Source: Dolomedes plantarius
Taxonomy: Eukaryota; Arthropoda; Arachnida; Araneae; Dolomedidae
DNA: 64,000 nucleotides
Reading direction: 5' to 3'
NCBI GenBank assembly: GCA_907164885.2
Contig: OU015498.1
Span: 91,753,733-91,817,732 of the forward strand
Notes under the pieces: generated by a model
Told to the model about the DNA's origin: nothing
The model's database searches: none
What the model saw: only the letters and a program-made list of their open reading frames with translations
Translations under genes and position numbers: made by a program
In this document: in pieces, positions 1-64,000 of the stretch
Position numbering within the stretch: position 1 is the stretch's first letter
Layout of the letters: each line of letters opens with the position of its first letter

Positions 1-1087
1 ATACAGGAACACGCGAAAATATGCTGCTACAAGCACGGAAACATTGGATCAACTGCTAATACTTCTTCTCAGCAAAAATAGTTCAAAGGGCATCGCCACG
101 AACTCTAGTGGTTGTTTCCGTCCAAGGAGTCAGAGTTTTTGCGTCATGATGCCCTGTTTAAACTAGTTGGTTACATGTTTAATTTATTTTAGAAAGTAAA
201 CCAAACTGTTTTGCGAAATTTACGTGCATGTTACCACAGAGGTAAACTGGCTCATGTTTTGTTTAGGTGTAACAAACTAGCAGTGAACAAAATATCCACG
301 CATACGCCGAATAACACTATATAAAGATCTTTCATTTCTTTTATCCCATAAGAAAGTAATTATCTCTCTAAAAAATTATGTCATAAAATGCGATATAGGA
401 AGATGATAATGTGACGCCATGCTTACATCTCATTTACATGGGAAGTTATGTTAAAAGAAATTTACCGATCCTCATACATGGATTAAGTGAACTATTTTCC
501 CTGTTGCATCTTCAACGGGAAATAGTTTAAAATTAGGAAGCTAAGAAGAACATCATATGGGCTGACCTATCAACAGCAAAAGATTTCAGTATCTTCTTAC
601 ACTATTAAATATGTTTTCGTCTTTTAGCTTTCTAATTCACTTATTAAATTTCCCCTTTATAATAAATACTTAATTCAGATAGATAACTTAGGAGTCATAT
701 GAAGGTAGAAATGAACATCGCAGTTGCAAAAAAAATGGCTATAGATGGTTGATTTAGGATCGTTACGATCACCTGTTGCAAAACAAGATCTTAGACCAGC
801 CATATTCAACCTTTTACTTTCTCTTGGGCAGCAGCCATATGTTTGCTATATTACGCGGGCCAAAACATAGTACATTATACCTTATAATATAATAATGTAA
901 AAAATAAAACTCAAAACCTAAAAATATTCGAACATTTATTTTAAAAGGGAGTGTGGGTTTTTTACTTTGAGAATTTTTTTTTTCCAATGCGGAGGCACTT
1001 GTCGTCAAACATTCGCCTGAACTACGCTGCAATTTTATTTATGGGGGCACTATATAGGCGGACAGCATTACCCCATATGAAGGGACG
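1..1087. other. Intergenic AT-rich DNA, no gene seen
   Basis: I see no coding sequence, RNA gene or repeat that I can name here. Two short overlapping frames around 814-1256 on opposite strands have no recognisable motif, and one of them runs through a SINE, so I treat them as chance. Base composition is AT-rich like the rest of the spacer DNA. Confidence 0.6.
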
Positions 1088-1184
1088 ATACGAACGGAGG
1101 CATTTTTTGTGGCGCGACGCCAGGATTCGATCCGAGCACCCTCAGCACCGAAAACCAGCGCGCTGTACCACTGGGCCGCCACAA
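1088..1184 (-). repeat. tRNA-derived SINE, family B, copy 1
   Basis: Read on the minus strand this starts GTGGCGGCCCAGTGGTACAG (an A-box-like start) and contains CTCGGATCGAATCC, a good RNA polymerase III B box, followed by a short tail. A second copy with the same head and the same tail (AAAATGCCT...CGTTCGT) lies at 7245-7340. A tRNA-like head in two dispersed copies with the same non-tRNA tail is the pattern of a SINE, not a resident tRNA gene. The acceptor stem does not pair properly. Confidence 0.6.
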
Positions 1185-1279
1185 GCCCCAAATTTTTTGA
1201 CTATTTTATACAAATTTGGTTTATATATGCTACATGTTATTCGCATACATCATTAAGGTAAGAATCTCTAAACCGATTT

Positions 1280-1485
1280 CATAACTAAAATTTGGAAATA
1301 TTATTTGCATTTTTAAAAAATGTCCCAAGGTGTAAAATTTCTTTATCTATTACGGAGTACAATCTTTTTTTTTTTTTTTTAAATCTTTAAATCCAAGTCA
1401 TCAAACCTTGAACACATTTTCTCCATAGGTTAACATTGAGGTGAGGGAATCCAATAGGGTTAGTACACAGCAGCCTTAACTATCT
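1280..1485 (-). mobile_element. Partial copy of TTAA-type foldback MITE (family M)
   Basis: The segment ends with the same inverted terminus as the complete copy at 39450-39875: the reverse complement of its right end reads TTAAGGCTGCTGTGTACTAA and continues into the shared CCTATTGG and GGTTAACCTATGG blocks. The partner terminus is missing, so this is a truncated copy. No coding capacity. Confidence 0.65.
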
Positions 1486-1626
1486 AATTATATCTTGTAA
1501 ATAGCCATAGATGTGAGTGTTTGTAATTAAAGCGTAAAATATATCAGTCGTAGTATTATTTGAAGTGAGAATGATTTTTCCAACCATCAAGGATAATCAT
1601 CAACTCATGCCCGTGTTTCGATCATG
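1486..1626. other. Short spacer
   Basis: AT-rich spacer between a MITE fragment and a SINE; nothing recognised. Confidence 0.5.
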
Positions 1627-1812
1627 AAGGTTTGGTTTGGTTTGGAGCGATAGGTCGATTTTTGCTACACGATGGTTAATTAGACCCGGATCTACTGCTT
1701 AAAACCGATTCCGAACGGCTACAAACGTCCATGCCAAGAGTTGGATTCGAACCCACAGACTTTGGTACCCAATGCCAGCGCCCTAGCCATCCGGCCATTG
1801 TCCGGCTCAATC
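1627..1812 (-). repeat. tRNA-derived SINE, family A, copy 1
   Basis: On the minus strand a tRNA-like head (GGCCGGATGGCTAGGGCGC as A-box part, GGGTTCGAATCC as B box) is followed by a body containing CGTTCGGAATCGG, a GTGTAGCAAAAAT block and a tail of GGTTTGGTTT repeats. Copies with the same head, body and tail occur at 5276-5463 (minus) and 49445-49620 (plus). The order of tRNA head, unrelated body and simple 3' tail defines a SINE mobilised by a partner LINE. Confidence 0.8.
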
Positions 1813-1976
1813 ATGAAGGTAAGCAGTCAAATAGAAATTACCTTCTTACAAGATAATTTCGAACACGGTGAATAGCAAGTGACGGTATAGATTTTCAATC
1901 CCAGTGTCAGGCTGTGAGGAATTTTCCTCCGAGTATTCTTCTAATCTGTGATTATAAAAGTGTATAGAGGTAAGCA

Positions 1977-2152
1977 TTCAATAATTACAAGATTAAAAAG
2001 AACTTTTTATATACCATGTTTTTAAATTTTCTGTTGAATCATATAAACTTGACAATTCTATGTATTAATAAATACTTTTTAAAAATTTTTTTGATGAATT
2101 TTCGCATCAACTTGAAAGAAAATGAAGTTAATTGGAACTTAACTTGCGTGTA
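1977..2152. repeat. 175 bp dispersed repeat, copy 1
   Basis: This block is repeated in direct orientation at 3539-3713 with small differences. Shared landmarks are AACTTTTTATATA, TTTTCTGTTGAATCATA, GACAATTCTATGTATTAAT and AATGAAGTTAATTGGAA. It has no coding potential. It is probably a fragment of an interspersed repeat whose full extent is not visible here. Confidence 0.7.
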
Positions 2153-3249
2153 ACTTTTCGTTCCCGTCCCGGCTGATAGATGGCATCACCAGTCTACAAA
2201 ACAAAATTAACTTAAAATGAATTCAATTCTGCTTAAAGATGGCTAAAAGTATTAAAATAATGCATTGTCATCGTGTTCTGAGCTATTCTAAAAGTTTCAA
2301 ATGTCTAGCTAGTCGGGAAGTTAGTTAAAAATCGATTGCAAGATTTGTACTGGACAAACACACACACAAACAAGAAAGAGAGTCAATAAAAACATGGTAG
2401 AAATGCAGCACGTTAGTTTCAAAATTTTTAAAATTTTCAGTAGTTAATTTTTTTACAGGGCATTAAATTATAATTTAATGACTAGTTTGTTTCATCGATG
2501 ACTTTTCCCTCTTTTTTGATATTTGTAATTAGACAAGTACTACTGCAATATTCTCTACGATTTTTATGTTCCTTTAACATTTAAAAATATATAATAATGA
2601 TAAAAAAAAATCCGTGATTAGTTGTTTTATTTGATCCATGGATTTAACTTAAAATAGTGTAACGTATATTTCACCAAAATGTTATATCTTAGAAATTTGA
2701 GTCCCTAGGCAAAAACTAATGCCATATTTAAACTCAGGGCATCAAATTCATCTAAAATCAGCTCTAAATACCCCGGCACCAAAACCACTGCTGACCTGTG
2801 TAATTGATCGTACCGATAAATTTTTTTCAGTATTTAATTAAAATAAAAATATTTTTGAAAATTCCAAGCATTGCTTTCGAAGGTCTGTTTACATATAGAA
2901 GATATGTTTACATGCAGAAAACAGAATTCAACAATATATATTTGTTAATCTGGGATTAGTAAAATGCTGAGAGGAGAATTCCCCATAGAATTTAACAATA
3001 GGATTGGAGATCTGAACGGTCAACTCAGTTATCACCTTGAATTACGACACATCATCTACCGCCAAGTAAACCTCGGTTATCGATCCAGTTCAGTCTGGAG
3101 TTGTTAAATCTGGACTCTTTAGGAGACAGATGTAACATGCCAATCTTATTCTCGTATCTCTTTCGTCTCATATTTAAGTTGGCACCTACCTTTAAAGAAC
3201 TGCGGGCTCACAATTTATGTAAGAATCTACAAAGTCTACTTATATTCAA
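2153..3249. other. Intergenic stretch, no gene recognised
   Basis: AT-rich sequence with no supported coding frame. A 72-codon frame at 3101-3319 runs into the Helitron relic and has no motif, so it is not called. Confidence 0.55.
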
Positions 3250-3545
3250 CTATCTGAATACCCATGCTTCGCTACGGAGTACATTCAAATTAAATACAAC
3301 AGTCAATGTATGTGATTAATTTTTTGTTTAATATCCATAAAACATGCTAATTTGAATTAAATTCTTTAAAAACTTCCATTTCAATTAGTATAGTGGTTAA
3401 ATTTTATCTTTTACCGTATTTCAATTTTTTTGTCAATTTATTTCGTTGCTATGCACGTGACGCAAAATTAATTTAAAGTATCACAAAAAGAAAAGAAACC
3501 AAGTGATCTGCATTTAATAAATTAAATTCTAAAAGTTTATCTTTA
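3250..3545 (-). mobile_element. Non-autonomous Helitron relic, copy 1
   Basis: The left end, CTATCTGAATACCCATGCTT followed by CGCTACGGAGTAC, matches the better preserved copy at 25413 (CTAGCTGAAAACCCGCACTT). The match continues through AATTAAATACAAC, GTCAATGTATG and a distal block with GCATTTAATAAATTAAATTC. On the minus strand the family would end in CTAG next to a small GC hairpin, which is the Helitron 3' signature. In this copy the terminal CTAG has decayed to ATAG. Confidence 0.5.
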
Positions 3546-3713
3546 ATAATTACAAGATAAAAAGAACTTTTTATATAACATGTTTTTAAATTTTCTGTTG
3601 AATCATACAATTTTGACAATTCTATGTATTAATGAATACTTTTTAAAAATTTTTTGATGAATTATCCCATTAACTTGAAAGTAAATGAAGTTAATTGGAA
3701 GTTAACTTCGAGT
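3539..3713. repeat. 175 bp dispersed repeat, copy 2
   Basis: Direct repeat of 1977-2152, joined to the end of the Helitron relic. See copy 1 for the shared landmarks. Confidence 0.7.
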
Positions 3714-4058
3714 GCCATGAACGGATGAAATTAATATGGAGTGAATAAATGTATTTTTCAGCCTTAGATAAAACCATAAAGTATTTTAGAATATTATACA
3801 ACCAAGCTTGTGTGTACTATTTTCACAACATTTGAGAATTCATAACGTGGCATTTTGGGATTAAATTTTAACATAACGACTAGCTTTATTTATAAAACGG
3901 AGGGGGGGGGAACTTTTCTATCACGTACATTAATTTTCTTAAAAAGCTCCTGCGCTTTGCTACAGTAACATAAACAGGTAATAAAATCTTACATTTATTC
4001 ATATTTTAAGCTTTTTTTTACAAAAAAAAACTTACTAACTCATTCGCATGTTACAAAT
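3714..4058. other. Spacer with a G homopolymer
   Basis: AT-rich spacer; a run of G occurs at about 3901-3910. No gene recognised. Confidence 0.5.
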
Positions 4059-4262
4059 CTGGCCCCGAGATAGCCTAGAGTTAACACGTTGGGTTTCAGA
4101 CGACCGCCATTAAATACCATCGTGTCCAATCTGGATATGGGGAAGTTTAATCTGTAGACCGGAAAGTCCTTCTACGAAGTCAAAGAGGGTGGGGGAAGGT
4201 ACAAGCCTCTCCCCCTCACCCCCAGATGTCACCACTGGAGTTACTGGGTCGAAATTGTGGTG
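4059..4262 (+). repeat. tRNA-derived SINE, family C, copy 1
   Basis: The head GGCCCCGAGATAGCCTAGAG looks like an A-box region. The body contains ACCGGAAAGTCCTTCTACGA and a GAGGGTGGG block. A second copy at 4865-5060 shares CTGGAAAGTCCTTCTAAGAG and the GAGGGTGGGAGGAGG block. The internal B box is poor, so assignment to a SINE rests mainly on the repetition and the tRNA-like start. Confidence 0.45.
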
Positions 4263-4347
4263 GCACCTTGTCGGGTTAATTTTGCTGCATAAGGGATAAT
4301 TGGACCTACAATTTAAAGCTAATTAGAGCGGCTACAGATACGCATGA

Positions 4348-4560
4348 CGATTGGTGGGTCTGAGGTATCCAAGTGATAGCGCTTCGGCTTTCGGTTCGAA
4401 TCCGGAAAAGGGCCATTAGATTCATTGATGTTGGTTGGTTGGTTGGTTGGTTGTCGTGTCCATGGACAGTCAAGGTAGATGGCACTGTGGGCGGTCCACA
4501 CAGCATCAGTTATCTCGAGGTAATTGTCCGCATAAAGGTCCTCTTGGGGACAATCACTAA
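4348..4560 (+). repeat. tRNA-like SINE with (GGTT)n tract
   Basis: GGTGGGTCTGAGGTATCCAA resembles an A box and TTCGGTTCGAATCCGGAAAA contains a good B box, about one tRNA length apart. It is followed by a body with five GGTT units (about 4430-4450). A related GGTT-rich block interrupts the coding region of TE-B near 57080. Which SINE family this belongs to is not clear. Confidence 0.5.
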
Positions 4561-4864
4561 TCTGCTGCATTGCAGCCATTATTGCAGGGGTTATTCAGTG
4601 TCGGGACAGTTTCTGCAATTAGTATAAGTCCTGGTTCCATCCTGTTGAATTCTCATCCCTCTGATGTGCCGAGTTCTCTGTTTTGTTAAGGTTTTTGTAA
4701 TTTTTCTGTTGGTGTTTAGTTCGCGGATCTGATATTTTAATTCGATGACCCCATTTCTGAATTTAGACTTAACAACTGAGTTAATGTCACAAAGTGTGAA
4801 AGAATGAGGAGATTCCTCATTTAGTTGTCTCGCTTCTTTAGCCAAGGCGTCAGCAACCTCGTTA

Positions 4865-5060
4865 CCATCAATGCCTCGTTACCATCAATTCATTCGCATC
4901 CGTCGCATCGGGACGGATATGGGCCCGTTAAATCCACAAACTGGAAAGTCCTTCTAAGAGGTCAGAGAGGGTGGGAGGAGGTAGGCACCTTACACATGTC
5001 GCCTCGTGGGTTTCTCAGTAAAAATTGAGCGGGCTCATGGCTAAATCGGGCTCCGATACT
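4865..5060 (+). repeat. tRNA-derived SINE, family C, copy 2
   Basis: Shares the GGAAAGTCCTTCTA block and the following GAGAGGGTGGGAGGAGGT block with 4059-4262, and adds a 3' part (GGCTAAATCGGGCTCCGATA) that the first copy lacks. Several short frames cross it but none carries a motif. Confidence 0.45.
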
Positions 5061-5275
5061 TGCGATGCCGTTGTCAATCCGAGCTGCATTCCTCTGCCCT
5101 CTGCCATCTATGGACCTCATCTGGAGTTGTTCAAGCGATGTGGGGGGGGGGGATATGATAAAAATAAATTATATAAATCTAGTCTTAGAGGTTTTAAGAA
5201 TAATTTTTCACCCGCATTCAGCCCGAAACGAGATTTATCGGTATTGAATTTAAGAAGATTCACTGGCATATAAAC

Positions 5276-5463
5276 AAACGGTTTGACTTGGTTTGGGGCG
5301 CTACGGTAAACTTTTGCTACCCGTGGGACAATTAGATCGGTACCTACCGCTTAAAGCCGATTCCGAACGGCAAACAAACGTCCGTGCCAAGAGTGGGATT
5401 CGAACCCACAGACTCCAGTACCAAATGCCAGCACCCTAGCCATTCGGCCATCGTCCGGCTGAC
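5276..5463 (-). repeat. tRNA-derived SINE, family A, copy 2
   Basis: On the minus strand it has the same order as copy 1: a tRNA-like head with B box GGGTTCGAATCCC, a body with CGTTCGGAATCGG and a tail of CCAAGTC-type repeats. It differs from copy 1 at many positions, so the two insertions are old or come from different subfamilies. Confidence 0.8.
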
Positions 5464-7244
5464 ATACAAACGGAAAATGATTTAAATTTATCCAATGAAT
5501 TCTACTGCCAGATTATCGCCTCAGCTAAAAAAGACTTGAAAAATAAAAGCCGTTTCCTAAATTTTTCCTCTTATCAACGGAATAAATATTCAAATTATTC
5601 TTTTAAAACATCTATAAACTCATTTTTCTATAATCTGTATTCTTTATAAAACTCGGTGATAAGTTCAGACAAATTAAACCTCTTAAAACTTCATTGGAAA
5701 AGAAATATACAATACCAAGAGAGTTTTTCCGAGACAATGCTTTCAGATCTATTTAAAAGCTACATAAACAGAGATCGTCTTTTCTTTACTCAACGGTATT
5801 ATCAAGCGCAAACGACCATGCTCTAAAAACATGGAAATACATCCTCTCGCAAATCAAGTTTCGAGTCACGTATTTCAGGGTTTATAATGTGTTACACCGA
5901 TTATCATGCGCGGAGTAAACACTGTCTGAAAGAAAAGTTATCGCAGTTACTGAGTGATCCATTACAATTTCTTATAATGATGAAACATTGCAGAGGTGTG
6001 TTGTACAACGCTTCGCATTTTTGTTTTAAATTATTATTATTATTGCTTTTACTTACATTCACTACTTGAAACACATTTTGTATTGTAATCCTTTATCAGT
6101 AACGTGAAAAAACAGCAAATAGACGTCATTAAATTCTGTAATGTGTCCTCACACGTATACAAATAAATAAATTCATATAATTGCTTTTGATTTAAAGGCA
6201 ATTTTTACTAAAATGTATTAGCATCAGAGTCATGCTAAGAGAGTCATGCTAAGAGAGTCATGAATCAGAGTCATGCTATGCGAAGTAAAACTCAAAATAT
6301 TTTTTTAGTTTTAATTTTTCTAGCGTATGTCAGATAATGATAAAAATATATGGAAAAAAAGACATTCCAATCAATTAATAGATATTTGTGGTTACGTTCG
6401 AAGCTACCGAAGCATACCTATATATACATATATTAGATAATTTACCATAAAATACTCTTTAATTTACGTTAATTGTATTTTATTAAAAATATTTTTTATA
6501 ATTTTAAAAATACAACTTAATTTGTATACCTATAAGTAGATACACATGATTATAGTAATAGAAGAAAAAAATCCAATATTTGTTACAACATACCTGCTTC
6601 ACAGTTTTAACATTTCAACTACAGGAAGGGAGCAAGAAAACGTTTTCTATGGTAGTTTGACGTAATGAAGTTTTCAGGAGGCTGTTTATACCTCTTTCAA
6701 TACCAATAGTCTCAGACGAAGATTCACCTTATAGTTTACGTTTCACGGTTTGATAACGTGCTGAATCTACTAGTGTAACGTTTGCCTAAGTGATAGTGGA
6801 CACTTTGCCGAAGATTTATATGTTTCAGGGTCTAGGAAGCCGCAACCAGGATGTAGGAGGTAGAAAAAAATAGATCGGACCCGGACGGGCAAAGATGCCC
6901 CCGGGTCAAGCTAATAGGACAGTATTGTGCTGAAGCGTTTAAGGGGAAACTATTATGTTATGTCTAATAAAGAAAGGGATGCATTTTACGACTGTATTCC
7001 ATCCCATCTTATCAGTCTTTCTTTAACAAAAAAATAAAGAACTTCGTGCCTTTTAAGGGTTTAAGTGGCTTTTTTGGAAAAATGAAAGGAAAGCGAAGAG
7101 TGTAAGCTGATTCTTAAAACCGGTGGATTGATTCTTTAAAGCGAAAATTTTAATATGGAAATAATACATTTGTTTTTGTGATATTGATTCTTATAAACGG
7201 TTGATTCTTATAACCACTGATCACTATAAGCGGTGGTTACTGTA
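5464..7244. other. Intergenic stretch with a short tandem repeat
   Basis: No gene recognised. At 6228-6278 a motif like GAGTCATGCTAA is repeated about four times in tandem. The small frame at 5887-6069 ends in a leucine run from a (TTA)n tract and is not considered a gene. Confidence 0.55.
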
Positions 7245-7340
7245 CGACACGAACGTAGGCATTTTAGTGACGCTTCGCCGGGATTCGATCCGAGCACTTT
7301 GAGCCCCGAAAGCCAGCGCGTTGTTCCACAAGGCCGCCAC
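7245..7340 (-). repeat. tRNA-derived SINE, family B, copy 2
   Basis: The minus strand reads GTGGCGGCCTTGTGGAACAA, then CTCGGATCGAATCCCGGCG and the same AAAATGCCTACGTTCGT tail as 1088-1184. Confidence 0.6.
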
Positions 7341-7746
7341 GGACGTCACATATTTGCAGTATGTTGAAATATATATAATTTACACTGTGATCCATTATAT
7401 CTGATATTGTGTTCTTGTTTTGGCAACACATGAATTAACACACGTCTGCAATGAGTGTGTACTTTTCAGTGTGTATTTGAATACTGCAATCTGATTGGTT
7501 GTTGCCATGGAATGAGTTGGTAACTATGAGTAAAAGAGCAGTTGGCTCTCGGATGTAAAATGACTAGGACCAGTTTATCCCCTGTTAAGGAACCGTACAA
7601 GGTATGTTGAAAAATTGTATAAATCTTCATATCTTTTTGTATAAATCTTCATATCAGGTTAATTATTTTATATGTTATAGTAGATTGTAATCAAGAACAA
7701 AAATGTCCTTTTTGAGAGAAGTATTTGAATTTTATGCATTATATAA

Positions 7747-7748
<2 letters not shown>
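7341..7748. other. Spacer, nothing recognised
   Basis: AT-rich DNA with no supported gene. A 20 bp motif (TATAAATCTTCATATC) is present twice at about 7618-7657. Confidence 0.5.

Positions 7749-7833
<85 letters not shown>
7749..7833. repeat. (TA)n microsatellite
   Basis: About 42 uninterrupted AT units. It forms, with 7979-8054, a pair of TA tracts around a small MITE. Long tyrosine-isoleucine reading frames across such tracts are artefacts. Confidence 0.95.
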
Positions 7834-7836
<3 letters not shown>

Positions 7837-7976
7837 TGCTAGATTTTAAGAAATAGAGGTGCTGGAACGGTAACCTTCCGGGGTGTGTGTGTGTGTGTGG
7901 GGGGGGGGTATTCCAAATTATTGATAAAGAGAGGTACCGGAACACCGTTCCGGCGCGTTCCCCCTCAAATCTAGCC

Positions 7977-7978
<2 letters not shown>
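7834..7978. mobile_element. Small MITE flanked by TA tracts
   Basis: The left end reads CAGTGCTAGATTTTAAG and the reverse complement of the right end reads CAGGGCTAGATTTGAGG, giving an imperfect inverted terminus of about 14 bp starting with CAG. The interior has GGTGCTGGAACGG, a (GT)n/G run and GGTACCGGAACACCGTTCC, itself partly self-complementary. At about 145 bp there is no coding capacity. CAG-type ends would fit a hAT-like MITE, but the TA flanks prevent reading a target duplication. Confidence 0.5.
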
Positions 7979-8036
<58 letters not shown>

Positions 8037-8054
8037 ATATATATATATATATAA
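7979..8054. repeat. (AT)n microsatellite
   Basis: About 37 AT units with a single interruption (ATCTAT) near 8034. Confidence 0.95.
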
Positions 8055-8057
8055 TAC

Positions 8058-8447
8058 AACCTTTGTCCAAAAAGTTCGGTTAATGACTTCATAGTGTTCA
8101 CGGTCGTCAGAATTTGCAACCGGCACATACCGTGCCGGACAGGTAAAGGCTGGTCTGAACCAGTTCCTGAACTTCGGCCTGCGAGTTAGCTTATCGTGTG
8201 GAAGCAGTTCATTGTGGAGTGAAGGTGTGCGGTAGGTCGAAATTCAAAATGAATCAGCGAACGAATATGCTGTTCTGTTTCAAACTTAGAAAATCAGCGA
8301 AAGAGACTCATGAAATGCTGCTAAAAGTTTACGAAGAACGTGCCGTCATCTTGAAGTGCGTGTATGAGGAGTTTAAACGCTTCTGAGAAGGGCGGGACAC
8401 CATTGAAGACGCCCCCCGAAGTGGTCGGCTTGCAACTGCACGCATCA
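8058..8447 (+). pseudogene. Truncated mariner-family transposase, N-terminal part
   Basis: The frame from 8249 encodes MNQRTNMLFCFKLRKSAKET and continues through EMLLKVYEERAV, then a stop, then EGRDTIEDAPRSGR. This is the paired helix-turn-helix region of mariner-type transposases, where a KLGKSATET-like motif and an EDxPRSGRP-like linker are usual. The catalytic DDD domain is absent: the sequence passes directly into the tRNA array at about 8448. The upstream part (GTCCAAAAAGTTCGGTTAA) would be the element's 5' non-coding region. It is about 390 bp of an expected 1.3 kb and carries at least one stop (TGA at 8384). Confidence 0.75.
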
Positions 8448-8567
8448 ATATTAATTACATAAATAAAAAAATTCCCCACAATGAAGTATTCATTTACACA
8501 TTATGTAAATTTCTTCTAGAATTTGCTGAAACACTGGTCTGAAAATAAAATAAAAACTTGAATCATT

Positions 8568-8639
8568 GTTTCCGCTCGTGGTCGAACCGAGGACATTGCG
8601 CGCCGGAAGTGCGTGTGAATACAATTACACTACGAAAAT
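8568..8639 (-). pseudogene. tRNA-Val-like gene, monomer a, unit 0 (decayed)
   Basis: This 72 nt tRNA-shaped sequence has a good B box, but the acceptor stem is damaged (AATTTTCG against CGGAAAC). The seven-base anticodon loop reads TTCCGGC, anticodon CCG, and its stem has mismatches. All a-type copies share this altered anticodon, so the change predates amplification of the unit. Confidence 0.7.
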
Positions 8640-8905
8640 TACATTCTCCGATTTAAGGAAAAACAAATTTTTTACAATTTAAAGTAAAAAAAATGAAAAT
8701 ATGGGTACTATATTGTGTTTCTAATATTGTATACTCTGAGAAACGATAGTATAATCTACTTTTTTGAGAGCATTGAATTTTATATACCGAATTACATACG
8801 TTAAAAAAACCTTTAAATCTGGTTCGATCGCGTTTTATTTCCAAAAGTAAAAGCTTACAATCTTCGAAACACTCTTGTTAAAAGATACTATAAATTGCAA
8901 TGTTT

Positions 8906-8977
8906 GTTTCCGCTCGGTATCGAACCGAGGACATTGCACGTGTGAAGCGCACGTGATAACCACTACACTACAGAAAC
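8906..8977 (-). tRNA. tRNA-Val(CAC), structurally intact
   Basis: Read on the minus strand the sequence folds as a complete cloverleaf. The acceptor stem GUUUCUG pairs with CGGAAAC (one G-U), the A box is TAGTGTAGTGG, the anticodon stem UGCGC pairs with GUGCA (one G-U), the loop is UUCACAC with anticodon CAC, and the T stem CUCGG pairs with CCGAG around a loop that supplies B box GGTTCGATACC. The base after the 3' end would be A, as usual for a valine discriminator. A TTTT on the minus strand lies about 23 nt downstream (plus 8880-8883) and could end Pol III transcription. It is the only copy here without a broken pair, so it is the best candidate for an expressed gene. Confidence 0.8.
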
Positions 8978-9256
8978 CACACCTACGGGTTTAAATTAAT
9001 AGTATTATATAGATTATCAAACGGTAGAGTGAATACAAAATCTCGAAAATTTACTTATAGAACGAACTTTTATTTTCCTCCATTTTCTAATCCATTTATT
9101 AATCTTTCCCACGCACGATACATTAGTTAATTACTCTTAAATAGCAGAAATCTCCCATACACCTAAAAATTAAAAATTTGTATGCAATTCTTTAACGTAT
9201 ATACTTTAAAAAAATATTTATATGAAATCTGCAGTAAAATTTTAAACTTTGCAAGT

Positions 9257-9328
9257 GTTTCCGCTCGGGATCGAAACGAGGACCTTGCGCTTGTGAAGCG
9301 CACGTGATAACCCCTACACTACGGAAAC
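9257..9328 (-). tRNA. tRNA-Val(CAC)-like, monomer c, unit 0
   Basis: The acceptor stem GUUUCCG/CGGAAAC is perfect and the anticodon loop is UUCACAA with anticodon CAC. One T-stem pair is lost because the B box reads CGTTTCGATCC instead of CGGTTCGATCC. It may be a pseudogene. Confidence 0.6.
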
Positions 9329-9624
9329 TACACAGTATACCGAAGTAAGTTAAATTGTTTTTATCAAGGAATTGAAAAATGAATATGTGAATACAAAAAT
9401 ATCCTTTCATATTGGATTTTCTTTCTATTCTCCTAAAAATCAATCGGTTTTTGTTCGTGCCAGCGATGCACTAATTTTTTATCCTGGGTTACATGCATCA
9501 ATTAAATTGAATTAAGTTAATATTTTTTCATATTTCATTCTTTAAACTATAATTTTAATAATATTATAATATACTATCCAAATGTACGTCTCGTTTAAAG
9601 ATAAGTTTGTGTCTTCAGATTTAT

Positions 9625-9692
9625 TCTCGTTAGCAAAACCGATAAATTTGCACGAGAGAAGAGCATGCGATAATCAGCACACTACAGAAAAA
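9625..9692 (-). pseudogene. tRNA relic, monomer d, unit 0
   Basis: The minus strand still shows a D-arm-like TAGTGTGCTGATTATCGC, followed by a stem-like block and a decayed T arm (AAATTTATCGGTTTTGC). It sits about 370 bp from c and, after removing the Helitron, about 340 bp from the next a, where a fourth tRNA is expected. It is repeated at about 11776, 13175, 14235 and 24600. Confidence 0.55.
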
Positions 9693-9718
9693 TTTCCCTT
9701 AACTGAATTTATATGGTA

Positions 9719-10468
9719 CTAGCATTAAAGCCCGGCGTTGCCCGGGTAGATATATAGATGTTAAATTTTTCATGAATATTGAAGTCTTCGATTGCCTTCT
9801 TCTTCTGTTTCGACTACTCTTTGTGGTTGTTTTCTTTTCGCATCAGAAGACTTTCCAAACGAAGCACGTTTCTTTGGTGGCATTATTAGTTTTTATCCTT
9901 TATTTTAATTAAAGATAAACATCCAGATGCATTTATTCCTTTATACTTTTTAAGAGCGTCATCCGTTTAAGAATCCGTTAAAAAAATCGTCTGCATCACT
10001 TTCCGCATGAAAACGAATCATCTGCAGATTTCACAAAGTAGATCCAGGAAAGTTGTGCTTATCTGGGGAGATTTGTGGTTCTTCCGTTTTTTTTATCTGG
10101 GTAGGCTTTGTGTTTGAGTCGGTGTTGGCCATTGACAAAGGTCATTCCCAATCCTCATCCTCCCGCGCATTGGAATTTGACCCCCCCCCCCGTCACCCCC
10201 AAACCAACCAATCTGAACGCAACCCCTCTGAAAGCAGCTGGTTAGGGAAAAGAGCTATCCACAGGGGGTACGCGCACCTCTTATAGGCACAAAAAAAACC
10301 TTAAAAAATTAATTGAAAGAAAACTAATTGCGCCCCAAATTTCGTTTTTCCTTATTTAAGTTTCTCGGGTTCTAAATGTTAACTGTGCCGAATTTGGTCC
10401 CGGTGGGTGAAACAGTATATGATTCTATAGCGGACAAACAAACAGACAAGCTCTTATATATATATAGA
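9719..10468 (-). mobile_element. Non-autonomous Helitron (750 bp) in the tRNA array
   Basis: On the minus strand the element begins TCTATATATATATAAGAGC and ends GGGCTTTAATGCTAG. A GC hairpin (CCCGG / CCGGG around AACG) lies just before the terminal CTAG. A TC start, CTRR end, 3' hairpin and insertion between A and T with no duplication are the Helitron signature. Removing 9719-10468 joins GGTA to TTATGTCATAG, exactly the uninterrupted sequence in the next unit at about 11866. There is no Rep/helicase coding, so it moved in trans. A G/C-rich part with a C run at about 10183-10199 lies inside. Confidence 0.85.
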
Positions 10469-10716
10469 TTATGTCATAGTAAAATTAAATATGAATGCAT
10501 GGTCACAAAAATTTGCTTATCATTTTTAAATATACTTTTATTCTTTATCTAATAGATCGAAAGAACATTCACAGAGGCGACGCACAAAAATAGCAATAAA
10601 TAATTACATACATAAAAAAATTCCCCACAATGACGTATTCTTTTACACATTATGTAAATTTCTTCTAGAATTTGCTGAATAACTGGTCTGAAAAGAAAAT
10701 AAGAACTTAAATCATT

Positions 10717-10788
10717 GTTTCCGCTCGTGATCGATTCGAGGACATTGAGCGCCGGAAGTGCGTGTGATTACAATTACACTACGAAAAC
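10717..10788 (-). pseudogene. tRNA-Val-like gene, monomer a, unit 1 (decayed)
   Basis: It has the same CCG anticodon variant as the other a copies, and its B box is damaged (CTCGAATCGATCAC on the minus strand). It is not expected to be functional. Confidence 0.65.
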
Positions 10789-11053
10789 TACATTCTCCGA
10801 TTTAAGGAAAAACAATTTCTTTACTATTTAAAGTGAAAAAATGAAAATATGGGTACTATATTGTGTTTCTAATATTGTATACTCTGAGAAACGATTGTAT
10901 AATCTAATTTTTTGAGAGCATTGAATTTTATATACCGCATTTCATACGTTAAAAAAACCTTTAAATCTCTTTCAATCGCGTTTTATTTCCTAAAGTAAAA
11001 GCTTACAATCTTCGAAACACTCTCGTTAAAAAATTCTATAAATTGCACTGATT

Positions 11054-11125
11054 GTTTCCGTTCGGGATCGAACCGATGATCTTGCGCGTGTGAAGCGCAC
11101 GTGATAACAACTACACTACGGAAAC
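11054..11125 (-). tRNA. tRNA-Val(CAC)-like, monomer b, unit 1
   Basis: The acceptor stem is perfect and the anticodon stem TGCGC/GCGCA is perfect with loop TTCACAC (CAC). A T-stem pair is broken (ATCGG against CCGAA) and the D loop reads AGTTGTTA. Function is uncertain. Confidence 0.6.
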
Positions 11126-11403
11126 CTCATCTACGGATTCCAATTAATAGTATTATATAGATTATCAAACAGTAGAGTGAATACATAATCTCGAAAATTT
11201 ACTTATAGAACGAACTTTTATTTTCCTCCATTTTCTAATCCATTTATTAATCTTTCCCACTCTCGATACATTAGTTAATTACTCTTAAATAGCAGAAATC
11301 TCCAAAACACCTAAAAATTAAAAATTTGAATGCAATTCTTTAACTTATATACTTTTAAAAATATTTATATGACACATGGAGTAAAAGTTTAAATTCTGCA
11401 ACT

Positions 11404-11475
11404 GTTTCCACTTGGGATCGAACCGAGGAACTTGCGCGTGTGAAGCGTTCGTGACAACCCCTACACTACGGAAAT
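11404..11475 (-). pseudogene. tRNA-Val-like gene, monomer c, unit 1
   Basis: The CAC anticodon is present, but the acceptor stem has changes (AATTTCCG against TGGAAAC) and the anticodon stem is weakened by GAACGC. Probably inactive. Confidence 0.6.
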
Positions 11476-11775
11476 TACACAGTATACCGAAGTAAGTTAA
11501 ATTGATTTTATCAAGGAATTGAAAAATGAATATGTGAATACAAAAATATCCTTTGCATATTGGATTTTCTTTTGTATTCTTCTAAAAATCAATCGGTTAT
11601 TGTTCGTGCGAGCGATGCACTAATTTTTTTATCCTAGTTGACATGCATCAATTAAATAGAATTAAATTATTATTTTTTCATATTTCATTCTTTAAACTAT
11701 AATTTTAATATTATTATAATATAATATCAAAATGTACGTCTTGTTTAAAGATAAGTTCGTGTCTTCAGATTTATT

Positions 11776-11842
11776 CTCCTTAGCAAAACCGATAAATTTG
11801 CACGAGAGAAGACCATGCGATAATCAGCACACTACATACAAA
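11776..11842 (-). pseudogene. tRNA relic, monomer d, unit 1
   Basis: Same relic as at 9625-9692, at the expected place. The 65-codon frame that covers it (11732-11929) recurs in other units only because the DNA is repeated and is not a gene. Confidence 0.5.
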
Positions 11843-12115
11843 TTTCCCCTAACTGAATTTATATGGTATTATGTCATAGTAAAATTAAATATGAATGCAT
11901 GGTCACAAAAATTTGCTTATCATTTTTAAATATACTTTTATTCTTTATCTAATAGATCGAAAGAACATTCACAGAGGCGACGCACAAAAATAGCAATAAT
12001 TAATTACATACATAAAGAATACCCCACAATGAAGTATTCTTTTACACATTATGTAAATTTCTTCTAGAATTTGCTGAAAAACTGGTCTGAAAAGAAAATA
12101 AAAACTTAAATCATT

Positions 12116-12187
12116 GTTTCCGCTCGTGATCGAACCGAGGACATTGCGCGCCGGAAGTGCGTGTGATTACAATTACACTACGAAAAC
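12116..12187 (-). pseudogene. tRNA-Val-like gene, monomer a, unit 2 (decayed)
   Basis: The B box is intact, but the loop TTCCGGC (CCG) sits on a mismatched anticodon stem and the acceptor stem has one mismatch. Confidence 0.65.
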
Positions 12188-12454
12188 TACATTCTCCGAT
12201 TTAAGGAAAAACAATTTCTTTACTATTTAAAGTGAAAAAATGAAAATATGGGTACTATATTGTGTTTCTAATATTGTATACTCTGAGAAACGATCGTATA
12301 ATCTACTTTTTTGAGAGCATTGAACTTTATATACCGAACTACATACGATAAAAAAAAACCTTTAAATCTGGTTCGATCGTGTTTTATTTCCTAAAGTAAA
12401 AGCTTACAATCTTCGAAAAACTCTTGTTGAAAGATACTATAAATTGCAATGTTT

Positions 12455-12526
12455 GTTTCCGCTCGGGATCGAACCGAGGACCTTGCGCGTGGAAAGCGCA
12501 CGTGATAACCAATACACTACGGAATC
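12455..12526 (-). pseudogene. tRNA-Val-like gene, monomer b, unit 2 (altered anticodon)
   Basis: The loop reads TTTCCAC, so the formal anticodon is TCC instead of CAC. The acceptor stem has one mismatch (GATTCCG). The other arms are good. Confidence 0.6.
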
Positions 12527-12804
12527 CTCATCTACGAATTAAAATAAATACTATTATATAAATTATCAAACAGTAGAGTGAATACATAATCTCGAAAATT
12601 TACTTATAGAACGAACTTTTATTTTCCTCCATTTTCTAATCCATTTATTAATCTTTCCCACGCTCGATACATTAGTTAATTACTCTTAAATAGCAGAAAT
12701 CTCCAAAACACCTAAAAATTAAAAATTTGAATGCAATTCTTTAACTTATATACTTTTAAAAATATTTATATGACACATGCAGTAAAAGTTTAAATTCTGC
12801 AACT

Positions 12805-12876
12805 GTTTCCGCTCGGGATCGAACCGAGTAACTTGCGCGTGTGAAGCGTTCGTGATAACCCCTACACTACGGAAAC
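12805..12876 (-). tRNA. tRNA-Val(CAC)-like, monomer c, unit 2
   Basis: The acceptor and T stems are perfect and the anticodon is CAC. The top of the anticodon stem has two mismatches (AACGC against GCGCA), a change shared with unit 1 copy c. Confidence 0.6.
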
Positions 12877-13174
12877 TACACAGTATACCGAAGTAAGTTA
12901 AATTGATTTTATCAAGGAATTGAAAAATGAATATGTGAATACAAAAATATCCTTTGCATATTGGATTTTCTTTTGTATTCTACTAAAAATCAATCAGTTA
13001 TTGTTCGTATACGAGCGATGCCCTAATTATTTTCCTAGTTTACATGCATCAATTAAATAGAATTAAATTATTATATTTTCATATTTCATTCTTTAAACTA
13101 TAATTTTAATATTATTATAATATACTATCAAAATGTACGTCTAGTTTAAAGATAAGTTCGTGTTTTCAGATTTA

Positions 13175-13242
13175 TTCTCCCTAGCAAAACCGATAAATTT
13201 GCACGAGAGAAGAGCATGCGATAATCAGCACACTACAGAAAA
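13175..13242 (-). pseudogene. tRNA relic, monomer d, unit 2
   Basis: Same decayed relic as in the other units (GTAGTGTGCTGATTATCGCA on the minus strand). Confidence 0.5.
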
Positions 13243-13518
13243 ATTTCCCGTAACTGAATTTATATGGTATTATGTTCATAGTAAAATTAAATGTGAATGC
13301 ATGATTACAAAAATTTGCTTATCATTTTTAAATATACTTACATTCTTTATCTAATAAATCAAAAGAATACTCACAGAGCCGACGCACAAAAATAGCAATA
13401 ATTAATTGCATACATAAAAATATTCCCCACAATGAAGTATTCTTTTACACATTATGTAAATTTCTTCTAGAATTTGCTGAAAAACTGGTCTGAAAAGAAA
13501 ATAAAAACTTGAATCATT

Positions 13519-13590
13519 GTTTCCGCTCGTGATCGAACCGAGGACATTGCGCATGTGAAGCGCACGTGATGACCACTGCACTACGGAATC
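13519..13590 (-). tRNA. Hybrid a/b tRNA-Val(CAC)-like gene, unit 3
   Basis: The left flank (AAAACTTGAATCATT) and the first bases (CGCTCGTGATCGAAC, ACATTGCGC) are those of monomer a. The rest (TGTGAAGCGCACGTGAT) and the right flank (CTCATCTAC) are those of monomer b. One monomer is missing from this unit. The simplest reading is unequal recombination within the tRNA sequence itself. The product has a CAC anticodon, and the acceptor stem has one mismatch (GATTCCG). Confidence 0.65.
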
Positions 13591-13869
13591 CTCATCTACA
13601 AATTCAAATTAATACTATTATATAGATTATCAAACAGTAGAGTGAATACATAATCTCGAAAATTTACTTATAGAACGAACTTTTATTTTCCTCCATTTTC
13701 TAATCCATTTATTAATCTTTCCCACGCTCGATACATTAGTTAATTACTCTTAAATAGCAGAAATCTCCCAAAGACCTAAAAATTAAAAATTTGTATGCAA
13801 TTCTTTAACGTATATACTTTTAAAAAATATTTATATGACACCTGCAGTAAAATTTTAAATTCTGCACCT

Positions 13870-13941
13870 GTTTCCGCTCGGGATCGAACTGAGGAACTTG
13901 CGCGTGTGAAGCGCACGTGATAACCCCTACACTACGGAAAC
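13870..13941 (-). tRNA. tRNA-Val(CAC)-like, monomer c, unit 3
   Basis: The acceptor and anticodon stems are perfect, the anticodon is CAC, and one T-stem pair is lost (CTCAG against CCGAG). It is close to functional. Confidence 0.6.
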
Positions 13942-14234
13942 TACACAGTATACCGAAGTAAGTGAAATTGTTTTTATCAAGGAATTGAAAAATGAATATG
14001 TGAATACAAAAATATCCTCTGCATATTGGATTTTCTTTTGTATTCTTCTAAAAATCAATCGGTTATTGTTCGTGCGAGCGATGCACTAATTTTTTATCCT
14101 AGTTTACATGCATCAATTAAATAGAATTGAATTAAAATTTTTCCATATTTCATTCTTTAAAGTACAATTTTAATAATATTATAATATACTATCAAAATGT
14201 ATGTCTCGTTTAAAGATAAGTTCCTGTCTTCAGA

Positions 14235-14302
14235 TTTATTCTCCTTAGCAAAACTGATAAATTTGCACGAGAGAAGATCATGCGATAATCAGCACACTAC
14301 AT
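14235..14302 (-). pseudogene. tRNA relic, monomer d, unit 3
   Basis: Decayed relic in the expected position between copies c and a. Confidence 0.5.
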
Positions 14303-14582
14303 AAAAATTTCCCCTAACTGAATTTGTATGGTATTATGCTCATAGTAAAATTAAATATGAATGCATGGTCACAAAAATTTGCTTATCATTTTTAAATATA
14401 CTTTCCTTCTTTATCTAATAGATCGAAAGAACATTCATAAAGGCGACGCACAAAAATAGCAATAATTAATTACATACATAAAAAAATTCCCCACAATGAA
14501 GTATTCTTTTACACATTATGTAAATTTCTTCTAGAAATTGCTGAAAAACTGGTCTGAAAAGAAAATAAGTACTTGAATCATT

Positions 14583-14654
14583 CTTTCCGCTCGTGATCGA
14601 ACCGAGGACATTGCGCGCCAGATGTGCGTGTGATTACAACTACTCTTCGAAAAC
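14583..14654 (-). pseudogene. tRNA-Val-like gene, monomer a, unit 4 (decayed)
   Basis: More degraded than the other a copies: the acceptor begins CTTTCCG on the plus strand and the D arm contains CTCTTCG instead of CACTACG. Confidence 0.6.
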
Positions 14655-14915
14655 TACATACTCCGATTTAAGGAAAAGCAATTTTTTTACTATTTAAGTG
14701 AAAAAATGAAAATTTGGGTACTATATTGTGTTTCTAATATTGTATACTGAGAAACGATCGTATAATCTACTTTTTTGAACATTGAATTTTATATACCGAA
14801 TTACATACGTTAAAAAAAAACCTTTAAATCTGGTTCGATTGCGTTTATTTCCTAAAGTAAAAGCTTACAAACTTCGAAACAGTCTTGTAAAAAGACACTA
14901 TAAATCGCAATGTTT

Positions 14916-14987
14916 GTTTCCGCTCGGGATCGAACCGAGGACCTTGCGGGTGTGAAGCGCACGTGATAACCACTACACTATGGAAAC
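14916..14987 (-). tRNA. tRNA-Val(CAC)-like, monomer b, unit 4
   Basis: The T stem is perfect and the anticodon is CAC. One acceptor pair (position 7 to 66) and one anticodon-stem pair (TGCGC against CCGCA) are mismatched. Confidence 0.6.
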
Positions 14988-15232
14988 CTCATCTACGGAT
15001 TCAAATTAATAGTATTATAAAGCTTTTCAAATCGTAGAGTGAATACATAATCTCGAAAATTTATTTATAAAACGGACTTTTCCTCAATTTTCTAATCCAT
15101 TCATTAAACTTTCGCCCGCTCGATACTTTAGTTAATTAATCTTAAATAGCGGAAATATCCGAAAGACCTAAAATTTAAAAATTTGTATGAATTTCTTTAC
15201 CCAATATTTAAAAAAAAATATTTATATGACAC

Positions 15233-15959
15233 TGTTAGCAATATGTACTGAGAATTACTTTAAAGGTCCATTAATTCCTTGCCTTTCCGAAGTTTGACGT
15301 CATATTTTACATTTCCTTTTTAAGCGTGTTCAAGTTAATGTGATTCAATTCATAACTAAGCCGAATCACTGACGCAAGTTTCTTTTGATTATGTCATGTT
15401 TGGCAAATTGCCGTACGTCATATAATTAAACATAAAAGTCTCTAGTAGGTGGCGTATTTCGTTGAAGTTACAACCCGATATTTTAATATCAGCTTTTGAC
15501 ACGTGTATTTAAGGCGTGGACACTTTCAGGAAGTGATGAGATGAGAAGAGATGAGATGAGTATCGGTGAGATAGTGAGTATTATCAGGTAGTATCAAGCT
15601 GCTCTGTGATCAATGCGTTTATTAAGAAGTTTGTGTCTGATCTGATAAGATAACAAGATGTTGTATTAAGCCTTTTGAAAGTAAGATATTTTATATTACT
15701 TCGAGATTTAAATCCATTTTGATAGTCCATCACAGTATAGGAAATAGACTGTTTGATTAAGAAATTGACTCAAAGTGAATACCCGGCGTACATTACTAAG
15801 TGTTACTAGTGAAGAATGAAGATACTGACATTGTTGTTTTTAACTCGTTTTAACTAATTTTTCAAATGAATAAATACTTTTATGTTATTGTTAAAAAGCT
15901 TGTCGTCTATACATTATTTTGAGTATCTTTAATGGTTTTAACGTATACCCTTTTTAACA
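15233..15959 (+). repeat. Left LTR of the copia element
   Basis: It begins TGTTAGCAATATG and ends CCTTTTTAACA, so the termini form the inverted repeat TGTTA...TAACA typical of LTRs. It has a TATA-like GTGTATTTAAGG at about 15505 and an AATAAA polyadenylation signal at about 15869. Its start coincides exactly with the end of array sequence. No second copy is present after the coding region, although AGATAGCAATTGTA at about 21202 might be a scrap of one. Confidence 0.65.
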
Positions 15960-16283
15960 GACATAGCTTTTACTGCGCAGTTTTTACTCTGCTATTTAAA
16001 TATATATAATAGAAGAATTATAAGAATTGTTGACGTGCATGTTTTACATGTACGCTAACAATAGATTGGTTATGAGCAAGCGAAGTTATTGAAGGGATAC
16101 GATCATGAAAATATTGAATGAAATCCTGAAATGTTTTGAACTTTTAAAGTTTTATAAAGCAGTATACCAGTAGCCTTGAAGATGGGGGGGGGGGGGTGCT
16201 TTAAATTTAGCATTAATGTTTGTAAATATAGACGACAAGTGAAGTTTTTTTTATTAATTTGTATGTAGTGAAGATAATCGAAA

Positions 16284-17211
16284 ATGCAGGCTCAGATAGA
16301 GAAACTCAATGCAAATAACTACGGCAATTGGGCCGAAGATATGAAATACATCCTTATGGAACTTGGATGCTGGTTTATAGTAGCAGGTACTGAGCTATCA
16401 CCTATAATAAAAACTGATCATGAAAAGATAGTTACAGCAAGTAAAGATGCCGATACCGTTAAAGGTGTATTAAGTAAAGATGCCGATGCCGTGAAAAGTG
16501 TAGTTACACAGGCAGGGTATTCTGGCTCTGAAATCACGTATCGCGATATTAGAGATTATAATCTCCTTGCTGGAGCAGCGGTTTTCTTGATTTATTTGAA
16601 TATTTTTCCTGAATTTCGGAAAGTTATAGAAGGAATAGAAGATGCTCGTGAGGCATGGCTTAAGTTAAAATTATTTTTCGAACCTGACAATAGGTCACGA
16701 CATATGCATCTGCTAATCTCCGAGTTATTTTCAAGCCGAATTCAACCGCATGAAAAAAATCAGCCTATTTGCAGCACGTTTAACAAGAATTGTCGAAATA
16801 TTACGTGGAATAAATCAACCTATTAATGAACTTTACGTTAGTTTCCAGTTGCTACGCTACTTACCAGAAGCATTTGATAGTATATCACAGTCCATATTAC
16901 GGTGGCCAGATGAAAAATTTAAGTTTAAGAATATTCTTGTGGAGTTAGTAGCAGAGGAAGATAGACTAACCGTACGGGAACAAGACCGTAGTAAAGTACA
17001 TGAGGTTAAGGCCTACTCTGCAGTAACACGCAACATGTTTCAGAAGGGTGTAATATGTTACAGGTGTAATCAAGTGGGACACATTAAGAAAAATTGTTCT
17101 GTTAAAGATCCAGTTCCTGTGTACCAACCTAGACAACTTGTTTCGCAGGGAATACGTCACATTACCAGAAAAGTACGCCAATTTGAAGTCGGTCTCCCGC
17201 ACGTGGTATGA
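16284..17211 (+). pseudogene. copia gag, frameshifted
   Basis: The first 180 codons (to about 16826) start MQAQIEKLNANNYGNWAEDM, the usual start of copia gag proteins, which bind the element RNA and form particles. A frameshift near 16790 moves the frame to 16750-17211. That part contains the nucleocapsid zinc knuckle CYRCNQVGHIKKNC (CCHC) at about 17056. A duplicated segment (KDADTVKGVLS/KDADAVKSVVT) near residue 55 looks like a local expansion. Confidence 0.85.
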
Positions 17212-17255
17212 GTCCTGTACGTAATAAGTCAAGATCAAAATGACCTATTAAGAAG

Positions 17256-17507
17256 GTGACCTCTCAGTCAGCTAATTTCGTGCAAGCTTATGTAAGCAAT
17301 TTAGAAGAATCTTCAAACTCGTGGACTTTCGATACTGCAGCTAGCCATCATTTTTGTAAGGTAAAGGAATGGTTCAAGAACTTTGAAGAGATACATGACG
17401 ATAAGTTGTCCGTAGCTATCAAGGGTATGACTTTCCAGATCATTGGCAAAGGAACTATTCAGCTTCAGTTTGGTTCCAGAATTTTTCATTTTTATAATGT
17501 TATGTAG
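17256..17507 (+). pseudogene. copia protease fragment
   Basis: It contains WTFDTAASHHFC at about 17319. Copia proteases have W-x-D-S/T-G-A/C-S-x-H at this point. The catalytic Asp-Thr is kept, but the Gly is replaced by Ala, which should damage the aspartic protease fold. The fragment continues to a stop at 17505. Confidence 0.75.
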
Positions 17508-17522
17508 TCACCTAACCTTAAA

Positions 17523-18695
17523 TTGAATTTGATTTCAGGTTCTGTTTTGGACAGCCGAGGTCTCAGATTCGAAGGTGGTCAGAGCAGGGTAAGAGTCAAA
17601 AACCGGTATGGAAAAACTATTTTTTGGGCTAAATTAAAAAATGGCTTGTATCAGGATATACCTAAAAATCCCCGGATCGCTAGTCAGAATGAAGATTACA
17701 GAGCCTGTGTGTCCAAGAAAGTTGGCGATGAGTTAATACATCGAAGGTTGGCACACATTAGTCCATATGTAATCAGGGACACGATTAGAAAGAATGCCAT
17801 AAGGGGTCTAGAAAAATTTGAGGGGCCTGATTTCGTCTGCGAAACCTGTACACTTAATAAATTTAAAAGAGTCAGTTTTCCTATAAATTTTAGACGTTCT
17901 AAACACCCCAATGATTTGATCCATATGGATATTTGGGGTCCTTGCAGTACGGTCGGAAATGGTATCGGTCGTGAAATGGTATCCTTGCTATCGGTCGTGA
18001 AATGGTATCCTTGCTATCGGTCGTGAAATGGTATCCTTGCTGGTCGGAAATGGTATACGGTCGGAAATGGTATCCTTGCTATCGGTCGGAATGGTGAAAG
18101 GTATTTTTTATCAATTATAGATGACCATTCAGGTAAATCCTTTGTCTATCCTATGTGAGAAAAATCTGAAGTATTTAGAATTTTTAGAAATCATGTCGCT
18201 CGTGCAGAAAGGTTTCTAGGATGAAAGGTGAAGTGTATCCGTACGGATAATGGAACTGAATTCATAAATAACAATTTCACCGCGTTTTGCAATGAACATG
18301 GTGTAAAACATGAACTAACGAACACGTATACACCAGAGCAGAATTGTACTGCAGAGAGATATAATCAAACAGTGTCAAATGGTGAAAAATGCTTGTTAGA
18401 AGATAGTGGATTAGAAATAAAATTTTGGCCTGATGCAGTTTTGAGTTTCACCTATGCCTGGAACAGGGTCGTCCATAAAGGTTTAGGGAAAACTCCCTTT
18501 GAACTTTTTAGTGGATATAAACCATCAGTAAACCACTTGAAGCCGTTTGGGTCCATCGCATATGTTGGTGTACCACGGCAGCATAGAGCGAAGTTTGACG
18601 CCAAGGCGAGGAAGGGGGTTATGATAGGATATGCCTTTAACCCTTTAACACCAAGGGTTACAGGATATGGTTCCCTGATACCGACAATTTGGTAG
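17523..18695 (+). pseudogene. copia integrase, broken by an internal minisatellite
   Basis: The region begins with a GAG-pre-integrase zinc-binding part (HRRLAHIS ... CETCTLNKFKR; HHCC). The catalytic core follows, with IRTDNGTEFINNNF holding the second Asp (about 18238) and PEQNCTAERYNQTV holding the Glu (about 18330), then a WNRVVHKGLGKTPFELFSG region. Between the zinc domain and core, at 17949-18092, a motif like ATCGGTCGTGAAATGGTATC is repeated several times. This shifts the frame and replaces the part with the first catalytic Asp. Confidence 0.85.
17949..18092 (+). repeat. 26 bp minisatellite inside integrase
   Basis: Two exact and several partial copies of a 26 bp motif (GGTCGTGAAATGGTATCCTT core) are arranged head to tail. 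It arose after insertion, because it does not fit any integrase reading frame. Confidence 0.8.
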
Positions 18696-20747
18696 AAACC
18701 ATAAACGTCAGATTTTGTGAAGATTCGCAAGGTGTAGAGGGCGACAGTGGAGCATCGATGGGCCCCAATGTGAATTTCAACACTGAACTACAATCCGAAG
18801 ATAAGGGAGAAAAGGATATTTCAGTTATTCCAGTAGGTCAGAACCTACCCCTTGAGAGTGATGATGAGGATATAGTGAAAGGAATGTTTCTGGGGAAGCC
18901 CAAAGTGATGAGATTGAAAGCCCCTTACCAGCCCAAGGTCTAAAACGCGTCGATTGGGAAATAAAGGTGGTCCCACGAACAAAAAGTACCCGTATAGATG
19001 TGTACTATTATGAAGTAGGTTCCAAAACTAGACTTAGGTCTATAAATGATGCCTTAAAGTACTGTAAGAAAAATGGTATAAAATTCACGGAACACATTTT
19101 CGATTTTTCCGGTGAAAATCCGTATCAGCGAATAATTTCAGATAAACCAGTTACCGCCTCCACAAGTTATGCCAGTTCCTGACTAGATGAAATTCATATT
19201 CCCAACACCTATAAACAAGCTTTGAGCTCCCCACAACATAAGCAATGGGTAGAAGCCTTGAGAGAAGAAATGAAAGTCATGGCAGAAACACATGTGTGGC
19301 ACCTTGAAAAGTTACCGTCAGATACAGATGTAATTGGATGCCGGTGGGTTTTTACACTGAAAAGAGATGAAAAAGGCAAAGTGGCAAGGTATAAGGCAAG
19401 ACTGGTGGCACAGGGTTTTAAACAAGTTAAAGGAGTGACTTATGAAGAAACTTTTAGCCCAGTCATTAATTTCAGTCTAATTCGTTTTTTTTTCGCTTTT
19501 AGTAGTTTTACAGGGTTGGACCCACAGGCAGTGTGACGTAAAAGGAGCTTATCTATACGCGCCATTAAAGGATAATATTTGCATGTCGCAGCCACCCGGT
19601 TTTGTTGTGAAAGGTAAGGAGACTAGTTTGCAAGTTAGATAGAACTATTTATGGACTGCACCAGAGTGGTCAAGAATGGTCTTTTGAAATTCATAAAGTA
19701 TTGACAGAACTTAGTTTTAGCAAATTGAATTGGTGTAATTGTGCATATGATTTTAATTGTGTGTTAATTCTGCTTCTATATGTTGATGACATAGTTTTGT
19801 TTGGAAAGGACGAGAAAATAATAGACAAGGCCATTGGATTGTTGGAAAAACATTTTGATTTAAAAATTTTGGGAAAGACTAGAAAGCTGTTGGGGGTTGA
19901 GTTTGAAGAAAAGGGGGGGGGGAAGTTTGTTAAGCCAGTCGATTTATATTGACGATATTCGTAAAAGGTTTACTAGCTTTTTCATACCTGTTTCCTCATT
20001 TCCAATTAGCAAAGGAACAGTCTTCTCAAAGAAACAGTGTCCACAATCAGATGTTGAAATAGAGGAAATGTCACATTTCCTTTATAGGAATTTATTGGGC
20101 TGTCTATCTTTTCTTGCCAGTAGAACCAGGCCCGACATTAGTTACGCCTTTAACATTTTTAGCCAGTACCAGAGTAATCCTGGTAGGTTTCACTTGGACG
20201 GTCTGATAAAACTTTTGGGCTATGTCATACACACACGCAATTATAAACTTAAACTTACATGCAATGAACCTAGTATAGTAGTTTACACTGATGCTGACTT
20301 TGCTGCCAATAAAGATGACAGGACATCTATGGGGGAACAGATAGTTTTTTTGGAAAAGCTCCAGTCATGTGGAGGACTTTTAAGGAGAAGTGCGTGTCGT
20401 TGTCAAATATGGAGAGTGAATTTTATTCTATGACAGAGGCTACTAAGGAACTGATGTGGTTTGATAGAATCCTAAATAAGTGTTATGCCAGAAAGCTAGT
20501 TCTTGGTGAGAAAATAAAGTCAATTCTATATGTTAATAACACCGGTTGCATAGACTTCGACAAATCTCCAGTCGAAAACCATAGGAGCAAACATATTGAT
20601 GTCCGGTTATTTTTTGTTCGTGACTTAGTTTATCAAAATATTTTTGATATAAAATATATAAAGAGCAAAGAAAATTTAGGTGACCCTTTTACCAAACCTC
20701 TGACCAGGTTCGAGGTGAGACGTTTATGTGATGAAATTTTTTTATGA
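18696..20747 (+). pseudogene. copia reverse transcriptase and RNase H, frameshifted
   Basis: In order: a linker (18689-19182), the RT start at 19222 with WVEALREEM, GCRWVFTLKRDEKG and YKARLVAQGF, the catalytic motif YVDDIVLFGK at about 19781, then SRTRPDISYAFNI (connection). RNase H follows with YTDADFAANKDDRTS (about 20285), MTEATKELMWFDRI and a C-terminal IKSKENLGDPFTKPLTR. At least five frameshifts or stops separate these pieces, so it cannot make an active polymerase. The order and motifs are diagnostic of copia. Confidence 0.9.
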
Positions 20748-21235
20748 GTCTCTGAAATTTTTTTTTTTTGGAGTTAAATGCTCATTTTGTTTCTTTTGAA
20801 TTTTGAACTTTTGAGAATATAGTGAGTTTTTTTTTACTTAAATTTAATAAACCTTACCTAATCAAGGAAATTTGTTTAATGTAAACTTGTTTAATGCTCA
20901 GTGTCTATTTATCTGAATTGTTGTATTTTATAGATATACAGTGCAATATTACTTCGTGATATTTTGATCTCAAATATTTTAAACACTTTAAAGAAAAATT
21001 TTAAGAATTTGAAAATGTTGATTGATATATTTCTTGATAATAAACCAATTTGTTTTATGTGTATCAATGAGTTTGTATGAGTGAGCGCCCACGCATGTAT
21101 TGATATATGATTATGATTGAATGAAGTGATGTCTTAGTCATTATGTTTTAACTTTTTTCTGTAGTTTGTAATTTGTAGTATTGTGTATATTGGTCTTTCA
21201 GATAGCAATTGTAAAAACAGAAGAAAGCACAGAAT
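20748..21235. other. 3' non-coding part of copia or flanking DNA
   Basis: AT-rich sequence after the RNase H stop. No clear polypurine tract or LTR. The array resumes at about 21236. Confidence 0.45.
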
Positions 21236-21418
21236 GTTTTTACTCCACTTTCTAATCCATTCATTAAAATTTCGCACTCTCGATACATTAGTTAATAAAT
21301 CTTAAATAGCGGAATTCTCCCAAAGACGTAAAATTTAAAAATTTGTATTCATTTCTTTACGCAATATTAAAAAAAAAATTTATATGACACCTGAAGTAAA
21401 ATTTTAAACTTCACAACT

Positions 21419-21490
21419 GTTTCCGCTCGGGAACGAACCGAGGAACTTGCGCGTGTGAAGCGCACTTGATAACCACTACACTACGGAAAC
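21419..21490 (-). tRNA. tRNA-Val(CAC)-like, array right part
   Basis: The acceptor, anticodon and T stems are perfect, with anticodon CAC and B box GGTTCGTTCCC. One D-stem pair is lost (TCAAG instead of TCACG). It may still be expressed. Confidence 0.6.
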
Positions 21491-21713
21491 CATAACGAAT
21501 TCAAATTAATAATATTATATAGTTTAAGAAAATCTAGAATGAATACATAAATTTGAAAATTTACTTATAGAACTTACTTTTATTTTCCTCCACTTTCTTC
21601 TCCATTAGTTAATTAATCTTAATTAGCGGAAATCTCCCAAAGATCTAAAAATTAAAAATTTATGAACATAAAAAATTATATGACACCAGAAGTAAAATTT
21701 AAACCTTACAGCT

Positions 21714-21785
21714 GTTTCCGCACGGGATCGCACCCAGGACCTTTTGCAAGTGAAGCGCACGTGATAACCACTACACTACGCAAAC
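21714..21785 (-). pseudogene. tRNA-Val-like gene, decayed
   Basis: 72 nt with the expected arms, but the T loop reads GGGTGCGATCC and the anticodon stem is damaged (TGCGC against TTGCA). The anticodon loop is TTCACTT. Confidence 0.55.
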
Positions 21786-21799
21786 TACACTGCGTGTCC

Positions 21800-22632
21800 T
21801 AGGGATGCGACATCGATAACAAAACATCGATGTTTTGAAACATCGATTTTTATTATTAAAATATCGATGCTAATAAAACATCGCCCCAAAACTATCGATT
21901 CTTTTAAACATCGATGTTTTAGAACATCCAATTTTTAAAACTGATTTAGTAACCTCTAACATTAATGTTACTTCGGTTAGTCGTGGGGGGTCATTTAATT
22001 TTACTCTCTGATTGTGCTGACACAAATGACAAAAACTTAGTTGCTTTTGCCTTGGGCTACATTGATGACTCAAAATTCTCCTTGTAAATATCGCCATGTT
22101 TTGCCTTCAAATGTCCAGATAAATTCGTGGTATTGCCAGAAGTTTTGAGGGACTAAAGGCAAATACTGCATTTCGCCAATTTGTCTGAGGTTTTGCAAAA
22201 ATATTTCGAAACGGTACTTTTGGGAGGCATCATACTAATAATTTTAACGTCAACTTATATAAAACCAGAACAAAACAAAAACTTAAATGGCCGCTGTCGT
22301 GTATATACTATTTATAAAATTAAACCCGATGGAAGTTTCTGGAGTGTCAGGAACATTCCAAGCGCACATTGGTTCATTGGTTGTTGATTGCCATTTGCCT
22401 GTTTGCTAAGGAATCGTTCCCTCTTTTGTATTCGTCCTTTACAGAATTCAGACTTACATTTACTGAGTGTGAAAATTATGCTACGTGGCAAATTTTTTTA
22501 TTATGGTAATTTTTCGTTTAAAAAAAAACATCGAGACAGCGTAAAACATCGAACACAAAACATCGATGTTAAAAAACATTGGCTTCAATAAATCGTTGTT
22601 TTGAAAACATCGACATCGATGTCGCATCCCTA
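21800..22632. mobile_element. hAT-like non-autonomous element with 8 bp target duplication
   Basis: The ends are TAGGGATGCGACATCGAT and its inverse ATCGATGTCGCATCCCTA. The flanks GCGTGTCC (21792-21799) and GCCTGTCC (22633-22640) agree at seven of eight bases, as expected for the 8 bp duplication of hAT elements. Inside each end an ACATCGATGTTTT motif is repeated many times in both orientations, a likely set of transposase binding sites. The short frames inside have no recognisable domain, so the element would need a transposase in trans. Confidence 0.75.
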
Positions 22633-22684
22633 GCCTGTCCCAAGGAAACGGAATAATTTTTATCCAGGAATTGAAAAATGAATA

Positions 22685-24346
22685 CAGCGGCTCCCAAAAT
22701 TGTTCGTACACTTACGATTTTCAATGAAATAGGGGTATATCCATTAATTAAAATGAATATTTTAGAATGGGTATTTAATAATAAGATCTATAATCTATTC
22801 TTAACAAAACTACATGAAATATTTTTAAAATTTAGTAAAACTTTATTTTTAAGAAACCAATAATCAAAAAGTAACAAAAACTTTATCTCACAAAAGTCAT
22901 CGTTTACTGAAATATTTTCGGATAAATTCATAATTAAAATTATGGTCTGGCGTTTTATTTTTATCTTTGAATTGTGGTGGCATTTAAAATATCGTTTGGC
23001 TTTAATTTTTGCTTGTCTACTCCGTAATATTCTATTTTTATTTTAAAATGGCTCGTAGTCGTAAAGAAACAACAAACAGCATTCGAAAATTGATTATTTT
23101 TCATCATAGTAGTGGTAAATCAGTTCGGAATATTGCTAAATTACTTAATTTATCCTATTCTACTGTGCAGTATGTGATAAAACGCTTTAAAGAAGAAATT
23201 CGGATCGAAAATAAGGTAAGAAGAGGTCGTCCGGCAAAGTTATGAAAATGTGATCAGAGATTTATAATTCGAAAATTTGTGAAAAATCCACGTTTGAGTG
23301 CCGAAAAGTTTCTGCACAATTTAATAAAACATTTTCTACTTCAATTTCACCTGAAACTGTTCGACGAGTTCTCAGAGCAGCTGGATTACATGGGCGTTCT
23401 GCCCGTAGAAAATTTTTTCCGAGGGAGAAAAATAGAAAGATTAGGCTTTCCTTCGCACTATCAATGATAAATAAGCCTCAAACGGATTGGAATAATGTCT
23501 TATTTGCCGATGAAAGCAAATTTAACATTTTTGGTTCCGATGGGCGTATAAATGTATGGAGAAGAAAAAATGAGGAACTTAATCTCAAGAACTTTGTAGG
23601 AACAGTTAAGCATGGCGGTGGAGGTGTCGTTGTGTGGGAGTGCATGTCAGCATCAGGACTAGGTAATTTGATATTTATTGATGGCATAATGAATCATGCT
23701 GTTTATATAAATATTTTAAAAGACAATTTAAAATTATCAGCCCAAAATTTGGGTATTGGAAACAATTTTGTTTTTTATCAAAATAACGATCTTAAGCACA
23801 CGGCTCTCAACGTTCGCCTCTGGTGTCTCTGTAATTGTCCACAAGTTTTGAAAACACCACCTCAATAGCCAGATTTAAACCCAATAGAACATATTTGGAG
23901 AGAACTGGAGTTTCTAGTACGAAAACATGACATTCACACGAAAAGCGAACTAAAAACAATTATAATGGAAGAATGGATGAACATTGATGCAGAAATTATA
24001 AAAAAACCAGTGTAATATATTCCCAGACATTTAAAAGCTGTTGTGGATGCTAAAGGATATCCTACTAAATATTAATTTAACGAAAAATTAGAATATTTAC
24101 TAATATGTAGAGATTTTTTACAAGTTTACGATGAGTTTATTGAAATAAATTTTTTGTTACTTTTTGATTATTGGTTTCTTAAAAATAAAGTTTTACTATG
24201 TTTTTAAAATATTTCATGTAGTTTTTTTAAGGATAGATTTTAGATCTTATTATTAAATACGCATTCAGAAATATTCATTTTAATTAATGGATAGACCCCT
24301 ATTTCATTGAAAATCGTAAGTGTACGAACACTTTTGGGAGCCACTG
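22685..24346 (+). mobile_element. Tc1-type transposon with 196 bp TIRs
   Basis: It is flanked by TA on both sides (22683-22684 and 24347-24348). The outermost bases are CAGCGGCTCCCAAAA and TTTTGGGAGCCACTG. The inverted repeats run 22685-22880 and 24151-24346. Removing the element joins AAAAATGAA-TA-TGTGAATA, exactly the array spacer at 9376 and elsewhere, so the insertion site is proven from the window itself. One frameshifted transposase lies inside. Confidence 0.92.
23048..24075 (+). pseudogene. Tc1-family transposase, inactive
   Basis: It begins MARSRKETTNSIRKLIIFHH, followed by a paired helix-turn-helix (SVRNIAKLLNLSYSTVQYVI), a GRPAK linker, a second helical part with ISPETVRRVLRAAGL in shifted frames, and the DDE domain. 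The first catalytic Asp is in FADESKFNIFG (about 23509). The usual Q-D-N-D-P-K-H motif reads QNNDLKHTA, so the second catalytic Asp is Asn. The third residue is the Glu of NPIEHIWREL. A stop at 23243 and further frameshifts break the frame. Total length about 340 codons is normal for the family. Confidence 0.9.
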
Positions 24347-25412
<1,066 letters not shown>

Positions 25413-26196
25413 TAGCTGAAAACCCGCACTTCGCTACGGAGTACATTCAAATTAAATACAACGGTCAATGTATGCTATTAATGGCAATATATATAAAATA
25501 AATACAACGATCAATGTATGCAATTGATGTAAATTGATGCAATTGTATGCAATTGATGTACACACATATATATAAATATATATGTGTGTATTTATATATA
25601 AATTCGTAATGGATTTTTTTATAGACAAAATAATGTAGAAGTAAATATTCAAATTGAATCGAATTGAACATACTAAAGAATATACTGCAGTTAATATAGT
25701 ACAGTTTGAGGAACATATCTTTTGCTGTATTTTAATATTTTTTTGGATAATGTCCAATCGTTTGCCGCATTAGCAAGAAAAAATATTTTTTTGTCTATTT
25801 CGTTGTTATGCGATAAATTTATTTAAAGTACCAGAAAAAAATCACGTGATCAGCATTTAATAAATTAAATTCTAAAAATTAATCTTTAAATTTCCCCCAA
25901 AATCCGAAAATGCAGGTAAAGATTCGAAAAAGATTTCATTTTAAAGGAATTTTTATGATCTTTCTCGTGATATAAATTTTTTAACCCTCAAATTATTATT
26001 TTAAATGCAAACTTAAAAAAAGTTTCTAAAACAGCTTAAAAATTTAATTTTTGAAAATCTAAGAATAATTTTTTAAAAATCTTTCTTAGTGCAGCCCTAC
26101 ACTATAAGAAGAATCGCCATGCAAAATTTCAGCCCTTTAGGTCCAGCGGTTTGGTCTGTGCGTTGTATGTCAGTCAGTCAGTCAGTTGCGGAACTG

Positions 26197-26198
<2 letters not shown>
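25413..26198 (-). mobile_element. Non-autonomous Helitron relic, copy 2
   Basis: On the minus strand it ends ...CGTAGCGAAGTGCGGGTTTTC-AGCTAG-T, that is, a CTAG end next to a GC-rich hairpin with T after it. The distal part (GTCAGTCAGTCAGTCAGTTG then TATATA) fits the other end. It shares several blocks with 3250-3545. A local palindrome around ACACACATATATATAAATAT (about 25560-25590) and small duplications of GTATGCAATTGATG are inside. No protein coding. Confidence 0.6.

Positions 26199-26279
<81 letters not shown>
26199..26279. repeat. (TA)n(TG)n microsatellite touching an LTR
   Basis: About 26 TA units followed by about 14 TG units. The last TG is also the first dinucleotide of the gypsy LTR. 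The mirror arrangement, (CA)n(TA)n, follows the right LTR at 29696. Confidence 0.95.
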
Positions 26280-26287
<8 letters not shown>

Positions 26288-26654
26288 TTCCACTCTTGTG
26301 GCAACACAGATGTTTTAGAGTTACAGGACAAGCGCCGCTCCACAAGTTACGGATAACGCGCCGCTTGAGCAAAAGAGTTGCAACTCAACCGCTTTCAATG
26401 GAAAGCACGTTATTTTATTTTCGCTGGATGAAAATGGCACGCTTTGTTTTTACTTTTACTAAATGCAGATTGCAGGCATTTTATCTGGCTCTCGCTAGAT
26501 GAGTGTTAATGTCGTATCAGACGGGCACTGACATTCTGTTTTTCTTATTGTAATAATCTGTTGTGTTTGATTAAACGTTAGTCAAAAATACGCGTTGTTG
26601 CATTTTGACTTGAAATATTTTTTATATTTCAACCGTGGGAATAAATTTCCCACA
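26280..26654 (+). repeat. Left LTR of the gypsy element
   Basis: Starts TG-AAAGAATTCCACTCTTG and ends AATAAATTTCCCACA. It matches 29314-29695 over nearly its full length. Confidence 0.85.
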
Positions 26655-26658
26655 ATTA

Positions 26659-26670
26659 TGGTGTCAGAAG
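26659..26670 (+). promoter_or_regulatory. Primer binding site, tRNA-Leu type
   Basis: TGGTGTCAGAAG lies four bases after the left LTR. It is complementary to a tRNA 3' end reading CTTCTGACACCA, which is the pattern of tRNA-Leu. This marks where minus-strand DNA synthesis would start. Confidence 0.75.
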
Positions 26671-26824
26671 GTTTACGGACCCTATGGATTGGTTTTGAGA
26701 TATGAACTAGGGGCGTATGAACTAGGGGCGTATGAAGAACGCATGTATTTTCTGTCTTAGAGGAAGACCAACACTTCTGTGACTACAAAACATTTCTTTT
26801 TCGTTTTCGTTTCTAAATAAATAT

Positions 26825-28136
26825 ATGGATATGGCTTTTTTGTGTGGAGCACGTAAAATTGATTTGTTAACTTTAATTGATAAGTTAAGAGTAGAAGTAG
26901 CAAAAGGTGCTAAAGTCGCTGATTTAATTAGAATCATCACCAGTTCAGAAAATTATGATGAGGAATTTAGTAAAAGTAGATTAGATATTATTATTGCTGA
27001 GACGCTAGAACAGGTGCAGAAAGAGGTCTCAGACCGGGAGTTTGAATTAAGGAAACTCGAATTAGAGGCAAATACTAAAAGAATTGGCGATGTTCCGGTT
27101 CCGCCACCTGTTTTTAAAAAACATAATTTGTTGAAATTAATGACACGTTATGATATGTCCGGTGATATAGGTGTTTATTTGAGATTATTTGAAAGACAGA
27201 TCAGTCGAATTGAAATTCCTAAAGAAGATTGGGTCACGTATTTACTATTATAAGCATTGTTGCCCGAGAACAAGATCCGTCGGCTAATGAGTATGATCAT
27301 GTTAAGAAGTTAATTTTGAAACGCTTTAGGCTGACCCCAGAATAGTTTCGACAAAAATTTGTTCAGCACAAGAAGGAATCGGTCGCCTCTTGGCGCGATT
27401 TCGCTTTTGAACTTAAAACTTATTTTAAAGAGTGGCCAACTGGTTTAGAAGTCAAAAACATTTGAAGAAACTTTTGGTTGCAGACCAAATAAAGTGGAAA
27501 ATGTCACCTGACGCTCGTGAACATTTTTTAGACGACTTGCCCACAATAAAAAGTATCGATAAGTTGGTTAATAAATTGGATAAATATTAAGCCGCGAGGC
27601 GTAATTTCCAAAGGGAAACCGATCTAAATATGCATACGGATGGAAATATTAATGCGAAAATACTGAGTAAAGATTCCGAAAAATCAGCATCAATTATTCG
27701 TGCTCGGAATAGTGATTTTAAAGCAAGGATGAAATTTAATTATAGTAATAGTTCAAGAAATGATAATAAATCAAAGATTCGTTGTTTTAAATGTAATTTG
27801 TTTGGTCATAAATCTTCAGAATGTATAAATAAGACAGACGGTCCCTGGTGTTTTAAATGTTCAAGGTTTGGACATACCGCCAATATGTGTGATGAAAAGA
27901 AAGAATCTCTGGTCTCGATAACAAAAAAATACTCTAACAGAATCGAGATGACCGCTGAAATTGAAGGTGTAGGTGTGAGTGTATTATATGATTCAGGGTC
28001 AGACCTTTCTTTAATGGATTATGAATTTTATGTTAAAATTGGATCACCTAAATTGAATTTCAGTACTATATTTTTAACGGGAATCGGAAGTGAGGAAGTT
28101 TCACCGATTGGAAACTTTCATTCCGAAATATCTTAA
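26825..28136 (+). pseudogene. gypsy gag and nucleocapsid, frameshifted
   Basis: The first frame (26825-27253, 142 codons) begins MDMAFLCGARKIDLLTLIDK and includes a charged helical stretch with a likely coiled coil (EQVQKEVSDREFELRKLELE) followed by a gag-like start (YDMSGDIGVYLRLFERQ). Stops at 27251 and 27462 break it. The later frame (27630-28136) has two CCHC zinc knuckles, CFKCNLFGHKSSEC and CFKCSRFGHTANMC (about 27780-27890), that bind RNA, and runs into the protease. Confidence 0.85.
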
Positions 28137-28345
28137 GATAAATGTACAATTGAAACCGACTTTTATGTTCTCAGAAAATTGTGTCATGAAGTAATTATAG
28201 GGACTGGTGTACTTAATAAATTGAATATTTCGATTAATGAGAAAGGCGTTGAAGTCTTGGGAAGAAGAAATGCATTGTGTGTTAGTTACGCTAGGATTAA
28301 CAACAGAGTTTTGCTTAATGGAAAAATAAATGAAGCACAGACTTT
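27950..28345 (+). pseudogene. gypsy aspartic protease, broken
   Basis: VLYDSGSDLSLMD near 27982 has the D-S-G active-site triad of retroviral-type proteases. The frame hits a stop at 28134 and continues in another frame with EVIIGTGVLNKLNISI, where a hydrophobic flap-end helix such as IIG-DVL is usual. Confidence 0.75.
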
Positions 28346-28349
28346 CGTT

Positions 28350-28985
28350 CAGCCAACACCTGCACCAAAAGCAGAATGTTTTGACCGCAAATCTCTGTCT
28401 GTGACTGGATGCAAGGTACACAGACGAAAGAACAGCATGGAATCTTATCCAGACACTCACTTTCCTGGCCCAAAGTTTAACCAAAATTTTCCGGCGGAAC
28501 AACTTTATTCCGAATCCGACTAGTAATAGATTTAGCATGCAGCCACTCCAAAGGCCTCCAAATCCAGCGTTTAGGCCCTATCAGCCCTCTGAGAGGTATG
28601 TACCTGGAAATTTTCAAAATAGACCTCCTTTCTCGAATTTGCCAGAGCCTATGAGTCCTCCTGGATTTAGAAATAGACCACCACCTAATAGTCAAGCGTT
28701 TCCTATGAATCCAGCTCATTGTTTTCCTAGACAACGTGGTTCTTTTGGGCACTCACTTAGAACTTGGAATCCTAGACCTCAGTTACAGAATCGTCTCCGA
28801 GTGCCAATGCAATTTCACCACCTTGGAAATTTTCCTTCGAAACCGAATAGAAGATGGAAGCTGAAAATCCGAGAATTCAGGAAATTGAAGGAGGATACTA
28901 CTGTAAAGCTATTTTTTGTGATACCTGTGACAGAGCATTTGTAACTCAGAATGAGTTAGAGGACCAATCAATGAAAAATTGCAAT
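28350..28985 (+). other. Proline-rich and C2H2-like insert in the gypsy element (possible captured host cDNA)
   Basis: The frame from 28537 encodes a Pro/Asn/Arg/Phe-rich stretch (MQPLQRPPNPAFRPYQPSER and RPPFSNLPEPMSPPGF). After a frameshift near 28830, IQEIEGGYYC and CDTCDRAFVTQNELED follow (from 28854). The second is a zinc-finger start: two Cys four apart, then twelve residues to a position where His has become Gln. None of this belongs to gag, protease, polymerase or integrase. The layout of a Pro-rich region plus a single CDTCDR-type finger recalls NUFIP1-like RNA-binding proteins, but that is a resemblance only. Confidence 0.5.
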
Positions 28986-29153
28986 GACATGAGAGAAAAT
29001 GCTAAACGGAATATTTTAGAGTTACGGGAAGAGAATAGAAAACATTTCAATAAGAAGAGAAAGAGATCTAATCTTTATAAGTTAAATGACCAGTATGATG
29101 TTGTAAAAGTTGGGTGTCATGACGGACCTCACTTCCACTGCCGCCGAACATAG
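28986..29153 (+). pseudogene. gypsy integrase C-terminal end, deleted
   Basis: MRENAKRNILELREENRKHF and NKKRKRSNLYKLND are followed by QYDVVKVGCHDGPHF. In gypsy-type integrases the first block leads into a chromodomain-like or SH3-like part and the second is close to the end. The middle has been deleted, and the integrase catalytic core is absent upstream. Confidence 0.65.
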
Positions 29154-29313
29154 GAAGTCGTGGTCAGATGATTAGGAATAGTCTATTCCAGAAAATTTTC
29201 AGTATGCTTTCCACGAATCGGATATTTTTTATTTTTTTTCTCTTTCCTTTCATATTTTTAGGTGCATTGTTTTCAGGAAGCCGAGGACGTCTGGGTTGCA
29301 GGATGGCCGAACT

Positions 29314-29693
29314 TGTAAGAATTCCACTCTTGTGGCAACACGGATATTTTAGAGTTACAGGACACGTGCCGCGCCACGAGTTACGGATGACGCGCCGCTT
29401 GAGTAAACGAGTTGCAACTCAACCGCTTTCAATGGAACTCACGTTATTTTATTTTCGCTGGATGAAAATGGTACGCTTTGTTTTTACTTTTACAGAATGC
29501 AGATTGCAGGCTTTTTTATCTAGCTCTCGCTAGATGAGTGTTAATGTCGTATCAGACGAGCACTGACATTCTGTTTTTTCTTATTGTAATAATCTGTTGT
29601 GTTTGATTAAACGTTAGTCAAGAATACGCGTTGTTGCATTTTGATTTGAAATATTTTTTTATATTTCAACCGTGGGAATAAATTCCCCCCCCC

Positions 29694-29695
<2 letters not shown>
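29314..29695 (+). repeat. Right LTR of the gypsy element
   Basis: Starts TGTAAGAATTCCACTCTTG. Its end has become a C run (about 29686-29694) that leads into (CA)n. Differences from the left LTR are scattered single bases. Confidence 0.85.

Positions 29696-29768
<73 letters not shown>
29696..29768. repeat. (CA)n(TA)n microsatellite touching an LTR
   Basis: A few CA units followed by about 31 TA units, mirror image of 26199-26279. Confidence 0.95.
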
Positions 29769-29770
<2 letters not shown>

Positions 29771-30067
29771 CCGTTCGAACCGAGAAGCGTTTTTGTGACA
29801 CGCACGTGATATCCTCCAACCGTAGAATAACCTCATTTCTTGCTCCAAATGAATGAAATTATTTTTCTTTATAAAATGACAGTTTGATAAATGCATACAA
29901 AAATTTTCTTATAAAATTGCATATTTTTTTTTCGCTCTTATTATCCACATTTCAAATTTTTGTATGCTTGAGTTTTTTCAGTTCTAAATGAGTTTTAATA
30001 CGTCAGACAAATACTCTACTATACATTTTATTGAAGTTTTATTTTCTATAGTATGATTTGAAGAATA
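29769..30067. repeat. Decayed monomer of the tRNA-Val array
   Basis: A truncated tRNA-like sequence lies at 29769-29831 on the minus strand (B-box remnant CGGTTCGAACGG, D-arm remnant GGATATCACGTGCG). It is followed by spacer resembling the array (ACATTTTATTGAAGTTTTAT, TTTGAAGAATATTG). The gypsy element and its microsatellites therefore appear to lie inside old array DNA. Confidence 0.5.
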
Positions 30068-30968
30068 TTGTAACAAATTTTAATTTCGTTCCCGCTAAGA
30101 CGAAAGCCCTAACCTTTCTCCCCTGAGTGGCCATAGTAGACTGATCGGTATTTGGGGAGAAAGGAAAGTGTCCACCCAGAAAGAAAGAGGGGAATATTAT
30201 CAGTAGCGATACGTAATTTTCGTATTTACGAAATAGATGCGAATTAATGCGAAATTTGCCAATATCAGCGAATAAATGCGAAAATTATTTTTTCACTACT
30301 TTTCGGTGAAAACTCGGTGATAAACGGGTTTTCAACGGGTCACAAATTACCTAATTTCACTGAAATTAGGTAATAATAGTAATTATTTATTGACATAATT
30401 GCTTATCTTAAACCATCCACGGTCTTTAACTGAGTGATCTCACTCTCAAAATTTGCTTATTGCTAAAGATTTAAAGAAGAAAATGTGGAGACTACTACAA
30501 TGTTAACTTTTAACTAAGAATTTTGATACTTACCTAAGCAAGTAAGTAAAATTGTGATTTTTTTTAATAAATGCGAAACTATGAATTTATATATATATAT
30601 TTATATGCGAATAAATGTGAAATTTTCTGCATTGTAATTTTTTTCTCTTGCGAAATTTCGATATTTTTTAAGCGAAATTTACGTACCCTTAATAATCAGT
30701 GAAGGTCGGTATATGTGTAATAAATAGTGTATCTGTAAGTGTAGGAGTCTTTTGGTACTTACAATGTAGCCGAGTGTGTGTCCAATATGTGTTCCTGTAA
30801 CTATGTGATAACTGTGTGCGTTCATAAATTGTGTTCGTCCGCTGAATAGATATGTGTTTTGCCCCAAGATGTCCGATGTAATAAAGTCCAGCTAGCCGGA
30901 TGACCTTATCAAATTAGGACATTTTCCCCCAATATTTTAATTTTCAATCAAAACTTTTGTCTCAACAG
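30068..30968 (+). repeat. Putative solo LTR
   Basis: It begins TGTAACAAATTTTAATTTCG and could end TTTTGTCTCAACA, giving TGT...ACA termini. It has an AATAAA at about 30881. No coding region follows and no second copy exists in the window. A target duplication is not evident, so the borders are tentative. Confidence 0.35.
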
Positions 30969-31856
30969 ATGATTTGAAGCTTATATTAATATAATATTTA
31001 AATAATTTTGCAATTTCGTTTTAAAACATTTCTATGTTTAGTTTTTTTTTCTTTCTAAATATTTAGTGTCATACATACTTGAACGTCGCGACCGTAGAAG
31101 ATACGGGATTTTTGGCTGGCAGCGACTTAAGCGATCAAATGGCTTCAGAAAATTCAGAAAAGGTATCTCATGGTAAAAACGCCTGCCATTGAACTTATTC
31201 TTAAACTGGCAGTGGTAAATGCACGGATGGTTTACAGATGTGCTACAAAAAGCAAACAAATATATATATATATATATATATAGGAATAAGCATATTATAG
31301 ACTTGTTAGATGTGCTAAAACGTAATTATTACTCCGATAGTCTTTCCAAGCACATAATTGTTTTTTTAGATTTAATGAATAGCTTGTTCTGTTGCAATTA
31401 ATTAGTAATACAAACTAATAAGATAAATAAGAGTAAATAACTACTAAAAATTAAAATTAATAAATAATAATTAAAATCTTAAGTAAAAATAATATTAAAT
31501 AATAAATAGTAAAAATAACTCTTCGTCATCATAAAAAACTAATTTAATTTAGGTTAATTTGTCCTATAATACAGTTTCCTTAGTCAGTCTGCTTCTGTGT
31601 TTCCCTTTGCTCCATGGTTGCAAGTTTTGTGACGTCAGTCTTCTTGCGGTTTCCTATTCTTAACTTCCACTTTGTCTAGCGCCAGGCTTGGCGTTCTTTG
31701 ATTAAATAACTAGTTATTCAATTCTTCTGTTTATAATGGATTGTACAGAGTCTAAGTATGTTTATTGTTTAGATCATACTTATCAGAAACAATCCATTGG
31801 TTTTTAAGACAGTATCGGCACCGCTGATGACGAGATGCTGTCTAAAACATATTTAA
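30969..31856. other. Spacer with a short TA tract and a foldback
   Basis: No gene recognised. (TA)11 at 31260-31281. At about 31735-31800 AATGGATTGT and CTAAGTATG are repeated inverted (CATACTTAT, ACAATCCATT), forming an imperfect hairpin of about 65 bp. Confidence 0.5.
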
Positions 31857-31865
31857 TATTTACCC

Positions 31866-32456
31866 CAGTCAAAATAGACCCGATTTTGACGAATGGCTAA
31901 AAAAAATATGAAAGTTTTGAAATTTGGTGGAGATGTTTGTTTAGGTATGCTAATGAACATACTAAAAGTCCCCACCGATCAGACTTGAGCTTTCGCTGCC
32001 ATCTTGGAAAATGTGTACACTTTTTTGGTTTTTTGGAAATAACTTTAAAAATATTGATTTTATAAAAAATAATTAAATACAAAAATTAAAGAACATTAAA
32101 TTATGAACAAAAATCATTCATAACATTTTTTATATGTCTAACAGGAACAAAGATAATTGACTTTGAAAAGAGCGCACTATCACACCTGGGACGCGCAAGC
32201 GCGGTTCGCCATCGCGGTGGGGGAAATACCCGCGCATATGCATACCATAATTAGCCAAATTAGTTTTACACTAAATGGGAATGTATTTTGTATTTTTTCA
32301 AATAGCTAGGGAAATATTAACTTTACGTAAAAAAAGTTTATTTCAAAAATTAAAAAACATTAAATTATGTACAAAAATGATGTTATACATTTTTGTCGTA
32401 AACCTAACAGGAACGAAGATATTGACTAAAAAATGCGCGTTGATAATGGAGGTAGC
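31866..32456. repeat. Left TIR of TE-A
   Basis: It includes GCGCACTATCACACCTGGG, GCGGTTCGCCATCGCGGTGG and two copies of a TAACAGGAACRAAGATA-like motif (32140 and 32406) about 266 bp apart, all found inverted at the right end. Confidence 0.85.
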
Positions 32457-32658
32457 TTTAAAGTCTCGTTGCAGGCGCTCTTCTTCGAATATCTAACCTC
32501 TCCCACATTTCGGCATTCTTTAAACACAAGAAAATAGACTTTAATGTTTTTGGCTATGTAGATAATTAATCCTTATTAATTTTATACATGAATGTTGTAA
32601 ACTTGGGGGTATTCACTATCAGATTTCCATTGCGAATAATTGTTCAAGCTTACCTACT

Positions 32659-35255
32659 TCAGGATTTACGTGCTTTTTTCGGTACGGGATTCTCCCCTTC
32701 GTCAGGCATGTATAGATCGTCTATGGATCCGCTAGCATCGGCCCATTCATCAACTTCTTTCATTCGATCGTCATCATCAACAGGGCTGATGCCATTCTGA
32801 CATACCCCATTGCAATTATTGCAGGCTGTTGTGCAGTTGATGCCTGCTTTCCGACATCCGCATCTTACTAAATTGTCAGTCTTACAGTTGCAAAACACCA
32901 TGTTTAAAACTGAATCGGGAGCTACTGCATCCATAGTTGTGATGGGCACAACAATTTTCTCTTGACGCTTCCAGCCTCACAGGCAGTTGGGCCTTTCATT
33001 TTCAGGTGCTCCAAAGTCTTCCTCATTTTAATTTCGATGGCTCGTATTTGAGTGTGTGCGTTTAAGGTTTCTTGCGATGGTGGTTCAGTAGCAAAATCTC
33101 GAATCAACTCACGGAGATATTTACATTCCAAATCCGATATGTCCATGCCATCAAAAATTATTTTTGCTAAAGCTGTTTGGGTCAAATGAGCTCGGACTGC
33201 CCTAGCGTATGCATGGCCAGGCAACATTTTTTCTACTGACGTAGGTGCATAAATCAAAGTTAATATTTATTTCAACCCACTTCCAGCCATTATGTACCCA
33301 ATGCAGCCTAAGAATGACATTAAAAAATAGAATCCACCAAGCCTCACAATATAACTTGATAATAATGGATTGGATGTTGCTGCTACTATCTCTCGAGATT
33401 TAATATACAGTCATTGGTCAATCGTGAGTATGCAAGATTTTTGGTGCACTTTAACACACTGCTGGGCAGCATATTTCAGCACAGTGAAAATGGTGTCATA
33501 CTTGCTTGGTGGTAAAATAACAAAAGGAAGGGGTATTACTTTGGTCTTTTCACAAGGCTGGTTTCTGGTTATACAATGAAAAAATCCTTTCCATTCAGGT
33601 ATCTGTGGAAGACCTAACCACTTAGCACACATCCAGGAGATATCAGATGGTTTAGGCAGTGGTAAATCTTCCGCTAAAGGATTTAAGACATTCAAATCTT
33701 CGATAGTAATTGTTTGTAACCCAGGCCCTCGAAAATTTTCAAACGTTTCTAGAGGAATGATTCCCATTTTGCCTACGGTCGATGCGGATGTAAGTTCGGT
33801 TAATTTTTTTATCTTCGTCCTGGGTTCCACTGCTGACGCTGGAGTAAAACAAACAATGCCCCCCATGCTATGAAACTTATTCAGGCCATCGATTGTCGAC
33901 ACATTGAAATCTGCATTGTCAAATACGAATTGGCAGAATGATCCCTCGCGCATTTGGGGTTGCGGATGATTTATGGCTGACATCTCAAGTGTTTGGGCTT
34001 CATAGTAAGAAGAACAAAATCCCAAATTCGAGAGCATTGTTATTAAATTCTTGGAACAGAACTTTTTGTACAAAAATAAATCAAGACCATTGAGCAGAGG
34101 AGACATATATGATCGTGGCCTTATATGATCGTGGCTGATAGATCGTGGCTGATCGTGGCTAGACATATATGATCGTGGCTGATATAATGACGTGAGCTAT
34201 TGACGTGACTTTTTTTCCGCCTTAGCAGTCTTTTTTTTAATAATCAAGTGCTCCAAAAAAGATTTTAGGCTTTCTGGAATTCCCTTGTTCACATCTCTGA
34301 AAAAATTATCACTTGGAGGGTAGCAATGAGTGTCATAAACTGGTGTCTGGATATCTTCTTTTATTATGGCTGCAGCAGTTTGTACTATTCGTAGACGCTC
34401 CTCACGATCATTTCGTATCCTTTTGTCGTACCAAGAGTCTGATAAGACTTTCATTCCAGTATTACGTAAACATATGACAGTAACTTTTTTGGAGTTTAAA
34501 GCAAAAATAATGCCATCCCCGTATTTTTGTTTCAACTTATTTCTCAAAGTGATGTCGTCTGGAACTAGCCCTGTAATTTGAGATTTGAGTTCAGGTAGTG
34601 AGAATTGACAGTCGTCATTATTATCAAGGAAGAAGGATATTTCGTCTACAGCTGCTGAGGCGTAATTCGACTCAGGCCGCCCTCTCTTTCTGATTGGTGC
34701 AGTGTGTAGAAAAAAAGTCATGAAGTAATCTTGGTGATAAATCGCATCAGCTGCAACTAAATCAGCAACGTTTATTATACGACACTGAACTTCCTCTCCC
34801 CACTGGTCATGTCTATTCTCTGCAGCTTCAAGAACTTTGTGTTTCATTTCGAGACTTCTAACTTCGTATATAGTTCTTCGTCTGTCAGTTGGTTTTTTCT
34901 TTTGTCTTGCTTTGAATTCTTCGTCTATCACTGCCGTACAAAAGAAACATTTTGTTCGAAAATCGAACTGAGGTAAAAAAGATCGTAAACTTACCGCGCG
35001 CTCTTCACTTTGGGATGTTGACGCGATTTCTGCATTTCTTTTTAAATCAACTTTTATATTTCCTGGTCTGGTGTAATTTCTCAGACACAACGAATGAACC
35101 GAAACAGATTTTAAATGTTCCAACTGTTCGTGCTCATTGTCTTTTCTTTGGACACTAGCTCTCTTTAAAGCGTCGATCCCCTTTTCTCCTACATTCACGA
35201 AATCATCATTTGACATTAATTTTTTACTTATAAAACATAGTTCAGTATCAGCCAT
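32659..35255 (-). pseudogene. TE-A protein, N-terminal half plus CXC tail, broken and internally deleted
   Basis: The start MADTELCFISKKLMSNDD at 35255 opens a 352-codon frame with a cysteine pair (RTKCFFCTAVIDEE) and a long helical region. After a small minisatellite (34105-34185) the frame continues at 34166-33411 with SYMSPLLNGLDLFLYKKF, FVFDNADFNVSTIDGLN and FHSMGGIVCFTP, then in further frames to 32922 (HAYARAVRAHLTQ). The text then jumps to a C-terminal cysteine cluster, FCNCKTDNLVRCGCRKAGIN then CTTACNNC (32890-32820), like CXC/tesmin DNA-binding domains, and ends with an acidic tail. I know this layout from many unnamed proteins in animal genomes, where a nuclease-like region lies between the two parts. 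Here that region is deleted. Confidence 0.7.
34105..34185. repeat. GATCGTGGCT minisatellite in the TE-A gene
   Basis: Five copies of ATGATCGTGGC or GATCGTGGCT with TATA spacers interrupt the coding frame between 34197 and 34166. It arose within the coding sequence. Confidence 0.8.
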
Positions 35256-35490
35256 TGTTCACAGACGCACACGGAACGGTGACTAACTATTAACTGGCTA
35301 GGAAAATACTAGGGTAAGACCGATTTGGCGCCTTACGGTATGCACATGCACGTGTCTTCCAGCCATCACGATGGGCACCCACGCATGCGCGTCCCTGGTG
35401 TAATAGTGCGCTCTTTCCAAAGTCAATTATCTTTGTTCGTGTTAGACTTAAAAAAATATAATATGTTTATTGTGCATTGTTTTTTGTAGA
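35256..35490 (-). promoter_or_regulatory. Likely promoter and extra TIR-motif copy of TE-A
   Basis: Between the start codon and the right TIR lies a further, diverged copy of the TIR core: TAATAGTGCGCTCTTTCCAA then GTCAATTATCTTTGTTCGTG (35401-35445), matching 35763-35812. Repetition of the same motif next to the gene start would fit transposase binding or autoregulation, but this is inference. Confidence 0.4.
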
Positions 35491-36073
35491 AGCTATCTCC
35501 ATTATCAACGCGCATTTTATAGTCAATATCTTCGTTCCTGTTAGGTTTACGACAAAAATGTATAAAATCATTTTTGTACATAATTTAATGCTTTATAATT
35601 TTTGAAATAAACTTTTTTTATGTAAAGTTAATATTTCCCTAGTTATTTTAAAAAATACAAAAACCTTCCCATTTAGTGTAAAACTAATTTGGCTAATTAT
35701 GGTATTCACATGCGCGGGTATTTCCCCCCACCGCGATGGCGAACCGCGCTTGCGCGTCCCAAGTGTGATAGTGCGCTCTTTTCAAAGTCAATTATCTTTG
35801 TTCCTGTTAGACATATAAAAAAATGTTATGAATGATTTTTGTTCATAATTTAATGTTCTTTAATTTTTGTATTTAATTATTTTTTATAAAATCAATATTT
35901 TTAAAGTTATTTCCAAAAAACCAAAAAAGTATACACATTTTCCAAGATGGCGGCAAAAGCTCAAGTCTGATCGGTGGGGACTTTTAGTATGTTCATTAGC
36001 ATGCCTAAACAAACATCTCCACCAATTTTCAAAACTTTCATATTTTTTTTAGCCATAAAACCTATTTTGACTG
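35491..36073. repeat. Right TIR of TE-A
   Basis: Inverted copy of 31866-32456. Tip CTATTTTGACTG, with the GCGCACTATCAC and GCGAACCGCGCTTGCGCG blocks in opposite orientation. Confidence 0.85.
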
Positions 36074-36159
36074 TGCTTTTAATACTTATCTTTTCATGTT
36101 TTTAGTTCTTGGCTGCAAGTAGCTTTAGAGCTCATACTGGTTTTTCATTTTCAACTTCG

Positions 36160-36163
<4 letters not shown>

Positions 36164-36226
<63 letters not shown>
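36164..36226. repeat. (TA)n microsatellite
   Basis: About 30 TA units with a G interruption, ending where an LTR begins. Confidence 0.9.
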
Positions 36227-36227
<1 letters not shown>

Positions 36228-36762
36228 GACGGGCGTTGATTCCTGTTCACTAGTTTACACAATTTTGCAGTTTTCTTAGTAAATCAATTCGTGGTGTAGT
36301 AGAGAAATAATCCACACAATCAGGACGAACAAAGTTCTTCAATTTATTTCATCTTTTATTCTTTCCACTTCACGAAACCACCTCTCCAAGATTGCGCACA
36401 TCCCAGCGCCCGCCATGCTAACGCGGAGTGCTTTACTGCACGTCTATAATCATCGAATCTAAATCCCGGTCTAAACTTATTCTCTTTGTTTTTCGCTATT
36501 CAACCTTCCCCAGAAACTTCAAGAACACCGTTATGACGCTTGCACAGAAGATGTGGCTGGGGCGGGGTTTTCTCCTATCAATCAGGTTTGATTCTATTTT
36601 TAAACTCCCTGCGGCTTTTTCCCCTTTTGAATCTGTCCCGCGCTTCGCGTTACTTTAATAAATGTGAAAAATAGTGACGTTAGATGCCACAAAATTAGAT
36701 CTATTCTGAAGCCCCCTTTTAATTATTTAGCTATTCCCCTTTCTCTAAAAATATTCTTTACA
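36227..36762 (-). repeat. Putative solo LTR, minus strand
   Basis: On the minus strand it would run from TGTAAAGAATATTTTTAG to ACGCCCGTCA, TG...CA in form, with AATAAAAGATGAAATAAATT as a polyadenylation region near its 3' end. Both sides are simple repeats: (TA)n on the left and (CA)n then TA-rich on the right, just as around the gypsy element at 26280. There is no coding region next to it. Confidence 0.5.
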
Positions 36763-36962
36763 CACACACACATATAAATATATATAGTATTTTAGCCTTA
36801 CGAGAAATTTTAGTGATAGAACTACCAAATATTCAAAGCAATTTACCGAGAACTCGAAAAGTTTTTCCACTGGCCGTCAAGTTTTACAATGTACTGAGGG
36901 AACTAGCAAAATATTTAACAGAATATGTGTTCAAACTTGAGAATATATTTGTAAATTCCTGA
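36763..36962. other. (CA)n remnant and spacer
   Basis: Short (CA)n/TA-rich tract at 36761-36788, then unremarkable AT-rich DNA. Confidence 0.6.
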
Positions 36963-37330
36963 CAATGATTAAGGCTGCTATGTACTAACCACATTGGATT
37001 CGCTCACCTCAATGTTAACCTATGGAGAAAATTTGTCCACGGATTGCCAACTTGGATTCAAAGATTTTTTTTTAAAAATTTTACTCCGTAATAGAGAAAG
37101 AAATTTTACATTTCTGTACATTTTTCGTTTTTTTTAAATGCAATTAATATTTTAAAATTTAAATAATTCGGGGCGAAAATCTGGATAGTGTGTTTTAAAC
37201 GCTCATAAATTCCTTCGGTGGACGAAATTTATAAAACGAATCCTGTAGCGCTTTGCAGAAAAGTTCATGCTATCTGACAATACCAATTTTATTTGATTAT
37301 CAGAATTTATGTACCTGTACATAGTTGACA
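36963..37330 (+). mobile_element. TTAA-type foldback MITE (family M), truncated copy
   Basis: Left end TTAAGGCTGCTATGTACTAA and the following blocks match the family. It shows the interior marks CCGTAATAGAGAAAGAAATT and TAATTCGGGGCGAAAATCT. The second inverted terminus is absent. Confidence 0.75.
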
Positions 37331-37427
37331 AAAATATATTTTAAATAAAAAATTCGGGGGCAGCGCTTAACCCCCCCCCCTCCTATATACAGAGAAAACG
37401 AGGAATCTGGCTGTGCAGAGCTTGGGC
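37331..37427. other. Spacer with a C run
   Basis: C run at about 37371-37380; no gene. Confidence 0.5.

Positions 37428-38556
<1,129 letters not shown>

Positions 38557-38600
<44 letters not shown>
38557..38600. repeat. (TA)n microsatellite
   Basis: About 22 TA units preceded by an A run of 13. Confidence 0.9.
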
Positions 38601-38604
<4 letters not shown>

Positions 38605-39449
38605 TAATCATAAGTTGGACTATGTTTTTAAAACTGTATTTAAATATCGATCGGGTAAACTTCCACATGTGAGGTACTCGTAATCTAATTTTTCCTATTT
38701 TTTAAAAAGGAAGAAATTTTGCCCCAATCGTTTACAGTGTTATCATATTATTTAGTTTCAAATGTAATTAACTTCGGCATAGTTATTTATTTGAATATTG
38801 GCCGAAAAACTCTACCAAGGTTCCCGCTCGCGGACCGTGTCAGGCCACTTTACATTATCTAAGCGCACGTGGTGACCACTACGTTCGGATACGTGCAACT
38901 ACGTGACGTACGTTTGAAAATAGACGCCACTTCGTGAGATTGTCTATTTTCAAAACACCTATAACTTTCTTATAATAATAAAATAGAAAATTTTTACAGG
39001 ACGTCATTAATTAAATTGGAACATGTCGTCATCTTTTCCGGCTTGAGATCCAACCAGGTTGTTATTTTCCTTTGCTATAGAGGTGCACGTGATAGCGATT
39101 AAACTATGGACATTAACGAAGTCGTTTCCTAGTTGCTTATCACGACATTGTATCAATTTTTATTGATTTAAAAGTAAAATTTTACTTTCATACTATGCTA
39201 TCGATAAAATATTTTATATTTCGTTTCGTGAATTTCTCTACTACATTCTTCTTTGAATTTTTCGGAAACCGATTTGCAGAAGCAACTTTTGCGACATGTT
39301 TTGGAACCAAACTTTTCGGACCATACTCTTGTTTGCTGAAAAGTCGTTCTTTACTATCTTGAATTCTTGCAAATATGTTGTTTCAAATGGCTCTAACTTT
39401 TGTCTATCACTGCGAGGGTAGCCCCCAGGTGAAAGAATTCCATTTTTTA
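38601..39449. other. Spacer with two possible tRNA relics
   Basis: GTTCCCGCTCG...GCGCACGTGGTGACCACTAC at 38820-38896 and a block with AGGTGCACGTGATAGCG at 39033-39112 look like badly decayed minus-strand monomers of the tRNA-Val array. They suggest the array once reached this far. No coding frame. Confidence 0.35.
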
Positions 39450-39875
39450 AGGCTGGTGTGTACTAACCCTATTGGATTCGATCCCCTCAATGTTAACCTA
39501 TGGAGAAAATTTTTCTACTATTTACAGCTGCATAAATGTTAATAATCAAATAAAAATGGTATTTTCAGATAGCCTGAACTCTTCTGCACCTTGCAACAGG
39601 ATCATTTTATAATTTTCGTCTATCAAAGGAATTTAGGAGCGTTTAAAACACACGACACAAGATTTTCCCCCCGAATAATTTAAAATTTAAAATATTATTT
39701 GCATTAAAAAATGAAAAGTGCCCCAATGGGTAAAATTCCTTTTTCTATTACGGAGTATAATTTTTAAAAAAAAATCTTTCAATCCAAGTAAGCAATCCTT
39801 GGACACATTTTCTCCATAGGTTAACACTGAGATGAGCGAATCCAATAGGGTTAGTATACAACAGCACTAAGGTGA
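39450..39875. mobile_element. Complete TTAA-type foldback MITE (family M), about 420 bp
   Basis: Both ends are present. The left reads TTAAGGCTGGTGTGTACTAA and continues to GTTAACCTATGGAGAAAAT. The reverse complement of the right end reads CTTAGTGCTGTTGTATACTA and continues to the same blocks, giving an inverted terminus of about 65-70 bp. TTAA/CTAA at the outer edges hints at a TTAA target, as in piggyBac-like or Kolobok-like MITEs. No coding. Other copies: 1280-1485, 36963-37330 and 47112-47540. Confidence 0.8.
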
Positions 39876-41187
39876 TGGAATTCAGTTAATTATTGAGAGA
39901 TGAAAGTTTAAGCGTATGTTTGTGAAATTAACTAACCTCCTCTTTATTTATTAATTTATTTATTTGTGTGTGTGTGGTGGGAGAGGGGCTATGTTTTGTT
40001 TATTTTGAAGTAAAGAATTATTGAGGATTATCATTTAATTTTGATCTTTTTGCTATCTGATATATAACCAAATTTTACACATAAACATAAACAACCTATG
40101 AAGTAAAAGATTAATAAATTCAATTTTCGTTTATGTTGGTAGAATTTTTTTAGCTGTTAATTGTTTGAAATACTTAAGAACTGGCACACCTTAGTACAAT
40201 ACCTACGAAATCGTGAGTGATTCAGTTATTATTAATTTGTCACAGGAATGAACGTTTTTAATCAGTTTGATCCTATGACTAGAAAAGTAGAAAACGTAAG
40301 CCAAAACGCTGTCGGATTAAAGTGTAAAAACAGAAAAATATATTGTGAACTCTCCAAAGTTTTTACATATCTAAACTTTCATATAATTTCATATAAATTG
40401 CACTGCTGCCTACAGCGTTAAATGATCTTCAACAGTTGCCTACTCTCGTACTTGTGAACATTTCCAGAACCTTACTTTAGAGTGTGAAAACATTTATTTC
40501 GAGTGAGAAATTTTAAAGACTGTCATTGACTATCATAGTAAAATTATACGAAATCAAGTATAAAAAATTTGAGAGCTGTAGTGCTGCCATCTATTATTAG
40601 TATCTTAAACTAGAATACTTTTTAAATACGAATGGAAAAAAATTGCGACTTAACGAGCCCAGATTGAAAATATTAATTATAAATAAGTAAAAATATTTTT
40701 ATTAAAGATCATGCTGAAGATAAGTGATTGAAAAGTGTTTTTTCCCATTTACGTTTATTTATTTACAAATATTATTCTTCACATATTAATAGAAGTATAT
40801 AAAACTATATCGTTACTTAATTAAACTTATAGAACTCGCTAGAATGTCAGATATTTTATCTTAAAATACACAGTAAAAACTCAAATTAGTAACTAATTTC
40901 AAATTAATTATTGTAGCTCTTTGTCGGATCCACAGACTATTTGTGCTTATCCATAAATCTAGAGAGACCCCTAAATGAAGGTCTATAATCATCAGTTTAA
41001 AATTATTGACCACTTTGATTTTTATTGTGGATTTTAAGTATAGTCTGCCTCCCGTCAGAGGAGACCTGGTACTGGTCTTATGGTTTCTGCCTCGGGGAGG
41101 TCGATTCTCGAAATGAGAGGTCGGGGATAATCAACAAATCATCACCAATACCCACGAGAAGTATTTATCACTCTTTAAGCATTAAGA
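39876..41187. other. Intergenic stretch, no gene recognised
   Basis: AT-rich. A (TTTA)n/(TG)n tract lies at about 39945-39975. No coding motif seen. Confidence 0.55.
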
Positions 41188-42113
41188 AAATTAAGAAGAT
41201 TTTAACTATTTAGGATTTAAGAAACCCGTCGTATGTTTTGATTTCTATTTTCACGTAATCAACGTATTTAGAGACTTTTAACCCTGCATCATACTACTTA
41301 CAATTTCCCGAAGTCTTACGAGGGAGTTTCAGAAATCCTCGATAAAATTTAGACTCGTGTTTACTTTTATAGATAGTGGATCATGCAAAAATTTATTACT
41401 AAGGATGCAGATTTCTGGGTATTTGGGTTTTTGCAATTGTTAGTTTTTTCTTTCGCTAAAGGAGACGTGATCTGTTTCGGTATTTTTTTTCATTTAAAAT
41501 AATAAGTGTGGACAGTTATATGTCCACACTTATTATTGTAAATGTCCACACTTATTATTTTAAATTATTATTTTAAATGAATTAAGAAGATTTTAACTAT
41601 TTAGGATTTAAGAAACCCGTCGTATGTTTTGATTTCTATTTTCACGTAATCAACGTATTTTGAGACTTTTATTTCTTAAGAGACTTTTTATTTTTGAGAC
41701 TTTGTATTTTTTTTCATTTAAAATAATAAGTGTGGACAGTTATATGTCCACACTTATTATTTTAAATTATTATTTTAAATGAACTAAGAAGATTTTAACT
41801 ATTTAGGATTTAAGAAACCCGTTGTATGTTTTGATTTCTATTTTCTCGTAATCAACGTATTTTGAGACTTTTAACCCTGCATCATACTACTTACAATTTC
41901 CCGAAGTCTTACGAGGGAGTTTCAGAAATCCTCGATAAAATTTAGACTCGTGTTTACTTTTATAGATAGTGGATCATACAAAAATTTATTACTATGGATG
42001 CAGATTTCTGGGTATTTGGGTTTTTACAATTGTTAGTTTTTTCCTTCGCTATAGGAGACGTGATCTGTTTCGGTATTTTTTTTTTCATTTAAAATAATAA
42101 GTGTGGACAGTTA
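41188..42113. repeat. Local segmental duplication with hairpins
   Basis: A block of about 325 bp (41188-41515) recurs at 41788-42113, and its first 90 bp recur again at 41582-41671. Landmarks: ACCCGTCGTATGTTTTGATT, CGAGGGAGTTTCAGAAATCC, GGAGACGTGATCTGTTTCGG. Each block ends with AATAATAAGTGTGGACAG, which is followed twice by its own inverse (41500-41545 and 41720-41762), forming near-perfect hairpins. No coding. Confidence 0.85.
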
Positions 42114-42851
42114 TATAAATAAATAATGCTAACATAAAACAAATGTGATTTCAGAAACCGATGTCAGCAGGAATAAATAATAAAAATGATACTACTGAAG
42201 TACGGTTTTCGCTTTTTTCCTATTGCATGCATTGTACAGAGTCGATTATTATCAGAGTTTCGGCACATTCAGGTTTTGGATTTATGCAAGGCATTTCTTA
42301 TGTATCCTATTTTTTAACGAATTTTGTTTTTATTTGGGATTAATATAAAAATAAATAAATATTTTTATAATGACATGAAAAAATAGTTAGTTTTTAATAA
42401 GATATTTAAACTTATAGAAATTAATAATTAATAATTAAGTTCTATAAGTTATCATTAATAACTAATTAATAATAACTAGTTATATTAATTAATTTTTTTC
42501 ATCATATATTTTTAATTCGTTTCTAAAAATTATGTAACTTATTTTTAAAAAATCATATTTTTAAAAGTAAATATCTTTTTTTCAAATCTGATGAATCAAA
42601 ATTAAAGTAAAAAATATATTCATCATATATTTATTCATTTTTTATTTTTCGGATTATATAAGTGATCGGTTCTAGAAATGAGGGATTAAACATAAGACGA
42701 TTATATAAGACCTTAAAGTTATCGAAAAAAATATGCAAGCCATTTTTAAAAACTTACCCAATGGCTTCATTTTACACTGGCGGATTTTGTTGCGTGCTCC
42801 TGAAGTTGACAGGATAAGTTTTACGGTTCCGTTTTTCGGATTAAAGCTTTT
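42114..42851. other. AT-rich stretch including one copy of an 88 bp repeat
   Basis: The block 42526-42615 (TATCTTTTTTTCAAATCTGA core) is repeated directly at 43665-43752. Otherwise no feature. Confidence 0.6.
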
Positions 42852-43288
42852 TTATTTATTGTCCTCTTGAAGAAATTCAGTGCCAGCTAAATCAATATCA
42901 CCTTCTAGATTTTTGCTGCAGTTGCTGTTTTCACTGGTTTCGTCTTCTGAATCTTCTCCACCAAAAGTTATTATTAATTCATCAACTGCATTTTCGACGA
43001 TACCGTCGTTTTTCCAATATTCTTCTTCTGTGTGCTGAACGTGACTACAGTAACTTTTCCACTTACCAGCATCAATTCTGTCTAATCCCTCTTCAGTCAG
43101 TTCTCGCAGTTTCTTTAAATTTAAATTTGCACTAACGTTCCTTTCCCACTTAAACTTTTTTAAATCCCCCGATGGGAGATCAATGGGATTTAAATCACAG
43201 TGATACGGTGGGAGTCTGATTACTTTATGTCCACAATGTTCAAGCAAATGATCAACTCTGTATATTGGTTTTGGTGATGAATTTCGTC
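42852..43288 (-). pseudogene. DDE transposase C-terminal fragment (IS630/Tc1-like)
   Basis: The frame 43247-42852 encodes GHKVIRLPPYHCDLNPID and then a helical C terminus with an acidic tail (FGGEDSEDETSENSN). The PPYHCDLNPI block is the conserved strand before the catalytic Glu in Tc1/IS630-type transposases (usually PPYxPxLNPIE). Here the Glu is replaced by Asp (NPID). Upstream, SPKPIYRVDHLLE extends it to about 43288; the rest of the domain is missing. Confidence 0.65.
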
Positions 43289-45340
43289 ATTGCGGGGACC
43301 AATAGAAGGATTTTCGGCGGGGCCATTCAAAATACTAATATACATTAAGGGGGGGTCCGGGATACTTTTAAAATTTTTTTTTTATTTATTGAGTTAAAAT
43401 TTTGAATTTTTTTACGATGGTTAACCATATAATTTGTAAAAAAAATCACATCATAAAACTTCTCAAAAAGTTTTTAAAAAATTTTAAAATTTTAAAAAAA
43501 GTGGAGTAATTTAAAATCGTAAATAACTCGAAATATTATTCGTCGAATTTCAAAATTTTTTCATTTAATTAAATAGAAATATATAAATTTTAATTTTAAT
43601 TTAGCATTTTTTTAAATATTAATTTTTAAAATAATTAAAAAATTTTAGATTAAAAATTTCAAAAAAAATTATGTAACTTATTTTTTAAAAATCATATTTT
43701 CAAAAGTAAATATCTTTTTTTCAAATCTGATGAATCAAAATTAAAGTAAAATAGTTTAAAAAGACATTTTCCAAGTTTGAACCGTTTATCTTTAACGGTT
43801 CTTGACTTATAACAATTTAAAAACGAGAAATGGGGAAAAAAAACCATCATGCAGAAAAACGCATTTACAGGTTTAAACAAAGATTGGCTGCTATTAGAAT
43901 GCTGGAAAAAAATTAATTTCTCCTGTTCTAATTAAGATAGAAACATGATTTAAACGTAATTTTAAGCGTAAAAGTACACAGAAATGTTTAATGCAATGAA
44001 ACTTTTTTGAAAATTTGAAGAATTTTGTGTCTTGGATCCCCCATAAATGATAAAAATATAATCTAAAGCCTGACAAAATAGGAAAAGCGGTCATATTTCT
44101 TTTTTAATGTATATTTATAAGAAAACAAAAGCTAAAGAGTAGCTATACTACAAATATTTCATTTACAGAACAAAAATATCTAAAATATTTCTAAATTTTT
44201 TATCAGCAAAATCATTTTTGATTTGATCAAATTTTAATATCCTCATGCTCTATAGAGAGTATTGCCAGACTGTTAAGTCTCTACTACGATATTGTTGATC
44301 TCAGGTATGTTTTAACTGATTTTAATCTAGAAAAGCATCTCCCCCCCATAAAAATTGTAGCATTTTTATGGGTTTCAGAAGCATGAAGATTGAAGTTTTA
44401 ATGCTCCCATTTCTTCAAAAATGGGAGAATTTCTTCCCATTTCTTCAGCATATAAAGATCTACATCTGCATGTTTTAAAAAATTTCTTTTGTAGTTATTC
44501 TGAATAATTTTTACATCTGTTAAGCTAATTTCTTTTTAGACATATTTTTAATTTTCATGATCTAAGAGGTACAATCGGCTCAAGGCCGGCCCTTCACTTT
44601 AAAGTGTTATGATGACTACACTAATGACCTCCTCTGCTGAAAAATCACATTCAACTTATTTTTCCAACACTATAAAATTTCCCCCTTTTCCGCAATTTGA
44701 ATTGGGAAAAATTTTGTCAAACTCCAATTTTGTCCTCTGTGAAATATCTTTTCATAACCTGGTTTTTGTTAACCATATTTTTGGCCAGTTTAAAAGTTTA
44801 ATAAAAATGTGAAACATGTTTCGCTGAGTTGCAAATTTATAACTTTGAAAATAAACATAAGAAATCAGTGTTTAAACATTTCAGATTATAAAGCAAATTA
44901 CGCTAGTTAATATTCCAATAAGTGTAGTGTTGAAAACTTCCTTTCAACTGTTAATCGCAGATGTGTATTCCTCCTCATCTGTCTTTTGTAAACACGGCCT
45001 TTTCTTAGGGTAAACCATTACCCATTGGCCGAAAGATATTCCTATTCGACTCTTCCTTGGGGCAAATGCCGATATTTGGCGAAAAGTGGGGATGTTTGGT
45101 TACAATCTCCTACTGTCTCGTTGACCTCCGCTTTTGTCACTTACCATTCCTTTTGAAAAAAGAACTCTTCCCACTTTCTCAGGGACCTTCTCTTCGGAGG
45201 AGATCAATACCTGTGATCAATATTATATTACTATGATTGCTAATACTGGGGAAATGTTAGTGCTATAATGCACGGAATGTTGGTCAAATATTTAGATAAG
45301 TTATTGACAACTGTTATTTTAATTAAACTACTTTACTGGT
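43289..45340. other. Long AT-rich stretch, no gene recognised
   Basis: Contains the second 88 bp repeat copy (43665-43752). Small frames here (43692-43880, 43894-44094, 44609-44812) have no motif and no support. Confidence 0.55.
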
Positions 45341-45349
45341 CGGCTAAAA

Positions 45350-45800
45350 GTTCACACAGACATACTCTTGTGGAGAAGAGGATGATTTCAGCCTGGTGGT
45401 GTCGGCTGTAGTGAATAGAAAGAAATGAGCCTAATGTTGTCGGTCTTGTGTAGAAGAGAATGACATTATCCTGGTGGTGTCGGTTGTAGTGAATAGAAAG
45501 AAATGAGCCTAATGTTGTCAGCTCTTGTGTAGAAGAGAATGACATCATCCTGGTGGTGTCGGCTGTAGTGAATAGAAAGAAATGAGCCTAATGCTGTCAG
45601 CTCTTGTGTAGAAGAGAATGACATCAGCCTAGTGTTGTCGGCTGTAGTGAATAGAAAGATGTAAGCTCTTGCGTAGAAGAGGATGACTTCCACTTGGTGT
45701 TTTCGTCTGTGACATAGAGAAATAAATGAGCCTGATCATGACCTCTTGTGGAGAAGAGGATTACTTCAGCCCAGTGTTGTCGGCTGTGATGAAATATATG
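45350..45800. repeat. 79 bp minisatellite, about five copies
   Basis: The anchor GTGTCGGCTGTAGTGAATAG occurs with starts at 45400, 45478, 45557 and 45636, that is every 78-79 bp, and more diverged copies extend to about 45800. Each copy has GAGCCTAATGTTGTC and GTAGAAGAGAATGACAT. Three overlapping minus-strand frames across it are periodic translations of the repeat and not evidence of a gene. Confidence 0.85.
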
Positions 45801-46939
45801 TGAGACTGATGATTTCGAGTTGCTGTATGATAAAACTGATGAAGTTGTACCGAGTTGCAAAGTTCTGTATAAGGACTGTGATTCATTACACGTGTTAAAA
45901 AAATTCAGTTCCAAAATTTCATTTTTTGAATAAATGTCGGAAAAAATTTTAGTCCGTGCACGCAAATTTTGCTAGTCCTTTTCCCCAGACGAAAATGAGA
46001 CCGTTGATTCGTTTCTAAAAGCTAAGTCAAAATTTAATCGGTTTGGAGGGCAGTTTTAGCTGTTTTTCACATTTCATTTTCTGTTCTTCGGATTGGGGGT
46101 TGCCAGACGGATCCGAGGTTTCCGGAATGTCTTCAGTCCGGATATACTCAAGACCGCCAGTTAAGAATCAGTCCATGAGGGAGTACCTACGCTTAGGAAG
46201 TTTAAGAAATTTTTATTGAGCTTTCGGGGGTTTTCGGGGAGGTTTAGGAGGTCTTGCCATGAAATATTCATCTTTAGAACTTTGTGGGGTAATTTCGTAA
46301 CAAAGATCGCTCTCATCTTCAGCAAGATGCTAGCCAGCCTCCTTTACAATTTTCGCTTTCATTTTCTTTTCTCCGATAAAAGTGTATAGATGGAGGATTA
46401 TAATACCTGCAAGGAAAAAAGCAATATGTGTCCCACAAAGAATACAAGAACACAGCCATTTTAAGAAATAGCATGGCGAATGATGGATTTGTGGATAACT
46501 CAAAATAAACGTCAAAAATTTTTTTAAAAATGCCAATAATATAAGAAAAACTGAGAGCCTAGTCGTATAAAACGGTAGAAAAGTCGACGAGTTTTTAGAG
46601 GCTTAAACCGTCACAAATGATGCGTTCGGTTAAAATGACGACTTTAGAAAACAGCTGTTGCGTAGCAGTTCTGTTATAGCAATGTGTTGATATACTGTTG
46701 ATGGTTAACAATGCAAAAAACTGTTTACTCTTATCCCAACAATGAGAAAACAGTGTCTACTGAACAGTGCCTTTGGTATTTTGTTTCTTTTTGTCAGTTA
46801 ATAAAATTTTCCTTTTGCATGTGTTGGCAGTGTGGCCATTATTAAATCCTTGCTTTCCTATGCAAGAATGCAAGAGCAAACTTGGCATGATCTGCCATAA
46901 ATTGAAAGAAATTAAAAAAATAAGTTTTAACATAAATTT
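45801..46939. other. Spacer, nothing recognised
   Basis: No supported gene; short frames at 46330-46536 and 46757-47038 lack motifs. Confidence 0.5.
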
Positions 46940-47935
46940 TGTTGACTGAAAAGCAACTTCACGCGATCGACCCCGCTGATGTAGTCGCTTCAGCCTCAGC
47001 TGTGATTCTGGACGGCAGCACATCTGGACCAGAATCACTGCTGAGGCGGAAGCAACTCTCGTCAGTAAAGATGATGTTCTTTACTGTCGAGAACTACGCT
47101 GGTATTCAGTTCTTAAGGCTTCTGTGTACTAACCCTATTGGATTTGCTCACCTCAATGTTAACCCATAGAGAACATTTGTCCAAGGATTGCCGACATAGA
47201 TTCAAAGATTTTTTTTAAACTGTACTTGTAATAGGGAAAGAAATTTTACACCTTGGAGCATATTTCATTCTTTAAAAAAAATAACTTTTTTAAAATTAAA
47301 TTTTTCGAGAAAAAATCTAGTGCAGTGTGTTTCAAAAGCTTATAAATTCCTTTGGGGGGACGAAATTTATAAAATGAATCCCGTTTTAAGGTGCAGAAAG
47401 GTTCAGGCTATCTGAAACTACCATTTTTATTGGATTATCAGCATTTGTGTAGCTGTCAATAATAGACAAATTTTCTCCATAGGTTAACATTGAGTTGATC
47501 GAATCCAATAGGGTTAATACACAGTAGCCCTAAGCTCTATGCATCACTGTATAAGGGGTGCCGATGGCTAGCTGTTAACGGTATACAGCGTACAGACTGG
47601 CGGTCAAACAGTCCACCTCGATCAAGTCGTCTAGCCACTGTAAACCACGAAACGTGGGTTGCGGAACTGCCCTGCAGATGCTTTGCAAAAGCTGTTGCTG
47701 TGTGTCGACGATTTCTCTTAGCCTGTGCGGTATAAAGCGGTCATCAATAGCCGTTGTTTTTCTTTTGCAGCTGACCACTCCCAACTCTTCACACTGCTGT
47801 ACCTGTCGTTTGAAATGCCGTCCATGTCCGCTAAACGACACTAGGGACGACATTAAATTCGGCAGCCACACTCCTCAAACTTCGACCTTCCTCCAGCATC
47901 TCAATGATTCTACCGCGTCTAAAATCGTCTAAAAT
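46940..47935 (-). pseudogene. Tc1-family transposase split by a MITE
   Basis: On the minus strand from 47935, frameshifted frames contain PRNILDDFRRGRIIEMLEEG, an SLRSVAAEFNVVPS helix-turn-helix and ATTAIDDRFIPHR. After the MITE (47112-47540), the minus strand at about 47060-46980 reads TDESCFRLSSDSGPDVL, the first catalytic Asp of the DDE domain. The MITE lies between the DNA-binding half and the catalytic half. The rest of the catalytic domain is missing. Confidence 0.7.
47112..47540. mobile_element. Complete TTAA-type foldback MITE (family M) inside a Tc1
   Basis: Left end TTAAGGCTTCTGTGTACTAA; the reverse complement of the right end is CTTAGGGCTACTGTGTATTA, and the inner blocks (GTTAACCCATAGAGAACA) match the family. 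Edges TTAA and CTAA may be a target duplication. Confidence 0.8.
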
Positions 47936-49444
47936 GTTTCTTGGTAGCTATTTCGGAGTCTGCAATACGGGATGAAACTCACTGAACGTCTATCACGATC
48001 GTACGCAGAGTTCGGAAATCTGAAAGAATTCCTTAACTTCCGGTTTTATCGTTTATTCTCTACGACGTCACGTCTGACGTCAAGATTCCAAAACTTGAAT
48101 ATGCACTAGCGTTCTACAGAATATCCTCCAATATGTAAATTGTGACAAGTTATATCATTTTGATTTTCGGGTTGTAACCTTTAAAAATAGAGTGTTCCCT
48201 AAGTTTTACACTCGAGCTAGAATATGTGGTACAGCGAGTTAGAATATGTGGTTAGATCATCAGGTTGGCTTTTCGGGTTCCAGGACAACTCCGGCCTACA
48301 AGGCCTATGACCAGGAGAGCTCCGACTCTCTGGCACTCCAAAAACAGATTTCTGCATCTTGGACTCTTGCTGTCTATCTTTATACTGTCGGCGAATTCAA
48401 AGGTATTTCTCTGGCGTTTGAAGTGCTGGTAAGTGTTCGAAATTTATGAGATTCCAACCGTTACTATAGCGTCAAAATCTGATGAGACCTCGAAACATTC
48501 TGGGATTTATGCGTTCTATAACGTCGAAAACCGCACATTACAAGAACTTTATGGTCTCTTATCCAAGAGTTTATGAGGATATTTCACGATTTTCTATCGG
48601 TTAAAGGATATATATAAAAGTTCTCGCAAGGTATGTTCATGAAACGGATTTTAGCTTTCCTTTGTTCTACTTTCATTAAATTGGATTCAGAATTTTTGAT
48701 TTAAAGTAATAATTTTTGAAAGGAAGCAATAATTGCCCCCACCCACCAAAAAAACCTTTCTAAGTGATTAAAAGTTTTATAAAGAGAACTTTTTATAAAT
48801 CAAAGACTAATTATTTTTTAAAAAATTTCTACGTACAAAAGTCAAAATATTATGCTAATATACCAACGTATTCAGCGTATACATCGAAAACTAAAATATG
48901 CTCTATATTTTGCTTTTGAAACTTTTTGAAGCAAATTTCAAATTGTTTGAGTACTATAAAATACATAGGCATCTTATATAAAGATATCTTTTGAAGAAAA
49001 AAAAATGAATCATTACGAAATGTGTGTAAAAAGAAATTATAAAATTTTTGCCTTACACCTCTATAATGCAATAAAAAGTGAAAGAAAAGAATAAAAAATC
49101 ATAAGAAAAAATTAATCAAAAAAAGAAAATAAAGAAAGGACAAAAAATTAAAGAGAACATTTTTTTTCACTAATGAGATACTATGCTGTTTTTACACGGA
49201 ACATATGCCAAAAGCGTTGTTTAACGGTTGCATGATAACACAGCATTTATCAGGGGGCGACTGTATCATTATGTTAAATTAATGTAACTGTTGTTAACAG
49301 ACGTAATTTATGTGGCGGCTAACTGTAGGATTAAAATGCTTACTTGTTTCTCACTTTCGGCAAAATAATATCTTAATAATGCTTATTAAAAAACTTCAAA
49401 CAGACCTCTATGGTAATTCCTTTCACGAAATTCCTTAGCCTGAA
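47936..49444. other. Intergenic stretch, no gene recognised
   Basis: Short frames (48246-48449, 48850-49071) have no motif. The first 100 bp may be 5' non-coding DNA of the Tc1 element. Confidence 0.5.
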
Positions 49445-49620
49445 GCCAGGTTATGGCCGAATGTCTAGGGCGCTTGCATTCCGTTTAGATCATGTGGGTT
49501 CGAGCCCCATTGTTGGCATGGATGTTTGCAGCTGTTCGAAATCGGCTTTAAACTGTAGGTCCCGGTCTAATTAGCCCTCGTGTAGCAAAAATTTAACCAT
49601 AGCGCTCCCAACCAAACCTT
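49445..49620 (+). repeat. tRNA-derived SINE, family A, copy 3
   Basis: Plus-strand copy with head GGCCGAATGTCTAGGGCGC, B box GGGTTCGAGCCCC, body GCTGTTCGAAATCGGC and GTGTAGCAAAAATTTAACCA, and tail CCAACCAAACC. Confidence 0.8.
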
Positions 49621-50619
49621 ATCCTGAAGAGTTTCAATTTTGTGAAATAACTACACTAACATTTTCCTATGTATTGCAAAAACCGTGAGCTTGTCTGAAG
49701 TTAAAACGTAGCCAAAAATTTCCTTAAAATATGGACATGAGTTACCGAGTTTTACGTAACTTTGATTCTACTTCGCACTGTTATTCATGATTAAGTTCAA
49801 ACTCCACAGCTGTCAGCTGTCAGCCAAAAAATGGAATTTTTTTTTTTTTTGCGTGAGTCCAAACAATTTTATTTTCAGAAAAAAACGAAACCAAATCTGT
49901 CACGTGGCTCTACGCCGCGGAAAGAGAGAAGAAAAGATGACGCTTGAATTATTTTTTGAAAACTGGAAATTCCACCCAAACTGCTGTCATCAGTAGTATT
50001 CTTTGTTGAGTACTGACAGGCTACTTCTCACAATTATGAGAAATACTCAAATCTGGTTAATGAATTATGAACAACTTTTATAGACTATATAGACGAATTA
50101 AATTATCTCGAAATAAATAGTCATTTGCATACAATATGAAAACTAGATAAAATTCTTTATTATGTATGACTAGTATGCGACCCAGAAAGTCGTGGGTGTA
50201 TGATTTTGTCAAAATGCCATAAAAGTCAGTATTTTAATATGTCTGTAATATAAACTAGAAAGTGGTAACATTTATTATATAAGTTATAATTTTTGCCTGT
50301 TTTAATATTGATCTATTAAAAACAACCCTTCTTTTAAAAATCAAAATATCAGCAATATTGAAGTTAAAGTTTAAACTATATCTTACTCAATAAAATTTCA
50401 GTAACTGTAGATAAAAGATGTCATTAACATTCCATGTTTAACTTTTGAATAAAAATACTGTTTAGAATAAAAATATATTGTTTCTGAATCCCTGTTCAAA
50501 TAATACATTATTAATGCGTACTAATGTGAAACAGACTTTACGAATTCTTTTCGGTAAAATTTATCACGTAGAAGAATTTTAATTTTGGGAAATTATACCG
50601 ATGAGCATATCTACACATA
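49621..50619. other. Intergenic stretch, no gene recognised
   Basis: AT-rich spacer without a supported frame. Confidence 0.55.
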
Positions 50620-50826
50620 GTCCGGTAGCTTATAGCTGTATTTTAAGATTACCGTTACTTGGCGGATAAAAGCACCAAATTTGTTTATGAAGGTACCTTA
50701 GAATAAAGACCTTAATCAAGACAGTTTAATATACTAATAAAAGTTAGCCTAGGAGCCCTCTGGAATTTCTAAAAATTTTCATGTACAGCACTAAAATCCA
50801 AAATGGCCGACTACGACCAAATATCA
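50620..50826. repeat. Left TIR of TE-B
   Basis: Inverted partner of 57568-57738. It includes an insertion of about 30 bp after GAAGGTACCTTA. Confidence 0.8.
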
Positions 50827-51394
50827 TGTGTGAATCTTTCTTTTCGAGACACCACTACTGCAAAAACCATAAAAAAAAAGGAGATTTGTGATGTTGTGTT
50901 GCAGAAGTTGACCATCGCAACACATTGATTAAACAGGTTATAGATGTCATTAGACAAACTATTCAATTCCTTAATCCAGGACCAGTAACAGTCATTAATT
51001 TAATCAACCTCTGTTTGCCCTAAGTTTGTACAGTAGAAATGGCCGAACACTCATGGTGAGCGACTTCAAGTGGTTATTCTAGATGGACTGCACATTGAAA
51101 TGGCCCTCTGGAATACATTGGGAGATGTCTTGGAAGGATCTGGCTGGACCACTGCCCTTGTAGATGCATAAGTGGCATCCTTTGGCAAGGCTAAATGTTA
51201 CTTAAAGGCAGCACACTTAACTCGAACTAGGCATTCTCATCAAATCACTCTAATGGCCCTGCACAATCTCCAGTATGAAGCTTTCCTACTCTCTGAGAGC
51301 CCCAAAGATGAAGTGTCTGAAATAGACTGGAGAAACGCATGCAGAAAAGGAGTCCAACTTTCATGTATTGAGACTTGATCATGGAGTATGAAAC

Positions 51395-52269
51395 TGTAGC
51401 GAACTGAGGTTCGTAGTGTCAACCAGAAGATGATTTAAACACACCAGGTATACATCACTCATTTCATAAACAAAACAAATGCAATTTATTAATCAAATTG
51501 ATGATGATGAGATATGTACACTGCACAGATGTAAGATGAACTTCGTAACTTAGGTAATCACACTCGATTTAATCGGCGTGGGGCGGAGTAAGAACACAGA
51601 AGTCCGCTAGGCTAGCAGAACTGGCTCTGCTTCAATGATGAAGAAACGGCACTTCTCCTGACGGGAAAGGGCTCCCCAATAATATCAACGGCGGTGATCA
51701 CTGCACGCACCCGGTAGCGATGAAAATATTAAATTAAGGAGAAAGGACTCCTCACTGGAAAATAAGGTAGCAAAGGCTCCTTCCACAAAGACTGGTCTCC
51801 GACAAATTAGTGGAGTATGTTTACTCCTGCAGGAACTAGATCATCGCTGCAAACAGTCACAAGGGACTCTGAACCGGTAAGGGCGGCAAACCCGGCTGCT
51901 CTTAAAACTCGATCCGCTACGTGTCAGGAACTAAAAGACGCAAGCCACGACTGAGGGGTCCATTCTCTTTTTATAGAAGAACCTCCACCGGATATTGCAT
52001 CACTCTCCAGAAAGTCGAACGATCTAGAACAAGTGAGCAACGGAAATGGGTTTCCTGGGGCGATAATGAAATATTTTCCCCGGGTCTAAAGCGGCCGCCT
52101 TTTTAGTTTGTCCTCCAAGCCACTTCAAAGAGTCTCAAAGGGCCGCTTCGGTAAAATGCGAAAGGCACGAGTCCTTTTGTTTAGGCACGCGACGCCTCCA
52201 GGATGCTGCTTAACAATTGATAGTTCATGAATGAAAGCACCTGGGGCCTCCTGTCATTTATAACCAACA
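51395..52269 (-). repeat. Inserted block, possible solo LTR
   Basis: It is more GC-rich than its surroundings and splits the TE-B coding region between the LSCIET block and AHREKNCSLYVA. On the minus strand it would run from TGTTGGTTATAAATGACAGG to CTCAGTTCGCTACA, with AATAAATTGCAT near its 3' end. TG...CA ends and the polyadenylation signal suggest an LTR. No matching target duplication was found, so the borders are uncertain. Confidence 0.35.
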
Positions 52270-53870
52270 TCAGCGGTGTCACCCAGTGGCGATGACTAAA
52301 TCAAGAAAAATGACCATGTCCCCTAAGGTTCTGTGGAACAAGTCTATCGGATGAACAAAAGGAAAATTGCCGTCAGCATATTGCCACCTAAGTCGTCGGA
52401 AATCTTTTGATGGGTCTCAGGCCGAGATAGAAGAATTTCTTTTGTTAACGGAGAGGTTGAAATGCAATACTCTACAAAACCCTTATACTAATTTTCATTA
52501 GAGCTCACAGGGAAAAGAACTGTAGTCTTTATGTTGCTGTCTTAGAGGAACTTACACCACTATTCTTTGCCTTGGATCCTGCAAACTACTCAAAAGGGAA
52601 GCCTGTCCACATCAGGGATATGAAGTACTTGCCTGACGCTATCAAGAATCAGTTTGAGCGATGTTCTAACTGGGACATTTCAAAAACATTCAACACATTT
52701 TCTACAATACCATTCGATCAGGCTCACGAACAAGAGAACATAATTGAGAAAGGTTCGAGTGGGGTTGTTGGGATCACAGTAAACCCTGTTGCTTTCTGAC
52801 GATGGATGCTTTCAGGGCCTGAGATTGCCAGAATGATCAAACAGTTTGAAGAAGAATGCATTTTGGATAATGATGACACAGATAATCCCAAGAATTTCCA
52901 ACATCATGAGCAGGGACTTTCATCACAGAAGAACTTTCAGCAACAGGTTGTTAGTCTATGTAAAACCATCAATGAAATGGGCTATTCCTTCTTGGATGAT
53001 TTCCCTAATCTAGTAAGTCTTCACAGTCGCAATTACGCAAGTGAGTCGATGGTTGTAACCTTACGCACCTTGGCGGACATAGGCAAACGGCAGTATCAGG
53101 ACGTCAAGAATGTGCTTGATGAGCGCATTCTCTGTATACATGACCCAATCAAGAATTCTCTTGCACTCTTGAAGAGAACAAAGCATAAAGTAACATCTCA
53201 TCAAGGAAAGAGGCTGAAAGTGCTTCAAAACAATGTGGAACTATTTAACCAACTATATATATATATACCTATGAAGAACCGGGAATCTGATTTGGATGAG
53301 TTTTTTGCGCATGAGAAACAGTTATTCCCTCCTTCCATTTCAGACTTTGGTAAGCTTCATTTGCCAACCAACAAGGCTGGGATACTGCAGTGTCTTGAGC
53401 ATCCAGGTCAATCGGAGCCCCCTTCAACCTATGACTCCAAATTTCTGGACGGTGTTGTCATCGTTCACTGCCTGCTCACTACTAGTGTAGACACCTTTAA
53501 TCAGTATGCCGATAAGGTATTTCTACCTTACCTTCTCATAAGCAGCTGGAGATGCCCAAAGGCTAGATGTTGTTTCGGACACCTGCATTCCAGACAGTTT
53601 AAGGAGTATACCCGGGAAAAAAGAGGTAAGGGGATTCGAAGGAAAGTATCTGGCAACGCCAAACTGCTACGAAATTGGATGGACTTTCTCCGTGACTCAA
53701 TGAACAAGAAGGAACTGTTAAATTTTTTGACTTCCAAAGTTGTAAAGTTCAACTGGCCACCAGGCAAAGATGTATATGTCACAAGAGGGAATGCAGTTGC
53801 ACAAATCGGTTAGAACACAACCATGGAAAACTGCAGTCATGAAGGGGCAGACACGAGGCTTCCTGTTCAT

Positions 53871-56470
53871 TAGGGCGGAGCGTAAAAAAAAAGTTTTCGA
53901 TTTCGGTTTTGCCCTAGTGCGGAAAAGTTGGGTACTGGTGGGTAGGTCACGTATACAAAGTTTTGGGAAAAATAAAAAATATCTTCCGTCTCCATTTCGG
54001 CCGTGATTTTTAGCAGATTTTTACCATATAGTAAAAAATGTGTATTTCCATTGTTTTGTATGCAACTCATCATTTTGTTCTTAAATAAAATACAGAGGTA
54101 ATTCGAAACTTAATACAGAAAGGCAGCAGCTGACACACTGCGTGCAGAAAGGTAAAGAAATATTTTGGCATGAAAACATTGTCGACAACAACTTTAGAAA
54201 CGAAGCTTAAAACCTTCGTAAAAGACTCACGGAAATTGTTCGACATTTCTTCATGTAAGTGTGCTTCTTTTAACAAATGTTCTTGCCCAAATCATAAAAG
54301 GATTCCTGAAATGAAAAGAACTTTTCTTATAGACCAACGGGTACTTAGGCAAATGTCCATAGGCGCAGTTGACTTAAACTGAAAGCTGGTGAAACGAGCC
54401 GATAGGAAGCAGAAAGAGCCAGAAGCAGTAAATCTTAAAATAAATGTTTCGCCATCTGTTACTCCATCTAGGCTCATATTTCCTGATCCAGATTCTGAAC
54501 TTGCATTCACATAACTCCGATAGTGACACAGATTACTTGAAGCCTTCCCCATCCACATCCAGGATGACCCAATCTGAAGGGAAAATGAAGTTACGATCAA
54601 GCCGATACCCAGCAGTTGCTATAGCTTGTGGAAGAACCGGAGTTTCAGATCGGACTGGAGCCATCATTGCAAGCGCTGTTTTGGAAGATTTGGGGAGGAT
54701 TACCGAAACACACACTTTAAATGTGATTGATAGACATAAAATAAGAAGAGAGAGGGAAAAAAATTCGGAAAGAATATCAGCAAATAAAAGACAGCTGAAA
54801 CCACTGAAGGGACTTTATTTTGACGGAAGGAAGGACAAAACTCTAATGCAAGAGAGCGTAGGGGGAAAGATGTACCAGAAAACAGTCCTGGAAGAAAACG
54901 TTTCAATGATTAAGGAACCTGGAAGCAAGTACCTTGGACACATAGCACTAACCTCATCATCAGCTTTGAGTATTTCTCAAATTATGCTTCAATGCATGTA
55001 GAATAAGAATATTGACATTTATCAACTAGTAGCAATAGGGTGCGATGGATCAGTCGTTAATGCCGGCTATAAAATCGGCGTGATTCACCTTTCTGGGGAA
55101 TCCATTGGGAAACCCTTGCACTGGTTTATCTGTCACGCATATCTGCCACGTATATCTGTCACGCGTTACACGCAAATGAGTTGCCACTCCAATATTTAGT
55201 GCAGCATTTGGATGGTGGAACGAGTGGCCCTAATGCATTTTCTGGTCCTACTGGGAAAGCATTGGCAAATTGTAAAAACCTCCCAGTTGAGAGATTTGTA
55301 GAGATTTAGAGCGAATTTCGAAAATCGACATAAAGTATCTTAGCACACACAAGCGATAGCTTTGGGATATTTGTCAAGCTGTCACAAATAGAAACTGCTC
55401 ATCAAGTTTGTCACAAAAGCACCCTGGGAAAATGTCTCATGCACGTTGGCTAACAACTGCAAATCGAATGAAGCGTTTATACATTAACTCGTCAGAGCTT
55501 TCAAACCGACTTCAAACTCTGGCAGAGTTCATCATGAAAGTGTACCCACCTATGTGGTTTACAGTAAAATTAAATCCATATTGCACGTATGGTCCACGAA
55601 ATTTGTGGAAGACAATAAACGTCTCACGCTATCTTAAAAACGATTTAAAGACTGTGGTCGATCCCATTATCCAGAGAAATGGCTATTTTGGCCACCCGGA
55701 AGCAATAATATTGTCAATGGTCACAAACGACAGACAGTCCATTCGAGAACTTGGACTACGTAGGATTTTCCGAGCAAGAAAAAAAAAGAAAGAAATCAGA
55801 CACTACAACATTTCGTCACTCAACTTCGAGGCAGTTTCATATATAGACCTTATTGATTGGCAGAAATGCAATTTGACGGAACCCCCGAAAACACCTCACT
55901 TGAAAGAAGATGATTTGAGAAATTTGATTTCCAGTGGATAGTCTGTAGCTCAACACCTTGGAAGTCTAAAATTCCCTTGCCACACACAAAGTGTTCAACG
56001 TTTCATGAAACTAGTAACAGAGGTTTCTGCGGCTGTGTGTGGAGAAAATAAGTGTGACGGTTTAGTTAGAACCCGAACAGAGTCGAGAAAAGCTATGCTA
56101 TCATTTGTAATCAAATGCGAGTACCGAGTAAAACTGGAATAACTGCAAGGGCAAAGGAGTTATGTGCCGATACGGTTGGGTGGATAAGTGGGCACGGGTG
56201 GAACTCGCAATGCAGCCACCTCCCCATGGTGAGTTCTGGGTTTTTTCTGAATTTTATTTCAGAAAAAGCGAAAAGCTGCATACAAAACAATGGAAATACA
56301 CATTCTTAGCTGTATGGTAAAAATCTGCTAAAAATCACGGCCGAAATGGAGACGGAAGATATATTTTGTTTTTCCCAAAACTTTGCATACGTGACCTACC
56401 CACCAGTACTCAACTTTTCCGCACTAGGGCAAAAACAAAATCGAAAACTTTTTTTTTACGCTCCGCCCTA
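53871..56470 (+). mobile_element. Nested 2.6 kb DNA transposon with 194 bp TIRs and 8 bp target duplication
   Basis: CTGTTCAT is duplicated exactly at 53863-53870 and 56471-56478. The ends read TAGGGCGGAGCGTAAAAAAA and, inverted, the same. The inverted repeats (53871-54064 and 56277-56470) look over 90% alike by eye. Removing the element and one target copy joins the TE-B coding region in frame across the insertion (codons for ADTR then DTDV). It encodes its own broken transposase-like protein. Its flawless target duplication shows it is younger than TE-B. Confidence 0.92.
54165..56256 (+). pseudogene. Transposase-like protein of the nested element, broken
   Basis: Frames in order: KTFVKDSRKLFDISSCKC and CSCPNHKRIPEMKRTFL (54200-54345; a Cys-rich stretch that may bind zinc), an acidic/serine linker (54500), SRYPAVAIACGRTGVSDRT and GLYFDGRKDKT (54600-54845), LVAIGCDGSVVNAGYKIGVI (55027), QHLDGGTSGPNAFSGPTGKA (55202), then 55408-55941 with HARWLTTANRMKRLY, PPMWFTVKLNP, NGYFGHPEAIILSMV and LNFEAVSYIDLIDW. 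Conserved Asp residues in FDGRKD and CDGS are candidates for a DDE-type active site. I recognise this as a common uncharacterised protein family of arthropod genomes but cannot assign a superfamily; the 8 bp duplication fits hAT-like or KDZ-like groups. At least five frameshifts or stops. Confidence 0.65.
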
Positions 56471-57072
56471 CTGTTCATGTACTCCATACATTACAGCAAG
56501 GGGCAAAGAGTATCCTTGTGCTTACTGTAGACACAGATGTGATTGTCATCATTGCTGCCGCATTCTAAGAACTAATAGTGACTCAACCATTGGTCGATAT
56601 CTGGGTAGCCTTTGGCATGGGCAAGCATTACAGGTTTTACCACATCAACTCCATCTGTACAAGCTTGGGGGAGCCAAAATCACGAGCACTACCTGTGTTT
56701 CACTCATACTCTCGTTGCGACACAACCTTCGCCTTCAAAGGTAAGAGTAAGAAGTTCATTTGGGAAGCATGACAAGCATTTCAATACATCACTAATACAT
56801 TTGTGTATTTGGCCACTCATCCATTCCAACTGCTGCAAGCTGACTCACACTTCAAGAAGCTGGAATGACTGACTGTTGTTCATATGATAAAACCACTCCT
56901 CTCAGCAGAATCAACCAGATAAGAAAGGAGCTTTTTCTGTCACAGGAATCAAGCAATGGACAAATTTCCACTGACTGAGGATGCTCTTCTACAACATATC
57001 CGAAAGGCAGTTTATCAAGCAGGTATTTGGACGACCAGCACACAAACACAGCAAGTGATTCCTTCTCCGTAG

Positions 57073-57143
57073 AATTTTGCTTGGTTGGTTGGTTGGTTGG
57101 GGTTTAATGGCGCAAAGTCCAGAGAGGACAAGCTGCGCCTGGA
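57073..57143 (+). repeat. SINE fragment inside TE-B
   Basis: TTGCTTGGTTGGTTGGTTGG followed by GGTTTAATGGCGCAAAG interrupts the TE-B frame near its C terminus. TTTTGCTTGG occurs at both sides (57073 and 57145), which looks like its target duplication. The (GGTT)n tract recalls 4430-4450. Confidence 0.6.
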
Positions 57144-57567
57144 TTTTGCTTGGAATAAGGTTTCAGAGTCATGGGTACCAGTTTGGATGACTATTCTAGA
57201 GGTTTCCCGATCATGCAGGGAATTGATTAAACGTTCCTGCAAAGGAGACTGCAACAGCTTGAAATGTGGGAAAGACAATCTGGACTGCTCACCACTTTGC
57301 AAGTGCAAGTGTAATTTACAAGTGTAATTTATTATAACTGTTTCATACTGAATTCTATTGAATGAATAGCTGCAAATATTTTGTTTTGTTTTGGGAACAC
57401 TTGTTAGCATTATATTTGTACTTATAATTTACTGTAATAAATTATATGGATATATTTTATTGTATTTTATTTAATATGTAGACTACACTAAGTTTGGTTT
57501 GTAGTGTACTTAGTTGGCATAAAGCTGTAATTGAAAATTAACAGTAAAATAGATTGTATCAAAAGTG

Positions 57568-57738
57568 ATATTTTGTCGTATTTGTCGGCCATTTTGGATT
57601 TTAGTGCCATACATGAAAATTTTTAGAAATTCCAGAGGGCTCCTAGGCTAATATTTATTAGTATACCCTAAGGTACCTTCATACCAAATTTGGTGCTTTT
57701 ATCCGCCAGGTCACGGTAATTTCATTAAGCGACCGGAC
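57568..57738. repeat. Right TIR of TE-B
   Basis: Inverted partner of 50620-50826. Confidence 0.8.
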
Positions 57739-58233
57739 AAACAATACTAAAGCTTTAAGTCTGTCTGTATTTAAATGCATTATAGCAAGGAAACAGTGTA
57801 CGTTATTAATGAATACTAGCCACTTTATTCTGTTTTATACAAAAGGAAAAAAATTGTCATTGCTGTAGTACACATTTCTAATGAGGTTGTGTACTCAAAA
57901 TCTACAATTGATATCTACCCATTGACTCTGACTATACTTAAATGTAATACAGCAAAAACAATGCATAATAATAAATATTAAATGGTTTAAGGTATTTTTC
58001 TAGATAAAATTTTTCTCCGTTGGTTTTAGTACTCATTTCCAACGAGATTGGGTGGTCAGATCTACAATTGACTGCTACCCACTCAATGTGAGTGTACTTA
58101 AATACAATACAGCAATCCCCACCGGCATGAATTTTCCCTGGCATATAGCCTTAGTCTCTTGATCGGGTCCTGTCAGGTTCATTGAAAATACAATACCGCA
58201 AAAATAGTGCTCGCTTTTTTTTATCATCAATAT
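57739..58233. repeat. About 155 bp satellite (family S), left part
   Basis: The anchor ATTTCTAATGAG (or a variant) occurs at 57874 and 58035. Each monomer also has TACTTAAATGCAATACAGC and GGTGTTTTGCTAA-like blocks. The satellite continues at 60152 and 62566 after two transposons. Confidence 0.85.
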
Positions 58234-58344
58234 TACTACATGGGGTGAAAAGTCCCGGGACTAGCAACCAGAAAAACATTTTTTTGTCAAAAATTGATTT
58301 TATTCTTCAATATAGTTTCAAGAGCGATACACTTATTCCAACGA

Positions 58345-58971
58345 TTCTGTCAGACTCGCGTCCGACATTCTTAATTGGGACTGAATGAATGTGATAAGTC
58401 CCAAAAGAAACGACGATACAGGTTTACAATACTATTCATTCATTGTATTACTTTTATTTGGCTAAGTGTTTGCTGTGTTTATTGTGAAATGTGTTTAAAT
58501 TGTGCTACTTTCGAAGTATATGGTATTTAATTTTATTGCTAAAACTTGTATATTTGTCATTGATTGCTTTAATGTCATTGGTTATTGATATAAATGATTT
58601 ATATGCTTTAAATGTTTGTATTTTGATGAACCCTTAGGGTTCATGGCGGGGGAGTATGTTAGTGTCATATTTTTAAAAAGATAACAGCTTTGACTTCAGC
58701 ATCAGCAGGTTTATAAATTAATGAAGGCACGTGTAAAAACCTTGTGTTTATACTGCACGCTGAAGTGAAGTGAAATAAATAGCGGACGAGCTATATTTTG
58801 TGATATGATGTTATTCTTTTGCTTGGATATAAAAAAATAAAATGGTTTGATTTGTTTGTTGGAGACGTCTCTTCAAATTTTGTTTCAAATATTATTTCTG
58901 AAGAAGTCGTCGTAACATATTTTTTTTTGGTGCAAAAGGAACCTGGGATAAGGACCTTCAGATTATCAGGT
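58345..58971. mobile_element. LTR-retroelement block inside the mariner
   Basis: A 261 bp sequence with ends TGTTAGTGTCATA...CGTCGTAACA (58657-58917) has LTR termini. A purine-rich GGCGGGGGAG (58645-58654) stands just before it and TGGTGCAAAAGGAACCTGGG, similar to a retroelement primer binding site, just after it. The style (GGCGGGGGAGTATGTT) recalls BEL/Pao elements. The mariner protein breaks off at the right border (after MLENM) and resumes at about 58340 with a KCIAL-like end. CAGGTTTACA occurs at both borders (58419 and 58967). Confidence 0.5.
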
Positions 58972-59928
58972 TTACATATTCTCTAACATTTGAATACCCT
59001 TCATATAGTACGATTTGTCAAGGTCTTCAAAATGTGCATCAGTTTCGCATTTGACATCCTCATTTGATGAAAATATCTTCCCCTGGAACAGTCTTTTCAA
59101 GTTAGGAGATGTATAATAGTCGCTGGGCGCCAGATATGGATAATATGGGGGATGGTGGAGCAATTTGCATTTTAATTCATTCCATTTTACCATCGCTTTC
59201 GTTGATGTGTGATCTGGTGCATTGTCTTGGAGAAACAGCACTTTCCTTTTTCGCCATGTGTAGCCATTTTTTTTCTTGATTTCGTCCTTCGAGCTATCCA
59301 ATAATGCTGCATAATACTATCCTGTGATTGTTTTTCCTTCCTCAAGATAGTCAATGAATATTATGCCACGTGCATCCCCCCAAAATACTGACCAAGACCT
59401 TTCCAGCCGATTGTTGCATCTTTGGTCGCTTTGGGCGGCTTTTGCCAGCTTCCGACCACTCTGAAGATTACCTTTTTGACTCAGGTGTGTAGTAATGGAT
59501 CCACGTTCCATCCGTTGTTACGAATCGGCGGAAAAAACTCGTTTTATTAGGCTTTAATAGCTCCAAAGCGAGCTCTGAATTCTGTTTTTGGTCGATTTTA
59601 GAAAACGCGGCACCCATCTCGCACAAAGCTTTTTCACATTTAAATGCTCATGCAACATATGTCTCACCCATTCTGTTAATATCTTTACGATGTCAGCTAT
59701 ATCCCTTACATTCAATTTGAGGTCATCCAAAACAATACGGTGGACTTTTTTGATGTTGTCTGGAGTTGTTGCCTCAATTGGACGTCCAGAACATGCGGCA
59801 TCATCGGTGTTCATAAGACCACTTTTAAACTCGCCAAACCATCTACAAATGACTGTTTTCGACGTAGCAGATGTGCTGTAATGCTTTTCTAGCCATTCTT
59901 GGGTTTGGACTTTATTTTTTGTCATCAA
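58972..59928 (-). pseudogene. mariner transposase, broken
   Basis: Three frames (59928-59554, 59511-59317, 59301-58972) together give most of a mariner transposase. The helix-turn-helix part has STSATSKTVICRWFGEFKSG and ACSGRPIEATTPDNIKKVH. The catalytic domain has FWGDARGIIFIDYLEEGKTI (first Asp), FLQDNAPDHTSTKAM (second Asp) and PYLAPSDYYTSPNLKRL (third Asp, DD34D class). Two frameshifts and the inserted retroelement block inactivate it. About 320 of 345 residues are represented. Confidence 0.92.
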
Positions 59929-60151
59929 AAAGTAATGTTGAATTGAGACGCGAAATTTTCTTTGATCCTTTGTTTACACAAAATCAAAAGTAGCGTCACT
60001 TACACGACCGCAACTCGTAAATAAATGGCCGAAATGTCATGAAACTTTGATAGAAGTCTTTTGAAGGTTAGTGCTAACAGAGCATAATATGGATATTTCA
60101 CTGAGGATGCCATTTAGTGGCGAGTCCCGGAACTTTTCACCCCATGTAGTA

Positions 60152-60252
60152 GATAGTTTAATATATTTTGCTAGAAAATTCTTTTCCGTTGCATCTAGCA
60201 CTTATTTCTAATGAGGATGGGGCTCAAGATCGCCACCCATTGACTCTGAGTA
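60152..60252. repeat. Satellite family S, middle part
   Basis: One partial monomer (anchor ATTTCTAATGAG at 60204) between the mariner and Tigger insertions. Confidence 0.85.
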
Positions 60253-60714
60253 CAGTAGTACCTCGGTTTACGAACTTAATGCGTTCCGAGACTTCGTTCG
60301 AAAACCGAAGCAGTTTTTCCCATACACGGATGAAGAATTAATCCTTTCACCCCCTAGAACATAGTCATTTTTACCTTGTTTTTATGGGTTTAGTTATAAA
60401 TAAATGGTGAAAATAAATGAAAACAGACTTTGTTATGAAGAACTAACACATGATATTTGTTCGGTGCAGGATTTTAGCTTTGTAGTGGATAATTGCTGGT
60501 GCTGATGGTTGATTTTTGAAAAGAAAGGAAGGACTACAGATGTCACTGCTTGGAAGATAAGTCATCTTCCATATTATCACTAGGCAATTCTGATTTTAGT
60601 GTTTTTTCTCTTCGTTTACTTTCAGTCTCACTAGATGATTTTAGCACAAGAGATTTCTTTAGAATTCCACTTCTAAAGAAATTCGTCTTTTGCTTTTCTG
60701 GAGAATTTCACAGT

Positions 60715-60789
60715 GCATTTAATATTCTAAATGGCAATGTGATGTTCCTCCAAGTGGAACATCACATTGCCATTTAGAATATTAAATGC
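60715..60789. repeat. 34 bp perfect inverted repeat with 7 nt loop
   Basis: GCATTTAATATTCTAAATGG at 60715 and its exact inverse at the other end, with arms 60715-60748 and 60756-60789. It lies in the 3' part of the Tigger and must have arisen by a local inverted duplication. Confidence 0.9.
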
Positions 60790-60939
60790 TCTGTTGGTTA
60801 GAGATTTATTAGGGTGATCCTTTTCAATAAATTCCTGCATTTCACTCCACTTGCTACAAATGTCTTTATCCTGGCAATGGAAACTTTCTCCCTATCATTA
60901 TCATTCTGATAAATGCTCTTCCGGGAAAGCGTTCACCTG

Positions 60940-62362
60940 TTAAATCTGCAGCTCATCGAGTTCTTGTGTGGTGAGTTCTTCGCTATGTTCTTCTATCAGC
61001 TTCTCCACATCTTCACAGTCGACCTCCAAGCCTATACCTTTGCCCATAGATACTATCTTATTCACAACTTCCGCCTCTTCATTATCATTATCAAAGCTCT
61101 CGAAGTCTCTCTCTGGCACACAAGTTGGCCAAAGTCTCTTCCAGGCAGACTGCAAGGTACGATAAGAGATCCCCCACCAGGCCTTATCAATAATGTTGAT
61201 GCAATTGAGGATATAGAGTGCTCCTTCAAAAAATCTCTCAGGGTCGAATGGGTGTCATTTGTGAATTAAAACACCTTGAAAAGAAGGATGAAATACAATT
61301 TTTCAAAATTAAAAATAACCTGCTGGTCCATAGGCTGAAGCGAATGAGTTGTGTTGGGTGGTAGAAATTTGACATCAATGAAATTATATTTGATGTCCAA
61401 ATCTTTTCCGAAATTTGGAGGATGAGCAGGAGCGTTATTCACGACGAGAAGACACTTCAACAGCAAACCATTCTCCTCAAGATATTTCTTGACAACTGGT
61501 GCGAAGACCTGAATAATCTACTCCATGAAAAAGACTGTTGTTACCCAGGTCTTAGCATTTGCATATTACAGGCAGTTTAGCTTTCAGCATATTATTTTCC
61601 TCGAATGCACGAGGATTTTCAGGGTGGCTAAAGGTGGCTTGATTTTACAATCACCACTTGCATTAGTACACAATAAAAGTGCAAGCCATAGGCTTGTGCC
61701 CGGGAAGTGCCTTCTCCTCTTTGGTGATGTTGGTTGTGGGCAACTTTTTTTTCCAAAACAATCCTGTTTCATCAGTTAAAAGCTTGGTTTGGAATGTATC
61801 CTTCACTTTCCCCAAACTTTTTGAATTCATCAACAAATTCATCTGTAGCTATTTTATCTGAACTAGCAGCCTTCCCATGCCTAACAATACTATGAATTCT
61901 ATTTCGCTTGCGGAATTTTCTACAACCAGCCTCTACTGACTTTAAAATCTTCACATTCAACACCATTTGTACTCGGTGTTTTAACTACCAATTCACTATC
62001 CAACTTCTTAGCATTTTCTCATATTAAAGCCTCTCTAATACTATCACCAGCCAACTCTTTTTCACGCATCCACACTAGCAATAATTATTCTACCTTTTCT
62101 GTTACTTGAGGCTTTTCCTTCGTTAAAACAGTCACTGCTTTAGCCACATCAGCTGCATTTATTGCCTCTTTGTGTTTGAGGATAGTACAAATGGTAGACT
62201 TCGCCAACGCAACTGCGTGGCACGATAAGAAACAATAAGCACAGCATTATCATGTTTAGCTATTATTTCCTTTATCTCAATAGTTAAGTTAGGTTTCCTG
62301 CTAGCAATATCACTTGCTCTTGCCATTTTCTTGGGAGCCATATTCAGGGCTAATTTAAACAA
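60940..62362 (-). pseudogene. Tigger transposase, broken
   Basis: Minus-strand pieces in order: MAPKKMARASDIASRKPNLT with a helix-turn-helix (IKEIIAKHDN; 62338-62240), a CENP-B-type DNA-binding part (GCRKFRKRNRIHSIVRHGKA; 61930), the first catalytic region around DETGLFWKK-like and FPGTSLWLALLLCTNASGDC, then LLVVNNAPAHPP (61451), where the second catalytic Asp of DNAPAHP has become Asn, and LPPNTTHSLQPMDQQVI with the third Asp. The C terminus has AWKRLWPTCVPERDF and an acidic end (LEVDCEDVEKLIEEHSEEL). Several frameshifts. Confidence 0.9.
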
Positions 62363-62565
62363 AAATATTTACGAAAAAAAATCTGCGAAATACATGAGCA
62401 ACCAACGTTTAAGCGGTGCTAGAGAAAGACCAACTGAGCTTGACATGTGGACTGTTCACGAACCGAAGCAAATATGACGAATGCTTGCATCGCATAGCAC
62501 CAGATGGCAGAACATCTGCGGCTCTTGTTCGTAAACCAAATCGTTCGTAAACCGAGGTACCACAG

Positions 62566-63690
62566 TATACTTAAATGTAATACAGCTGAAACAGTACACG
62601 TTATCTATCAATAGTTTAAGATGTTTTGCTAAAAAAAAATCTCCATTGCTTGTAGTACTCATTTCTAATGAGACTGGGTGCTCGTATCTATAATTGACTA
62701 CTAACCACTGAATGTGAGTTGTCAAGATCTACATTTGACTTCTACCCATTGATTCTGAATATACTTAAACACAATACAGCAAAAACAGTACAGGTTTTTT
62801 TAATCAATATAAGATAGTTCAAGTTATTTTGCTACATAAAAAATTTTTCCATTGCATGCAGTGCTCATTTCTCACGAGGCTGGGGGCTCAAGATCTACAA
62901 CTCATCGCCACTCATTGACTCTGAGCATACTTTTAAATGCAATACAGCTGAAACACGTTATCTATCAATACTTTAAGATGTTTTGCTAAAAAAAAAATTT
63001 TCTCAATTGCTTGTAGTACTCATTTCTAATGAGGCTAGGGTCTCAAGATCTACAACTGACCGCCACCCATTAACTCTGAGTAAAGTTAAATGCAATACAG
63101 CTGAAACAGTACACGTTATCTATCAATAGTTTCAGATGTTTTGCTAAAAAAAAAAATTTCTCCATTGCTTGTAGTATTCATTTCTAATGAGGCTGGGGGC
63201 TCAAGATCTACAACTGACCACTACCCATTAACTCTGAGTTTACTCAAATGCAATTCAGCTGAAACAGTACACGTTATCTATAAATAGTTTAAGATGTTTT
63301 GCTAAAAAAATTTTCTCCATTGCTTGTAACACTCATTTCTAATGACGCTGGGAGCTCAAGATCTACAACTGACCTCCACCCATTAACCCTGAGTATACTT
63401 AAATGCAATACAGATGAAACAGTACACATTATCTATGAATAGTTTAAGATGTTTTGCTAAAAAAATAATTTCTCCGTTGCTTAGAGTCCTCATTTCTAAT
63501 GAGATTAGGTGCTTGGATCTACAACTGACTACTACCCACTGAATATGATTATACTCAAATACAATACAGCAAAAACAGAGCTCGTTATTAATCAAAACTA
63601 AATAGTTTTGGGTGCTTTTGCTGTTAAAAAAATATCATTGCATGTACTAACCATTTCTAATGAGATTCGGTGCATGGATCTAAAATTGAC
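62566..63690. repeat. About 155 bp satellite (family S), right part
   Basis: The anchor ATTTCTAATGAG and close variants occur at 62661, 62877, 63022, 63180, 63334, 63492 and 63653, spaced 145-161 bp except one 216 bp step that contains an extra partial monomer. Shared blocks: AACAGTACACGTTATCTAT, AGTTTAAGATGTTTTGCTAA, CTCAAGATCTACAACTGAC. No coding; frames across it are periodic. Confidence 0.9.
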
Positions 63691-64000
63691 TTTTGAGAGC
63701 TTTTGTCTCGCTTAGAGAGCTTTATTCCTCTATTTACCTTCCTAAAACATTTTTAGGCCATGAAGAGAGTTGTGCAAAGCGACATATATACTCGAATATT
63801 TGTTTCCAAATACCCCCCGAATTTTCAATTCCTGTAAGGAAGTTGGAAATTCAATAGCTTATTTCCCCTCTGCATCCAATCCGCTTCGTCCTGCAATAAT
63901 ACATCTCAGCTGCACCTTGAAGGGAGGATTATATATCCAGTTCCAGTGTCTTTTATAGCTCCTAAAATCGATAAATATTTTGAGAGAGAAGGAGAGAGAG
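63691..64000. other. End of window, no gene recognised
   Basis: No supported frame; a short GAGAGA-rich tract lies at the very end (about 63980-64000). Confidence 0.5.

Follow-up and report, generated by a model that had tools for sequence, protein, structure and literature searches.

Within a 64,000-nucleotide stretch of the genome of the spider Dolomedes plantarius (hereafter, the window), two elements, TE-A and TE-B, are bounded by different terminal inverted repeats (TIRs) and encode parts of one kind of protein, which raises the question of what type of mobile element TE-B represents. Judging from its features, set against published descriptions, TE-B is very probably a decayed and non-autonomous representative of the Academ-type cut-and-paste transposons, namely of AcademX, a lineage that combines a DDE transposase with an XPG-like nuclease.

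Comparison with copies elsewhere in the genome fixes the ends of TE-B, a genuine TIR element, at positions 50618-57740, so that the original prediction (50620-57738) was two bases short on each side. In the genomic copies, the flanking TA is part of the TIR, and it is the 3 bases outside the TA that are duplicated. The inverted repeats themselves were confirmed, with arms of 36 nt (94% complementarity) and 82 nt (95%) located about 7 kb apart. Across the 16 copies with both flanks readable, that is, the window copy and 15 others, the termini are TAGTCCGG...CCGGACTA or nearly so. An exact 3-bp target site duplication (ACA in the window) is present in 13, compared with a chance expectation of 1 in 64 per copy. 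This count leaves out L024, in which the left end was not found, and L014, L015, and L018, in which a flank lies beyond the fetched stretch. The features of the locus are listed in Table 1.

Table 1. Features of TE-B, its nested insertions, and the related element TE-A in the window
Feature	Position	Strand	Evidence
Left 3-bp target site duplication, ACA	50615..50617	.	Sequence; exact in 13/16 testable copies
TE-B left TIR, starts TAGTCCGGTAGC	50618..50826	+	Inverted-repeat detection, copy comparison
5' remnant of transposase gene, P0032 604-628 (~P0008 587-611), then P0008 622-746	50922..51398	+	tblastn
Inserted solo LTR, TGTAG...CTACA, 4-bp duplication AAAC	51395..52476	.	L011 and L020 uninterrupted here
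Middle part of transposase, P0008 743-1205, one in-frame TGA	52473..53870	+	tblastn, reading frames
Left 8-bp duplication CTGTTCAT due to TE-C (right copy 56471-56478)	53863..53870	.	L011 site uninterrupted
TE-C, nested separate TIR transposon, ends TAGGGCGGAG...CTCCGCCCTA	53871..56470	+	Inverted repeats, L011 comparison
C-terminal part, P0008 1201-1462: rest of predicted XPG/FEN1-like nuclease and Cys-rich tail	56464..57315	+	tblastn, predicted fold
SINE-like insert with flanking duplication	57085..57139	.	Copy comparison
TE-B right TIR; terminal TA is AA here	57566..57740	-	Inverted-repeat detection, copy comparison
Right 3-bp target site duplication, ACA	57741..57743	.	Copy comparison
TE-A, second-family relative of TE-B (ends approximate, right end altered)	31861..36078	- (protein)	Inverted repeats, protein match

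TE-B carries the last 60% of a protein of roughly 1,460 amino acids. In tblastn searches, its pieces match residues 622-725, 730-746, 743-1205, and 1201-1462 of the homologous protein P0008, in this order and with 57-69% identity. Nothing before about residue 587 was matched either by tblastn or by copy comparison, in agreement with the predicted loss of the N-terminal half. The 5' remnant is frameshifted around the second catalytic Asp, and in the DQPL motif of the window copy the codon for this residue encodes Asn. The middle part, with its in-frame TGA at position 52797, holds the catalytic Glu (DQAHEQ) and the region of the first nuclease motif. The C-terminal part contains VDTDVIVI, SRCDTTFAF, and then CKGDC...CKCKC, all in one frame with stops in between; stop codons are scattered through the gene. 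Among the nuclease positions (P0008 numbering), D1065, E1196, D1199, D1223, D1225, and D1286 are retained, and 1104, 1108, and 1197 are lost. The original prediction missed three insertions that break up the element, namely, the solo LTR, TE-C, and the short SINE-like piece, the former two evidenced by copies that are uninterrupted at these sites. The window copy of TE-B is dead, having lost its N-terminal half, shifted frame around the second catalytic Asp, and been interrupted by a solo LTR and another transposon.

The nested TE-C is 2.6 kb long, with TIRs of about 200 nt (92%) and remnants of a transposase-like protein of roughly 750 amino acids. Of 493 candidates, 112 proved to be relatives of this protein; most are unnamed, and some come from moths, butterflies, and beetles. 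The Pfam column is empty for 110 of the 112, and the GCDG, CxxH, and W motifs look hAT-like.

Further copies were sought in the genome assembly containing the window, which comprises 390 contigs and 2.78 Gb. The 5' end of TE-B yields at least 41 matches, representing the window copy plus 39 others (one split into two pieces), when the best 40 of 441 candidates are scored; nearly all the matches listed are 85-91% identical to the window. Of the 40 places listed for the left TIR by itself, 31 are already among the listed 5'-end matches. Twelve copies (L009-L020) were picked with the 5' end of the window copy (581 bp), a choice that favours the lineage with the deletion, and 12 more were compared among those picked by protein (L021-L034); because every copy was chosen for its resemblance to the window or P0008, the proportions that follow are not a census. 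In all 13 copies of the first set (window included), residues 1-585 are missing and the sequence preceding DQPL is in a different frame from the motif; the codon for the second catalytic Asp encodes Asn in eight and Asp in five. All 12 protein-picked copies preserve the frame upstream of DQPL; 11 of them have Asp at this codon, and 11 retain at least 200 of residues 1-585. Residues 1-924 (L021/L033) or 1-939 (L022) are covered in some of these fuller copies, which are bounded by the same TIRs and by 3-bp duplications. The SINE-like piece (GGTTGG...GGCGCAAAG, with a flanking duplication of ~14 bp) marks the lineage that lacks the N-terminal part, being present in 12 of the 13 copies picked by the 5' end (L016 lacks it) and in none of the 12 picked by protein, nine of which reach that place. 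Given that the deletion and the lost DQPL frame are common to all 13 copies, the window copy comes from a lineage that had lost both and yet multiplied. The natural reading is that this lineage spread as a non-autonomous passenger that would be moved in trans by the fuller copies with the same ends.

TE-A encodes its protein on the minus strand, between TIR arms at 31893-32458 and 35490-36056. Only residues 1-750 and 1370-1463 of P0109, a protein of the TE-A family, are represented and, as predicted, the middle is absent. Two further copies fetched at both ends have the termini TAGCCCAGTC...GACTGGGGTA and exact 3-bp duplications (CAA and AGA); in the window copy, the right end has changed and no 3-bp duplication is visible. 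Both families begin with TA and make 3-bp duplications, and the TIRs otherwise differ, so that, as claimed originally, TE-B has inverted repeats of its own. TE-A looks young and abundant, with at least 42 TIR matches (that of the window included), nearly all at 97-98% identity, when the best 40 of 1,887 first-look candidates are scored; the corresponding range for nearly all the listed TE-B copies is the 85-91% given above.

From 3,173 candidates, a search with the middle part of TE-B retrieved 108 proteins (E <= 0.001). The 27 that are 1,404-1,608 amino acids long all come from nameless records; those of named source, including Nematostella, Synaphobranchus, Entelurus, Myxine, Petrolisthes, Nymphon, Lytechinus, and Amphimedon, are shorter. 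No protein name shown among the 108 mentions a transposon. Identity to the decayed window copy is 58-61% for the relatives from an eel, a pipefish, and a hagfish (P0005, P0006, and P0007) and 36-40% for those from a sea spider (P0058, P0086, P0093, and P0102); horizontal transfer of the TE-B family is possible on these sequence comparisons. For TE-A, 47 other proteins were found among 4,033 candidates, all those of named source being from insects except for one (P0117) annotated in the rust fungus Austropuccinia psidii, which may reflect contamination or transfer.

An alignment of the two families spans 1,303 columns with 16% identity (E 7e-114), and four parts align separately (E 8e-25, 8e-35, 3e-35, and 3e-13). 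In two controls with shuffled columns, E was 0.34 and 0.13, and in a cross-domain control it was 0.74. Homology between the families, on which the original prediction depended, thus holds. TE-A and TE-B were also aptly described as carrying complementary halves, given that the former comprises residues 1-750 and 1370-1463 of its protein and the latter nothing before about residue 587; these are complementary parts of distant homologues, and the part in TE-B completes the layout of TE-A. The alternative that they are halves of one element was dropped in view of the different TIRs and the low identity of the protein families. A further link between the families is the Pfam domain of unknown function DUF6589, recorded in 8 of the 108 TE-B relatives in a precomputed column, found in P0032 among the three TE-B-family proteins that we scanned (P0008, P0013, and P0032), and, at a cutoff of E 1, matched by 7 of 20 TE-A-family members (lowest E 5.8e-5). 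In the TE-B and TE-A proteins scanned, Pfam at its own thresholds reports no XPG or DDE family; one TE-A-family member has a weak match to 5_3_exonuc_N (E 0.16). Sequence-only searches of the PDB gave nothing useful for the C-terminal part, with three chance matches at E 0.36 or more, and no matches for the A1 and A2 profiles.

Structure prediction was more informative. A confident AlphaFold2 model contains an RNase-H transposase domain, the closest structures being those of the P-element transposase (6pe2 and 6p5a; 9% identity); the predicted fold also resembles Transib/RAG1, and the Z scores of these transposase matches are middling. The modelled C-terminal domain is closest to EXO1, FEN1, and XPG (3qe9, 3q8m, and 6tux; 12-14% identity). 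An unrelated fold is contradicted by these models. We aligned 42 of the 108 TE-B relatives and 20 of the 47 TE-A relatives, chosen mainly for length. In the TE-B family (P0010 numbering), the nuclease residues D740, D779, D783, E872, E873, D875, D899, D901, and D962 and the transposase residue E502 are present in 42 of 42 sequences; all 31 sequences that reach D115 and D118 have both, and all 39 that reach D290 have it. In the TE-A family, all 20 sequences have D437, D440, D603, E848, D1070, D1110, D1182, D1184, D1207, D1209, and D1263. Thus, neither the DDE nor the nuclease carboxylates show a single substitution in the aligned members. Because their carboxylates are invariant, VDTDVIVI and GCDTTS can be regarded as two of the nuclease motifs; others are HEEADTR (TE-B) or GDADTLI (TE-A) and LDGA/VDGG. 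Invariance together with the predicted fold places the DTD and CDT motifs in a FEN1-like site, as had been proposed; we take the nuclease carboxylates to correspond to those of FEN1 by order and spacing, without superposition. In the layout predicted for the intact TE-B-family protein, conserved Cys/His motifs, which probably bind zinc, come first from the N-terminus, together with a winged-helix-like region; they are followed by a P-element/Transib-like RNase-H core with a catalytic D-D-E and a helical insertion, an EXO1/FEN1/XPG-like nuclease with the usual carboxylate set, and a Cys-rich tail.

The Academ superfamily and its AcademX lineage were reportedly described by Kapitonov and Jurka in a 2010 Repbase report and by Kojima in 2020. 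In the passages of PMC10045372 that concern them, AcademX elements are characterized by a nuclease and a target duplication of 3 or 4 bp, and AcademH elements by a helicase and duplications of 9 or 10 bp; the superfamily and lineage are also covered in PMC4455052. According to PMC10294476, Academ is among 17 DDE/D superfamilies, and curated bivalve Academ elements have a mean length of 5,565 bp. Our literature search found no paper that brings Academ and XPG together and none on DUF6589; PMC3985635 mentions neither Academ nor XPG. Both TE-A and TE-B agree with AcademX in each feature compared and are provisionally filed under Academ, on features as described rather than on Academ sequences. 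The inference drawn originally, that two distinct TIR elements with one kind of protein represent one superfamily, is supported, the superfamily very probably being a known one: because the make-up of TE-B fits known Academ transposons, its status as an addition to Academ rather than a new kind of element is well supported, and a wholly new superfamily was dropped as the poorer fit.

That TE-A and TE-B form a separate, unnamed superfamily, resembling Academ only in the nuclease and the 3-bp duplication, is nevertheless conceivable, if unlikely: no named Academ sequence enters the assignment through alignment, and Pfam recognizes only DUF6589, in some members. Against this stands the agreement of both nuclease and duplication length with AcademX as described in those passages, and the mean length of the bivalve elements is about what a 1,460-aa gene with TIRs would need. 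Less likely still, the truncated protein of the deletion lineage (nuclease and Cys tail) might be made to this day, for example, as a repressor or a nuclease subunit. Nuclease carboxylates are kept at many positions in these copies, and in the window the SINE-like insert lies inside an open frame (57073-57327); recent descent, however, accounts for the retained carboxylates, and the shared truncation, the out-of-frame DQPL, and the scattered stops of the window gene argue against a product. Transposons can capture fragments of host genes, so a chance or captured FEN1/EXO1-like fragment between unrelated inverted repeats might also be considered, but this is extremely improbable: nuclease and transposase occur in one protein in the 42 aligned relatives, the fused layout extends to relatives from several named phyla, and it recurs in the TE-A family with different TIRs.

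Under the preferred AcademX assignment, the N-terminal Cys/His and winged-helix-like parts would bind the TIRs, the P-element-like DDE site would cut the ends and join them to a target at positions staggered by 3 bp, the XPG-like site might act on the second strand or on a 5' flap, trimming or cutting it as the element is excised or joined, and the Cys tail may assist DNA binding; the deletion lineage could be mobilised by fuller copies sharing its ends. We suggest only tentatively that both nucleases of the single polypeptide are needed, the DDE site for one strand and the XPG/EXO1-like site for the other strand or flaps. If so, this would be a two-enzyme cut-and-paste mechanism, for which we know of no tested parallel among DDE transposons. 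Two very distant families both retain both sets of acidic residues, and the role of an XPG-like flap or junction nuclease inside a DDE transposase becomes a testable question. Many unnamed, 'uncharacterized', or 'hypothetical' proteins, along with DUF6589, are now tied to one type of transposon with a definable layout.

Among known systems, AcademX is the closest: like TE-B, it is a eukaryotic TIR DNA transposon with a DDE-type transposase, a nuclease, and a 3 or 4 bp duplication, and the comparison, made by description, reveals no difference. The nuclease of AcademX is of the XPG type. TE-B has the TIRs; the duplication is exact in most testable copies of TE-B and in both fetched copies of TE-A (the window TE-A shows none); the nuclease is indicated by the predicted fold and invariant carboxylates (42 and 20 members), and the transposase by the predicted RNase-H fold and the unsubstituted D, D, and E. 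AcademH belongs to the same superfamily by name but differs in its helicase and its 9 or 10 bp duplications, TE-B having 3 bp and a nuclease instead; the Pfam scan of P0008, P0013, and P0032 detected no helicase family, as AcademH would require. P elements make 8-bp target duplications and, to our knowledge, lack an XPG-like domain, in contrast to the 3 bp and the nuclease of the TE-B family. The cellular EXO1, FEN1, and XPG enzymes share the predicted fold of the TE-B-family nuclease and, presumably, the order of the conserved carboxylates; they are repair enzymes, whereas in TE-B the nuclease shares one polypeptide with a transposase and a Cys tail.
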